In this document: positions 1 to 64,000 of the stretch, piece by piece
Layout of the letters: every line of letters starts with the position of its first letter
How positions within the stretch are numbered: position 1 is the stretch's first letter
NCBI GenBank assembly: GCA_905221605.1
Contig: CAJNDS010002370.1
Location: forward strand, 286,001 to 350,000
DNA length: 64,000 bases
From: Symbiodinium natans
Lineage: Eukaryota; Sar; Dinophyceae; Suessiales; Symbiodiniaceae
Reading direction: 5' to 3'
Position numbers and translations under genes: made by a program
Notes under the pieces: model-generated
What the model was told of the DNA's origin: nothing
Database searches by the model: none
Seen by the model: only the letters and a program-made list of their open reading frames with translations

Positions 1-885
1 ACTAGCAGTAGCAAGGAACAGGATCGCTCGTTTTGACTGCCATTGTTGCTCGTCTCTTGCTACCATGTCCTTGAAGTTTGCCAAGACTTACACACGACTT
101 ACACACGTCTCCGATTAAGCTCGGTGCGACTGCAGGCTGTGGATGCATTCGGGTCTACCTCAATCGCGGCCTATACAAGTTCTGCTGCTGTCTCTGCCGA
201 GCCTTCAACTGCTGCTGGCTGTACACGGACAAGGACCGTGCGTGCCATCCCAACGCATCAACGCATCTCGATGCAGCCAGGATTTCCCTCCAGAAGATGC
301 CTCGCTCGGAGATGTGAAAGGGGACAGCGCAGCTGGTGACAGAGAAGAAGGTTTGGTTTGGTCGCTGTTAGGTATCCACCTGCATCATATCAATGCTCAG
401 CATGCTCTGGCCTAAAGTCTGCCGCGCTGCCGCGTGCTGACAGGCAAGAAATTTGCTGGTCAAGCAAAGTGGATCAGGCACGACTCGTGTTGATTGTCAC
501 CAGACTCGCCGAGTCTCATAGGGCAGGCAAAGCGCTGTACCCGTGGCCAGTATAGCACGCGAGGGGCGGAAGATTTCCAGTGCCCAAAGACAAGGAGGCT
601 GGACTCGGCATGGGCATGCGAAGGAGCAGGTATGCTTCAGAAGTTGCATAGGTTGCATGGATATCGCTTAGTCTCATGCGAGTTGTCACACACTCGGCTG
701 CCCACCCGTTGTCTTGTGACATGTCAGGGACGACAGCGCCGCATGCAGCTCTTCAGCTGCCACCTCAGGAAACATGACGACCCTTTTGAGTGAAGTCATG
801 AGTCGGAGAAGCCAGGCTTCTCTGGGGTCATGGGTGTGGGAGTGGAGATGGGAGTGATGGGGAGTCTGGTCGTCGAGGTGAGCAG
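1..885. other. No recognisable gene
   Basis: I see no supported coding exon here. The stretch probably holds upstream introns, N-terminal exons or 5' flank of the calpain gene that becomes recognisable at 886. Open frames on both strands are short and resemble nothing I know. Confidence 0.4.
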
Positions 886-2995
886 GTGGACAGCAGGGAT
901 ATTTGTCAAGGCAAGAGCTCTCTGGGGCTGGGTGACTTGGGTGATTCTCTGTGCTTAAACTCCTCTCCTTGAGCTTCTGTGCTTCTCACTCTGGGGAGAG
1001 GTGCTCTGGGAGACTGCTGGCTTCTGGCAGCGATCGCTTGCTTAGCAGAGCACAAAGGGGCGATTCAAGCTGTGTTCAGGCACCTCTGGCACCCCTCTGG
1101 CACCCTCTGCATTCCACATCTTTGGGCCCTTGAGAGTCTTGAGAGGTCGTCCAGAAGAAGCCTTCCTTTCTTGCCAGGACGAAGGAGGTAAACCCTCGTG
1201 GCAAGTACGTCCTTCGGCTATTCGATGGTGCAAAGGCACAGGGTTCTTGAGCGCTTGGTGACGGCGTAGTGTTGTAGGCAAACTTGCAAGTGTTGACATT
1301 GTTGATCCTTGCACTTCCTTGGCCTGTCGCGGAGGAGAAGTGGGAAATCATCATTATTGATGACTACATTCCATGCAACAAGGCAAGGTTTGCGCCTGAT
1401 TCGGACCACAGATGCGCTTCGAAGTGCCGCGAGACAGGCAAGTCACGAACGGGATGGCACTTGCAAGCCTCTTTTTAGCAAGCCGAACAAGAACGAGCTG
1501 TATGTGATGCTCATGGAGAAGGACGTCCTGAAATCTCTTGCGTTGTCTTACATAGTAGTCCCATCGAATCCCCCCACCCTTGCAGTGCTTCGAATATCGA
1601 GGTTTAGCCAAACCCACTTGAAGCCCGGAGGCCTTCGCCAAGTTCTGTGGCGGATATTCTGCTTTAGAGGCTCTGATTTTGCTTTGCTTCTGCGTCGCTT
1701 CTGCGTCTAAGGCCTTGTTTGGTGACTTGTTCAGGGCGGCCAGACCATCTGGGCCATCCGCGCGATGACAGGAGACCCAGCGTTGCTTGACTTGATTGGC
1801 CTGACTCCTTCAAGGTTTCTCTCAGCACAATGATCTGAGTGGATGGTGAACGAGTCAGGCGGCTCTTCTACCGAAGCGATGCTTGCGACAACTGGCAACG
1901 GAAGGACCTACGAGAGCATTGAGAACAGGCATTCGAGTGCTTCCCGTTCCAAATGCAGCGGTCTGTCTCAAACAAGGACCTGAAAAACTTTGACGATCCG
2001 CATGACAAGCGCAAGTGTGGTTTGTATGCGCGCGACGAGAAGATCGACAATGAGACCATGTCTCGAAGCTGTCGATTGCTGGTGCAACAAATTGCCAGCC
2101 ATACCAGAGTATGCAAAAGAGTGTCTCAGGTTTGAGATCCTGCGCAAGTACCACAGCTTGGGTCTTCCTGACATGTTGGAGTTTTCCTCTGAGCTCATGC
2201 GCAGGCCGAGAAGCCACTCTTGTGCTGGTGCTGCCATCATACACTGGCTAGTAACGGCTAGTACTGCTGGCCACAGTGTCCACAATGTCCACAACCCCTG
2301 CGAGCACAAGTAGGGCGGCCACATGGTCGTCACAGTCCTGTCCTTGCTGGGTCGGCGCCAGGCAGTATACTATCGGCTTCAGGATCCAGTGGTGCTGATG
2401 GCTTGGTGACGGGCCATGCCTACAGCATTCTCCAGGCTCGAAGTTCCGTACGGTTCCGTCCTGTGTCACATGAAGAGTCGGCTGCAGTCAGCAGACCCCT
2501 GTGAAGGTGAGAAAAGTGAACGATGGGTTCATGGGCATCGGAGGGAAGGACGCGTTATGAAAGCTGTTTGGGTCATTCATGTCTCATTCATGGCAAATTT
2601 GAGAGGATTACAAGATGATTCAGATCCGGAATCCGTGGGGGGCAGGAGCGATTTGGGATGAAGCCAAGTGAAGCCAAGTGAAGCCAAGTGAAGCCAAGTG
2701 AAGCCAAGTGAAGCGAAGGAGAGTGGAAAGGCGACTGGAGCGACAAGAGCAAGCTCTGGGAAGAGCATACTGCGGTCGCTTCCACAAACAAAAGCTGCAA
2801 CCATTGCAACCACCACTGCAACCGCAAAGCTGCAACCGAGCGGCGTCAGGTCAAGAAGCAGCTGGAGTTTGAGGATGTTGACGATGGCGCATTTTGGATG
2901 CCCGAAGCTCTGTAACTTGCTTTCGTGCGTGCAGTGCCTACTCGGTTCACACATGCAGGAGCTGGAGTGATTTCATCCAAAACTGGAGTAGGCCA
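886..2995 (+). CDS. Calpain-type (C2 family) cysteine protease, multi-exon, both ends incomplete
   Basis: Calpains are papain-fold cysteine proteases with a Cys-His-Asn triad, usually Ca2+-regulated. Short exons in order: 886-910 (VDSRDICQ), 1001-1079 (ALGDCWLLAAIACLAEH, catalytic Cys codon 1015-1017), 1335-1382 (KWEIIIIDDYIPCNK), 1479-1521 (NELYVMLMEK), 1631-1669 (AFAKFCGGYSALE), 1735-1776 (GGQTIWAIRAMTGD), probably 1931-2056 and 2130-2165 (FEILRKYHS), 2383-2435 (GLVTGHAYSILQ, catalytic His 2415-2417), 2606-2641 (MIQIRNPWG, catalytic Asn 2630-2632), about 2719-2775 (EWKGDWSDKSKLWEEH), 2850-2905 (DVDDGAFWMPE) and about 2963-2990 (WSDFIQNW). Order and motifs match the whole protease core. Introns mostly start GC (911, 1080, 1383, 1670, 2436, 2642, 2906), one starts GA (1522). 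The join from 2641 to 2719 does not resolve in frame with a standard site. The N-terminus and any domain after the core were not found. Family sure, exon edges approximate. Confidence 0.85.
2658..2712. repeat. 10-bp minisatellite inside a calpain intron
   Basis: About 5.5 perfect copies of GTGAAGCCAA lie in the intron between the NPWG exon and the EWKGDWSD exon of the calpain gene. Confidence 0.95.
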
Positions 2996-3010
2996 GTGAA
3001 TGCCAGTCAC

Positions 3011-5109
3011 TTGAAGTGGTTGCTTTGTGTGACAGGGTTCTCTGTTGAAGCCTGCTCTGTATACGTTGTATACAGTACGTGTTGGTCTGGTCTGGGATGG
3101 TAGCTGTGTTTAAGCGTGATTACATGCTCTGTTTCATCCCATGGGTTGTCGATCGACTATTGCCATTTAGGCAAAGTTTTCCGGACCGTGGTGTACTGTC
3201 AAATCTGGCATAGAGCGCATTTTTGTTGCATTCAGTGCATTCGGTTTTGCTTGCAATACGGACGTCAAGCAGCTCATAACTTATAGCTGCTTAAATCATG
3301 CTTTCCCGACGCAGGATAGGGGTTGTGGATCGCACCGTCGACATCAACTCGCTCAGCCTGCACGTGAAGGCCTCCAGGTTCGAAATGTTTGGGGTTCAAG
3401 CGCAGAACAGGGGTAGCGGGTAGCGCTGCTGTGTTCTCCGGCATGATTTGCGCTAGCTTCATCATGTTTGATTCGTTGCGTTCGAGGATGACTCCGCTTG
3501 CGCTCCAACGCTCGGATGTTGTCGTGGATGTTGGGCTCCAAGTTTGTGCTTTGACCCACGTCTAAACTGCAAAACATTGGCGATATTAAGCAGTTTGTAG
3601 CCGTGACATGGCTTGACAATGTTAATGCATGCGTGGTCGAATTTAACATGGCGGCGACCGCGCCCCAAGACTACCATGTTACCAGTGCAAATTTATCATA
3701 CTGTTCTCCTGATCATAGTAACATTGTCTCGCGCGCCACCTAAGCTACGCCACACGGCAGGGCCTCCGGGACCATGTTGGTACTCTGTATTCTAAGTGGT
3801 TGAAGAATTGAGAATCAAGCGCCGCTTTCCGGACACGTGGCGGGTGCGTAGAATTCCGGCAATATTCGCAGCGATTCAGGTCTTTAGCAGATCCCTCAAC
3901 AATGGGCTAATCGGGCCCAGCAGGTCCGCAACGGTTCTACATCGGTTTCTTGAGATTCCAGTCTGTTGCTTCGTCTGAGTGTCTTCACGACTGCCAAGGG
4001 GGGTCTAGGGTGGGTGCGTAAGGTTGCTGAGCGTTGTATGTCTTGCCGGCACTTGTGCGCGTATGCCCAGGAGTAGGGAGCTTGAACCATGCCAGTGACT
4101 GCCAATGCACGGTGAAGTAGAGATCTGCTTTTGTTGGCTTGAGAGCGATTCTTAGGTGCAAACTTTTGGTGTTGCTGCCCGAATCTCAAGAAGCTGCTGC
4201 AGTTTCAGAAAGAGCTTGGTGCTGCAAAGAGCAATGTGCCCAGTGCGCAGATCGTGTGCAGCGGCAGCTAAAGGTCAGGGATGCAAGAAGGTCTACTGTC
4301 CACATCGCAGCTCAGATGAGACGATCAAGGCGGAGCCTTGGGCCTTGGGGTGCACTTTTTGGCGCACTTCTCTTGACATTTTCTTTGTGCAGGTCAAGAA
4401 AAGCTGTTGTGCCATCCTGTGACTTGGGGGATATCGTGAGCCCTAGCAGCCCTAGCATGTTGCGCTGCATCGCAAACGAGATGGGCTTCAGATCTTCAGA
4501 TGGGCTTCGGATTTGTCGCGCTCAATACGGGCGCTTCGGAAGGAGCTTGTTTCACTTTCCCAAAGCGCTTCTAAAGCAGCTGTGCTCAAGTTGAACGAGT
4601 AAATTAAAAATATGCCAGCACCGCAAAGATGAAAAGGGCGGAATCTGCAGCGCACCACGAGTGAGGCGTGGGGCGATCACTGAGACAGGCCTCTGACGTA
4701 TTGAAATGTTTTGATTGTTTTTGACGGTCTCAGTGCAGGCAACTCACTGCACATTGTAAATCTGTACATGACATTTCAGGAAGCCATATACTGTAGACCT
4801 GTAGAAACATGAAGGTGGCAGTGGCTTTGAGTCAGTCAAAGGATGTCAAAGGCGTCCACATCATGCACATTGTTTGCGTCGTGTCTGTCGTGTGTGTCAT
4901 TCTCGGCCCCCATCTGGTTGAGGAGAAAATGGGAGAAACACTTGGTGGTACCGTGGGAAAGAACGAGTAACGGCTGCCTAGGGTTCGGTGGGGCTGGATC
5001 AGTCCACTCTGTGTGGCATCCGTTGGGCTTGTACAGTAGTCGACTTGAACATTCCTGAATGCTGCTTGCAGCTAGATGGAAGTTGGTTTGGCCACGGGGA
5101 GCTCAAGTC
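3011..5109. other. No recognisable gene
   Basis: Nothing supportable was found. A minus-strand open frame at 3353-3649 and a plus-strand frame around 4150-4590 have no recognisable motif. A possible short exon near 4180-4270 (reads KKLLQFQKELGAAK) is too weak to call. Confidence 0.4.
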
Positions 5110-5519
5110 CTCACTGCGGCCACCTGGCCCCCGGCGACGGCGCATCCAAGCACTCACCGATCCCTCGGGACGGCAACCGCAGCTGAGCGCCGGCCTTTTT
5201 GCGGCTAACGTCGCGGCTCGTGCGCAAGACCCCGCGGTTGCCTTGGACGCCGGTCTGGTCCCACCTCATTGCCCTCCGCAAGCCGCAAGGAGGGGTCAGG
5301 GGTATCTGTTCCCCCGTGCTTTGGCGCGAGCATATGCGGGGCCGGGAGCGCAACGCGGGATAACGCGGGAACACGGCCTTTTTTCGCGCGGCAAACCCAC
5401 ACCGGCACCGATAGCCTCGCGGCGTTGCCGTGCGATGCGTTAGAGCTCCAGCCGCGGGCAACCGTCGTGTCCCTTGACGGGCGTCGTGGCTTAGACATCA
5501 CGGCTGATCTGCAAAATTA
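5110..5519 (+). mobile_element. REL-RT retroelement fragment (RT fingers/palm start)
   Basis: A degraded piece of the same family as the copy at 13891-17089. Around 5330-5500 the frames read (R)QTHTGTDSLAALP and ATVVSLDGRRGLD, matching RAGTDCLAAML and ATIVSLDGRSAYD of the intact ORF, the region leading into the first catalytic Asp of the RT. It is frameshifted and cut off at both ends. GC content is clearly above the flanks. Non-functional. Confidence 0.75.
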
Positions 5520-6417
5520 AACCGCCAACGTGCAGCCCGCTCAGCAGGGGCTGCCTTTCAGAGTTCTTCGGGTTTGGCAAAAAGAAACCGCATCGGAGAC
5601 GTGAATGCTCACTTGCTTGCGCTTGCGCGAACATAGCAATTAGTGCAACGTGAGCTTGTACAGTTCGTGCGGCGGAAACCCAACCAGAGCATGACAGAAA
5701 CGAGAACCCGTTTGGCAGCAGGGCTCTGCGAAGCGCCGCCGAAGCATCACCTGATAGGAAAGAAATTGAGCTTAGTCCATGAAGAAGAATTAGAAACATG
5801 AGAAAGAGAAAATATGTCCATCTGACGAAGCATGATTCCCATTTGAGGTCTCTCTAATTGCAGCTCCTGAATAGATCGACGAGAAATACATCAAAATATT
5901 TGACTACATTTTCTCTCAATAGCAACATTGGGGGCGTACTATTTGCATTATAGCGCGCGAAGAGAGCAAGCATACATGATAGTATTGCAAGCGAAGCGAG
6001 CATGCATTATAGCGCAGCGTTGCCAGGGTCAGTGCCAGGAGGAGAAATACTTTCACGACGACAAGAACAACATGTGCGAGTGCAGCGAGCCACGTAAAAA
6101 TCTCGTACGACAGGACGGCAACACAACAGCCAACAGTACAAGTAGCATGCCGCGGACTGGCAGACTCGGCAGACCACCTCACAACTGACACAGTGGTTTG
6201 GGCAACGCCCGGCGACACAAGAAGCAAAGACATTTTTCGATTTTTGTCGACAGCCAGCGTGTTTACAGACACACGTCGTAGTCCTGTTGCCCGAGTAGAT
6301 GGGTCCGAATGTGCATGACGGCACAATTCCGAGCCAAATAGGCGAGAGGTGTCGCATTACAACAACCGCCATGCGCAGATATACATCCACGTGACGAAGT
6401 TGTGCCTTAGTTTTCGC
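5520..6417. other. Intergenic, no recognisable gene
   Basis: Lower-GC sequence between two REL-RT fragments. Open frames on both strands are shadows without recognisable motif. Confidence 0.5.
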
Positions 6418-6575
6418 CTGAGCCCTCAAAGGGCCGCCTTCGCACCTGGCCGCTGCGGGAGCGCCCCAGAACCTGGGTGTGGCTGCCGCGCTGATGCTTT
6501 CGGAGACCATGCGCTTGCATGTCCCCGGACTGGCCTCCTGACTAGGCGGGCCAAGCTCATTGCGCGGGCTTGACG
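6418..6575 (+). mobile_element. REL-RT fragment: endonuclease zinc-knuckle region
   Basis: Reads CGCRADAFGDHALACPRTGLL followed by a stop, matching CRAVVDELGDHRAACARSGLL of the intact ORF at about residues 769-790. This is the Cys/His knuckle just before the restriction-like endonuclease core. The piece stops before the catalytic acidic residues. Confidence 0.75.
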
Positions 6576-7010
6576 CAAGGTTGCCCGCAAAGCCGTTGGG
6601 CCCGCGCGGCTACGCAAGATGGAACTGTTCTGCGCACCGCCCTCTGGTGCACGCAAACCACCCACCCGGAGCTCGCTGCAAGCGGCACGCAAACCCTGTG
6701 CATGCACGGCTGCGCAGTGGGTGGGCGGTGGAACGACCTGGTCAGGCGGCTTGTTGCCCTCCGCGCGCAAGGGACATGGCTGGACACAACGGCTACAGTA
6801 GCGGAAAAAAAGTGTGTGGGAAACAAAAGTCGGCGACGTTTTTCGACGGATCGTCAGTCGCACATTCGCGCATCAGTTCGCGGAGCCGTGCAGGCTTGTG
6901 CCCCTTTCCAGTACGCGCTCAGCACGCGGGCGGACCCGAGGCCTTGGTGCGCGCTGCGGGCGGCCACGGAAGCGGACCCGCGCACAACTATTTTGAGCAT
7001 AAACGGCGTG

Positions 7011-7253
7011 GGGGCAGACATGATTTTTATGCGCACAAAATCATGTTTGTCGCTGAGTGTTTCAACACTTCGCATGCGCTCATGTGCTTGTGAGGTGTGT
7101 TGCCATGAGATGTTTTCGGCTACAGATCGCTAGCCTGAACGAGTCCCACCAGAGGACGAAACGCGTAGCTGTTAGTGCGATCTTGGCCAAAATGCTCTTG
7201 CGTGTGGCTTGAGTGTGCCATTCAACAGTAGAGTTTTGAGCATAAACGGCGTG
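7011..7253. mobile_element. Short insertion with 20-bp target-site duplication
   Basis: The 20-mer TTTTGAGCATAAACGGCGTG occurs exactly at 6991-7010 and again at 7234-7253. RT protein similarity runs up to the first copy (TTILSINGV) and resumes after the second (AYDHISRSK), so the 223 bp between were inserted and the target duplicated. A 9-bp inverted repeat (CATGATTTT/AAAATCATG, 7019-7045) lies near its left end. No coding potential recognised. A 20-bp duplication fits LINE-mobilised SINE-like insertion better than a DNA transposon. Confidence 0.65.
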
Positions 7254-7976
7254 TGGGCTTACGACCATATCTCCCGGAGCAAGCATGCTTGGCGGCCTTC
7301 GCCAGCACCAAGCGCTCGCGCGCCTGCACGCAGAGTTCGACTTCGGGGAAGGCCTATTCGCGTTTTTGGATGACGTGTACCTCACGTCGGGCCCGGAGCG
7401 AACGCCAACCCTGGTCGTTTTGGGCAGCCGTGTCGGCACCTGCGAGTTCATCGCAGCCACGCTGGAGGAGGCACGCGTATCTGCAGTGTGTGCTGCCCCT
7501 CGTTGGACTTACCTCCTGCGCTCAGTCCCGCCGGCGGATATATGGCCTCCTTTGCAGCTGCGCACGATGAAGCGGTGTTGGAGTGCCTGGGCAGGCTGCT
7601 CTCGGGGGCGGATACCGCGCTTGCGATACCGCCAGCCAGCGCGCGGGCGCACCTGCCACTGTGCATGGGGGGTTTGGGTTGCCGTCGGCTGCGGCGCATA
7701 CCATAGGGGCGCTCAAGGAGTGCCACCCGCGCAGCCCCTCGCGAACCTGCTGCGCCCGATGTTCGAGGAGGCGTTTGCTGCCGCCCAGCAAGAGGGAGGC
7801 AGAGTGCGCAGCTGCATGGCTCCGCTTGCAGGGCTTTGAAGCGCCCACGTGGATGTGCTTGCTAGGTGGTGCCACGCCCTCGCATTCGGCATAGGCTGAC
7901 GATGGGGGCCCGCTAACAAGGGCTGGCAGCGTTGCGCCGGGGTTTCCGTGGACGTGGAGCGCTGCCCGCTGTTGAT

Positions 7977-8830
7977 GTCGCCCTTTTTTTTAAGCAGAGC
8001 ATAGATGGCTGAACGCCGACGTGCACATTTAGGGTCCGAGGACCGTAGAGCCAAAAGCGGCATCCGTGTAATGCAGACCTCTTTATCAAGATGGCAGCTG
8101 AGAAAATGGTTCCAGCGTCAGGCTAAGAATCGAGCAGATTTCCAGGGCTTCTCAGCCCTTCAACAGGTTGAGAGCCTCGAGACTCTTCCGCGTGAGCTCG
8201 GGCAGCGGGCATGTGTGGTAGAAGTAGAAGACATGATATTCGTTCAGCAGAACTGGGATGCTTACCATGAAGATTGGGCTGCAAACCACCAACACGACTG
8301 CTTCAACATCTTGTTTACGCTGCGGCTAAGCGTGATGCAGGATGAGATAGAGCCGCCGCTGACCACTTCTACGCTGAGGTAATAACTGGATTCCCTTCAT
8401 CCGGCCGCGCCGCTTTTCCAGACACAGACGCCAGGATCACCAGCATCATTAGAGGGCAGGAGGGATAAGTTCGCCAGGCCTTCGGGGACCCAGAAGATCC
8501 CACGTATGTGATCGTGGAGTTTGAACATGACGAAAGCCCCAGACTCTGCTTGTGAAGTATGACTGGTATCCCGACCAAGAGCTCCATCGATGACATTCCT
8601 CGGCGAACGGCCTTTTTTGGCTCGCAATGCGGGGGGCGCCCTCTTTGTTAAGTAGAGCATGGATGGCTGAACGCCGACACGCACATTTAGGGTCCGAGGA
8701 CCGTAGAGCCAACAGCGGCATCCGTGTAGTGGAAACCTCTTTATCAAGATTGCAGCTGAGAAAATTGTTCCAGCGTCAGGCCAATGTCGAGCAGATTTCC
8801 AGGGTTTTTATCTGTGCTTTTGGTTTCTTT
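7977..8830 (+). mobile_element. LTR-like short element with direct terminal repeats
   Basis: Two direct repeats, about 7980-8150 and 8637-8806, are roughly 90% alike over ~165 bp and enclose ~480 bp. The unit is inserted in the REL-RT copy, whose homology stops near 7975 and resumes near 8858. The left repeat ends CCTTCAACA followed by GGTTGAGAGCC, nearly the same boundary as in the LTR element at 62466-63689. An open frame starting in the left repeat (8005-8382) shares spaced motifs (W-Q-L/Y-R-K and LQQVxSL) with that element. The interior (8350-8560) reads like captured coding sequence with frameshifts (AEVITGFPSSGRAAFPDTDA; DPTYVIVEFEHDESP). The right repeat lacks the CAACA end, so it is truncated. 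No pol genes. Confidence 0.55.
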
Positions 8831-9739
8831 CACGTTTTACTTTTATTTGAACGACCGCCAGCCGCGCCCGAACCGCGCACACATGGCGACACACTGCGCG
8901 GATGGCAACGCACCAACGTGGCCTGCCAAGACAGGACAGCATGCGAGAGCCTTTTATCTGACCTCGATCCGGCCTCCCGCGCTTGCTCCTGTCTCAGGCA
9001 GGCCCTGGTGGGCCGCGGGCTGTCACTGCGCTCCCCACGGCACCTGAGTTCCGCCGAGTGAGTGCATGCGCGTCCTACTGCTTCGACGCCTGCCGTTGCG
9101 GAGGGGCTCTCGACGTCTGCGGTGACCACCACACGGCCTGCCCAGGCGTGTTGGGCCCGCGCGGCGTGCCCCTGGAGCGAGCGGCCGCGAGAGTGTGCCG
9201 CGAAGCGGGCGCTAGGGTGGCCAACAATGTCCTCCTCCGCGAGATGAACCTGGATGTACCGCTTGCCCGCCGCATCGAGGTACTGGCCAACGGCCTCCCC
9301 CTCTACCAGGGAGCGCAAGTCGCGGTTGATACCACGCTCAGCATAACACCAGAACGCGGCGCAGAGGAGGTGGCATGCCACTCATGATGTTAGGTTCTTC
9401 TTGATTGGGCAGTGGCCCCCATGTGTTTTTGAATCGACAGCCCTGCTTGCAGTGCAGCGGCCGCCAATAACACATCACATGTGGGAGTTTCTGATCGAAG
9501 GTGCACTTGTAACGCACAAGACAAATGTATGCGCATACCGCATCTACATGGCCAGTAAAAAAATTAGATTGGATCGGCATCAGCATGAAAGGGCAATTGA
9601 CACAATGCGCAAGTGTCGGGTGCAGCCGGTGTGGCGTGTGCCAGTGGCGTGGTCGGGTCCAGTTTTGTAGGCCGGGAAATCGGGGACATGGAAACACCAC
9701 AGAAAGAAACAAAACTGCTGTCGCACGCGTCTGGACAAC

Positions 9740-10150
9740 GATGCGTGCCACGGCATCGGCGAACAAGTGTTGCACTACGCCTTGGCCGTGTCACAGGCGG
9801 GGCACGCGACCTGGAGCGCGGCATGTGCGCAGCGCATGCCGCTCGACCGTGCGGGTGACATCACCTAGCGCAGGCCGCCGGCGCTCGTCCCCTTCGTGCG
9901 CTTATGGTACGGGCAGCAGTCCACATACTACTGGTGGGACGCCGGGAACCAGCAGCACACCATCCAGCAGGGGGAAGACTGCGAGCAAAGCAACGCGCTA
10001 GCCCCAGCGCTGTACGCGCTCGGCCAACATGACGCCCTCTGCAGACGAGCAGCTGCGCACCGACTGAGTGTTTGGCGGCCTTCCTCGATGACATCTACTG
10101 GGTCACCACACCGGCCCGCTCCGTCGACGCGAGAACGGGGCCCCAGCCCT
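9740..10150 (+). mobile_element. REL-RT fragment with the FLDD box
   Basis: Reads LVPFVRLWYGQQSTYYWWDAG and DCEQSNALAPALYALGQ, then after a frameshift LAAFLDDIYWVTTPARS (about 10075-10125). This matches PYVRAWYGGTSTYLWWDAEG, DALAPALYSLAQ and LAAFLDDLYLVTTPARS of the intact ORF. It is the RT palm of a broken copy whose thumb is missing. Confidence 0.75.
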
Positions 10151-10339
10151 CCGCTGCCTCACGCGATGGAGCCGCGATCGCTGTCGCTGAACGCTTACTC
10201 TGGCTGCGACCTGGTCCCTCAGCGACTCCTGCGTTCTAGCCTGCGAGGCCGGAGTGCGGTGGAACGCCGAGTCGCCGAGTCCCTCCGCTTCGTCACCCAA
10301 CTGGTGCAGCTCAGAGCTCAGCACGCTCCTGCCGCTTTG

Positions 10340-10680
10340 CACGGTAGGCAAAAATCGTGCCGGTGTGAGACAAGGCTGCGTTCTTAGTCCACGTTTGTCC
10401 TGGGCTGTTTTGGAATGGGGCAATGAGTCATGGAAGGACTTGGTTGGGACGGCCGGTTTTGATTTCGGGGATGGCTTGCCACGACTTCTGGGCCGGCGAC
10501 TTGCTGATGATATCCTTCGTTTCACCAAATCTAACGAAGAAGCACGCCGCACCCGTGATTTACTCATTGCACCACTTGGTGAGGTTGGCCTGATTTTGAG
10601 CGCCGAAAAGACGGTGAGAAAAAAAAGAACGGTGATAACGACAACGGAAGTCCAGCTACCTCAGCACATTGTTTTTGGCA
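10340..10680 (+). mobile_element. RT fragment of a second non-LTR lineage
   Basis: Reads GVRQGCVLSPRLS, RLLGRRLADDILRF and LGEVGLILSAEKT, the RT box with the Y/FADD-type motif and following helix of a LINE or group-II-intron-like RT, unlike the FLDD of the REL-RT family. It lies between two REL-RT pieces and is truncated on both sides. Lower GC than its neighbours. Confidence 0.65.
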
Positions 10681-10784
10681 GCAGTCATCAAGTCCAGATT
10701 CTGGTTGCGAGAGTCTTCACGGTTCTGCCCACGTCGGCCATTGTTGCCGTGCCTGACTCCCCTCGGTCCGCGCGCCAGCTCCTG

Positions 10785-11360
10785 CCGTGGCTTCCTTGAC
10801 GAGTACGGAGATCACCGCGCCTGCTCCAACTCTGGCGTTCTTGCATCCCGCGAGCTGCCCTTTGAGCGCGCTGTAGCCCGGGTCTGCCAGGAGGCCGGCG
10901 CTCGTGTCGGGCGCAACGTCGCTTTGTCGGCCATGAACCTCGACGTGCCTGTCCAGGACGCACGGCACATCGAAGTCGAAAAAAAAAAAATCGTTTGCAA
11001 CGGCCTCAACTTGACGCACGGCGCGCAGCTCGCGGTCGATGCGACCTGCGTCAGCCCTGTGACGCGCGAGGAGCTGCCGCAAGCTGGGGCGGCCAGCGCC
11101 TAGCGCCTTACGCAACGCTGCGCACCGCAAGCGGCGGCAAACTTTTTCCGAACTCGATCGCAACCGGCGATGCCGACTCGTCGTTTTTGGGCTTCAAGTA
11201 GGGGGGCGCTGGGGCTCTGAGGCTGCCACCTTCGTTCGCCTCCCGCCGCGTTAAGGGCTTCTGCCCAGGCTGCGTGGTCCTCCGGTGGAGTAGCATCATT
11301 TCCGTCGCTGCGCAGAACGCGCTTGCGGCGATCTTCCTCGAGCCCCCCCATCCTGTCTCA
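10785..11360 (+). mobile_element. REL-RT fragment: endonuclease and C-terminus
   Basis: Reads CRGFLDEYGDHRACSNSGVL, then RHIEV and LAVDATCVSPVTRE (REL core equivalents), then VVFGLQVGGRWGSEA matching VVLAAEVGGRWGQEA near the C-terminus of the intact ORF. An A11 run at 10980-10990 interrupts the core. Possibly the 3' part of the copy whose RT is at 9740-10150. Confidence 0.7.
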
Positions 11361-11489
11361 GCCCTGTGCTGCTGGCCCACCCCCAGCTTTTCACGAGCTC
11401 CTAGCTGACGCCCGCTGGAGCGAGGCCCCAGGGCGTAGGTCCCCGACCATCCCGACCCCGACTGCAGCGGACGCAAAAAGCCACCAGAA

Positions 11490-11770
11490 AAAAAACTCTG
11501 GCACGCTTTTGCGGCTTCGTTGCGCTGGGCGTGCCGATCGGGAATACGGAGTTCATGCGATGCAAACTCGCATCGGTGTCATGCAGCCTTGCCCGGACGT
11601 TTGCCGACACGTTCGACGAAGCGACCCGGCCGCACCAGTTCGCGCTGCAGACGCGGGCTGGCACGGACGCACTCTCAGGCATGCTCCGCTCCGCTGTCGA
11701 CCTCGGCTCTGCGTGTCATTGGATGGTCGCAGCGCCTACGACACGATCTCGCGCAGTGCGTTTGCTTTTG
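11490..11770 (+). mobile_element. Rearranged REL-RT mosaic
   Basis: Reads RLRCAGRADREYG in one frame, but FVALGVPIGNTEFMR in another, directly followed by ARTFADTFDEATRPHQFAL and then VSLDGRSAYDTISRSAFAF. In the intact ORF the GVPIGHTEF motif lies well downstream of the TFDRATRPF and SLDGRSAYD motifs, so order is inverted along the sequence. This looks like fusion of two copies rather than simple decay. Confidence 0.6.
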
Positions 11771-11927
11771 CTTCTGCCCGTTCGAGTCAAGCTACGGTCC
11801 TATCAGGACATGGGACAGGTTGCTGGAAAAGCGTTCGCAAACTACAGGCAATTTCATTTCCATTTTGAACATTTCTATGTACTCAGTTTGTTTGAGCTTC
11901 CATCGCTCAACATCACATGCAGCATCA

Positions 11928-12197
11928 ACCCAACTCACATAGTTTGGAAAGCATTGGACAGCAACTTTGACAGTCGATCATCCCATTTTGCACGAGGCCG
12001 GCCCACAACTCTCGTGGGTCGTTTTGACTTTTCGTCACGGTTGCCGCAAAAGTGTACGGCCTTGACAGCAATCGCTGGTCCCAGGCAGTGACACGGTTCT
12101 GTTCGAGGGCTGAGGCGACACGTTGGTTCACGCACGTCATGGTGTCAAACCATGGCTCACCATCCACCCGTCGCCAACCAAAAGACGTTAAGGTCAT
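11928..12197 (-). pseudogene. LINE RT C-terminal remnant
   Basis: Minus-strand frames carry VGRPRAKWDDRLSKL and a Cys/His-containing stretch of the kind found downstream of the RT in many LINEs. It is separated from the RT core by unrelated sequence. Confidence 0.5.
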
Positions 12198-12379
12198 GAA
12201 GTTGCTTTGGGGTCAGGGGCAGTGTGTGCAAGCTGAACAGCACAGTGGGAGTAATCACCGCATCGAAATACTTCAGCCGATTTCGAACTGCAATATACAG
12301 CAATATGATTGTTCTGCAGAACTTGCTTGTGTTTCATGAATTTCCCCCACATGTGAAAAGTGAGCGTGCCCTTTTTGTG

Positions 12380-12395
12380 GCCATTTTGGCTCAAG
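12380..12395 (+). other. Spliced-leader relict
   Basis: GCCATTTTGGCTCAAG matches the last 16 bases of the dinoflagellate spliced leader exactly; the preceding bases do not match. It lies in the unexplained 12200-12480 segment inside the minus-strand LINE, on the opposite strand. A 16-base exact match by chance in 64 kb is very unlikely. Inference: the 5' end of a retroposed trans-spliced mRNA. Confidence 0.6.
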
Positions 12396-12479
12396 CCATG
12401 GTTTTTTGGTGGCAAACAGGCATGGCAACAGCATGTACAAACGGCTGGATTTTACGTGATCGCAACGTTTCCCCGCCTA

Positions 12480-13290
12480 AACGATTAAGAGTTCTTTGAT
12501 GCCATTGTTTCGCCGACGGGACACAGAACGATTCACAAACCCGACCTGCACCGGATACAGCATTAAATCGTCGGCGAAATGCACATTCGTCAAATTCGCG
12601 GTAGAGCCGATGTTGATGCCATGGTCAAGCAAATGTGTCTTCCACATCCTGATTGCGTGTTCTAGCCCAGCATTAAACAAGATAGGAATGATGACGTCAC
12701 CTTGCTTCACTCCGCGTCGAATGGGAAAAATCAGCGACAGATCCAGTTTGTTGAGAATACAAAGTCCTCAACAAAGCGATGTACTCAGTGAGAACTCCTT
12801 GCTCTTGCAATGCCACTAATAAGCTTTCATGATGGATTTGGTCGAAAGCTTTTCGTAAATTAATGCTGGCAAACCAAACATCGCAGTCGACTTCGATCGC
12901 CTTTGCACATACACTGTCAAATGCACATAACGCATGATCAACGCCAGAGCCGGGTCGAATTCCCATTTGCTCAACTGATTTCTTTTTGTCCAAAAGGGGT
13001 TGCAGTCGTCCATGCACCTATTTGGACAGTACTTTGATGTACTTTGTAAATCACCTTCAGCGAAGCAACAGGCCTCCAATGTTGCACGTTGGACCTGTCT
13101 CCTTTCCTAACCAACATAGTGAATATGTATGTTTCCACGATGGATCCATGCGTCCTTCTTGCAAGAACCGATTGTGCAATTCCAAAAGGGGAATTAAGAG
13201 GCCTTCGGGAGCATAACACAGCATTTCCAAAACCACACCCTGCGAATCATGTCTCTCTGGCCAAGCTGTTCGTCAGAGATCTTTGATAAC
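12480..13290 (-). pseudogene. LINE reverse transcriptase (RT of the minus-strand element)
   Basis: In shifting minus frames: QMGIRPGSGVDHALCAF, then DVWFASINLRKAFDQIHH (first catalytic Asp region), then KQGDVIIPILFNAGLEHAIR and NVHFADDLMLYPV (FADD box about 12552-12580). These are the successive RT motifs of a LINE polymerase. At least two frameshifts separate them, so it is inactive. After the FADD box the sequence departs from RT. Confidence 0.8.
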
Positions 13291-13416
13291 GAACCATGTG
13301 ATCAGGACTCCAATCGTACTGCGCACGATGATGGTTTTTCCGTCGCTTGCTGTGACGGAAATTCAATCTGTGAAATTTTGCTACCACCGACCTGTGATCG
13401 GAACCCAAATCTAAAA

Positions 13417-13890
13417 AATCGTCTGATGCCTCAGCATGTTCCGCGTGTAAAAAATGCAATCAATGCGACGTGTGATCCCCATAGAACTGCAAAATGCCCA
13501 CGAATTGTCAGGTTCCGAATCACCAACGTGCAATTGACACATGTGCAATGTCTGTAGCAACAAATCACCACGTAGGCCCACATGTAGCTGCGTGTTGAAA
13601 TCACCTCCCACGATACAAGCAAAAGACTTGGATCTAGCATCTTCCAAAATTTGATGCAAACGCTCATACACAAGCCGCATTTCAGCGTCAGGATAACCCG
13701 CATGTGGCATGTAAACGGCTGCAAATCGGACAGTTTTGTTAAAAGTTGTGACATCCACATACATCAAGCGCTCATTGACAACAACTGTTCGCTTCACATG
13801 TTTGCAATGTCGTTCATGAACTAGAATCCCGACTCCTGCACATGAAGTCGGCTGATGTGAAAAGTACAATCGATGTCGCCCATCAAAATC
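13417..13890 (-). pseudogene. LINE APE-type endonuclease, C-terminal part
   Basis: Minus-strand reading FDGRHRLYFSHQP, GVGILVHERHCKHV, RFAAVYMPHAGY, VGGDFNTQL (about 13589-13611) and ITRRIDCIFYT. These are motifs of the AP-endonuclease-like domain that nicks target DNA. It joins in frame to the N-terminal part at 17092 if the intervening 3.2 kb is removed. Confidence 0.8.
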
Positions 13891-16800
13891 CTCCGCCATT
13901 GTCGACGAGGGCCCCCACGCAGCTACGACCGCCTCGACGCCGGGCGCGCGTGCGCGAGTTGCCCGAGCGTCCTGGGAATGGCTGGACACAGTCGAGTTGA
14001 GGGACGCTTTTGCCACACCGGTCCCTACGATGCGCGATGTCCCACGCTTTCTCGCTGCTGGCGTGCGCCGTGCGTTCGTGCACGCGCTGCGTGGCCTGCA
14101 CGCGCCGAACCCGGCGGCCGGTGTCACAGCAGAGCGTGCCTGGAAGCTGTTCCTGCTGGTGCCACGCCTTTTGTTGGCGCGACCGCACGAAACGGGTGCA
14201 GCTGGCCGCGCCGCCTTATTAGAGCGGATCCGAGCCTTCGAGGCTGGGTGCTGGCGCGAACTGCTGGAAGCGGCGCCGTCTCCGGAGCAGCGCCTGCAGC
14301 GATCCGCAGGCACTGATGCGGAGCGGATGCGCGAGCGCGCTTGCGCGCAGGTACGCCGCGGTCAGTTGTCGCGCGCGCGCCAGACGCTCACCAGCGCTCC
14401 TTTGGCGCCGGGCAATGCGGCTACGTTACGCCTCCTTTCGGACCCCGACAAGCGACCGCCCCGTCCGCGCCAGCCGATGCCGGACGACATAGCCAGCTTC
14501 CGTGCAGCAGACCGTGTCCACCTCACTGCAGCTGAGTTGGGAGAAGCTTTGCGCACGGCTAAGCGTGGCAGCGCTGCTGGCCTGTCCGGCGCGGCGGTGG
14601 AACACTATCGCTTGCTGCTGGAGGACGAGGAGGCGATGGACTTGCTAGCGCACGCGGCATCCCTTTTGGCGAATGCTGATGCGCCCGCCGCCGTGCTGCA
14701 AGCCCTCGCGTTGTCCCGGCTCACCGCCCTTTCCAAGCCCGGCGGCGGCGTGCGCGGGATCGCGACTGGAGACACGCTACGCCGACTGGTGTCACGAGCG
14801 TTGGCGCGACAGTATGCTGACACGTTCGACCGCGCCACGCGGCCCTTCCAGTTCGCGCTTCAGGCCCGTGCGGGGACGGATTGCTTGGCAGCGATGCTGC
14901 GCGCGGCGAGCGAGCTGGATGCCGACGCCACCATCGTCTCGCTCGACGGAAGGAGCGCCTATGACACGGTCTCACGTGCCGCCTTCCTGAAGAAGCTGCG
15001 CGAGGTCGCTCCAGCCCTCGTCCCATATGTGCGGGCGTGGTACGGCGGCACCTCCACGTACCTGTGGTGGGACGCCGAGGGCCGGCGCCACGAGATCTCG
15101 CAAGGTGACGGCTGCGAGCAGGGAGATGCGTTAGCGCCGGCTCTGTACTCCCTGGCGCAACGCGATGCCCTAGCTGCGGCGCAAGGGCGATTGCAGCCGG
15201 GGGAGTTCCTTGCCGCTTTTCTGGACGACTTGTACCTCGTCACCACTCCAGCTCGCTCCCGGTCAGCGCTAGATGATGTCACGCGCACGGTCGAGCGGCA
15301 GGCTGGTGTCGCAGCTAATCTCGGGAAGACTCGGGTCTATCGCGCAAGTGGCGGGCCGCCCCCGCCCGATATCGCAGTGCTCGGACCCGAAGTCTGGTGC
15401 GGAGGTGACAGTGAACCGGCAACTTGCGGCTTTGTTGCATTGGGCGTGCCGATCGGGCACACGGAGTTCGTGCGACGCACTCTCGCGGCAAGGCTTGAGG
15501 AAGAGCGCCGCTTGCTGCACGAACTGCCGGAATTGCCTGATATGCAGAGCGCATGGCTGCTCCTGCTCTACTGTGCCAGCCCGCGTGCCCAACATGCTCT
15601 GCGCACGGTGCCGCCGCTGGACTCGGCCACCTATGCGGCAGAACACGATCGGGCGATTTTTTGGGCAACGCTCCACCACCTTCTAGCGGAGCGGGATGCG
15701 AGCGGGCGGGAGTGGACCGCAGCGCGCCAAATCGCCTTCCTCCCTGCCGCATGTGGTGGCCTCGGTCTCGCGAGCGCGGAGCGACTAGCCCCAGCGGCCT
15801 ACTGGGCGGCTTGGGCGGACGCGCTCCCGGTGATGCTGCAAAGACGCCCGGAGGTTGCCCGCCGATATGCGCAAGAACTCGCTCTTGGCGGCGGGTCGAC
15901 TGCGCCGTGCCTGCGGGCAGCTGCGGAAGCGGGTGACCGGCTGCTCGCCGAAGGATGGAGAGCGCGCCCGGAGTGGGATGCCTTGCTCCACGGGGCGCGG
16001 CCGCCGCCTACACACGCTGAGCCTTCAGAGCCTGGAAGTTGGCCACATGGCTGGCAGAAACCGGCAGCTTGCGTACTCAACAAATCCTACCGCGAGCGCC
16101 TCCTCTGCAGCTTGTCGCCAAGTTCCCGAGCACTGCTGCGCTCCCAGGCGGGCGCGCATGCCGGCGAGTGGTTGCGAGCAATCCCCACGGACGAGGGCAC
16201 GCAGCTTCTGCCGCTGGACATGCAAGTCGCTCTCCGGCGACGCCTTCGCTTGCCGCTACCCATGGCATCTTCCCGTTGCGGAGGACATGGCGAGCCAGGG
16301 TGCCGAGCCGTGGTGGACGAGCTGGGCGACCATCGCGCCGCCTGCGCCCGGAGTGGGCTGCTGGCCCGGCGCGCTCCCATACTTGAGCGAGCGTGGGTCC
16401 GAGTAGCGCGGGAGGCCGTCGCCGCCGAAGGGCGGGTGGTCCCCCAACAATGGCTAGCACGGACCACCGCAGCGGGCGTAGCCCCAGATGACCGGCGCCG
16501 ACTTGACCTCGTCATTTATGGCGCGTCTCGGCGCGGCGAGGCACTCTGCTGCGATGTGACCCTGGTTTCGCCGCTGCGCGCAGACGGACACCCGCAGACC
16601 GGCTCCTCAGATCGGGATGGGGCTGCCATCGACGTCGCGAGGCGGCGCAAACAACGGCGCTACCCCGAACTAGCCGGTCCGGGCCCGCAACGCCTCGTCG
16701 TCCTGGCTGCGGAGGTCGGCGGACGATGGGGGCAAGAGGCGCACGACCTCGTCCGCGACCTCGCGCAACAGCGCTCCCTGCGCGCGCCGAGGGCGCTGCG

Positions 16801-17089
16801 AGCTGCTGCCCGCTCCGGGTGGGAACGCCGGTGGTGGGGGCAGCTGGGATGCGCGTTGCAGCGCGCCTTGGCCTCGACGCTGTTGGGCGGTTGCTGGCGC
16901 GCGCCGGCGCAGCCAACCGGAGACGAGGGCACGCCGCTTGGCTGGGTCCTGGAGCTCGCCGAGGCTGAGCAGCAGTCCAGGTTGCCCTTGCGTGCTTGAC
17001 ACGCTGCGGCCCGAGCAGCCTGCCGATTCCGTGCACAGGGATCGCGAACACTGACGCGAGCAAAAGGTGCGTTGGAGGGAAAAAAAAAA
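13891..17089 (+). mobile_element. REL-RT retroelement, nearly complete, inserted in a LINE
   Basis: The insertion ends in ten A (17080-17089) on the + strand. Flanks read CATCAAAATC (13881-13890) and AAAATCAACC (17086-17095), so up to 6 bp (AAAATC) could be a target duplication, though the poly(A) makes it ambiguous. The frame of the large ORF is open right to the 5' junction with no stop between 13892 and 13997, so the copy is probably 5'-truncated inside its ORF. GC content is far above the flanking LINE. A short 3' UTR of about 80 bp separates the stop from the poly(A). Confidence 0.8.
13997..16999 (+). CDS. Reverse transcriptase with C-terminal restriction-like endonuclease, 1000 residues open
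   Basis: A single uninterrupted frame. The first ATG is at 14030; the frame is open upstream to 13892, so the true start may be lost. RT motifs: about residues 248-258 (LSKPGGGVRGI), VSLDGRSAYD near 314 (first catalytic Asp), CEQGDALAPALY near 375, FLDDLYLV near 408 (catalytic DD; Leu replaces the usual Ala of FADD), and FVALGVPIGHTEF in the thumb-side motif. C-terminal half: Cys/His knuckle CRAVVDELGDHRAAC near 769 and an acidic core RRLDLVIYG...CCDVTLVSP near 834-860, the pattern of the restriction-like endonuclease of R2/CRE/NeSL-type elements. No N-terminal zinc finger or Myb domain is seen, consistent with 5' truncation. The absence of stops over 3 kb suggests recent activity. Confidence 0.85.
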   Translation: MRDAFATPVPTMRDVPRFLAAGVRRAFVHALRGLHAPNPAAGVTAERAWKLFLLVPRLLLARPHETGAAGRAALLERIRAFEAGCWRELLEAAPSPEQRLQRSAGTDAERMRERACAQVRRGQLSRARQTLTSAPLAPGNAATLRLLSDPDKRPPRPRQPMPDDIASFRAADRVHLTAAELGEALRTAKRGSAAGLSGAAVEHYRLLLEDEEAMDLLAHAASLLANADAPAAVLQALALSRLTALSKPGGGVRGIATGDTLRRLVSRALARQYADTFDRATRPFQFALQARAGTDCLAAMLRAASELDADATIVSLDGRSAYDTVSRAAFLKKLREVAPALVPYVRAWYGGTSTYLWWDAEGRRHEISQGDGCEQGDALAPALYSLAQRDALAAAQGRLQPGEFLAAFLDDLYLVTTPARSRSALDDVTRTVERQAGVAANLGKTRVYRASGGPPPPDIAVLGPEVWCGGDSEPATCGFVALGVPIGHTEFVRRTLAARLEEERRLLHELPELPDMQSAWLLLLYCASPRAQHALRTVPPLDSATYAAEHDRAIFWATLHHLLAERDASGREWTAARQIAFLPAACGGLGLASAERLAPAAYWAAWADALPVMLQRRPEVARRYAQELALGGGSTAPCLRAAAEAGDRLLAEGWRARPEWDALLHGARPPPTHAEPSEPGSWPHGWQKPAACVLNKSYRERLLCSLSPSSRALLRSQAGAHAGEWLRAIPTDEGTQLLPLDMQVALRRRLRLPLPMASSRCGGHGEPGCRAVVDELGDHRAACARSGLLARRAPILERAWVRVAREAVAAEGRVVPQQWLARTTAAGVAPDDRRRLDLVIYGASRRGEALCCDVTLVSPLRADGHPQTGSSDRDGAAIDVARRRKQRRYPELAGPGPQRLVVLAAEVGGRWGQEAHDLVRDLAQQRSLRAPRALRAAARSGWERRWWGQLGCALQRALASTLLGGCWRAPAQPTGDEGTPLGWVLELAEAEQQSRLPLRA

Positions 17090-17091
17090 TC

Positions 17092-17390
17092 AACCGCACC
17101 AGATGCCCGTCTCGTTTCGCTGAAAAGGGCAACATCCCACGTGTCACCAATGTCATGTAAATCGCCAAGCAATTCTGCAAATTTTGTATCGGAATGTAAA
17201 CGAGCATTTTTTGTATACACCACCAACTCATGCAAGCACCCACCGTTGCTGGAATTCTCATGTATGTACGTCTCGGTGTCGGCAACCTCCGAAAATACAG
17301 GTCTCTTGCCAGTGGTTTGGGAAGCGGACGAAAAATGTAACATATCAGTCGGCTTATTCACTTCGAAAATTGGAACATGACCAGAAGTGA
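17092..17390 (-). pseudogene. LINE APE-type endonuclease, N-terminal part
   Basis: Minus-strand frame reads DIGDTWDVALFSETRRASG. The Glu in FSETR fits the conserved catalytic Glu of APE-type endonucleases. The coding sense resumes at 13890. Confidence 0.7.
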
Positions 17391-17392
17391 GC

Positions 17393-18700
17393 GACCTTCG
17401 TGAAACGACGTGACTCGAACGGAGCTGTCCCTAGCTACGGCATGCTTGCTTTTGCCATGCCCCTTTCTCGTTGACGATTTCTGCAACATATCATTGGCAC
17501 GATCCACAAGCTGATTCAACTCCTTGCTGTCCTGGAAGTCTGCCCATTGTGCCCACGTGTCTTCCCAATCACAGTGCAACCTGCCCTTGGTAATGGCAAG
17601 TTTGACAACAACTTTGGGACCGATTTTCAACCAAGCCTATTTTGCATCAAGCTCGATCTCACGCTTGACAAAGCCCCACTCGCCAAGCTGCCAGCGTAAC
17701 CCCATCAAGAAAACTTTCTGAGCACGTTTTTCAAGCGGCAAATCCTGTGTTGCCCATACCCTGTTACCATGTTCAAGGAGTTCAGCACTTCTGAGCAGTG
17801 CAACAGCTGTATCACGGTCCACTGTGGACTTGAACTTGGCGAACAACAAACCACGGAAATCTTGCGACTTTATGTAACTCCCAATGTGTGGCGGGCTATC
17901 AATTGTCCGTGAGCCAACTTGTTGCTTCCTGTGTGCACGAAAAGCCTCCTAGTCCTCCGACAACCATGGTGCGCCTCAATGCTGACAATTGGCTTTGCAA
18001 ATCTGCAATCTTCTTTTCCAAAGAAATATCTTTCTCTGATGTCGTCGACCGCGGAGTCCCCTCGTTCTCAAACAACTTTTCCAGCTTCTCAATCCGGTAG
18101 CTCTGCTGCGACATTGTGTTTTCCATTTCCTGCACCCTCTGGCCCAAGGAAACATGGATGTGGCTCAGCTGCTGTTCCATCGGAGCTAGCGCACGCTGGA
18201 TTTCGCTACGAACCGCATTGGCCATCTGAGCAACTGCTCCATCTTGAAATGATCCGGAAGCATCCTGAAGCTCGAGGTCTTCGTCATCATCGAGTTCTTG
18301 AAGAGGGGATCGAGTGGGTCTTTTCAAGCTTTTGCCAGGTGGGGTCATGGTTTTCGTCGGATCTGACATGGGCACTGCTATGGCGTCGCGTGGAAACCCA
18401 CTCTTGAGGACTTGAGCTACACACTTGAGCAGCTGTGAGCGTAGTACTGAATTGTTCGGCGGCCAATGCACCTGGCCGTTTGTAGTGTACAAATGTACTG
18501 ACCGTAAACGGTTGTTCGAGGACGGACTCTCTAGTCTCGCAACAATGGCTCTCCAACACCACTGCTCCAGGGACGATAGACGCCGCCGCCACTTGGTGAT
18601 CTGCGGAGCAACGCCTGCGGGGGGAGCCTTGTGTCGCCGCTCACCCGAACGGGCCATGCTGCGAGTGGCCAAGAGGCGCATGCGAACCAGCGGCCGGCTC
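17393..18700 (-). pseudogene. LINE ORF1-like protein
   Basis: The main open stretch (18681 to 17899) has an acidic patch (LQELDDDEDLELQDA) followed by a heptad-rich coiled coil (about 18200-17990: QRVQEMENTMSQQSYRIEKL...) and then VVGGLGGFSCTQEATSWL, which resembles the VVGGWEHDTP and IAGGWETDTP motifs in ORF1 of the two 3' LINEs of this window. It continues, frameshifted, at 17849-17637 and 17630-17393. The role would be RNA binding and multimerisation. Confidence 0.6.
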
Positions 18701-19470
18701 CAAGATAGGAGGGCGCTGGAACGAAGCAGCGCAGCGTCTCGTCAGACTTGGCGCGCGTCCGCGCCGAACGGGCCGAGCAGCAGCCACATCCGCTTGGACA
18801 AGACGGTAGTGAGCGGCTCTGCCCGTAGCATTACAGCAGGCAGTGACCACCAGGAAGCCCATGGCCCGCGCCGCCACACGCGAGCCAGCGACAGCTCGGG
18901 GTGCGACCGTGTGCTCTACCTCGCCAAGGCACTCGGCCGACTGTCACTGCGCTAGACGCAGTCGGGCGGTAGGTGTGACTAGAGCAGGGCAACCCGACCT
19001 CGCAGGACCCTCATCATGCCGGCGGAAAAGTCCGGAAAAATAAATCTTAACACCGATGGAAGCGAAGCTGGTAAGGTGATTGGGCACACCGGCGCTACAG
19101 GTGCGCGCATACACACAAGGGGGTGCGTGCATGGACAAAACAAAAAGAGATTGCCAGAAAACAGAATGCACTCCGGGCGCGGCACCGCGCGCGTATCGTA
19201 GCTCCCTCCTTGAGCTCCCGCTGGCCGGGGAGTCCTGCGTCGATGGAAAGGCGCCAAATTTTCGGGCTGGCTGACGTCCAGCCGCATGTCCAGCCGCCTA
19301 CCACTGCCCACCACCAGGCCGCACCAGGCCATGCACCTCCCATAGTCCGTCGTTTGCAGTCGCCAAGACGAAGATGTGCGAGAAAAAAAAATGCAAGCCA
19401 TGCCTTCCGCAACTGTGCGCTGGAAACGCTCAAAAAGGGAATTTGCTTGTGCAAGGAGCGTTCATGTCTA
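18701..19470. other. GC-rich debris, no recognised gene
   Basis: 18690-18960 is GC-rich like the REL-RT family and may be a further unplaced piece of it, but I could not match it to the intact ORF. The rest shows no motif. Confidence 0.35.
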
Positions 19471-19479
19471 ATTTTCGGT

Positions 19480-19830
19480 TCTTTAAGTTTTGCGGCAAAC
19501 TTGCCCGAATTCACCACCATTGTCCATCCGGACTCGATTGGTTCCCGTACATGTCGTCGACAGCGGCAGCGGTTTCGGAAGCTGGGGTGTGGTGCGCAGA
19601 ACACGTGTTGCCGGTTCCCTGTAGCATCATCATGCGTAATCACGGCATACACCCCTTCATGGATGCTGGGGGGCGTAGGGTGCTCGAGCTGTCTGCTTGT
19701 CATCTCCACAGATTGTTCCTTGCGGGGCGCTGGAGCGCGGCACATCTTTGCTTGCAAGCACACTTCGCGGGTGGGGCCCTTTGGGTAATGAGCCAGGCAA
19801 TGTCGATCCACAGCTTGCGGCCGTGTTGTC
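19480..19830 (-). pseudogene. LTR-retroelement integrase zinc-binding remnant
   Basis: Minus-strand reading HCLAHYPKGPTREVCLQAKM and then RAPAPRKEQ resembles the HHCC zinc-binding region (H...H.P..P.CEVC..AKM.R) before the integrase core of copia/gypsy-like elements, with one Cys replaced by Arg. It is followed by YAVITHDDATG, which could be the first core Asp region. No RT, RNase H or LTRs were found next to it. A decayed fragment; alternative: chance similarity. Confidence 0.4.
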
Positions 19831-19876
19831 AACGCCAGAGGAGCTGAAAGGCTAGCGAGTTCCGTCCCACCAAGGG

Positions 19877-20740
19877 TCAAAACATGTGAGCCCAATGTGA
19901 AACGAGGAAATTTTCATGCCTGTTTGAGCTCCATCCCGCATCCTTCATCCAACATGTTCCCGCACATTGATGACTTGCAACTGCCTGAGCAAAGCTCCGG
20001 CTCATCTTCTTGTAGCCGTGACAAGAACAGTCCTTTCGCCCCATACCGCCTGCAGTCTTGCCATGGAAATTGCGGAAAGGGTTGAAGTTGAAGGTGTTAC
20101 TCCGCAGCAAACTCACAACGATGCCAGCACCATGAGCCCCCCCCCCGCAAGGTGGCCCAACCAGGATAGCAAACCGTAAGTGCATAACCACGGCGCGGAA
20201 AACAACCTGAGCAGATAACCAGCAGCGCCTGGAAGGAGGCATCCACGAGACATCCACCGTGGCCACTTGCTCATGTAAACTGGAAGAGGCCGGCAGGGAA
20301 GCGGTGATGTTACCAATCAGGCGCTGAATCTGCTCATTTTGAGTGGTGATGCTGACGTGCAGGGCTTGCCTAGCGGATTGGCCCACGGAGCAACGTAGCG
20401 AAATGCAAGCATGAGATACTCGTGGGCAGCACATAAGCCGAACCTGTCGCCGAACAATACAACTCGTGTACCTTCAAATCGGCGGCAGTGGAGTCGACGT
20501 ACGGCAATGAGATGCCCATTGAAGACACCAAAGATGCCCAAAGAGCGAGAGCTTCAGAGCGATTGGACCGAGTAGCGGACTGGCCGTGTAGCGAATGAAT
20601 CCAATCCACCAGAACGGAGCCATGAGCGCCCGTGACCGTCAGTGGAGGTGCAGTGAAGATCGAGCAGGTCCACACCCAACCACGCCGTGCGAATAAGATC
20701 CAACAAGCCGGAGGTGAAGGCTAACACGGCCGAAGATGCA
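19877..20740. other. Unrecognised, possibly decayed coding debris
   Basis: Minus-strand frames such as 20675-20370 and 20434-19877 are open for 100-185 residues but show no motif I recognise. Probably retroelement debris. Confidence 0.3.
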
Positions 20741-20762
20741 GTCGAGGGCATGTGTTTGACGT

Positions 20763-20825
20763 TACCTTATCCTATCTGATCCTAAGCCTAATCCTATCCT
20801 ATCCTATGCTATCCTATCCCATCCA
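20763..20825. repeat. Degenerate CCTAT pentamer repeat
   Basis: Imperfect tandem repeats of CCTAT/CCTAAT units (CCTATCTGATCCTAAGCC and so on) over about 60 bp. Confidence 0.85.
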
Positions 20826-21165
20826 CTAAAGAATACAAGGGGTGAGTGTTTGCAGGTACAAGGTCCTTGCCGGTTGGCTCAAAGCTCACTTTGATTTTGT
20901 AGAAGCACGCACCGCGACTGTAACAAGGAATTGGTCAGTGAGACTGCGCGGCCAAAGGAGACGCACCCATACACACACGCAATAACTAGCCAATGTACCG
21001 TCACCCTTCCTGTAGATTAGATAACATCGGTCGTGATTTGAGACTACCCCACAGGCAGCATGTGAGCATCGCTGAAATGATGACATGAGGAAGGCGATCG
21101 CCACTGCCTCTGAGGTGGGTGCAAGATGTGGTGGAGTTTTACGCTTGGGCCATCGAAGGTTCGCA

Positions 21166-24369
<3,204 letters not shown>

Positions 24370-27300
24370 TCTCAATGATTGGTCACCTGTGGGTACTTGT
24401 CCTTACAGCGACTCTGTGCTATTGGTCCATATGTAGCCTCCGAGAGATTTCTTGGCTGACGCTCGATTCTGCCGCCACCTTGCATCTTGTGGTGCACAAA
24501 AAACGGAATTGAGGAAGCATGTGGTAGCCCGAGAGTTGAGTCGTGCGCACATGTCAAGAAGTGCCATGTGGGTTCTGCATGCAGCAGATATATTTCTTTT
24601 TCGCAGCCGAGTTGCTCCAGTTAAGTTTGCCATGATATGTAACTGTATGTAGCATGAAAATCATTGTGCCCATGCGTTGCAGCCAGCAGCAGAGGTGCAC
24701 CCTATGTAGGAAAGAGGCAGCAGTAGAGCAGACACCTGCACAAATCCAAGCTGTGTTACTTGGTACTGTGTCCATGCAGCGCTGGCTGATGGCGTCGTCG
24801 TAGAATCTCATGCGGACTCAGGCACACTTCCTTTCTGCTCTTCCGGCTTTTGGTCTGTCCGACTAATGCCTGCAATCAAGTCTGCAATGGAGGCTGCGAG
24901 GGCAAATGGGACATGATACCTACAGATACGCCATAGTGGATTCAGCATCATGTGCAGAGTGCAGTGTTCGGTCGCGTGTCTGTGTGCTTGGCTGGACTGC
25001 AGTTTGCGCATTGGCCATTACTTTACTTTTCTGCTTGCTACCGTGCGCATTGCTTAGGAGACTGCGTGTATGCTTGCTGGCTTGATGAACCTTGACGCAC
25101 CCTTCGCACCTGCATATCTACATAGTTTGCCTGAAAACCATGTGCGACGGGGGTCCCTTGGATACTGTACTCAGGTTCTTGTCGCACAAACTGCCAACCG
25201 TTCATAACGCTTCCAAGAAGGAAGATTGGATAGCCATTTCCTGTTGGCTCTGGCCTGTTGGGATGGAGTCTGGTTGTGCTAGCGTGCTACTGCAAGAATG
25301 CGTCTGGGTGGATTCTTCGGTTGTTCTTGTGCATTGCTTGGCTCGTCCGTTTGTCTTGCAGCTTTATCTCAGGGGTTTGTTGATGCTCATGACACAGCAT
25401 CGAGCCTGAGCCTCCATGTAGCATTTCGAGCCTGCAGATTAGCCACTTGCAGGAGATGGCCGCTCCGCTGTCCGTCGTCAGGTCTGGAAAGCTTTGCATA
25501 GGTCGTTGTCATGATCTGCCCAAGCCAGTTGGCAAGCGAAGCAGAGCCAGGCGGCTGGAAGCAGACCATGTTGTTCTTCGAGAGGTTCTTGTTCGCCAGG
25601 CTGGTTTCCAACAGAGCAGCATAGATAGCATAGTCAACTGTGCCGGCCAGTGGAGCTCACGACCGTGTCTAGAGATGTGTGAAGTTCAAAGCTTGCAACT
25701 GAGGAGTTCTACATTGACCCTAAAGCCTAGTCATGTCCATTGTCCCTTTTGTCACTGCATGCTGCCCTTGAAGGAGACAGCATTGGAGACCTTGTCGGAG
25801 TTGCTGCACCAAAGCTTGCAGCAGGTCCCTGCATGCGGGCGGGCAGACAGACTGGTGGGCGGGCGTGCGTGCGCGCGTGCGTGCGCATGCGCGTATGTGC
25901 ATGTGCGTGTGCGTGAGCGCCAGCGACGCAGCACTGATGCGAGCAAGTACGGTCGGGGCCAGAGCCCCATAGCAAAGCAAGTACGATCGCAGGTCGATGG
26001 CAGCTCGCCCGACAACAACAAGCAGGCATCAGGCGGGTGGCCAGCGCACAGGTGTCACAGAACCCAAGCGAAGGCCCAGCTGCAACAAGAAGACCATGAA
26101 GCACAAATGTCCGAGAAAGTGGAAGACTCGGAAGTCCAGCCCAAGTCACATCCACCGCTGATGAGGGGAACTGCCTTTGTCGGCAGCTTAGTTGAGAGAG
26201 CGCGATTTTCTTGACTTGGTCCACGAAACTGCTTTGCGATGCACTTGTTGATGGCACTTCGGGAATGATTCAGAGCAGTGTCGGCTTTGAAGCACAAGCT
26301 CAGAAGACTGTGTCGTCAAAGGGTCGGGCGAAGACACTTTTGGCCAGAGGATGCCCGTGCTTCGGGCAAAGAACCCGGTCGTCAGAGCTGCAGGCAATGA
26401 CACTAATCCTCAGGAAAAGGGGAGAGACCGTTCTCAGGGCTCCAGCCGATAGCAGATGAAGGAACAAAAATGAAACAACATGCGCGACCCCTAAACGTGC
26501 TGAGCCTTGCTGGATGAGGTTGAGGATCACGGTGATGAAGGTGCACAGTCTGCATTTACCTGCATAGTCTTCTGATTGAAGGATGGTGAACTCCAGAAGA
26601 TGTGCTGCTGTGCATTTGGGCAGGTTTGGCGATCCTGGCAGAGCCCTGGTGGCAGAGCAACGAGGTTGGGCTGTGTTGGGCCGACTTGCTGCCATGTTGG
26701 CAATCACTTCTTCACAGATCTGGCTGGCAGGGTAAGAAAAGACCGGTGCGATCGCGGCGAGACTCTATCCTGGCATCAGGAGTCCTCGGCCTCAGTCGGC
26801 CTCGACGTGCCGCTGTAGTCCGTAGTCGGATGAGAATACCGGGTCGCAACATGCAGCCATACCCTGAAACGCTGTAAGGCAGAGTCCTTCAACTCCGTGC
26901 CTTCCACCACAACTCTTCGCTCAGGCAGGGCTGGTGTGAGATGTAATTCACATCGTGAGATGAGTCAGTGAGACTGCTGGCATGAAACAACAGATTGCAC
27001 CGCCCTCTCGCGTGCCAGTTTTGAAGAAGCGCACCATCTCATCGTCCTTGGCGGGTCGAGCACAGGCCGGGTCGAAAAGTGCATTCGTGGAAGTGGAAGC
27101 CACAGCAAAGGAGAGAAGGAGACCTCCTGCAGCTTCTAAGGAGACTTCAAGTCCATGTTTGCAGCAGTGCTTGCAGAGCCTGGTCGCTTGCCCAGAGCAC
27201 TCTTTGCCGATTCTCTTGGGCCGTTTTTTTTAAGAGGCACCCGAGAGTAAGACTGAGCAAGGCCTCCTATGCTCTACGATCAGACCATCAAAATCAGCGA

Positions 27301-27828
27301 CTCTTGCGTGTCGGCATGTCAACAAGGTGGCATGGATGGAGTGGTTTCAGCAGCTCCAGGACTCACAACTGGACTCAGTTGGACTTAGTCTTCCAATTTT
27401 GAGAGTAGGATAAATGGCCACAGCTGCAGGAGCCCAATAGGAGGTATTGCTTTGCGAGAATGGACGCCCGGCCTTGTTTACTTTGGGGTTTGCTTCTGCA
27501 GCATGTTTCCCACGGAGATGTGGATGCAGTTTGGTGGCAAGGTTGATGGAAACAAGTTTTCCACGCTGTGCTTGCTGGTGATTCTGGCAAATGTGCCGCA
27601 GCTGCACATGAACCACGCTGCTTGCAGGATGCTTGCAAGTTGCAAGATTCGGAAGTGATGAGGCTTTCCTGATCATCATCGTGTCAGACTACGAGCTGTC
27701 AAACCTGGGGCAACCAATCCCTGAAGATTGGGCTGCCTCCTCAATCTGGACATCTCACGTGCGTGAAGCTCCTCATTGTGGCACTTTGGCAGGAGCGGCT
27801 TGAACTGGGTTTGACGATTTTCTATGTG
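24370..27828. other. No recognisable gene
   Basis: Nothing I can assign. Several plus-strand frames (25447-26214, 26982-27233) are open, and the junction CTTGCAG/GAG near 25450 looks like an acceptor, but no domain is visible. The only structured feature is the alternating purine-pyrimidine tract near 25.88 kb. Confidence 0.4.
25856..25918. repeat. Alternating purine-pyrimidine tract (GCGT/GCAT-rich)
   Basis: GGGCGTGCGTGCGCGCGTGC and similar sequence alternates R-Y for about 55 bp. Such sequence is prone to Z-DNA. It is not a simple microsatellite. Confidence 0.7.
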
Positions 27829-27977
27829 AGAGCCTCAGGGCCTCAGGGCCTCAGGGCCTCAGGGCCTCAGGGCCTCAGGGCCTCAGGGCCTCAGGGCCTC
27901 AGGGCCTCAGGGCCTCAGGGCCTCAGGGCCTCAGGGCCTCAGGGCCTCAGGGCCTCAGGGCCTCAGGGCCTCAGGGC
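27829..27977. repeat. 8-bp minisatellite, about 18 copies
   Basis: Perfect tandem repeat of CCTCAGGG. As the unit is 8 bp, three units make 24 bp, giving an 8-residue peptide periodicity in a spanning frame. No evidence that it is translated. Confidence 0.98.
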
Positions 27978-28623
27978 TCAAGTGATTTCAAATGATGCGC
28001 CGGAGCCATGCTCAAAGCCGCAAAGCGCTCTCTGCATTTGCCACACAAGGCCTTTGAGCTGACCCTGAAGATTTTGGTCCACCGCATGTGCCCTTGTTGC
28101 CACGTCATCTGCAGACCATGTCAATGCAGTTCAATCCGTTTCAATTCGCTTCAAGCCCTTTTCCATCCTTTTCGTTTTACTTCTACTCAACGGCCATTGG
28201 AAGGTACTTCTTCGTCAATAATGAATGGCGCAACTTGGACAGCTTTAGCATCAGAAGCTCATGTATTTGGACCACGGCTTGCGGTGCGCCGTCGGGATTT
28301 CCCTAGAATTCGTGAGTTTGGGGGCGAGAAGACGGGGGTGGTGAGCGGGGAGGTGCAACGCGGCACAAGGATTTGTGACGTTTCTGGAACAAGATGCGCT
28401 ATCACAAGCCCCAAACACCAGTATTTACAGTTTTGTTTTTTTTTTTGTTTTTGCTGCTTTTTTTTGCATACTACTGCCCAAATACGTTCGTTGGGCATGT
28501 CAGCGTCCGTTTCGCATGCAAAACGAGTTCCCACAGAAGTTTTGCCGCGTGGTCTGAAAAGTCACTTTGCCAAGAAATAATAACAACACCAACACACCCC
28601 TCGCGCGAATGTTCAACGAACAG

Positions 28624-31119
28624 GTTGGAACATCTTCGACTTCTCTCTTGTGATCTTCTCTGTGATTGAGATTGCCGTCTCGTCCGTGCTCGAGTCCAAC
28701 ATCGATACGACAAGTGATACGAGCTTGAACTTGGGCTTCTGGCCTGCAGTGGCACAGTGGAGCTAGCCGCGCATCAGCTGACAGCACATGGCCTCATGGT
28801 CCTGCCTGCGTTGCTGAGGTTTCCTGCGCCTGCTCAGGCTGACCAAGCTGGCCAAGGTCTTTGCAAAGCATTTTTGCAAGCATGCACGCGATCAGTCAGA
28901 CAGCGTGGACATACTGCATCACATGTTCGAGTGTACGTGTGTGTACCAGGTGCTGAGAGTCTTCCGTACATTGAAGTTCTTCACAGAGCTGCGGCTCTGC
29001 TGCAAAGCAACTGCAAAAGCGAAGAAGGTCCGTCCGCAGAAGTGTCCGGCGCACATGCCAGCCCAGGCGTCTCATGCTAGATTGTGTCCTCGGCTGCCTG
29101 GCACAACTGTTCCACTTCCCGTACGAACCGCCGTGGTGTCAAGTCAGTCAACACAAATATTGGCGAACAGGTTTGTGTTTTGCGCTAAGATGCGCTGAGG
29201 TTCATTCTTACAGATATTTTGGTGTTTAGCGGGCATCTCAGATCAGCGCATGGTCCATTGAACATGGAGCTTGATGAGCCTCAGGCAATGATTGTGTTCG
29301 TCCTGTACGTCTTCTCTCTCCTCATAGTCCAAGGCATAGTTGACTTTCTTATCTCTGCCGCAGGCTCAGTGCACAGCCACGCTCAGTGCATAGCCACTTC
29401 TGTCATCAGCCGAAATGGATTTCTTCAAAGGAAGGGGATACGTTGCTGGATGTGGAGATGGACAACCTTAAGTACTACTACCCGTCTGTAGGCTGGGCAT
29501 TTGGCAGAAATCGCGATTGTGGGACCTTGGCTATCCCAGCATGTATCGCGAGGAGGATCGCTCCTGACCCTTTTCCAATCAACTACAGCTGGCCTCGATT
29601 GGCGTGATGTCACTTGACTCACGGAAGCGTGCTTGAGTTAGATTCGTCTCCGGGAATTGTGGATAAGCCACCTCTCCTAGGCTTTCGAGGCACTTGCAAA
29701 GGGTGCTAGCCTCAGTTTGTTCATTGCAACAGCCGAATCGGTGCAAGCTCTTGTTGTTTTGAAAGGTGGACCCTTCTTATCCATAGTATTCCTGGCGAAT
29801 GCCTCAAGTCCAGCTGTTGGTGCTATTTGATGGACTTCATCGACGAGCGATTTTTCAGACAATCGGCCACCGCTCTTTTGTGGGACGACCTGGCATCTAA
29901 GGTCTACATCAGCATTTTCACCATTTCAATTTGGAACATTGTGACTAGCACCTTCGTCGAGAAGGCGAGACCGAGCTGAAGCAGCTTGGCAACCTCCTGT
30001 CACAAGCCGTCGTGTGCAATCCATCAGTGCACATACCATGCGACCACCTCCCTGGCAGTTGCCAGAATCCATTACTTGGTTGCGGACATTGGAAGTACGG
30101 TTTCCCACCGCAGCTTTGCCTCACTGATTGCAGCATACTTGTTTTGCCCTAGCTTGCTAAGTTGGCAAGAGGGCAGCACATCATGATCCAAGCACATCCA
30201 AGCGCATCATGATCCGGGGCAAGCTCCGCATGGAGCATCCTGTACGTTTTTCTTTCTGTCTTTGCAAAAAGTGTGCAGAGTTTGGAGGCGATGAAGTTAG
30301 CGAAGCCAGACCTTGATTCGATGCTTTTGGAGTGCCTTGGTACCCGAATTACTGCTTGAGATTCGGCTATGTCAGTCACATGTCATGTGAATGTCACGTA
30401 AATGTTTTGCAGATGTCACGTGCGTGCCCTGTAACATGATGTAAATGTGCTCATGGCAAGGCAGAGCATGCGCGACTTGAAAGACACGGAGGAGTTAGAG
30501 AACTTGTTCAGGCCATATGCCACCAAAAACATGGCCACCCACCTAGTTCTCTGCGCAAACACGAACACCACGAACAATGCATCGACGAGCTAGTGTCACA
30601 TGAGGATGGCGAAGAGGAAATCTCGCTCGAAGACTTGCAGGCAAGTCATGGGAAGTTAGTGTGGTTTCCGGAGACCCAAGGATTTTCTTGCCAAAGTGCT
30701 GCGTGCGGCATTTCGCATGAGGACGCGGCTGACGAGGCCGAATTCTTGCTGTACCTCTCGGTACGAGGCCAGCCAACAAGGTGATTTTTAAAAGTTGGCG
30801 AGTTTTACTGTGCGTCGGTCCCAGGCATAGATGTGAAGAATGTCAAGCTGTTCTTCTACATGCTCGGCTCGATGCATAAGGTGCTATAGAATGTGGCAAG
30901 CATTGTGCATGAACCCCTTTTGTCGTGCTCACTTTGCCAGAACTCGGTGGTGGACTTGAAGTCCTTGGTGAAAGCTTGTGTCAAGGGCCTCAAGAGCTGG
31001 GCGAATACCCCTCTCTACTTCAGGTTTTGGTCTGTGACGGGTTGCCGAGGTTCGCATGAAGGGCTTTGCCACAAGCATTGACCTCCAGTCCGTGTCGTTT
31101 GAAGCCAAGCTTATGTGGC
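28624..31119 (+). CDS. Voltage-gated cation channel with C-terminal EF-hand-like region, multi-exon
   Basis: Exon pieces in order. About 28624-28720: WNIFDFSLVIFSVIEIAVSS, typical of S1/S2. About 28950-28990: VLRVFRTLKFFTELRL, an S4 voltage sensor with Arg/Lys every third position. 29285-29362: AMIVFVLYVFSLLIVQGIVD, S5. About 29465-29493: NLKYYYPSV. Near 29700: GASLSLFIA, resembling the pore-loop start. 29902-29970: VYISIFTISIWNIVTSTFVE, a clear S6. Then cytoplasmic: about 30597-30645 (HEDGEEEISLEDLQ), 30825-30880 (GIDVKNVKLFFYMLGSMHK), 30941-30979 (NSVVDLKSLVKAC) and 31050-31119 (VRMKGFATSIDLQSV), which resembles the EF-hand region following S6 in alveolate channels. Only one S1-S6 set is visible, so it is a one-domain channel or the last domain of a longer one. 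S3 and the selectivity residues were not resolved. Confidence 0.72.
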
Positions 31120-32409
31120 TCGGCTGCAGATGCGAGATACGAGATCAGTGGGATGCAAGAACTTGATATTTTGCAAGTACGCGGCCCCCGTCATGCCTAC
31201 TGACGAACTTCAGCCAGGCACTCACAAACGAAGGATCTCTTCAAGGTGCCTTTCCGATTGTTGGTGCTGCCGTGCTTCGTGAAACATGTTTGCCAGTATC
31301 CCTCCGTTGGTTATGGCACTGTCCAGAAGAGGGCAGAAGTTTGGTTTGGTGTTCAGAGTTCGTCTGAGCCACAAGATTGCTCTTGGCAAGTCGCAGCCTC
31401 TGGTTGCGGATCCTCACGCTGGGGACTGGTGAGGTAGCCTTCCTGGTATGCATCTTGAAGCAGAGGGTGGTTTCAATCCTGTGCGCTTTCCGCACAAACT
31501 CGCAGCCAATCACCTGGAAAACTCAAGAAGTCTCAACAAAACCGACTTGCAAGGTCGCTGCACAATTCCAAAGGCAAAAGGTTTTGTTGGGGCAGTTTTG
31601 AGCTCCAGGCTACAGTCTGACCCGCCAAGGTTACCAGGACATACTAGGACGAGTTATTCGCTTTTCGTTTCCCCAGCGCAAGGAAGTTCTAGGCTCAAAT
31701 GGCATTGTTATTGTTTCATCAGTGTTTGGCGCTGTTTTGGCGAAGGAGATGGTCTGGGTCAAAGATGTTTACAGCTGAGGGTTCAACAATTCATGTTTAG
31801 GACAGGCTTCTCCGCGGGCACGACCCTGCCGCAAGGCCCAATATCGCATGTTGGCGAATACAGGTAACTGTATCTTGGGCTCCGCGAGCATCGCACCCTG
31901 GGCGGAGGGATGTGGAGGGGGCAACGCGGGATGGTGGAGAAAGGCAAACGAGATGAATCAACTAAGCGAACACGGAAGCACGACCAGCTTCTTGTGTTGG
32001 TCCTTAGCCTCATGTGTCCATGGACTGCAACCGGCTCTCACAGCCGAGCCTGCGCGGGGCCTGCGAGATAATGCGAGGATACATGGCACAGGGAAACACG
32101 TGAGCAGCAAGCTCCTTCGTCTTTAGCATTCCTTGGCTTAGCAGCAAGCACACGTAAGCGCACTTTGAAGATTGCCTTCCAGGCATGCCTGGATCATATT
32201 GATTTTGAAGGGCTTTGCAAAAGTGAAACTCATCAGACGTGATGTTGGTAGTGTTGGGGTGAACGGTTCAATGCTGTACCATGCTGTGCCACATTCCATT
32301 TTGTGGCAGTGCTCAGTGCTCGGGTCAATTTCCACTGCAGCCTGGGGGGGGAGGGTTGAATCGACTTGAAGCCGACAGCCGCTTTTCGAAGCCTAGTAGT
32401 GCTTAAAGG

Positions 32410-32650
32410 GACCAGTCGGCGAAGCCGAAGCTAGGAGGCGAAGACGCTTTACGAAGCCGCATTGGGCGAAGACGCATTGGGAGGCGAAGATGCATTGGCA
32501 GGCGAAGATGCACTGGCAGGCGAAGGCGCATTGCGAAGCCGAATCAGGAGACGAAGACGTGTTGCGAAGCCGAATTAGGAAGCGAAGACGCATTGCGAAG
32601 CCGCAATGCGAGGACAACGGCCGGGGCAGGCGCAAATGCGTTGCGAAGTC
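32410..32650. repeat. Degenerate tandem repeat, units around GCGAAGCCGAA / GCATTG
   Basis: Repeated GAAGCCG, GGCGAAG and GACGCATTG blocks with variable 15-30-bp spacing over about 240 bp. Confidence 0.8.
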
Positions 32651-33998
32651 GCACTGAGGACTCAACAATTTGAGGACGGCTACTACTTAGCTGGTTTGCC
32701 TCATGGTACCTTGAAGCAGCTTCCACAAGAACTGCTTGCGCGATTCTCCTCAAGCTTATACTTTGGCGTAAGATGTGAAAGAATCGGATTATATGCTCGC
32801 TAGAGGCTTGTGGGAAGAACTAGTGCCCGAGTGACCGCCGACTCTTGCCAAGCTTGGGGGTGGTCGCCAGGGCACAAATTCAGCAAAAGACTCCGGAAAC
32901 CGCTTTTGTAGAAAAACCCAAAAGGCTTCGCGTGAGGAACGAATTCGGCGTGAGGCGGCAATCCGGCGAGGAATTCGGCTTCACAAGTCGGGGGCCGTGT
33001 CAGATCAGATAATGCGGCGTCACCTACAGCAATTGACGAACTCGGCTTCGGTTTCAGTTCAGTTCGACCGCCCCTTCCTGGGCGCCCTGCAAGTTTCCTT
33101 GCTGTTGCCGACCACAGCCGGCCAGGTTCTGGCTCGGCAGCTTGAAAGCATGGAGGTCGGATGCTCGCGATGAGACTTTTGCATCAGAGCTTTCAGCAAC
33201 TTCAAAGCAACTTCAAAGCAACTTCAGCAACTCCGGCTAGCGCCCCTCGGCCCTAGAAGCTCCTAACTTCGGCTCAGTCTCTGGAGATTCAGGCTGCGCT
33301 GCTGTCAATGCGGCAACAGGCCCTCCTCAGAGACTCTTGTTTGATCAACGGGCAGATGCGCTGCGGCCGATGATGTAGGGGTGGGTTCACCACCGTGGTG
33401 GGTGTGCAATTAGGTGTGCAAGTTGGTGTGCAATTTGCATGTCGTGCAATTTGCATTGCGTGTTTGCGTTGGCCTTCCCTCAGAGTACAAGTTGAGTGTG
33501 GCACGGAGGGCTGTCGACGAAGTGCCTCCAAAGGCCGCGCCTTCAGCAGGGTCGAATGCAACGCTTCGAGCATCTCACACATCCTTCGGATTCCTTAGGG
33601 TAGAAGAATAGAAGTGTAGCTGGAGTGGCAAATTCGAAAAGTACTGGTTAGCTCTGTCCTCAAAGCATTTGAAGTGCGAGCCAGCCCGGCTAGAGGCGTT
33701 TTGGGATCCATGTCGAGCTCTCAGCACTTTGCCACCAACTTCCGCACGGAATTGCGATGATGCAAATGGCTTGCCAGGGACACGCAGATGGATGAGACCC
33801 GAGTGTGAGTTCATCGGCAGCTGCCCGAAGGGCATCTCGCCATAGTCTTTGGTGAGCTCGGGCTTGCCAGGAAAGCTCATCCTGAAATGAGGATGAGCGA
33901 AGATGTTTAGCATCTCCTTCATCAAGACCGAGTATGCGGGTGTTTTTGCTTCATGGTCTTTGCATGCCACGCCAGTCTCTAATTGTGCTTGGCCTTGC

Positions 33999-34027
33999 TT
34001 GTGTGAGTGTGTGTGTGTGTGTGTGTC
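33999..34027. repeat. (GT)n microsatellite
   Basis: About 12 GT dinucleotides (GTGTGAGTGTGTGTGTGTGT...). Confidence 0.95.
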
Positions 34028-34439
34028 GTACATGCGTAGTTGATGGAGGCGGCTTCATTGTTAATATCGAGATCAAATCCGAAGATCAAATCCGAAGGAT
34101 TGGATTTTACAGAGTGACGACTTGGATGCTGGAGCAATCCGTAGATTTCGAAGTCATAAAGGCTCAGGCGCAGGACAGTGCGGGACAAGTTCCATGCGAT
34201 GTTCCAGCTTCCGTTCGTAGCTTGACGAGGCAGCGGGCTATGTCAAATGAATCGGGCTGAAGGTTGTTAGATGTTGTTAGCTTGTCGCTGTGCGGCCCAC
34301 AGTTCCTGGGCACGGCAAAGGCGGCCTCCCAGCCTACACCACCAAGCTGACTTTGCACGACGTAGAGTTGCTCATGCTGAAAGTTGTTCGTTATCCGTAC
34401 ACTACCCAAAGCCTGAAGAGGATGTAAGGGCCTTCTTAG

Positions 34440-35044
34440 CTGATGGGTTGGGACAGGTTGATTCAGCAGAGACATGGTCCTTGAAATCAAACTTCGTAGC
34501 TTGCATGAGGAAACAGTCCACAGAACATGGGGGACGCGGTGCAAGGGCAGACGAGATCCTGTCGCTTGGAGATCTCCGGATCTTTCAGAACTCACGCGAA
34601 CACGATTCACAGAGCGCGAGTTGCACCACCTGCCGTCGCAGCAGCTCCAAGACAACCCCTTGGAGCACATTGAGCACACCATGGAGCTCCTCGAAGGACT
34701 CGAAGGACTCGAAAAAAACCCAAAAAACAGAGGAAATCACCTCCAGGGCGGCCTCGCTCAGATCGTTGCCTCGGCGCTTGGAGACGTTGGCCTGGCTTCG
34801 AAGCACACAGAGCAGCGATCACAGTGACCAGAGGTCTGTGAAATCTGGCAGAACTCCAGTCTCCTCTTCTTCGCCATCGAGACCAAGCTCGGCTAGGGGG
34901 AGTCGCCCAAAGTCTATGTCAAAGGGCATATGCCACTCGGTTTCTGAGTCGCCCATCACGCCACTGTCGGCAAGACTCTCAAGCTGCCCAGAGAGTGCCT
35001 CGGTGGCATCGCTAGGCTCCTCTCCTGGGATGTCCCTGGCTTAG
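34440..35044 (+). CDS. Hypothetical Ser-rich C-terminal exon
   Basis: A plus-strand frame stays open for about 200 codons to TAG at 35042. It is Ser/Arg/Lys-rich in its second half (SSSSPSRPSSARGSRPKS; SARLSSCPESASVASLG). This looks like a disordered tail, the kind of long last exon seen in dinoflagellate genes. The orientation agrees with the neighbouring genes. No domain and no clear acceptor. It could belong to an unrecognised gene or be chance. Confidence 0.3.
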
Positions 35045-35859
35045 TAAGAAGAGATCGTGCTTCTCATTCAGTTTTGGCATTTTTGACCAGGGGTCGGGGT
35101 CATTGGATGCCTAGCGCGCTTGAGAGCTTCCTATCTGCGTGATCACCGTTTCCGTGCCATCGATGCCCTCGATTTTTCTTCCTTCTTCTTGCCGAAGGCC
35201 GTTTTCTTTCTTCTGTCGTGCAAATACATCTGTGAAGTCTGTTGTTCTGTTGTTGTTGAGTCTGGCTTTTCTTGCCCATGAGGACAGGTGTCGGAAGTAT
35301 GATACAAGCCATTTCCCGGAGTAGTTCTTCGTGGACATCTCTCATTGTTCGTCTGGCTCGTGTATTTCTTTCTACTCTATGTACACCGTTCTCGTGGACA
35401 GACTTCCCTGAATGTGCACAGCACCAAGGAGTTGCAGCCTGTGAGAGTGACGAAGCATTCTGCCAGCGAGTCAAGTTGCTCATTGCCTCCAGGAAGCTCC
35501 GGGACAAGCAAGACAAGCAGTGCGCCACACAGGCGACCCAGGGCAAGACACTGCACCCGTCTTTTACATAACATAGAGTTGCTCGAACGTGTACGTGAGC
35601 TGTTGGCAGGGAGTACACAACCTTGTTCAGCGAGGCTTGGCGGAGTGAGTGGGCTGTGAGGGAGTCGTGGAGCATTGTTGTGGCAGGCAGCTGGCACTCG
35701 CAGTTGGGAGACGAAGCGGATCCACCGGGCCCCCCTTCAAGAGTCGACCGTCGCGTGGTGGCAGCTCATCCGTGTTCAAAGATTAGAAGCCACCCCTGTC
35801 CCTTTTTGTTCCGACGAAGCAGCAGAACAGCGTCAGAACCAGATCGACTTAAACACGTT

Positions 35860-36408
35860 TGTCATTTCGCTCAGCCGCCCAGACATCAATGACGCGCCGA
35901 CCGCGCGGTCGTGGCACACAAATGACACATCACGGAGTGGCAAAGCCCGAAAGCCTACCAGAAGTATGGGTGTCACTCGACGAGCCCGGGCGTTCGTTGT
36001 CCTTTGCAGTCCGAAGTTTCCCAGCCCATCTGTCCGGCACGAGTAGTGTGGGCAGTCGACAAAGTAGCAAGCCCCGAGAAGCCCTGAGGACTATAGCAAG
36101 CCCCGACTCCTTTAGGAGTCAAAGCATGCGGACTCCAGTTGGGAAGCCGGCGTTGCCGAAGAGGCTCGAGGCTCAAGGTCAAGGCTGGAACCTGAGAGCG
36201 AAATAATGCGAAATAGCCTTAGTGTGGCAGGCAAAACGAAGTATACCATGGACGTCATGAGGTTTGGGGCTTGGGTGCTCTCGGGAAGCAACAGCCAAGA
36301 AGCAGAGGAGCCAGCAGGAGGATCGCCCAGGCAAAGATCCATGACATCGCCGGACACCAAAGGTGCCATCAACACCCGTCGAACATCGTCAACCACCACT
36401 ATTGCTTA
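35860..36408 (+). CDS. Hypothetical coding stretch, possibly two exons
   Basis: Frame 35859-36206 reads PESLPEVWVSLDEPGRSLS and then a Ser/Arg-rich tail. A second frame, 36206-36408, continues with SNSQEAEEPAGGSPRQRS. Composition looks coding on + and fits the direction of other genes, but no family is recognised and the splice structure was not solved. Confidence 0.25.
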
Positions 36409-39400
36409 ACACGATTGAGCACTGTACGTTGCCTTGCCAATTATGGGCAAGCTGTAGGCAATCATTGACAGCCTTTCCGAAGCCGAGGAGGCCACCTGAG
36501 CGAGACGAGTCAACACGAAGCGAAAGACGGACAAAAAAAAACAAGACAAAACAATTGAAAGAACCCTCGCTCAAAATGATTGGAAGCTCTGTCGAATATC
36601 ATTTGCCGGAGATTGTTGAAGGCTGTGCGCATTCAGCACTGTGCATTGAGTGCGGCTGAAAGCCATTGAATAGTGTAGGAAAGCAGCCACCCTTAGAAAA
36701 CCAGCGAATGTCTTTGATTCATTGTGTGTGGGTGCTGTTGGGTAGGACTTTCGAAGGGTGCTGTTCCATCGTTTCCACGGATTGCTAACAATTCGACTAA
36801 TGTTTGCGCACATAGCTGGAAATGTGGCATGGGGTAAATAGTGACTAGTTGTTGATTGTGTTGATGGATCTCGAAGCCTCTAGGACCAGGTGGCGCTTCT
36901 CTACGGCAGCTCTCATGGAATGCCAACCGGGCGGATGCTCGGCTGATCGAGCCCACGCTGTGGGAAGTCAATTCCTGCTTGAATGGGCATGCAGCAGTGT
37001 GTGATCGATTGTCAAGCTGGTCTGCTGCCACCTTTTTTTGGTGATTTTGCATGCCCAGAGCGAAGGAGCTGCGCTGGGCAGCGGCCTGATAAATCATCAC
37101 GCGGGATCGGTAGGGGGCCACCAGCCACCGCTATGGCATTCGTTTTGTTGTTTCTGTGGGTTTAGTATGGTTTAGTGCAAGCCGAATAAGCCGAAAGATC
37201 AACATGCGGTAATGTTCCGAAGTTGCCGACCAGGTTGTGCTCGCCATCTCTGGTGACTCTGGTGCCTTGGACCGTAAGAGCGCTTTCATTTCTGCATGCC
37301 GAGGTCTCACGACAAGCCGAGCTGGCCAGTTTTTTTTTTTTACCACCACCCGTGCACCCAGGATACTGACAAGTCCAATCTTTTCAGTGGCTACGCCGGC
37401 ACGCGATCCGTGTCGTCTCAAGGGCCACCCTATGCCATTGACCAGGCCTGCTCCGATGTTGCTACTTTCATTTGGGCCATTTGCAAGTGCACATCAGCTC
37501 AATGGGTGTGTGATGTTCAGGCATAGACTCCAGATGAACATGGCACCTGGTTCTGATGTGTGCTGCAGGATGTTCAAGACACTGTAGCATACACCCGGCT
37601 CTCTGAATACAATGAGGGCCTGTGTCTACCAGGGCGCCACATCGTTCTGGGTAGTCCCTGCTAGTCTCATGCGTTTTCGGCAAAAAAGATTTCGGCATAG
37701 CTGGCGTTTGAAGTGCTGCTTATCCGATGACGAAGCATGGCGCCAATGCCAGATGAGTTGCAGTCGCCTCATGTTTCGGCTTGCCCGCGCATGCAGGGTG
37801 CTTCTACACGACAATCCATCAGCGCTCCGTACATGGAAGCATTGTGCACTTGGGAGGATGACTTAGAGTTTAGAGCAGCTAAACAGAAAGTAGCAACACT
37901 AGCAGGCGACATGAAAACACAGGATGTGCGAAACTTGAAGCTCCAGCTAGGAGCCGGCCCATGCAGCCTCGGGCTGCGGTGGCTGCAAGTAAGGCAGGCT
38001 TCCTGAAAGTCTGAAAGTGCTTTCGTCCTTGTTTATCAGACGGGGCGTATCCGGCCTGTTAACATGGTTCCCGGAGAAGGCTAACTTTGACTCATCATTC
38101 ACCAGCATTCAGCCTCGTTGTGCGATGTTGTGCGATGTTGTGCGATGTTGGAGTCGTGTGGTCTCTGTGTGGACGTGTCCAGGATGTCGATGCCTTGCCA
38201 GCGCAAGCCGTGCCAGTCCGCAGGGCCGCCCAGGCGGTGCTGCGCCTGGAGGCAAAGCGCCGAGCCGTGGCGAAGAAAGCGGCCAAGCAGGACAGGACGC
38301 AAGATGGAAGCCTCCAAGTTGGCAGATGCCGACAGTGCCACCTTCTTGCGAGGTGCAGTCCCTGGTGCGCCAGCACCGACGAAATGAAGCGATTGATGCT
38401 TAGTTCTGCTACAAGCTGGTGATGGTTTGGGGGCGTAGATGTCCTGCAAGCACTTGATCCCTGCAGCGAGTTTTTGTCACATCGCCACGAGGCAGCGGCT
38501 GGAGGAGGAGCACCGATGTGCTCGTGCGGGCGCTGCAAGGATTGCCAAGGAGAGATTGGCTTTACGAGAGCCATAGGTTCACACGCAGACTTATGACTTG
38601 TGGCCCCTTGCTGTTGCTGTTCATATGTTTGATGCTCGCGTGGTGTAGTGACTGTCCGGTTCATGCAGAAGGTGGACTAGTGACGAGTGATGTGTTATCC
38701 GGTATGCCTAGTATCGAAATGCTTTCCACTTTGCCAGCTTCTGTTTGCTCTCGGAGAAAGTCGGCCGGGCGGCTAGACTCGGCTAGACCCTTGAGCGATA
38801 GAAATCCTTTTAATCTCTAAAGCCTCAAATCTGTCGTCGGCCAGACCCCTTGCACAGCTCTGAAAGCCCTTCTGAGACAAGAGGTTTGACGAGGTACAAT
38901 GCTCTTGAAGACATGTCAATGGAACTCAACAGCCGCCGTGGCCAAGATGAGCTCTGGATAGCTCTTGGGGCTGCAGCGGATCTGGCCACGTGACCTGCAA
39001 GTATCCCTGGAGCGCCCACCCGCAGAAAAGCCTGCAGAGAGTCCCGCCGAGTATCCCAGTGCCCCTAGAAGTCCCAGAGAGTTCCACCGAGCATCCAAGG
39101 AGTGCCCACGGCCCCAGGATCGAGAGACCCGCCCAGTATCTTTGGAGCCCCAGACAACCCGCAAGAGTTCGCCGAGTGGCCCTCTTATTGCCGCGGACTG
39201 CGACAGAAGCCTGTTGCGAAGTGTCCGAAATCCAGTCCGAAAACGGCAGGATGGCTCCCACATCATGTAGCTATAGGGTGGGGATGCGAAGTGCATGCTT
39301 TCTTTTCGGGCTTATTTTACTTTGTTTACCCGTAGTAAGCACTGCAAGCCTCCAAGTAGCCTACAGAATCTTTAACCTATAATTGCAAAGGGCTGTGCTT

Positions 39401-42400
39401 ACGTGGATACTGCATGGGGCAAGTCCACCTCGTCTTGCAGTGACCTCGAACACAATATCAAGCAGCAGTGCGACGTGTGCGAAAAAGTCTCCTCTAGCCA
39501 CCATACCTGAATTCTACACAGACACCAGATTATTGCCGCCTTCCTGCGCGCACATGAAGGTACGAAGGGTACGATTGTGAAGGACAGCAAACGATGTCGA
39601 AAAATCGTGGCGAAGAAAGCAATATGCCGAGTGCGACTTGTATCAAGTTTCGGAACCGGAGCGTTCCAAGGTACGATGAGTATAGAAATTTACGTAGCCC
39701 CGGTTCCTCGCTCACAAAGGCTGTTGATGGCCGGTATAGCCTAGTCATCGGGATGTACCTTTGCCCTTCCACCTTTCAACTCACAAACTGGCTTGCTCAT
39801 TCTTGGGGAACTCATGGTGCTTCAGCCATGGTCGGAATGCATGTGTGGACTCCCGGTGTGTTTGGTCGTTGAGGGGTAAAGCCCGTTATTGCCGCTCGAT
39901 TGTGATCCTCAATCTCGGCGGAAGCTGAAGGTTTTCGATGTTCATATGTCTCTGGGGATGTTGCCTTCACAACTTCTATCAACTTCCAGCAATGACTTGG
40001 TCCTGGTTGCCACTCTTTGGGTTGATTTGTACTGTAACCTTCCGTCGATAGTAGCAAAACATTCGGGACAACTTAGTGGGTGGTTTCTTGCAAGAGCACA
40101 GCCAAGAGCTCCGAGCCGAACAGAGGGTTGACCAGAACACCGGCCAAAAGCGCTTCGGAGCACATTCTTGCGGATCATACACAATGAAGACCGCCGCATG
40201 GGTTACTGGCAGCGGTCCGCAATTGGACCGGCACCTTCCGGGAAGTCACAGAGGACTCCGAGACCATCAAAGAACGCTTGAAGGCAGCACTGCCTTCGAA
40301 GTTGAAGGATCCATGCCGGAAGCTGCTCAATTTCAACTAACCTCTTCCGTGTGGCTGCACGCCAGTTTCGCCCCCCTCCATGTAGAAACATATTGTTTAA
40401 TGCATTGGCGTATCACACACGAGTGTCTATCTGTGATACAAAACTAGATAAGGGCCTTCAACATGTAGTTAGAACTGGGGTTTTGGGCGGACACTTCCCG
40501 GTCTGAGATACCATTGGGCCCACGTCGTGCTGAGCTACCCAAGCGCATGATTTCTGCACACATGCGGGGTTACTGTAATGGAAGGACAGAAGTAAATGTC
40601 AAAGCCACGGAAAATGAATGTTGCTGTGTCTGTCTTCCTAAAGGGTGTACTTCTCGGCTTTTTGGTGACAATGGTGAGATCCGCAATGCTCTTGATGCGT
40701 ATCGTCTGTGCATGTCGGATTGTATCCGAAGCTTTTTGCTCGGAAGCCTCATGCTCTTGCCAAGTCTCCAGTGTGTTGTTTTCCAGTATTCGTTTGTGCG
40801 CTGAGATCCGAGTGTCTGAGGTGGAAATCATGTCAAGAAACTTTGCGTTTGCCCTCTCTTCGCTGGCTCAACGTGCTGAAAAGTTATGGTGTTGCAAAGT
40901 GTAACTTGCTTTACTTCTACACGCCACTGCCACAACCTGCTCCGTTATACAAGTAGCCCAAAGACACGAACAAATGGAGACCGCGAAACTATTGCCTGAA
41001 GATCCTGCACAGATTGATTTGCAGCTGAACTCGGAACTTTATGATTCAGAATGTTGTGGATCTCTGAGATGGCGAAGAAGACGCGCTGACAGTTCGGCAA
41101 GATCCCATCTTCTGAAGAATGTTCTGACGCCGAGACTACTTCTCGGAGGTGAGGAGCTCGTCGGTCTTCTTGGTGAGGCTTACGGATGTTGTTGATCCCG
41201 CTAGGATGGTCACCTGTGATGGTGGATTTGGGACTCTCCAAGACTTGCTGGATGTCTTTGTTGGACTTGGCCATCACTGCTGAATTTTCGGGATCGTCAT
41301 CAATATCAATGGAGGGAATGGAATTTTCTTCTGCTGCCTTACACGGGGTTGTTTCGAATCATGATCAGTCGTATCATGTGAATCAAGTCGCCATTAGGTC
41401 ATCAAGGATTCGCAAGTTCGTTCGGTCCCGCTGAGAGGCTGCTTTTCTCAATCACACAGGGCACTGCCGCGAGAGCAGCGGTAGCGGCGGGTGAAGGATT
41501 TTTGCTCCAATGGAAATTCCCCTCATGATGTCAATCCGGATCATTCGGTTCAGGTTGAAAGTGTTGAAAACGAGCTTTCGGCTTCATGGTTGATTCCAAC
41601 AAAGGAACTTGTTTCGGGCTGCGCCCCTCCCCCCCGCCGGCCTTTTTTTACCTGTGCGAGCTAGCTTCAAAGCATATACATCCTGTCCAAACTCCATCAT
41701 CAAATGGAGAGGGTGTGTCCCCCCGCCCCCAACCCTACTGCTTACTTGGGGCGGCGGCTGTTGGAGTCAACCTTGTTTCTCACGTTAGGCCAACGCAGAA
41801 AAACACCCTAAACTGTCTGAAAATGAATGCTGCATGCCTTGCAAAGCAAAATTACTTTGAAGGACAGCCGAAAACCAAAAACAAAACCAAGAAAAAGCTA
41901 AAAAACCCAAAACAAAACCTAGCTCCCGCCCACGCACATGCACACGCCCGTGCGCGTGTGCGCATGTACGCGTGCACGTGCATGCGTGCGCACACACGAA
42001 CACAGCCAGGAGATCGCGAAGTTCTGGAGTGATTGTTGCCGAGCTGCTGAGTACTTTGCTGCACACCTGACATGCGGTTGCATCCGTTGAATGCCCCGCA
42101 ACTGCTTGGAAGTTTAGGTGTGAGTTGGCTTGAGCCTTGCGCACTCCTGAGCCTGCATGGGTTTGCCAGGTACAGCAGCGGCATGCTGCCAAGACCCAGC
42201 AGCACCTTGAAAACATGCAGGATCGCGATGCCTTTGCAAAAGCGTGCATGTTGTGAAATGTTTAGCCCTATGGCCAAGGCGCTGGTGTCTCGCAGCGAGG
42301 CGTTCTCCAGTGAGGTCACCACGCAGCTGTTCGCGGACCGGGGCGGGCGAAACGGCCACGTACAAACAAGAGCGTCATGGGTTGAGTAAAACAGTCAAGC

Positions 42401-42690
42401 TTTGGAAAAGCGATTGGCGATGAGGAGTCAGGCAAGCTCGGCGACAGGACTAAGGCTAAGCAGAAGGCGGCCAGAATGCATCAGAATGCACCTGCTGAAA
42501 GCTGCTGCCATGATTCCGATGCTTCCGGAGCCATTGTGAAGTCTCATTCTGAAAAGCCTGAGCAATACGGTTGCTCAGCAGACATGCCCACTCCTGCGCC
42601 GCTAAGACACAGTTTTACTTCTGCGAAAGGGTGCTTGTCTTATAGCAGCATTCGGTTAGCAGACATGCCTTTGCGCTAGCCGCAGTCGGC
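36409..42690. other. No recognisable gene
   Basis: About 6 kb without an assignable feature. A minus-strand frame (about 41357 to 40945, reading NSIPSIDIDDDPENSAVMAK and onward) is open for ~135 codons and acidic at its start, but unassigned. A plus-strand stretch near 37830-37950 (CTWEDDLEFRAAKQKVATL) could be an exon. A sequence at 41330-41370 resembles, at about 70%, the reverse complement of 21000-21060, so a dispersed repeat is likely. Confidence 0.35.
41932..41999. repeat. Alternating purine-pyrimidine tract
   Basis: CACGCACATGCACACGCCCG and onward, largely R-Y alternating for about 65 bp. Similar in character to the tract at 25856-25918. Confidence 0.75.
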
Positions 42691-44030
42691 ATGGTCATGC
42701 TGGCAAAGCCTCGAGTTCTGTGCTTGCATGGGCGCGGCCTTAACAGTGCCCCTGGGCCAGCAAAGGGAAGTTTTCGTCAGGAGGTGCGCGTCCAAAATGA
42801 AGTCACACGGGCAGGTAACACCTCCCGTCTCCCTCTCCCTCCCTCCCTCGCTCACCCCCCTTGCTGTCTCGGTTTCTTTCTCTCCGTCTCTCTCTCTCCC
42901 TCTGTCTCGCTCGTGCCTTTCTTGTCCACTCATGACGGCTTTTCTTTCCTGCCGGGGGGGTGAGATGGCGTGAGCTAGAAGCGAATACGAAGGAGCACGC
43001 GAAAAGACCAGAAATTCTTGATCGATCCGAGGGACTCATGCTCGCTCTGGAAAGCTTGAGAAACTTTGGGACACACCCAGCCATTATTGACCTTGTCCCA
43101 ACGCCATCCGATATCGTTGAACTGGACATCCAACCGGGGTTGGGCATCACTGCGTGTCCAAACAAAGCGGAGGAATCTTGTAATTTCGGTGAGCTTTGCA
43201 GTGGCCTTCGCAAGGCTCTTGTCTCGGTACAACGATGTACAACGGAAATTATATCAGCAGACTGTGAAACCAACGTGTGCGAGAGACCGGGGTTGTTTTC
43301 GCCACTACTTGGTGACTTGACATGCTTGCTGACCTGATTACAGAGAAGAAGTGTGTTCAAGTGTCGCCAGCAGAGCAAGGGTGGATTTTGTTGAGGCTTA
43401 CTTCCGCGGCCAGCTTGCCGGGCTCATCCGCAGCAACCCGGATCTACACTTCTACTTCCTGCAGGGACATCTGCCAGCTGAGGCGGGAACAAAAGGCTGG
43501 AGTGGAGCAACAGCCAGGTGTATAAGTATAATTCCGATTGTGAGACTTCTTCGGGGAGGTCGCACCTGAAGCAGCGGGTGCATGGAACATCGCCTTGAGA
43601 CCACACCAGCGAGAGGCGTGGCAGTACTTCAGCCTACGAAACGATCCAGGAGAACTTGGGGAAAATGCAACGTCAATGGCCGGTTCGTAGCTTCACAGTA
43701 GCCTGACGCAGCCTCTGCAGTCGATCGGTTCCAGGCGCGAAGGACCCTGCGAAGCGCTGGCGGGCGGGCCATGACACGGCAGATGGCCTGGAGCATGTCT
43801 GGGAGGTTGCACAGCGCAGAAAACATCAGAAAACGGAGTACAAAGGACGAACGTGAGTTTTCCCTTCTTTTGGAAGCGAATGGAAGCGAGATGCTCAAGA
43901 AGCTTGCAGTTCAAGTAAGGACACGGTGGCAGAGGTTGCTGCGCATGGCCCCTTCTTCGCAACGGTGGGTTTTAGCCAGGGCGCGAATGTCGCCGCAGCC
44001 TTGCTGGCCAAGCAGGCGGGAGCCGCGTAG
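42691..44030 (+). CDS. FSH1/OVCA2-type serine hydrolase, multi-exon
   Basis: An alpha/beta-hydrolase of the FSH1 family; its substrate is not deducible. Exon 1 starts at ATG 42691 or 42697 and reads MLAKPRVLCLHG (first beta strand and oxyanion-loop HG, as in KILCLHGYGQN of the family), ending at a GC donor near 42733. Exon 43380-43482 reads FVEAYFRGQLAGLIRSNPD then LHFYFLQGHLPAE. Exon 43633 to about 43672 reads YETIQENLGKMQR. Exon 43919 to about 44023 reads AEVAAHGPFFATVGFSQGAN then VAAALLAKQAG, with the nucleophile Ser in GFSQG at about 43967-43981. Motif order and spacing match the family. The catalytic Asp and His (C-terminal third) were not found, so the gene is incomplete as described, and one exon after the first may be missing. 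Confidence 0.65.
42825..42925. repeat. CT-rich low-complexity tract
   Basis: CCCTCCCTCC/TCTCTC-type sequence in the first intron of the hydrolase gene. Confidence 0.8.
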
Positions 44031-44886
44031 CAGTTGTGTTGTAGGCAGTAGTCCAGTAAGGATGTTGATCTTGTTTATGCAAGGCCTGTTCCAAGATGGA
44101 CTTGGGCCTGCGCTGCACGGTGAACCTTTGTGGAGGGATCTGGGGTTTTTGGGATGAGACGCCGCGCTCATGGTGGTCTTCGGGGTCCCCGCCGCAGCTG
44201 CCCATTCGTTCGATCCCGAGTTATGTTAATGCATTTTTCAGGCCTCCTCCGTCCAAGTGTCTGTTGTGGTGTGAGTCTAGTGTGATCGTTTTGCATTCAG
44301 AGGCGGTGTTCCATCTCTGCACGTCTTGGGACGCGCTGACCCCTACCTAGCCCAGTCACAATACTTGGTGGAGAGCTATGTTCCTTCCAACGAGCGGCGT
44401 GTGCTTGAACACGAGGGGGGTCAGCTCCCCAGCAAAGGATGTCGGAATGAAAGAGTGGCTAAAGTGTGCTTCACGTTGCGCTTCACGCCGCAACGCAGGT
44501 CACACACCTTTCCCCCTTGACCGGGAAAATCGCTCGGACGTGATTCGGGAAGTGAGTGCTTTTTTAAGAGCATATGCGTAGCATATGCTCGGTGAACTTG
44601 GCCGGCACAAAGCGGCCCCCAAAGGTTCGTAGCACAACTTCATAGAAGCTGCGCGTAGCTGCAGAGCAGATTCAAACCGATCGCACCTAGAGCAGAAGGT
44701 CCGCAGCTTTGCTGCCCCCACTACATTGGAAGTTGATGGAAAGTGTCAGCATGTGCTCCTTGTCAGTACGGCTACAGTGGCTACAGTACAGTACGGGCTT
44801 TCGGTAGATGAAGTTTTTTTGGGTTGACTCCCTGCCCAATTGGGCTGCAACACCTGGCCTGCCCAAATTGGGCTGCAACACCTGGG

Positions 44887-45041
44887 GCTTCAAGTAGCTT
44901 CAAGTGGCTTCAAGTGGCTTCAAGTGGCTTCAAGTGGCTTCAAGCGGCTTCAAGTGGCTTCAAGTGGCTTCAAGTGGCTTCAAGTGACTTCAAGTGGCTT
45001 CAAGTGGCTTCAAGTGGCTTCAAGTGGCTTCAAGTGGCTTA
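44887..45041. repeat. 10-bp minisatellite, about 15 copies
   Basis: Tandem CAAGTGGCTT with rare substitutions, lying upstream of the SWR1-like gene. In reverse complement the unit (GAAGCCACTT) differs at two positions from the calpain-intron minisatellite unit (GAAGCCAAGT). Confidence 0.97.
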
Positions 45042-45562
45042 AGAGTCTTGAAGCATGTACAACCGGCTGAGGGTGGCACTTGGCAAGTTTGGCAGCAATG
45101 GGTGCGTCCTTGCTCATGCATATAGTGTTTTGCTGGCATGCGGTAATGTTTCAGTCGGTTGGGCTGGACTTTCAGAACCACTGAATGTTTCAGGATTCGA
45201 TGCTGGCAAGTCATCAACAATGGCGCATAGCCGCTTCTGGCTGCTAGCTTGAGCTCTCCTCCGGCACTTGTCTGTAGAACCCCACCCTGTAAGCACAAAA
45301 TGCGCAACCAACAGAAGCCCGGAAAGTGTGAAAGCTTGCTTCCTCCAGTCTGCAAGTGGTTTGTGGATTTCCGATGTGCGTTGGGCAGGCTGAGAATAGC
45401 TTGGAACAGCTGGAACGATCTTCCCGGCTCTTCGCTTGCACTTCAAGTGCACGTGCTGCAGAAGGAATGCGTGCAAGCGCCTGCAAGCGTTGATGCTTGC
45501 AAGTCAGGCTCCAATGCGAGGATTTCGATCGGCGCAACATGTCCAAGCAGATCACGACCGAG

Positions 45563-48780
<3,218 letters not shown>

Positions 48781-51700
48781 ATTTTGCATTGTCATGTCAC
48801 GAGAATGAATTGAACCAGGCAGCCTTAGCCTTCGCACTTCAGGTATCCTTATGCAGCTGAGAGACTCGGCACTTACTGGAAGTAGCTTCTTGAGATGTGT
48901 GCGAAACATAGGCGAGGAGCATCAAGGAGCAAACGTACCTGTCATGACCCGGCTTATTTGGCACTATGTTTGCCAAAAGGCCATGCTGCAAATGTGTTCA
49001 TCGGTAACCCTCTTGAAGAAACAGTCATGGCAAATGGATTGCTAGCATCTTATCATGTCCAACTCGGTTTACAACAACCTTTGTGCAGTGCGGCCTGAAA
49101 TTGTTCGCTGCAGCCGGAGCTTGGTCGGTGCATGCTTGGCTTTGAAATGTCAGGCTCTGCGACATGTCAGGGACAAGTTATACCATTGGGGGTTCCACGG
49201 CTGTCCTATTGAGGAACCATGGCATGGAAGGCACAACACCAAGCACAGGCCAAACAGCGAGAGATGCCGAACACGCAGAGTTGCATTGGTTGATCGATGT
49301 ATACGGCAAAGACCCCAGACATCTTGTTTCATGAGCTTTTCCCCGGACAGCATTCCGAACGGCACCCTGTATTTGTGGCACAAGCGCATACTGGCCCTAG
49401 CTGCCCATTCTTAGACCGATACACAATAACTGCAATGGCTCAGGCTATGAAGCATGGCTTCTTGCACTTTTGGGCAAGTTCTCTTTCCGCTAGGCTGTTG
49501 GGGGCTTTGGTTGCTATTGAGTTGCGGCATAAACCCTCTCGGGCGCGCCTGCGCATCATAGCATGTGAGATTATAGGGTGACGTGCGTGACAGCCTGCAT
49601 CAGCTCGCGAAGAGGATTGCAAAGGTCGTCCGAGATGTCGCAGGAGACCCCTTCATGTACTTAATTCAAAAGGTCCACAGCTCGTTCGGATCTCTCAAAT
49701 CCAGCCGGCCCCCGGCTCGGCTGCAAATCCTGCGTCAAACCAAGCTGCAAGTACTTCGAAAGGCAAGGTGCTGTGAATTCATCTAGCCAGATTGCTAGTA
49801 TTTATGGTGTTGACCTCAGCAAATGCATGAATCCAATTGAAACACGAATGTCAACATCTCAAGATGGGTCTCGTGCCTGGTTTTGTTGGACGAATCATTC
49901 CCTGAGCGCCCTAAACCTTCATGACGAGGGCAGCTGCTGTGCCTGGGTATTTCCCCTCTTATAGCGGCCCTGAACTCTCCAAACGCTATATTTGCAGTCG
50001 AATTCTGTTGAACGGGAGCTTGACGAATCCTGACAGCATGACATGATTGAACCTAGGATCCAATCTGCAGTTTGGGACGCAAGTGTGCTTGTTCGGATGG
50101 TTGACCGGCCATCTCGCAAGGAAAGGTTTGCAATCACCCAGAACTTGTTGAACCTCGGGGCCCGGAGACTTCGCAGCATCCGTGTACTGCTTTTGACTGC
50201 AAGTAGCATGTTGAGTCCCAACCGTCCCAACCCTTGCGCCGAGGAAACACCTTTTGCCATGAATCCATTGAGCGTCAAGCTGCCGGCGTTGGTGCTACTG
50301 GATCTGTGGCAGAAAGTGGCGGGAAAATCTTCCCGGGAGGTGCAAACACTGGCTTTAGACATGTGTCCCAGATGGCAGGTATGTTGCTAACAGGTCTAAG
50401 TCCGCTGAGCGTGCCATGGAAGGAGGAGTTTTGTGGTCTTCTTCTTCCATTGAGACTTGGATTGTTCAAGGTCTCCTCTAGCAGATCGGGTGTTTGCGAC
50501 GATCTGGCGCTTGCGTGCGCTTCTGCTTGACTGTTGCTTAGGATTTCTCTGTGGAAGTTCGAGATGATGCTCAAGACCCAGTCCCACCAGGCCCTGCCAT
50601 TCTCCGAGGTGGGCCGTTTGCGATGTGCAAGGAGACGCGATTCTGAAGCAGGAAGCTCTCTGAACGTCCTCCCCAGGTGGTCGAAATGAGCCTCCATCAA
50701 GCTCCGAAGCGAAGGCGTGCCTTGGATCCCCGCGATGTCGTGGAGTCGTGGCATGTCTGCCCCCTTGGGGATGCGATCGGGTCAGGCGTGTCTCAAATAC
50801 AGCTGCAGCTGAGTTGAGGCCTGCGTCTTGATGCCACTGGCAGCCCTTTGTCCATCTACCTTTCCGAATTTTTGCAGTTTTCAGGAGCCAGGTTTCGCTG
50901 GGCAGCCAGGAGTTTCTCGATGAGCCGGATCCCAAGCCTATGCTTGTACCCTTGAGTGTTTTTTTTTGATTCGCGTGTGTTCCTCAACGTCGGACCCGGC
51001 GCTCACAATACCAATGAGCTCCGAACCCTACACAGAGCTCCACCGATTGAAATTTGAATTTTTTTGGCGAACGTAATGAATGGTGTTTTTGCAGCGCTCT
51101 TTTCTTCCCTCATTCTGTTAATGCACGACATAATGTTATTCACGTGAGACGACGCGTCTTTGCTCGCCAGATCGGGTGGACTGCTGCCGTGGCAGTTCCT
51201 CAAGCAGTGCTCTCACTATGGAGTTCCTACGTCTACGTAGAGGACCGGGACATTGATAGTCGCGCTCATTGTGGCGAAGTGCGAATCTGTGTGCACTCGG
51301 GGCTCTCGCTGTGGTGCCGCAAGTACTGTTTGTGAATGACGACCTTCTCGGTGTTTTCGGGGCCCCGCGATGAGCTGCAGCATGTGTTTTCGACATTTTT
51401 CGACGTACCGGCAACATCCGACAACGACTCAGACATCGTTCTATAGTTGCAGCTTGTTGCCTTCTTGGAGCCTGTCGTGCTCCGCGGCCAGCTCTCGAGG
51501 ATTCAAATACGCAGCCTTTAGAGGGACAGCACCTCAGTATCGCGGTGTATCGCGGTGCTCAGCTCCATCCAGTCCGCATGATTTCGCAAACGTGAAGTGG
51601 CCGCTTTGGCTTCGAAGATCTTCGAAGCCGTGCTCCTGCCCACAACCCGCCTTCACCCCGCCTTCACCCCGTTCACATTTCCCGTTGTCCAAGTCGCTCT

Positions 51701-54700
51701 ACTGCCTCGCTCCCGTGAGCTCCTTACGTAAAGTGCAGAACTGCCCCCTCCCTTTTGGTATCAGCAATGATGTCTAATGAGGTCCCTCGGTTTTGTGATT
51801 GCGAAAGCTTGTATTGTACGCTTGGTGATACATACGTTTACATCGCCCAGGCACCCTCAGGTTCTTAGCTGGAAGAGACATGAAGAGACCAGTTGCTGAT
51901 AAAGCAGTCTCCCAATAAGTGCGCTCCAGGTGGCACCTGCAGCTGTGTCGCGTGGACGAAGAGCGAAAACGCGAGCGCTGCAGCGCTGTCTCGGCGATTG
52001 ATCTCCTGTTGCAGCTGGCATCTTCCTCAGTCCTACCCCAGTGCATGATGCAAGCTGAAAATTGTGCAAAGGTTGCGTTTGTACATCAGGTCTCAGAAGG
52101 ACGACCCTGGGTTGGTGCAGATGGTGTGGAGCTGCCAGCTGGCTAGACTCTAGACGTCGTTCACAAGATGAGAACTGCAGACCCTGCCTTCCTCAGGCTT
52201 TCATGTACGTCCGACTTGAGGGGGCGAGACTTGACAGCAGTTTTGTAGAACTGTTGTAGACCCCGCAAGGTGCCATGCTTTGTGTCAGAACTTTCATCGT
52301 GGATTTCGCTTTCGCCGTGATGGTGCAGTGACATGCCGCTCAGGCTCGCAGCCGCGGTCATTCTTATGGCCAGAGCTACAGCGGACCCTCGGAAATCCAG
52401 ATCAGTCAAGCGAGTCGGTTTTTTTCATCTGCCCCGTTCCAGGCGCTTACCGAGGTCTGCAAGCTCGCCCTGCCTGCCACGCATCTAAAATCAGAGAGAG
52501 GGATATATGATGAGATATGAAACCCTCAATGCAAGTGAAGCTTGTTCGATTACAGCTGCAGTACTGGCTACCTGAGGCAAGAGCGCATCTTGCCAGAGGA
52601 GCGGCGGAATTGGAGGTAACTCGACTTGACAGGAGAAGAAGAAGCATGCTAAGCATGACAGAAGGAAATACGCCCCCCTCCATGACACGCACCAGTTTGG
52701 TCGATGTCATGAAGGGGGCACCAGTGGGGCTCGGGTGGGGTCCCCAAAAGTCCAAACATGTCCAAGGACCTTCTTAAGGCTTTCTACAAAAAAACGATGC
52801 AGAACTCACTCGGATTGTATGCGCAGAATGAGGAGAAACAATTCTTGAACGAAGCGCAGCGAAAATGCCAAAACACACGTTTCACAGGCTCAAGAACCCT
52901 CCGTCTGGATTCTCCATTCTTTGCTTTGCTTCTTTGGGCTTCTCCATTGCACAATTTCGGGCCCGGCTGATGTCCGAAAGACCACAGGAAATTAAGAACA
53001 ATCGAGCAATTTCTCACACGCGCTCTTTCTTTGTCTCCCTTCCATATTCTTGTCTCCCCTATAGCCTTACATAATTTCCCTCGAGATGCAGAACCCGATC
53101 ACTGGATTCGTCCCCGTCGATGTCTGACATCTGGTCTAGATTAGATGCAGAACCAGACCACGAGACGCGCTCTCTCGTGTCTCCCCTCTCGTCTCCTCCA
53201 GTGTGAGGTTTCCCTCGGAAACATCGGGGACGTGCTATGAACCTCCAGGCAACATGGAAGTCTTTCTATCAAGGCCCAAGGAAGCCAGACAAAATGACAA
53301 GCAAAACAGGCATCAAAAACACATGCACCTGTTATATGCATTCTGCTGTTGAAGTACTTCTTGCTTGGCCTATGCTTTGATGCGCATGTGCATCTGATGC
53401 CGCAAACGCTTCGCCTCAGTATTCCTCAGTGGACGCCCAGGTTCTCAAGGTCTTGGAGCTGGAAGGCTCAAGTGCGCAGCCGTTGAGTGTGAAATGCAGA
53501 GAAGAGAGCGCGCCCTCCTGTCAGCTCGGCGATGCACTTCATGCGATGTCTCGCAGCATCCTGTGACACCTGGCTGCAACATTAAGCGTGAGTGAATTGA
53601 GTTGCTGATCCATCCAGCCTGGCTCTGCTTTTGCAAACAAGCCGCTGGTGTCACATCACCTGGAACCATCACCATTGTGAATTTTCAGGTGATCTCGAAA
53701 GCAACTTTGCGACGCGACTCGGGATGTGGGCTTTTCGAGTGCCTCGTGTCGAGGTCCTTCCGTTCAGTTCCAATCATGCAGCCATGAAGCATGGATGCTG
53801 CAGGTGTCGTCTGCTGGTGCTGGGCCTTCACAGCAACTGGCGTGTAGAGGCAGCAGTAGCTCAACATAGCCCAACATAGCTCAGCATTGACAGTGCAAAA
53901 AGCCCAAAGCAGAGACTTCTTAAAGCAGACTTCAGCCCAGTTTCGCTCGCAGGAGCCCTGAGAGACTCGGCTTCGGCTCTTGCTGTGCGCGGCCGAGACT
54001 GGGAGACATCCTAGGGAGACATATTGATATCTGATAGTGACAATGTAGTGACAGTGACAGTGACAGTGACAGTGACAGTGACAGTGACAGTGACAGTGAC
54101 AGGCTCATATAATTCCGTGTGCACACCAAACTCTTTCGCAAACGAGTTTCTTTGGCCACAATGCGTCTGCTCTTGGGCTTAACTTTCTTCGGGTCCAAAG
54201 CTTGATTGGTGAAAGCTGTTGCCGGGTCTTAGACTCCAGTCCACGTGTCCGGTTCTCTGATCCAGAGTCTCCTGGTCCTCTAGGCACTTTCAGCCCCGCT
54301 GTCATGGGCTCACTGCTGAGCTATGCTGAGCTTTAACCAAAACGGGGATTCGCTCGTACCGCAGGAACACCCAGTGAAAGAAATGCAGAAGGGCCGCTTT
54401 GCTGAGCCACTTCAAACTTCAAACACGCGAAGCTCAAGAGCAGGTTCTTGAGCCCGAATGTCCTAGGACAGAGTTTCCTTCGCACCCAGAGAGCTTGAAG
54501 TAATAAAGGGTTGGGATGAATTTCTGGTGTCCTTTGACGCGATCGACGATTGAACTCATGCAGCAAGTTAGCTCATAAAGCAGCGAGGGGCCAGCTCATG
54601 AAGCACACGCGCATTCTGCAAAGCAAGGGTTGACATCACACTCACACAGGCAATGTTATTCGGTTCATATTGACCGCCTTGTAGTTCGCTAGCAGCAAAC

Positions 54701-55035
54701 CAGCACGAGAAACATTTCACAATGTATAGTACAGCTTATAGATGTTGAGCCGCGATGTTCAAGCCCCGCTCGGCAACTTGCTGGCCTAGCAGTCTGCCCT
54801 GGATCTGCCGCGTGATTTCTGTGCACTTTTTGCACCACAGCTCTCTGCCGGCCTCATTGCTCCTCTTTCGACATGACCCGTGCCTTGTCAAAGCCCCATC
54901 CAACCAACCTGTGCCATGTTCAGCTTGGATTCTGGCTTCGTCGGGCTGCAGCAACCTGTGCATACACGACGCTCTGTTGCAGGGACGACCCACACATGTC
55001 TTGGGAAAGGGGATAAATAAACGGCGTAAACTGCT
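48781..55035. other. No recognisable gene
   Basis: Expected C-lobe exons of the SWR1-like gene were searched by eye (motifs like LIFTQM, RLDGST, DRCHRIGQ) and not seen; a weak candidate is FMYVRLEGARLD at about 52199-52235. Two overlapping minus-strand frames (50754 to 50275 and 50362 to 49919) look coding-like but are unassigned. The rest shows nothing. Confidence 0.35.
54047..54102. repeat. (GTGACA)n hexamer repeat
   Basis: About nine copies of AGTGAC in tandem. It explains the Leu/Ser-rich ORF on the other strand. Confidence 0.97.
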
Positions 55036-56055
55036 GTGATCACAGGAGCCTCCACCAGGCTGTGGCGTCATCAGAAAGGCTGGAAGTCTGCTTCTTGGTG
55101 GGACTTGCAGTTGAGTCTCGGCATCGTGGCCCAGAGCAATGCCAAGGGCGTGCTTCAGTTCTGCAGCACCCACTTGCCGCAGCTTCACCTTGTGAACCTT
55201 TCCACGGCCCTTCACCGGGTGGCAAAGGCATCAGACCGACTTGACGTTCTTGGCTCGACTGAGCTCCAGGCATTGATTCGCTGCGTGTCCAAGGAGCTGA
55301 TGGAAGCAACGGAAGTACCACTGCTAACCGTGGCCAGTGTATCTTGGGCATGCGCAAAGTTAAGTTACCTGGACATGCCGCTCTTTGATGCGATGGCCGG
55401 GCAGGCAGTGGAAGCGGTACAAGCGTTGCAAGCACGTGCACAGGAAGCGGGTTTCCAAGAGTGTGCTAACATTGCATGGGCTTATGCCATGCTGGAGCTC
55501 TTCCACGGGCCACTCTTGGAAGCTCTGCAAGCTTTGGCTGTTGAACTGATGCCCGCCTTTGATGTACAGGCCGTCTCCAACATGGTGTGGGCGCTCGCCA
55601 AACTTCTCGCCCTGGATGAGCCGCTGATGACGTTAAGCGCGGCTCGCTTTCTGGAACACTTAGCGGAATCCACACCGCAGAACCGTTCCAACTTCTGCTG
55701 GGCATATGCGTTGCTCTTGGTCCACTCTCCACGCCTGGCGTCCCTGGCACATGATCTCGGGTCTCTTGAATCTTTCGAGTTGCAGGACCTCACCAACACG
55801 GCCTGGGCCTTTGTTTCGCTAAAGAGTCTTGGACTAAGCATTCCCTTATCACGAAGCAGTCTGGGCTCTTTTTTTCTAACCATCTCGTCTGAAGCTGTGG
55901 TCGTGCAGAGAAAGGAGCCTATCCGAGGCTCGGGGAAGCACCTTTGCTTCATGAATTTGCTGCAGAGTTCCTGTTTAAGGTGGACGGCACCTTGCAAGGC
56001 AGATTCCCGCTTGCTGCACTGCGAACTAGTAGCATCAGCAGGTGGATACATGTGA
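55036..56055 (+). CDS. Helical-repeat (OPR / RAP-associated type) RNA-binding-like protein
   Basis: Proteins with repeated (N)xxWAxAxL helices act as sequence-specific organelle RNA factors in algae and alveolates. Repeats seen: TVASVSWACAKLSYLDMPLF, ECANIAWAYAMLELFHGPLL, AVSNMVWALAKLLALDEPLM, NRSNFCWAYALLL and LTNTAWAFVSLKSLGLSIPL. They are spaced about 36-40 residues apart, over about residues 95-290 of the frame. A GATCACAG acceptor at 55045 suggests that coding begins there as an internal exon rather than at the ATG at 55036. The last ~60 residues after 55860 lose the repeat character and may be intron read-through. No RAP domain or transit peptide is visible in this piece. Function is inferred from fold only. 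Confidence 0.65.
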   Translation: MITGASTRLWRHQKGWKSASWWDLQLSLGIVAQSNAKGVLQFCSTHLPQLHLVNLSTALHRVAKASDRLDVLGSTELQALIRCVSKELMEATEVPLLTVASVSWACAKLSYLDMPLFDAMAGQAVEAVQALQARAQEAGFQECANIAWAYAMLELFHGPLLEALQALAVELMPAFDVQAVSNMVWALAKLLALDEPLMTLSAARFLEHLAESTPQNRSNFCWAYALLLVHSPRLASLAHDLGSLESFELQDLTNTAWAFVSLKSLGLSIPLSRSSLGSFFLTISSEAVVVQRKEPIRGSGKHLCFMNLLQSSCLRWTAPCKADSRLLHCELVASAGGYM

Positions 56056-56130
56056 TAATGGCAGCGGGCTTCTTAACACAATCGCACTGTTTCTTGTGCA
56101 GACTCTGCAAGACAACAATAATGTGCTGCC
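56056..56130. other. Spacer before the telomere-type tract
   Basis: Short unassigned sequence between the helical-repeat gene and the first TTTAGGG tract. Confidence 0.5.
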
Positions 56131-56149
56131 GGTTTAGGGTTTAGGGTTT
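56131..56149 (+). repeat. TTTAGGG tract 1 (2.7 copies)
   Basis: GGTTTAGGGTTTAGGGTTT directly precedes the spliced-leader sequence of LINE copy A. TTTAGGG is the plant-type telomere repeat, also reported for dinoflagellates. Confidence 0.95.
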
Positions 56150-56171
56150 TCCGTAGCCATTTTGGCTCAAG
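56150..56171 (+). other. Complete dinoflagellate spliced-leader sequence
   Basis: The 22 bases match the conserved dinoflagellate SL consensus (D-CCGTAGCCATTTTGGCTCAAG) at every position, with T at the variable first base. It is in the genome at the 5' end of a LINE, not in an SL RNA gene: no donor GT follows (the next bases are GGTTTGG). Confidence 0.95.
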
Positions 56172-56186
56172 GGTTTGGGGTTCAAG
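56172..56186 (+). other. Second, decayed SL relict
   Basis: GGTTTGGGGTTCAAG follows the intact SL. Its TTTGGGGTTCAAG aligns with the TTTTGGCTCAAG end of the SL with a few changes. This is what remains if an already SL-tagged, reinserted copy was transcribed and trans-spliced again. Confidence 0.6.
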
Positions 56187-56209
56187 GAAGAGATAGGGTC
56201 GACGGGGCA

Positions 56210-57360
56210 ATGGCTTCGAACGCTGAGACTATTCGATTGCCCAGTGAGGACGAAGATATGAGTGATGCTGGGTTGGAGGGGCAGCCGAAGCGCAAGAAGC
56301 AGATAGATGCTGAAAACATGACACTTGCAATTCCCCCAGCTTCCGATGCACCTCCTGCATGGATAGAACAGTTTCAGATGGCTTTGAGATCCGAAGTGAG
56401 GGATATCAACAATTCTGTCGCTGCCTTTGGAGGCCTGTTACAGAGGGAGAGTGAGGATCGTAGAAGAGATATCAGTGAAGTCAACAAGCGGCTTGATGAG
56501 TTAACTGGCAGAATAGACGCGGTCTCCAAAGGTTCTGGATCGGGTTCATCCTTCAATGCGGTTCCTCCTCCGGCTGCTACTATGCCCCAGCATTCTGCAC
56601 GAGCTTCTGGATCAGGCTCATCCTTCCACGCGGTCCCTCCCCGGGCTGGCACTGTGCCCCAGCATTCTGCACCAGCTACCGGACCACCGGCGGATCCTTG
56701 GGCGCAGTACCTTGGAGCAAAGCAGGGTCCTTCCTCGCCCTCGCCTTCGTCAGGCTCCGGAACTGATGCCCAAGACTCCACTGACTTTTGTCATATTGTC
56801 GTCGGCGGCTGGGAGCATGACACGCCAAAGCGACAGATCCAGGATGCTCTCAACGAAAACCTGCTCACTGGGATCAGGACGACAGGTTGGCAGTTGTCAA
56901 GGTGGTGGTCTTCACTCAACGGGCCAGGACCGGTCACATCTTCTTGAAGGAGCTTCCCACAGACCAAGCTCGTGCTCGCTTTTATGCATTGCAGGAGAAG
57001 CATGGAAGCAGGGTGAGAACAAACACCGACCAGAGTTACTTCTCGCCAAGCAAGCCCCCGGAAGTCCGCAAGAAGAATCGCGCAACGCGCGAGATCGGCA
57101 ACCTCATCAGTCGGATCACTGGTTCCCCAGTTCAGCAAGAGGACATTGATTGGAGTCGGCAGATTGTCTGGTGCGGCAAGGCAAGAGTTGCGGCTTTGTC
57201 TGCTCACGCTCTTCTGGCCGCAAGGGACAATAAGCTGATGGTTCGCCCGGTGAGTGATGAGTATGGTGAGCAGACTCTCTTCCATATCAACCTTACTGCT
57301 TTGGCCATTGCAGCCAGGCAGCCTGAAGCCGAGATTGAGAAACGTGTCAACTCCCCCTGA
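56210..57360 (+). pseudogene. LINE A ORF1
   Basis: First ATG after the SL. The N-part is acidic, with a nuclear-type basic patch (QPKRKKQID) and a coiled coil (about residues 60-110), then a Ser/Gly/Pro linker containing an internal duplication (SGSGSSFNAVPP / SGSGSSFHAVPP), then the conserved CHIVVGGWEHDTP motif. After a frameshift near 56880 it continues to HINLTALAIAARQPEAEIEK and TGA at 57358. The same layout occurs in copy B. The likely role is RNA binding for the RNP; no CCHC knuckle is seen. Confidence 0.7.
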
Positions 57361-57378
57361 CACCTTCCCAGTCCAGCT

Positions 57379-60300
57379 GTGCATGGCAACAGGAGATACT
57401 GGAATACCAATGTTAATTTTAAACACTTTGCCTCTTGGAACATTCAAGGTAGGGCATTGCAGCGTTTCGACCATTGGTTTGATGAGGTTGGGGATTTCTT
57501 TGACTTTGTTGGCTTACAAGAGGTTGGTCAACTGGGTTCCCTTCCAATAGTACGGGAATTCGAGTCTGGTGTTTGCCAGTACCTCCTCCAGGACTTTCAA
57601 GTGGTTCGTGAGTATGTGGCAGTTGGCACGACCGCCTGCGCTTCCCACCTGGGGCAAGTGATCCTACTTCAGAGCGAGAGTGTACAGCATATCTGCTCAG
57701 CTTGGCATGGTGACAGATTCCTGGCAGTGGAAGTGCAGTTGGTTGCTTTGAGCCACCCGTGCATCATAGCATCTTGCCACCTCCCCCACAGTGCGAATTC
57801 AGATGAGCTATACTTCGATGCCTTAAGGGAACTGGTTCAGCTCATGGTACAGTACGTACAAGCACCTTCCCATTATTCTTCTTGGCGATTTTAACTGCGA
57901 ACCGGGTAGTGAAAGGGCCATTCAGTTTTTCTCATGCATCCAGCTACGAGGTGGCAAGATGCTTCGCACACACGAAGCGACAAGATGGGGCAGAAACTCT
58001 CAATCCGAGCTCGACTACTTCTGTTGCAATCGGGCTTTTCTTGAGGTCGCTGTGCCAGAGGATGGAGCCCTCCATGTCACTTGCCATCCTTCCTCACGTA
58101 CAGAATTGGGCAGTGATCATTGTTGCATTTCGCTTGTTGTTGCTCTGCGCGGTACCCCCCCAGCATCTTCTCCGCCATGCCAGACCGAAAGCAAGAAACG
58201 CAAAAGAGGTCGTCCTAGCAAGTGTGGCAGGTGGCGTGTGGATGCTGAGAAGCTCCAGAGCACCATTCATGAGGTATGCCACCAGTACGCAGAAGCAGCT
58301 GATCTTCGAGGAAAATGGGAAGTATTGACTTCGTCTGCTCGGCGTGTTTCCTACCCCAAAGGATCCCTGAAACATGTTGACAGTCCCAGCTTGAAGGCGC
58401 TTTGCTTGTCCCGACGTTTGGCCACTGATCCCTCGGAGAGAACTGCCTTGACGCGGCATATCGTGTCACTCCGTCACGTCGAGAAGACGTGCTGGCTCCA
58501 ATCCCTGCATCAGAGGAGCAGAGAGGGCGATGCCCAGGCAATCAAGTACCTGAAGCAACGCTACTCCCCATACAAGGGCAGCACGGACACCTTTGTTGAA
58601 AGTTCAGGGGGACTGTCGCAGGCAGCTACTGCCCTACAGAATCATTACCGACAAGTGTTTCAACGCCCCGTTTCAGCAAGTCAACAGGCCATGATTGATG
58701 AGGCCGCCAGCATCTTTTCACAACGTGCATGTGACTGCCCCAGCCCGGACTTCACTATTGACGAGATACAGGCATGTATCAACAGGTTGAAGTGGGATAG
58801 GACTTCGGGGCCTTCTGGTATGTCGAATGAATACCTCGTAGCCTTTGGCAATTAGCGGAAGGCCAGCAGCTACTGTGCGACTTCCTCAACAAACTGCTTC
58901 GGGCAGGGGACCTCCCGTCGGCGCTGTGTGAAGCACAAGTAGCTCTGCTGCCCAAAGTTGCCGCTATCGCGAGCCCAAAGGACTATCGTCCTATTAACAT
59001 GCTTGAGAGCCTACATAAACTTCTGTGTTGGCTATTGGTCTCCCGCCTTGCTGCCTCCTGGGCTGTGCCAGAAATACAGCTGGGAGGGATCAAGGGGTCG
59101 CAGGTGTGCGATGCAATGATGACGGCGCAGTGCAGAACAACTCGCGACTCCAAGGAATGCCAATACAGTATTTATTTGTCAGCTGACATACAAGCAGCCT
59201 TCGACTCTTTAGAGCACTCTACTATCGCACAATTTCTTCTTGAAGAGTGTGAGGCCCAGCATGGCAGCGAGGCTCTCCAGATGCTAAAGCTCTTGACTTT
59301 GCCCTCACTTATGTTCGATTGGAAGGGCTATTCATGGGATATTGAGCAAGGCACTGGAATACAGCAGGGTGGAAGCCACAGCGCAATACTGTTTTCATAC
59401 ATCTTAGGACGAGCGTGCCAGAAATTGGAGTCAGAGTGGAAGAAAAGAGGTGAACACACCCGTCATTCAACGATTTCACTCCTATTCATGGATGATTTGT
59501 TGCTGGCCTTTGACAGCTGGCCACAAGCAGTGAGGCTGACAGAAGAGCTGCGACAAGTCCTGCGGCCAATGGGTTTAGGGCTCAATGCCAAGAAGACCAC
59601 CCTGATGTCCCACACCTCTGTTCTTGAAGTGGGTAGAGCGATGGAGTTCCCTGAGCATTCGTTTCTCACAAGTGTAGCTTGGGCCACGTCATGCACTTAT
59701 CTCAAGAAAACACTCACACACTATGAAGTTGGGGTGATGAGTGGCTACACGGACACCACAGCAATCCTTCTAGATGCCTGCGTGCGGGCCACGCATGCAG
59801 CTTACGAGTCGTTGCACTGTTGTGTCCGCAAGGGTCATTGGTCATGCTTGTCTGCCACCATTCGTTTATGCAACACTTATATTGGTGGTACCTGGTACTG
59901 GTACGCCCCCTTGATGGAACCTCTTGTTAAGTATGTTTCCAGGGTCCAGTCTCAACAGGTAATTTTTTTGACCCAACTCTTCGGGCTCAACATTCCAGAG
60001 TGCCTGGGCAAAGAAGCAGCAGTCTTCCTGCACCGGGTCCGACGGCGAACTGTGTTACAGGTCCTGGCTCACGAGCCCGAGAAGCAATGGGTTGCCATTT
60101 GGTGTAAACGCAAGTGGTCGTATCTGGGGCATGTGTTGCGGATGAAGGAGTCCGCGCTAGTTCGGCAAGAGGTCCTTTCAATGAGCAGTCTCAAGCAAGC
60201 GCATCCGGGACCTCTACACCACATCCTGCGATGGGGTTGCACCACAAGCGGCAGGGACACCGCTGCGCTCACAGCATTGGCGCAGGATAGGGAGGCGTGG

Positions 60301-60687
60301 ATTGCAGACTTTGACAGTCGTAAGCAAGCCTTTCTACATGTACACCCAGTTCTACATGCTATTTCCACGAATCGTTGGCGAGATGTTTTCAGACTAGAGG
60401 TTCCCTGGCGGCTCGGGGTGTTCGTGCGGTGCGTGGGGGACGCCTACAGCATTCACTGGCTCCATGTGTCGGAGGGTTTTCAAGCCTTCTCGCGGACTGG
60501 CACGCTAGAACACGTAATTATCACCTGGGTGCAATGGATCCAGTTGGAGTTTTTGGGTTTGCTTCTGATTTCCATATGCATGAAGATCTCCTCCAAAGTC
60601 AGGGCGGCGTCTTGCTTGAACTCCATGATAGCATCTATTCCAGTCATCGATATGTTTGTTCTTTCAACAGTGTGCCCCCGCGTATAG
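57379..60687 (+). pseudogene. LINE A ORF2: APE endonuclease and reverse transcriptase
   Basis: Endonuclease: FKHFASWNIQG, FVGLQEVGQLG (catalytic Glu), IIASCHLPHSANSDE, then after a frameshift at about 57893 LLGDFNCEPGS, QSELDYFCCNR and GSDHCCISLV (catalytic Asp/His). A basic linker (KKRKRGRPSKCGRW) follows. RT: SGPSGMSNEYLVAF, then after a frameshift at about 58853 PKDYRPINMLESLHK, LSADIQAAFDSLEH, GTGIQQGGSHSAILF and STISLLFMDDLLLAF (catalytic DD at about 59490). The RT frame from 58999 is open for 562 codons, through a Cys/His-containing C-terminal region (LAHEPEKQWVAIWCKRKW; YLGHVLRMKE). The three breaks make it inactive as it stands. Confidence 0.85.
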
Positions 60688-60783
60688 CTCGTAAATGATT
60701 TCCTTAGTTCAACATTCAGACTGAGCGTGTTGCCACGAGAGCGACGAGCTCGACCAGGCGCGCTGAGACAAGCCTGTGCAAAA

Positions 60784-60844
60784 AGGGTTTAGGGTTTAGG
60801 GTTTAGGGTTTAGGGTTTAGGGTTTAGGGTTTAGGGTTTAGGGT
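60784..60844 (+). repeat. TTTAGGG tract 2 (about 8.6 copies)
   Basis: Perfect tandem repeat joining the A-rich 3' end of LINE A to the SL relict of LINE B. Confidence 0.98.
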
Positions 60845-60870
60845 TTTTGGCTCAAGGGTTTCGGCTGAAG
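60845..60870 (+). other. Tandem truncated SL relicts of LINE B
   Basis: TTTTGGCTCAAG (60845-60856) is identical to the SL end. GGTTTCGGCTGAAG follows, in which TTTCGGCTGAAG (60859-60870) matches the same end with two changes. The arrangement is the same as in copy A. Confidence 0.75.
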
Positions 60871-60910
60871 GCTTTCACCTGTTAAGGCTAGGAGGGCTCG
60901 TAGAGGGCTC

Positions 60911-62101
60911 ATGGATGGTACCGGGTCTGCTTCAGATGATGAGCTGGGTTCAGGCTCAGGGGCTGAGATGGCTGATGGCGACGAAGCACCGAGGAGAAAG
61001 TGGGGCAGAGAGCTGGCCAAAACGGGCGAGGAACCTCCTTGGGTTCAGAGTTTGAAGGATTCGCTGGTTGCTAATGTTTCCTCTGCAATAACCAATCAGC
61101 TAGCCACTCAACTTGGCCATATCAACGAGAGGGTTAACACTTTGCAGGGAGAGATAGCAATCGAGTCCAACGAGCGAATGTTCAAGATATGCAGTCAGTA
61201 AGCAAGCGACTTGATGACCTGGAGACTACCGTCAGCAACAACCTGAAGCCCATCAGCCCCAGCTTCAGGGCAGTGCCACCGCCGAGAGAGGACAAATGGC
61301 CAACAGGTAGTGAGGATCCCTGGCAGCGACCTGCAGCACCTTCGGGGGTTCGAGTTCCCCCAACCTCACCTTTGCCTGCTATGTCTTCGACAGATCCGTG
61401 GGGTCGGTATGCACAGAAAGGCGCAGTTTCAGGAGGCGATTCTCGCGTGGACAGTGCTAGCGGCTCCCCCTCTCCCACGTCTTTCCAGGACACGGACTTC
61501 TGCAAAATCATAGCGGGCGGATGGGAAACAGACACACCAAGGTCGGTCATAAAGAAGGAAGTTGCGCAGTGCATAAGCCAGTGGGAGCAGGCAGTACGGC
61601 AGCAGGTGGTTCGCACTGTTGTGTATGGAAGAAGATCAAGGACCGCCAACATTATCTTGACCCAGCAACCGCATGAACAAGCCCGCGAGCGTTTCTATGC
61701 TATTCAGCAGGCTTACAGTAACAAGATTCGGACCAGTACTGGTGGTTCGTTATACCGTTATACCTGTCCCCACATCGCACAGCGGGCCTTCGAGCAAAGA
61801 ACCGTAGCATGAGGATGGCCAAAGAATCCGTTGAGAAGGTTAGTGGACTGACTTTCGATGCTGAGGGAAGCTACCTGGAGTTGGATTGGGGAAGGCAGTT
61901 GGTCTGGTGGGGCAGAAAGAGAGAGTTGCTGCGGCGACCAAGCCACACCTCCTTGCAAGGGAGGGTGACCAGATCTTCACGAAGACCTTCGTCGATGGGT
62001 GCAATGAAAGGTCCGATTTTTATTTCAATCTCACGCTGCGGGCCTCTAAGTGTGAGAAATCCAGTGCCGATGTCGAAGCCATGCTGCGCGCCGAGCCCTG
62101 A
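60911..62101 (+). pseudogene. LINE B ORF1
   Basis: Starts ATG 60911 (acidic/Ser-rich), coiled coil around 61080-61250 in two frames, Pro/Ser linker, CKIIAGGWETDTP motif at about 61500-61540 and ILTQQPHEQARERFYAIQQ, corresponding to copy A. Frameshifts near 61195 and 61800. It ends TGA at 62099-62101. Confidence 0.7.
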
Positions 62102-62129
62102 CACCAAGATCCCGGACTCGGTAAACCTG

Positions 62130-62460
62130 AATTTATAACATTTGCTAGTTGGAACCTACGGGGCAAAACTCTTCGAGACTTTATGACCTGGCATGAAAAA
62201 ACGGGCGAATGTCTTGATGTTGTGGCTCTGCAGGAAGTGGGTGGTGTTGCTGCTCTTCCGATAGTGCACGACTACGGGGAAGGACTTGCGCAGGTGACAT
62301 TACACGAGTGCAGCGAGATCCATGATTACGTTGTCTTTGCTTGCACACAACTCTCTTCGCACCTAAGTCAAATGATGCTTGTTGGCAGGGACTGCGTTGA
62401 CCATGTTGTTCATTGCTGGAAAGGAGACAGACTTTTGGGTGTTGAGATGGTTTGTGCATA
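62130..62460 (+). pseudogene. LINE B endonuclease, first part
   Basis: Reads EFITFASWNLRGK, DVVALQEVGGVAALPIVHD and WKGDRLLGVEM, aligned to copy A. It is interrupted at 62465 by the LTR element and resumes at 63695 with RHLVVVGCHLPHGDNSDEDF when the element and one TSD copy are skipped. Confidence 0.8.
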
Positions 62461-62465
62461 TTCGA

Positions 62466-63689
62466 TGTTTTGTGGCACGGTCAATTGCATATGAACAGTG
62501 TGAGCCTTTGGGACTGTTTCTGCTTTCGGGTTGGGTTTGGGGGAATTCTCCTCCAGAATCCACTGGCCCGAGCTGCCATAGATGCGGCGTGCCATAGGGT
62601 TGCAGAGCCAAACGGTTCCTGAAGCAATGAAGCAGCGTGCAGACGCAACAACGTCTTGGAGACAAAAAGCAGTTTCCGATATGAGCCCATGGCAATACAG
62701 AAAATACCGGAGGCATCAGGCCATGATGCGAGGCCAGGACCTTCAACAGGTTAAGAGCCTTGCTCCACCGACTGGGCAAGGACTAGAGCGGGCAACCAGG
62801 GAAAACCAGCAGCCGATGCTACACTTGCTGCTTGGAGTGAATGCCACTGAGCAGGGGGGCGTGACAGGCATGACTGCAGGTAGACATGCTGGATGTTGGG
62901 AAGGACGTTGGGAACCTTTGAAGCAGACGTGCTTTGTGCCCACTGCCGTGAAGATGAATGCGTTCGTGCAAACAGCAAGAGAAGTTCCTCGCGTGCACTT
63001 GGACCCAGGGAGCAGCTTGACAGTGCCTGTCTCCTGCGAGCGCAAGACGGACTACACCAAGCTTCTTCTGGACTGCGAAGCTGGGAACCGCCGAGTCCAC
63101 CAAGCATTGGGCACAGCTCTCAGTGAGTTTTCTGGAAGCATGCGTGAAACGATTCGTCGTAATATGGTCCTGGCCTATGATGAGTGGGAAGCCGTGGATC
63201 GTGAGCTTGCGAGGTATCGCCACCAACGTCGCTCAGACTCCTACACTCAAACTGAGGCGCCGCGAAGCATTCGGAGGAGCGTTCCTGCAGCGTGAGTTGA
63301 CACTGGCGCAAATCTGGGTGTGTGGCCTTGGCAGTTCTCAGCACTACTGGCTGTACGCCCGCCGCAACATGCCACAAGTAAACTTCGCTCCCTTGGCAAG
63401 CCTATGCTCGCGAAGAGGGGCGTGTTTTGTGGCACGGTCAAGTGCATATGAACAGTGTGAGCCTTTGGGACTGTTTCTGCTTTCGGGTTGGGTTTGATGG
63501 AGTTCTCCTCCAGAATCCACTGGCCCGGCGTGCCATAGGGTTGCAGAGCCAAACGGTTCCTGAAGCAATGAAGCAGCGTGCAGACGCAACAACGTCTTGG
63601 AGACAAAAAGCAGTTTCCGATATGAGCCCATGGCAATACAGAAAATACCGGAGGCGTCAGGCCATGATGCGAGGCCAGGACCTTCAACA
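62466..63689 (+). mobile_element. Non-autonomous LTR retroelement (TRIM-like), 1224 bp
   Basis: LTRs 62466-62748 (283 bp) and 63423-63689 (267 bp) differ by one 16-bp indel and about five substitutions. Both start TGTTTTGTGGCAC and end CTTCAACA (TG...CA). A 5-bp duplication TTCGA flanks it (62461-62465, 63690-63694). A purine tract GAAGAGGGG (63412-63420) lies 2 bp before the 3' LTR; a putative primer-binding site begins GGTTAAGAGCC at 62749. The 674-bp interior has no protease, RT or integrase. It is inserted in a LINE endonuclease reading frame, with the target frame restored when it is removed. Confidence 0.85.
62582..63295 (+). CDS. ORF of the TRIM-like element, starting inside the 5' LTR
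   Basis: A 237-codon open frame from ATG 62582. The first ~55 residues lie in the LTR (with DMSPWQYRKYRRHQAMMRGQ), the rest in the interior, ending TETQTEAP-like sequence and TGA. It includes the 16 bp present only in the 5' LTR. No gag knuckle or pol motif. The interior half (RRVHQALGTALSEFSGSMRE) looks like ordinary cellular coding sequence, so it may be a captured gene piece. Product unknown. Confidence 0.45.
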   Translation: MRRAIGLQSQTVPEAMKQRADATTSWRQKAVSDMSPWQYRKYRRHQAMMRGQDLQQVKSLAPPTGQGLERATRENQQPMLHLLLGVNATEQGGVTGMTAGRHAGCWEGRWEPLKQTCFVPTAVKMNAFVQTAREVPRVHLDPGSSLTVPVSCERKTDYTKLLLDCEAGNRRVHQALGTALSEFSGSMRETIRRNMVLAYDEWEAVDRELARYRHQRRSDSYTQTEAPRSIRRSVPAA

Positions 63690-63864
63690 TTCGATGAGGC
63701 ATTTAGTCGTGGTTGGCTGCCATCTTCCTCATGGTGATAATTCGGATGAGGACTTCCAGAGCTCGCTGAGGGATGTCCATACTTTGCAGCGGTCAGTAGT
63801 CTCGAGGGTTACGTTTCAGCTAGTCCCCCACCGAGTTTTGCCGGCTCTGTTAGGGCTGCTTTAA
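63690..63864 (+). pseudogene. LINE B endonuclease, second part
   Basis: RHLVVVGCHLPHGDNSDEDF matches IIASCHLPHSANSDE of copy A. The match ends soon after (DVHTLQRS), where an internal deletion removes the rest of ORF2. Confidence 0.75.
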
Positions 63865-63922
63865 GCACTGCCTCTCAGAGTGCCTGTAACCGAGCTGCTG
63901 GCGCACGAGGCTCGCTGCAAAA

Positions 63923-63963
63923 GGGTTTAGGGTTTAGGGTTTAGGGTTTAGGGTTTAGGGTTT
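63923..63963 (+). repeat. TTTAGGG tract 3 (about 5.8 copies)
   Basis: Directly follows GCTGCAAAA at the 3' end of LINE B. Confidence 0.98.
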
Positions 63964-63986
63964 TTGCGTCCGGGCTCTGTGCGCAA
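63964..63986 (+). mobile_element. 23-bp spacer, probable extreme 5'-truncated LINE copy
   Basis: TTGCGTCCGGGCTCTGTGCGCAA interrupts the telomere-type repeats. Its end (GGCTCTGTGCGCAA) resembles the 3' termini of copies A (AAGCCTGTGCAAAAA) and B (AGGCTCGCTGCAAAA). Confidence 0.45.
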
Positions 63987-64000
63987 TTAGGGTTTAGGGT
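63987..64000 (+). repeat. TTTAGGG tract 4 (continues past the window)
   Basis: TTAGGGTTTAGGGT up to the last base. Confidence 0.95.

Follow-up and report, generated by a model that had tools for sequence, protein, structure and literature searches.

LINE retrotransposons with the host spliced leader lie in dispersed TTTAGGG arrays of Symbiodinium natans

In the dinoflagellate Symbiodinium natans, a clade of putative APE-type LINEs probably copies itself into scattered TTTAGGG arrays from trans-spliced, leader-bearing RNA. The 3' tail joins AGGG precisely across the relatives that were read, the leader stands at the 5' ends of LINE A and (as an exact 15-nt core) of 11 other elements bearing a reverse transcriptase (RT), and the targets lie inside contigs. 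We infer that the LINE RNA would be trans-spliced in the same way as host mRNA, acquiring the 22-nt spliced leader at its start, and that the element's endonuclease would nick the C-rich strand at CCCT^AAA, where the freed 3' end would prime reverse transcription of the short A-rich RNA end. Such a nick, with priming on the A-rich end, would explain why copies end in (A)n|AGGG and have a single orientation within the array. Synthesis as far as the RNA end would leave a new copy whose first bases are the leader, next to TTTAGGG on its upstream side.

The window analyzed here is the whole 64,000-nucleotide stretch of DNA, and all features described below lie on its forward (+) strand. (TTTAGGG)n was found at positions 56133-56149, 60784-60846, and 63922-63963, and LINEs A and B are both inside these arrays, which upholds the central observation of a preliminary description of this DNA. 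As read from the sequence, the array 5' of LINE A (56133..56149) is (TTTAGGG)2TTT. The spacer array between A and B (60784..60846) contains nine TTTAGGG units and the array 3' of LINE B (63922..63963) contains six, both in the phase AGGGTTT. The arrays before A and before B terminate in TTT, in agreement with the earlier statement that the 5' ends are preceded by AGGGTTT. A last piece, TTAGGGTTTAGGGT (63987..64000, sequence read), is terminated by the window end; directly beyond are 2500 N (contig positions 350001-352500), either a gap or withheld sequence, into which this last array is not traceable. An array 14-mer, searched with at most 1 mismatch, gave 13 matches in the window versus 0.02 expected, all in the three arrays or in the window's last bases. 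AGGGTTTAGGG is absent from the other 56 kb of the window; nevertheless, both LINEs stand within arrays. Scans of the window for tRNAs and Rfam families gave no matches.

LINE A (56150..60783) was delimited from the sequence, Pfam searches, and self-comparison. As expected of a non-LTR retrotransposon, it has an RVT_1 reverse transcriptase, no LTRs, and an A-rich 3' end, GTGCAAAA|AGGG. Its ORF1 (56210..57360) runs through two frames with one frameshift and has no Pfam family above the cut-off; its layout gave us the impression of a coiled coil plus an RRM-like domain. The endonuclease part of ORF2 (57361..58855), also in two frames, harbors WNIQG, LQEVG, GDFN, LDY, and SDH, which we take to be endonuclease motifs. 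Two matches of A to PF03372 (APE-like endonuclease; E=0.0043 and 0.011) and a third match to this family (E=0.044) are all below its cut-off, and PDB searches with the endonuclease and ORF1 pieces returned no useful match and no endonuclease structure. The RT part of ORF2 (58831..60687) matches Pfam RVT_1 with E=4e-20, and a PDB search returned R2-type LINE proteins only (E=9e-9 and weaker). Overall, a single frameshift disrupts ORF1 of A, and two disrupt ORF2.

LINE B (60847..63921) has no RT; its endonuclease fragment passes straight into the 3' tail, which ends as CTGCAAA|AGGG. At the DNA level, A and B have nothing in common beyond the arrays, their first tens of bases, and some short, weakly matching pieces, and tblastx of their ORF1 and endonuclease pieces gave 31-53% identity. 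The two had been described as members of one LINE family; they are instead two families that have diverged from each other, and the genome contains a larger clade. LINE B also contains a later insertion of 1.2 kb (62468..63688), whose direct terminal repeats are 92.6% identical over a 283-bp alignment and which is accompanied by the 8-bp duplication ATTCGATG. A 23-bp stub (63964..63986) had been put forward as a probable third copy. In a shuffle test of 22 of its 23 letters, its LINE-3'-end score was reached by 261 of 1000 shuffles, no better than shuffled sequence, and it adjoins TTAGGG rather than AGGG; we therefore rejected it as a third copy.

Next, the 5' ends were compared with the dinoflagellate spliced leader, given as DCCGUAGCCAUUUUGGCUCAAG in the excerpted text of PMC6050394. 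The first bases of LINE A (56150..56171) are the exact 22-nt leader (D = T), and LINE B opens with TTGGCTCAAG, the final 10 nt of the leader (60847..60856). The preliminary description had overlooked the leader at both 5' ends. The array sequence TTTAG|GG was tried as a trans-splice acceptor and rejected, since the predicted leader + GGTTTAGGG occurs 0 times; despite this absence, GGTTT follows the leader in A and in B. The leader was then sought, with pattern rows as evidence, in a sample of 52 RT matches, A included, whose alignments begin no later than query residue 15. Upstream of 12 of the 52, A among them, there is an exact leader core preceded within 25 nt by TTTAGGG, the core being searched as an exact 15 nt in the 11 RT-bearing elements besides A; the other 40 have no exact leader core plus TTTAGGG upstream. 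The distance from leader to RT is 2452-2668 bp in ten of the 12 and 1248 and 1589 bp in two. The hallmark of a DinoSL retrocopy, a DNA copy that opens with the spliced leader, is thus present in A (exact 22 nt), in B (last 10 nt), and, as an exact core, upstream of 12 of 52 RT matches, A included. Leader-capped RNA was presumably the template for copying into DNA.

Of the 671 leader cores in the genome, 63 have TTTAGGG upstream, no more than a 1.6-fold excess above the 38.6 sites of a rough background estimate. CCCTAAA is commoner than TTTAGGG upstream of the cores (168 raw rows, extrapolated to ~109 sites), and leader sites taken as a whole were therefore not retained as support for TTTAGGG. 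A broader reading, which we put forward tentatively, is that dispersed TTTAGGG repeats serve here as general landing pads for retrotransposition, where two LINE groups would insert leader-capped RNAs in opposite orientations, as with SART and TRAS: (A)n|AGGG for the window's clade versus CCCTAAA|leader for another. This activity would also have made the leader-tagged retrogenes. We consider it unlikely that the LINE itself encodes its 5' leader, as a promoter-like sequence resembling the host's, and that trans-spliced RNA was not the source. A leader, once in DNA, would indeed pass on to later copies; nevertheless, the match spans the whole 22 nt, and tandem extra 15-nt cores, a mark of repeated trans-splicing in the excerpts of PMC3229502, were found at leader sites such as C1669:564133 and C1753:236941, though not at an RT match.

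At the 3' side, searching the 759-Mb source genome with the RT of A gave 75 matches, A included, and the 3' ends of 16 of these RT relatives were read. Fourteen of the 16 join AGGGT directly, which is 14 of 14 among those with 31-99% identity; 13 of the joining relatives have AGGGTT, and nine have a perfect AGGGTTTAGGG (for nine in 16, P ~1e-10 when 6 nt of slack is allowed and the array-rich sample serves as reference). The A tails are very short, from 1 to about 7 A among the ends read. The two most distant relatives, L069 and L070, have (GA)n ends, and L069 lacks AGGG. Since the (GA)n tail of L070 continues as AGGGTTCAGGGT, the pair was dropped as an outgroup control, leaving no clean one. 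The conserved 14-base tail AAGCCTGTTGCAAA occurs at 244 genome sites (reversed control, 1), and the tail followed by 1-8 nt and AGGGTTTAGGG gave 69 raw rows (control, 0). The gap in these rows is 2 nt in 49, 3 in 12, 1 in 4, 6 in 1, and 8 in 3; i.e., the junction phase is constant to within one base in 65 of 69. Among the first 100 listed of the 244 sites, AGGGTT immediately follows the tail in 52, with 6.2 expected at array-rich density, and the perfect 11-mer follows in 25; in the remaining 48, which count against the model, AGGGTT is not next to the tail. These junctions support insertion at TTT^AGGG, as had been proposed for the window, at sites beyond it too. RT protein scans of viral and other genome contig collections confirmed no relative. 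The junction pattern was found in no viral contigs, and its matches in 7 bacterial-titled contigs of the genome contig collection were taken as unrelated after inspection of their flanks.

Pairs of copies that are 98.6%, 95.5%, and 95.8% identical as far as the junction have different flanks beyond it, and L059 and L063 adjoin degenerate repeats, indicating that the arrays predate the LINEs. It is therefore very unlikely that TTTAGGG belongs to the element, either as its own 3' tail or as a telomerase addition to the cDNA, with the 5' arrays being tails of earlier copies. Some LINEs do terminate in simple repeats, and AGGGT starts beyond every in-clade 3' end read, as such ownership would have it. 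Besides the differing flanks, leaders at 5' ends likewise have TTTAGGG before them, and the arrays greatly exceed the LINEs found, with ~2.37 million overlapping (TTTAGGG)3 matches (1,185,204 + 1,184,385) versus 244 tails. Production of most arrays by LINE insertion was likewise rejected, as in a sample of 243 arrays only 4 were preceded by an A run, and two of these are the window's own.

The arrays are dispersed inside contigs in both orientations, and interior TTTAGGG repeats account for no less than about 2% of the assembly. TTTAGGG is the dinoflagellate telomere repeat (PMC11453091 and PMC11508785, in excerpt), which would suit LINEs residing in, or helping to maintain, the terminal telomeres. 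This we regard as more doubtful still: the A/B pair occupies 342-350 kb within a contig of 466 kb, and a contig end is within 10 kb of only 1 of 16 relatives, a count that terminal copies could escape, since contig ends need not be chromosome ends. The enrichment of copies at contig ends that had been named as a check was thus not seen, and nothing in the comparison of the 16 relatives with contig ends indicates a chromosome-end location. The earlier observation of LINEs in telomere-type repeats is partly confirmed. Its interpretation as a telomere-targeting or telomere-associated system is partly supported; insertion into TTTAGGG stands, but in dispersed, contig-interior arrays. The least probable reading is that there is no targeting, with chance adjacency in a TTTAGGG-rich genome or an unspecific endonuclease preferring A/T-G/C steps, because, although arrays occupy much of some regions and CCCTAAA is commoner upstream of leaders, the constant junction phase, the excess of AGGGTT after the tail even at array-rich density, and two array-housed LINEs in a window otherwise devoid of AGGGTTTAGGG argue against it.

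If LINE copies begin with the host leader, host mRNA processing would be borrowed for the LINE 5' end, and a leader-starting LINE would offer a concrete candidate for the machinery that recycles mRNA in dinoflagellates. That machinery is disputed; in the excerpts available, PMC6050394 favors LTR elements and PMC10235124 favors LINEs. Interior TTTAGGG repeats would also be offered a role, as LINE targets. In the open-access literature, we found no dinoflagellate telomere LINE and no LINE described with a spliced-leader start; the hosts of telomere-associated retroelements in the excerpted text of PMC10088271 are insects, fungi, a green alga, rotifers, Giardia, and a lizard.

Among known systems, SART1 of Bombyx mori is alike in its insertion point, which on the G-rich strand falls between T and A and leaves the A tail abutting AGG, and in having ORF1 and an ORF2 with an APE-like endonuclease and RT (PMC7265360, in excerpt), the endonuclease of A being a putative one with matches below the Pfam cut-off. 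The LINEs described here differ in their TTTAGGG target in dispersed interior arrays, 5' leader, very short A tails, and dinoflagellate host. TRAS1 of B. mori has a telomere-repeat target in common with them and, putatively, an APE-type endonuclease (same excerpts), but its orientation is opposite to that of the window's LINEs; the CCCTAAA-leader class may resemble TRAS1. The terminal-telomere location of SART and TRAS, telomere-specific LINEs of the R1 clade, contrasts with the 15 of 16 relatives for which the nearest contig end is more than 10 kb away. Athena, a group of Penelope-like telomeric elements, has no endonuclease; A has putative endonuclease motifs and weak, below-cut-off PF03372 matches. 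Zepp of Chlorella, MoTeR of Pyricularia, FoTeR of Fusarium, and GilM and GilT of Giardia are also retroelements adjoining telomere repeats (PMC10088271 and PMC12857005, in excerpt); they are reported at chromosome ends, whereas here the elements lie in contig interiors and carry a spliced leader. In two Symbiodinium genomes, more than one-fifth of the genes are leader-tagged retrogenes. In these products of mRNA recycling, the leader or its relics are likewise copied to the 5' end of the DNA (PMC6050394 and PMC3229502, in excerpt), whereas in the LINEs it would be the element's own RNA that is copied, into a TTTAGGG target.

Two LINEs, A (56150-60783) and B (60847-63921), lie head to tail on the forward strand at the right end of the window, both flanked by TTTAGGG arrays; further arrays of at least two units were absent from the rest of the 64-kb window. 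LINE A carries ORF1, an endonuclease part and a reverse transcriptase (RT) part in broken reading frames. Its RT domain matched Pfam RVT_1 (E=4e-20), and its endonuclease gave two PF03372 matches (E=0.0043 and 0.011), both below the family cut-off. LINE B carries ORF1 and part of an endonuclease but no RT. B was later interrupted by an insertion (62468-63688) with direct terminal repeats 92.6% identical over a 283-bp alignment and a duplication of 8 bp (ATTCGATG, present both at 62460 and at 63689); it contains a 237-aa frame and looks like a miniature LTR-type element. The preliminary description assigned A and B to one family; the head-to-tail arrangement within arrays stands, but the two, with tblastx pieces 31 to 53% identical, represent different families within a larger clade. 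Elsewhere in the window, a different LINE-like element (13856-16999) has an intact 1047-aa frame (RVT_1 E=8e-14) and no TTTAGGG within 5 kb, and a perfect tandem repeat of GCCTCAGG, 18 units long, occupies 27832-27977.

The RT of A was searched against its own genome, and 75 matches, counting A itself, reached E=1e-10 or better (71 of 645 candidates were scored, and some of the 75 are pieces of one element); many of them fall within open frames roughly 1100 aa long. We fetched the 500 bp past 16 of these matches (L055-L070). As seen in the 14 relatives with 31 to 99% identity (L055-L068), every 3' end is directly joined to AGGGT, extended to AGGGTT in 13, the exception being L064 (AGGGTA). A perfect AGGGTTTAGGG continues in nine (L055-L058, L060, L061, L065, L066 and L068), the junction runs into degenerate repeats in L059 and L063, and the repeat is abandoned inside one unit in L062, L064 and L067. 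Judged against the array-rich sample, and with a slack of 6 nt, nine perfect continuations among 16 have P ~1e-10. An A run of 1 to ~6 precedes AGGG, except in L056, which has GGAG where its sister L057 has GGAA. The most distant relatives, L069 (30%) and L070 (26%), have (GA)n ends; L069 lacks AGGG after it, and L070 continues as AGGGTTCAGGGT and may share the TTTAGGG target, so that the two are no clean outgroup.

The conserved 14-base tail, AAGCCTGTTGCAAA, was found genome-wide at 129 + 115 sites (reversed control, 1). Followed by 1 to 8 nt and AGGGTT, this tail gave 155 raw rows, and followed by 1 to 8 nt and AGGGTTTAGGG, 69 (68 distinct), with a gap of 2 nt in 49, 3 in 12, 1 in 4, 6 in 1 and 8 in 3. 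Among the first 100 tail sites listed, AGGGTT came next in 52, against 6.2 expected at array-rich density, and the perfect 11-mer in 25; 48 were without AGGGTT. These sites and the 14 junctions support the insertion at TTT^AGGG that had been proposed.

Identity extends to about the junction in the pairs L056/L057 (98.6%), L058/L063 (95.5%) and A/L059 (95.8%), beyond which the flanks differ within each pair. L059 and L063 adjoin degenerate repeats and their sisters A and L058 perfect ones. Had the repeats been a tail templated by a single RNA, near-identical copies would not have unlike flanks; the arrays therefore came first.

Across the 759-Mb assembly (2543 contigs; the window is C2058:286001-350000, on a contig of 466 kb), (TTTAGGG)3 matched 1,185,204 + 1,184,385 times, overlaps counted, and the reversed pattern 41 + 33 times. 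At 7 bp or more per match, the repeat makes up at least ~16.6 Mb, or 2.2% of the assembly. Wherever the assembly was read, the arrays are short and run in either direction; they are frequent at C1 230-280 kb and in C300-C900 but thinly spread in C100 and where C1 begins, and C2058 352-400 kb has none. In the samples from C1:230001-280000, C300, C500, C700 and C900, arrays of either orientation recur at intervals of a few hundred bases, and most lack an A run before them. Interior telomere signals were reported as rare by FISH in Karenia (PMC6395649); arrays as short as those here might be missed by FISH. The arrays used as targets are dispersed, and the telomeric location considered in the preliminary description found no support in the copies read.

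The 22-nt dinoflagellate spliced leader (DinoSL; formula from PMC6050394) forms the first bases of A, directly after TTTAGGGTTTAGGGTTT, and B opens with its last ten letters. Its 21-nt core matched 205 times genome-wide (reversed control, 0), identifying the host as a dinoflagellate. Among 52 RT matches starting at query residue 15 or earlier, 12 (A included) have an exact 15-nt leader core preceded by TTTAGGG upstream, nine at 2606-2668 bp and the others at 2452 (C2387), 1589 (C1867) and 1248 bp (C2126). Given this fixed distance, the leader is the 5' end of the element in copies where it is visible, and we infer that a leader-capped RNA was copied up to its end. The other 40 were without an exact core plus TTTAGGG, which may reflect decay, truncation or other flanks. 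Of 15 cases listed, 13 have T, A or G immediately ahead of CCGTAG, a count within chance. We also observed a near match to the core, CCATTTTGGCTCAAG, at 12381-12395 of the window, without a TTTAGGG array and followed by CCATGG. At other sites (e.g., C1112:2649195, C1813:199118, C1822:599941, C1884:27460, C2256:56692 and C2278:191749), the leader's opening letters appear as their reverse complement ahead of CTCAAG, with a 15-nt core following; these may be a variant leader or a snap-back of the cDNA end. Six exact cores on one strand of C479:102078-129887, several 3.77-3.79 kb apart, could be a cluster of leader RNA genes in tandem.

Genome-wide, 671 leader cores were found, and TTTAGGG lies within 25 nt upstream of 63 (60 places; 97 raw rows), against 38.6 expected from a background of ~5.7% of positions, roughly scaled from 93 kb. 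Upstream CCCTAAA gave 168 raw rows (65 distinct among 100 listed), which extrapolates to ~109 sites, or 2.8 times that rough background (e.g., C302:562810-562852). Among leader copies as a whole, the opposite orientation is favoured, which speaks against a simple picture, and these cores are perhaps an opposite-orientation insertion class. Contigs up to C1860 hold 33 of the RT matches that start at query residue 15 or earlier; one of these (C302; 30% identity) has a CCCTAAA-preceded leader 3.7 kb upstream, another (C1740) has one downstream, and five have a TTTAGGG-preceded leader upstream. TRAS is described as inserting in the opposite direction to SART (PMC7265360), and by analogy a second LINE group inserting in reverse orientation is possible.

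Overall, the system is real and of interest: dispersed telomere repeats are the target of two families in a larger clade, and a spliced leader forms the 5' end of those copies in which it is visible. In the proposed mechanism, LINE RNA would be trans-spliced with the leader, the target nicked at CCCT^AAA, and reverse transcription primed at the nick. The fixed phase, single orientation and A-rich end fit such target-primed reverse transcription, the geometry demonstrated for SART1 at TT^AGG (PMC7265360). The likeness to SART1 lies in the way of working, and the clade may belong with SART1; as to terminal location, 15 of the 16 relatives read lie more than 10 kb from a contig end. At least three repeats were required in the SART1 assay; a number of targets in this genome fall short of that or are degenerate, owing to decay or to less strict target demands. 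The leader is common to these LINEs and the DinoSL retrogenes (PMC6050394, PMC3229502). Symbiodiniaceae LINEs have been described as what is left, in diverged form, of an ancient expansion (PMC8045281); if the host belongs to this family, intact frames among the RT matches and the 98.6% identical 3' ends suggest that this clade was active later.
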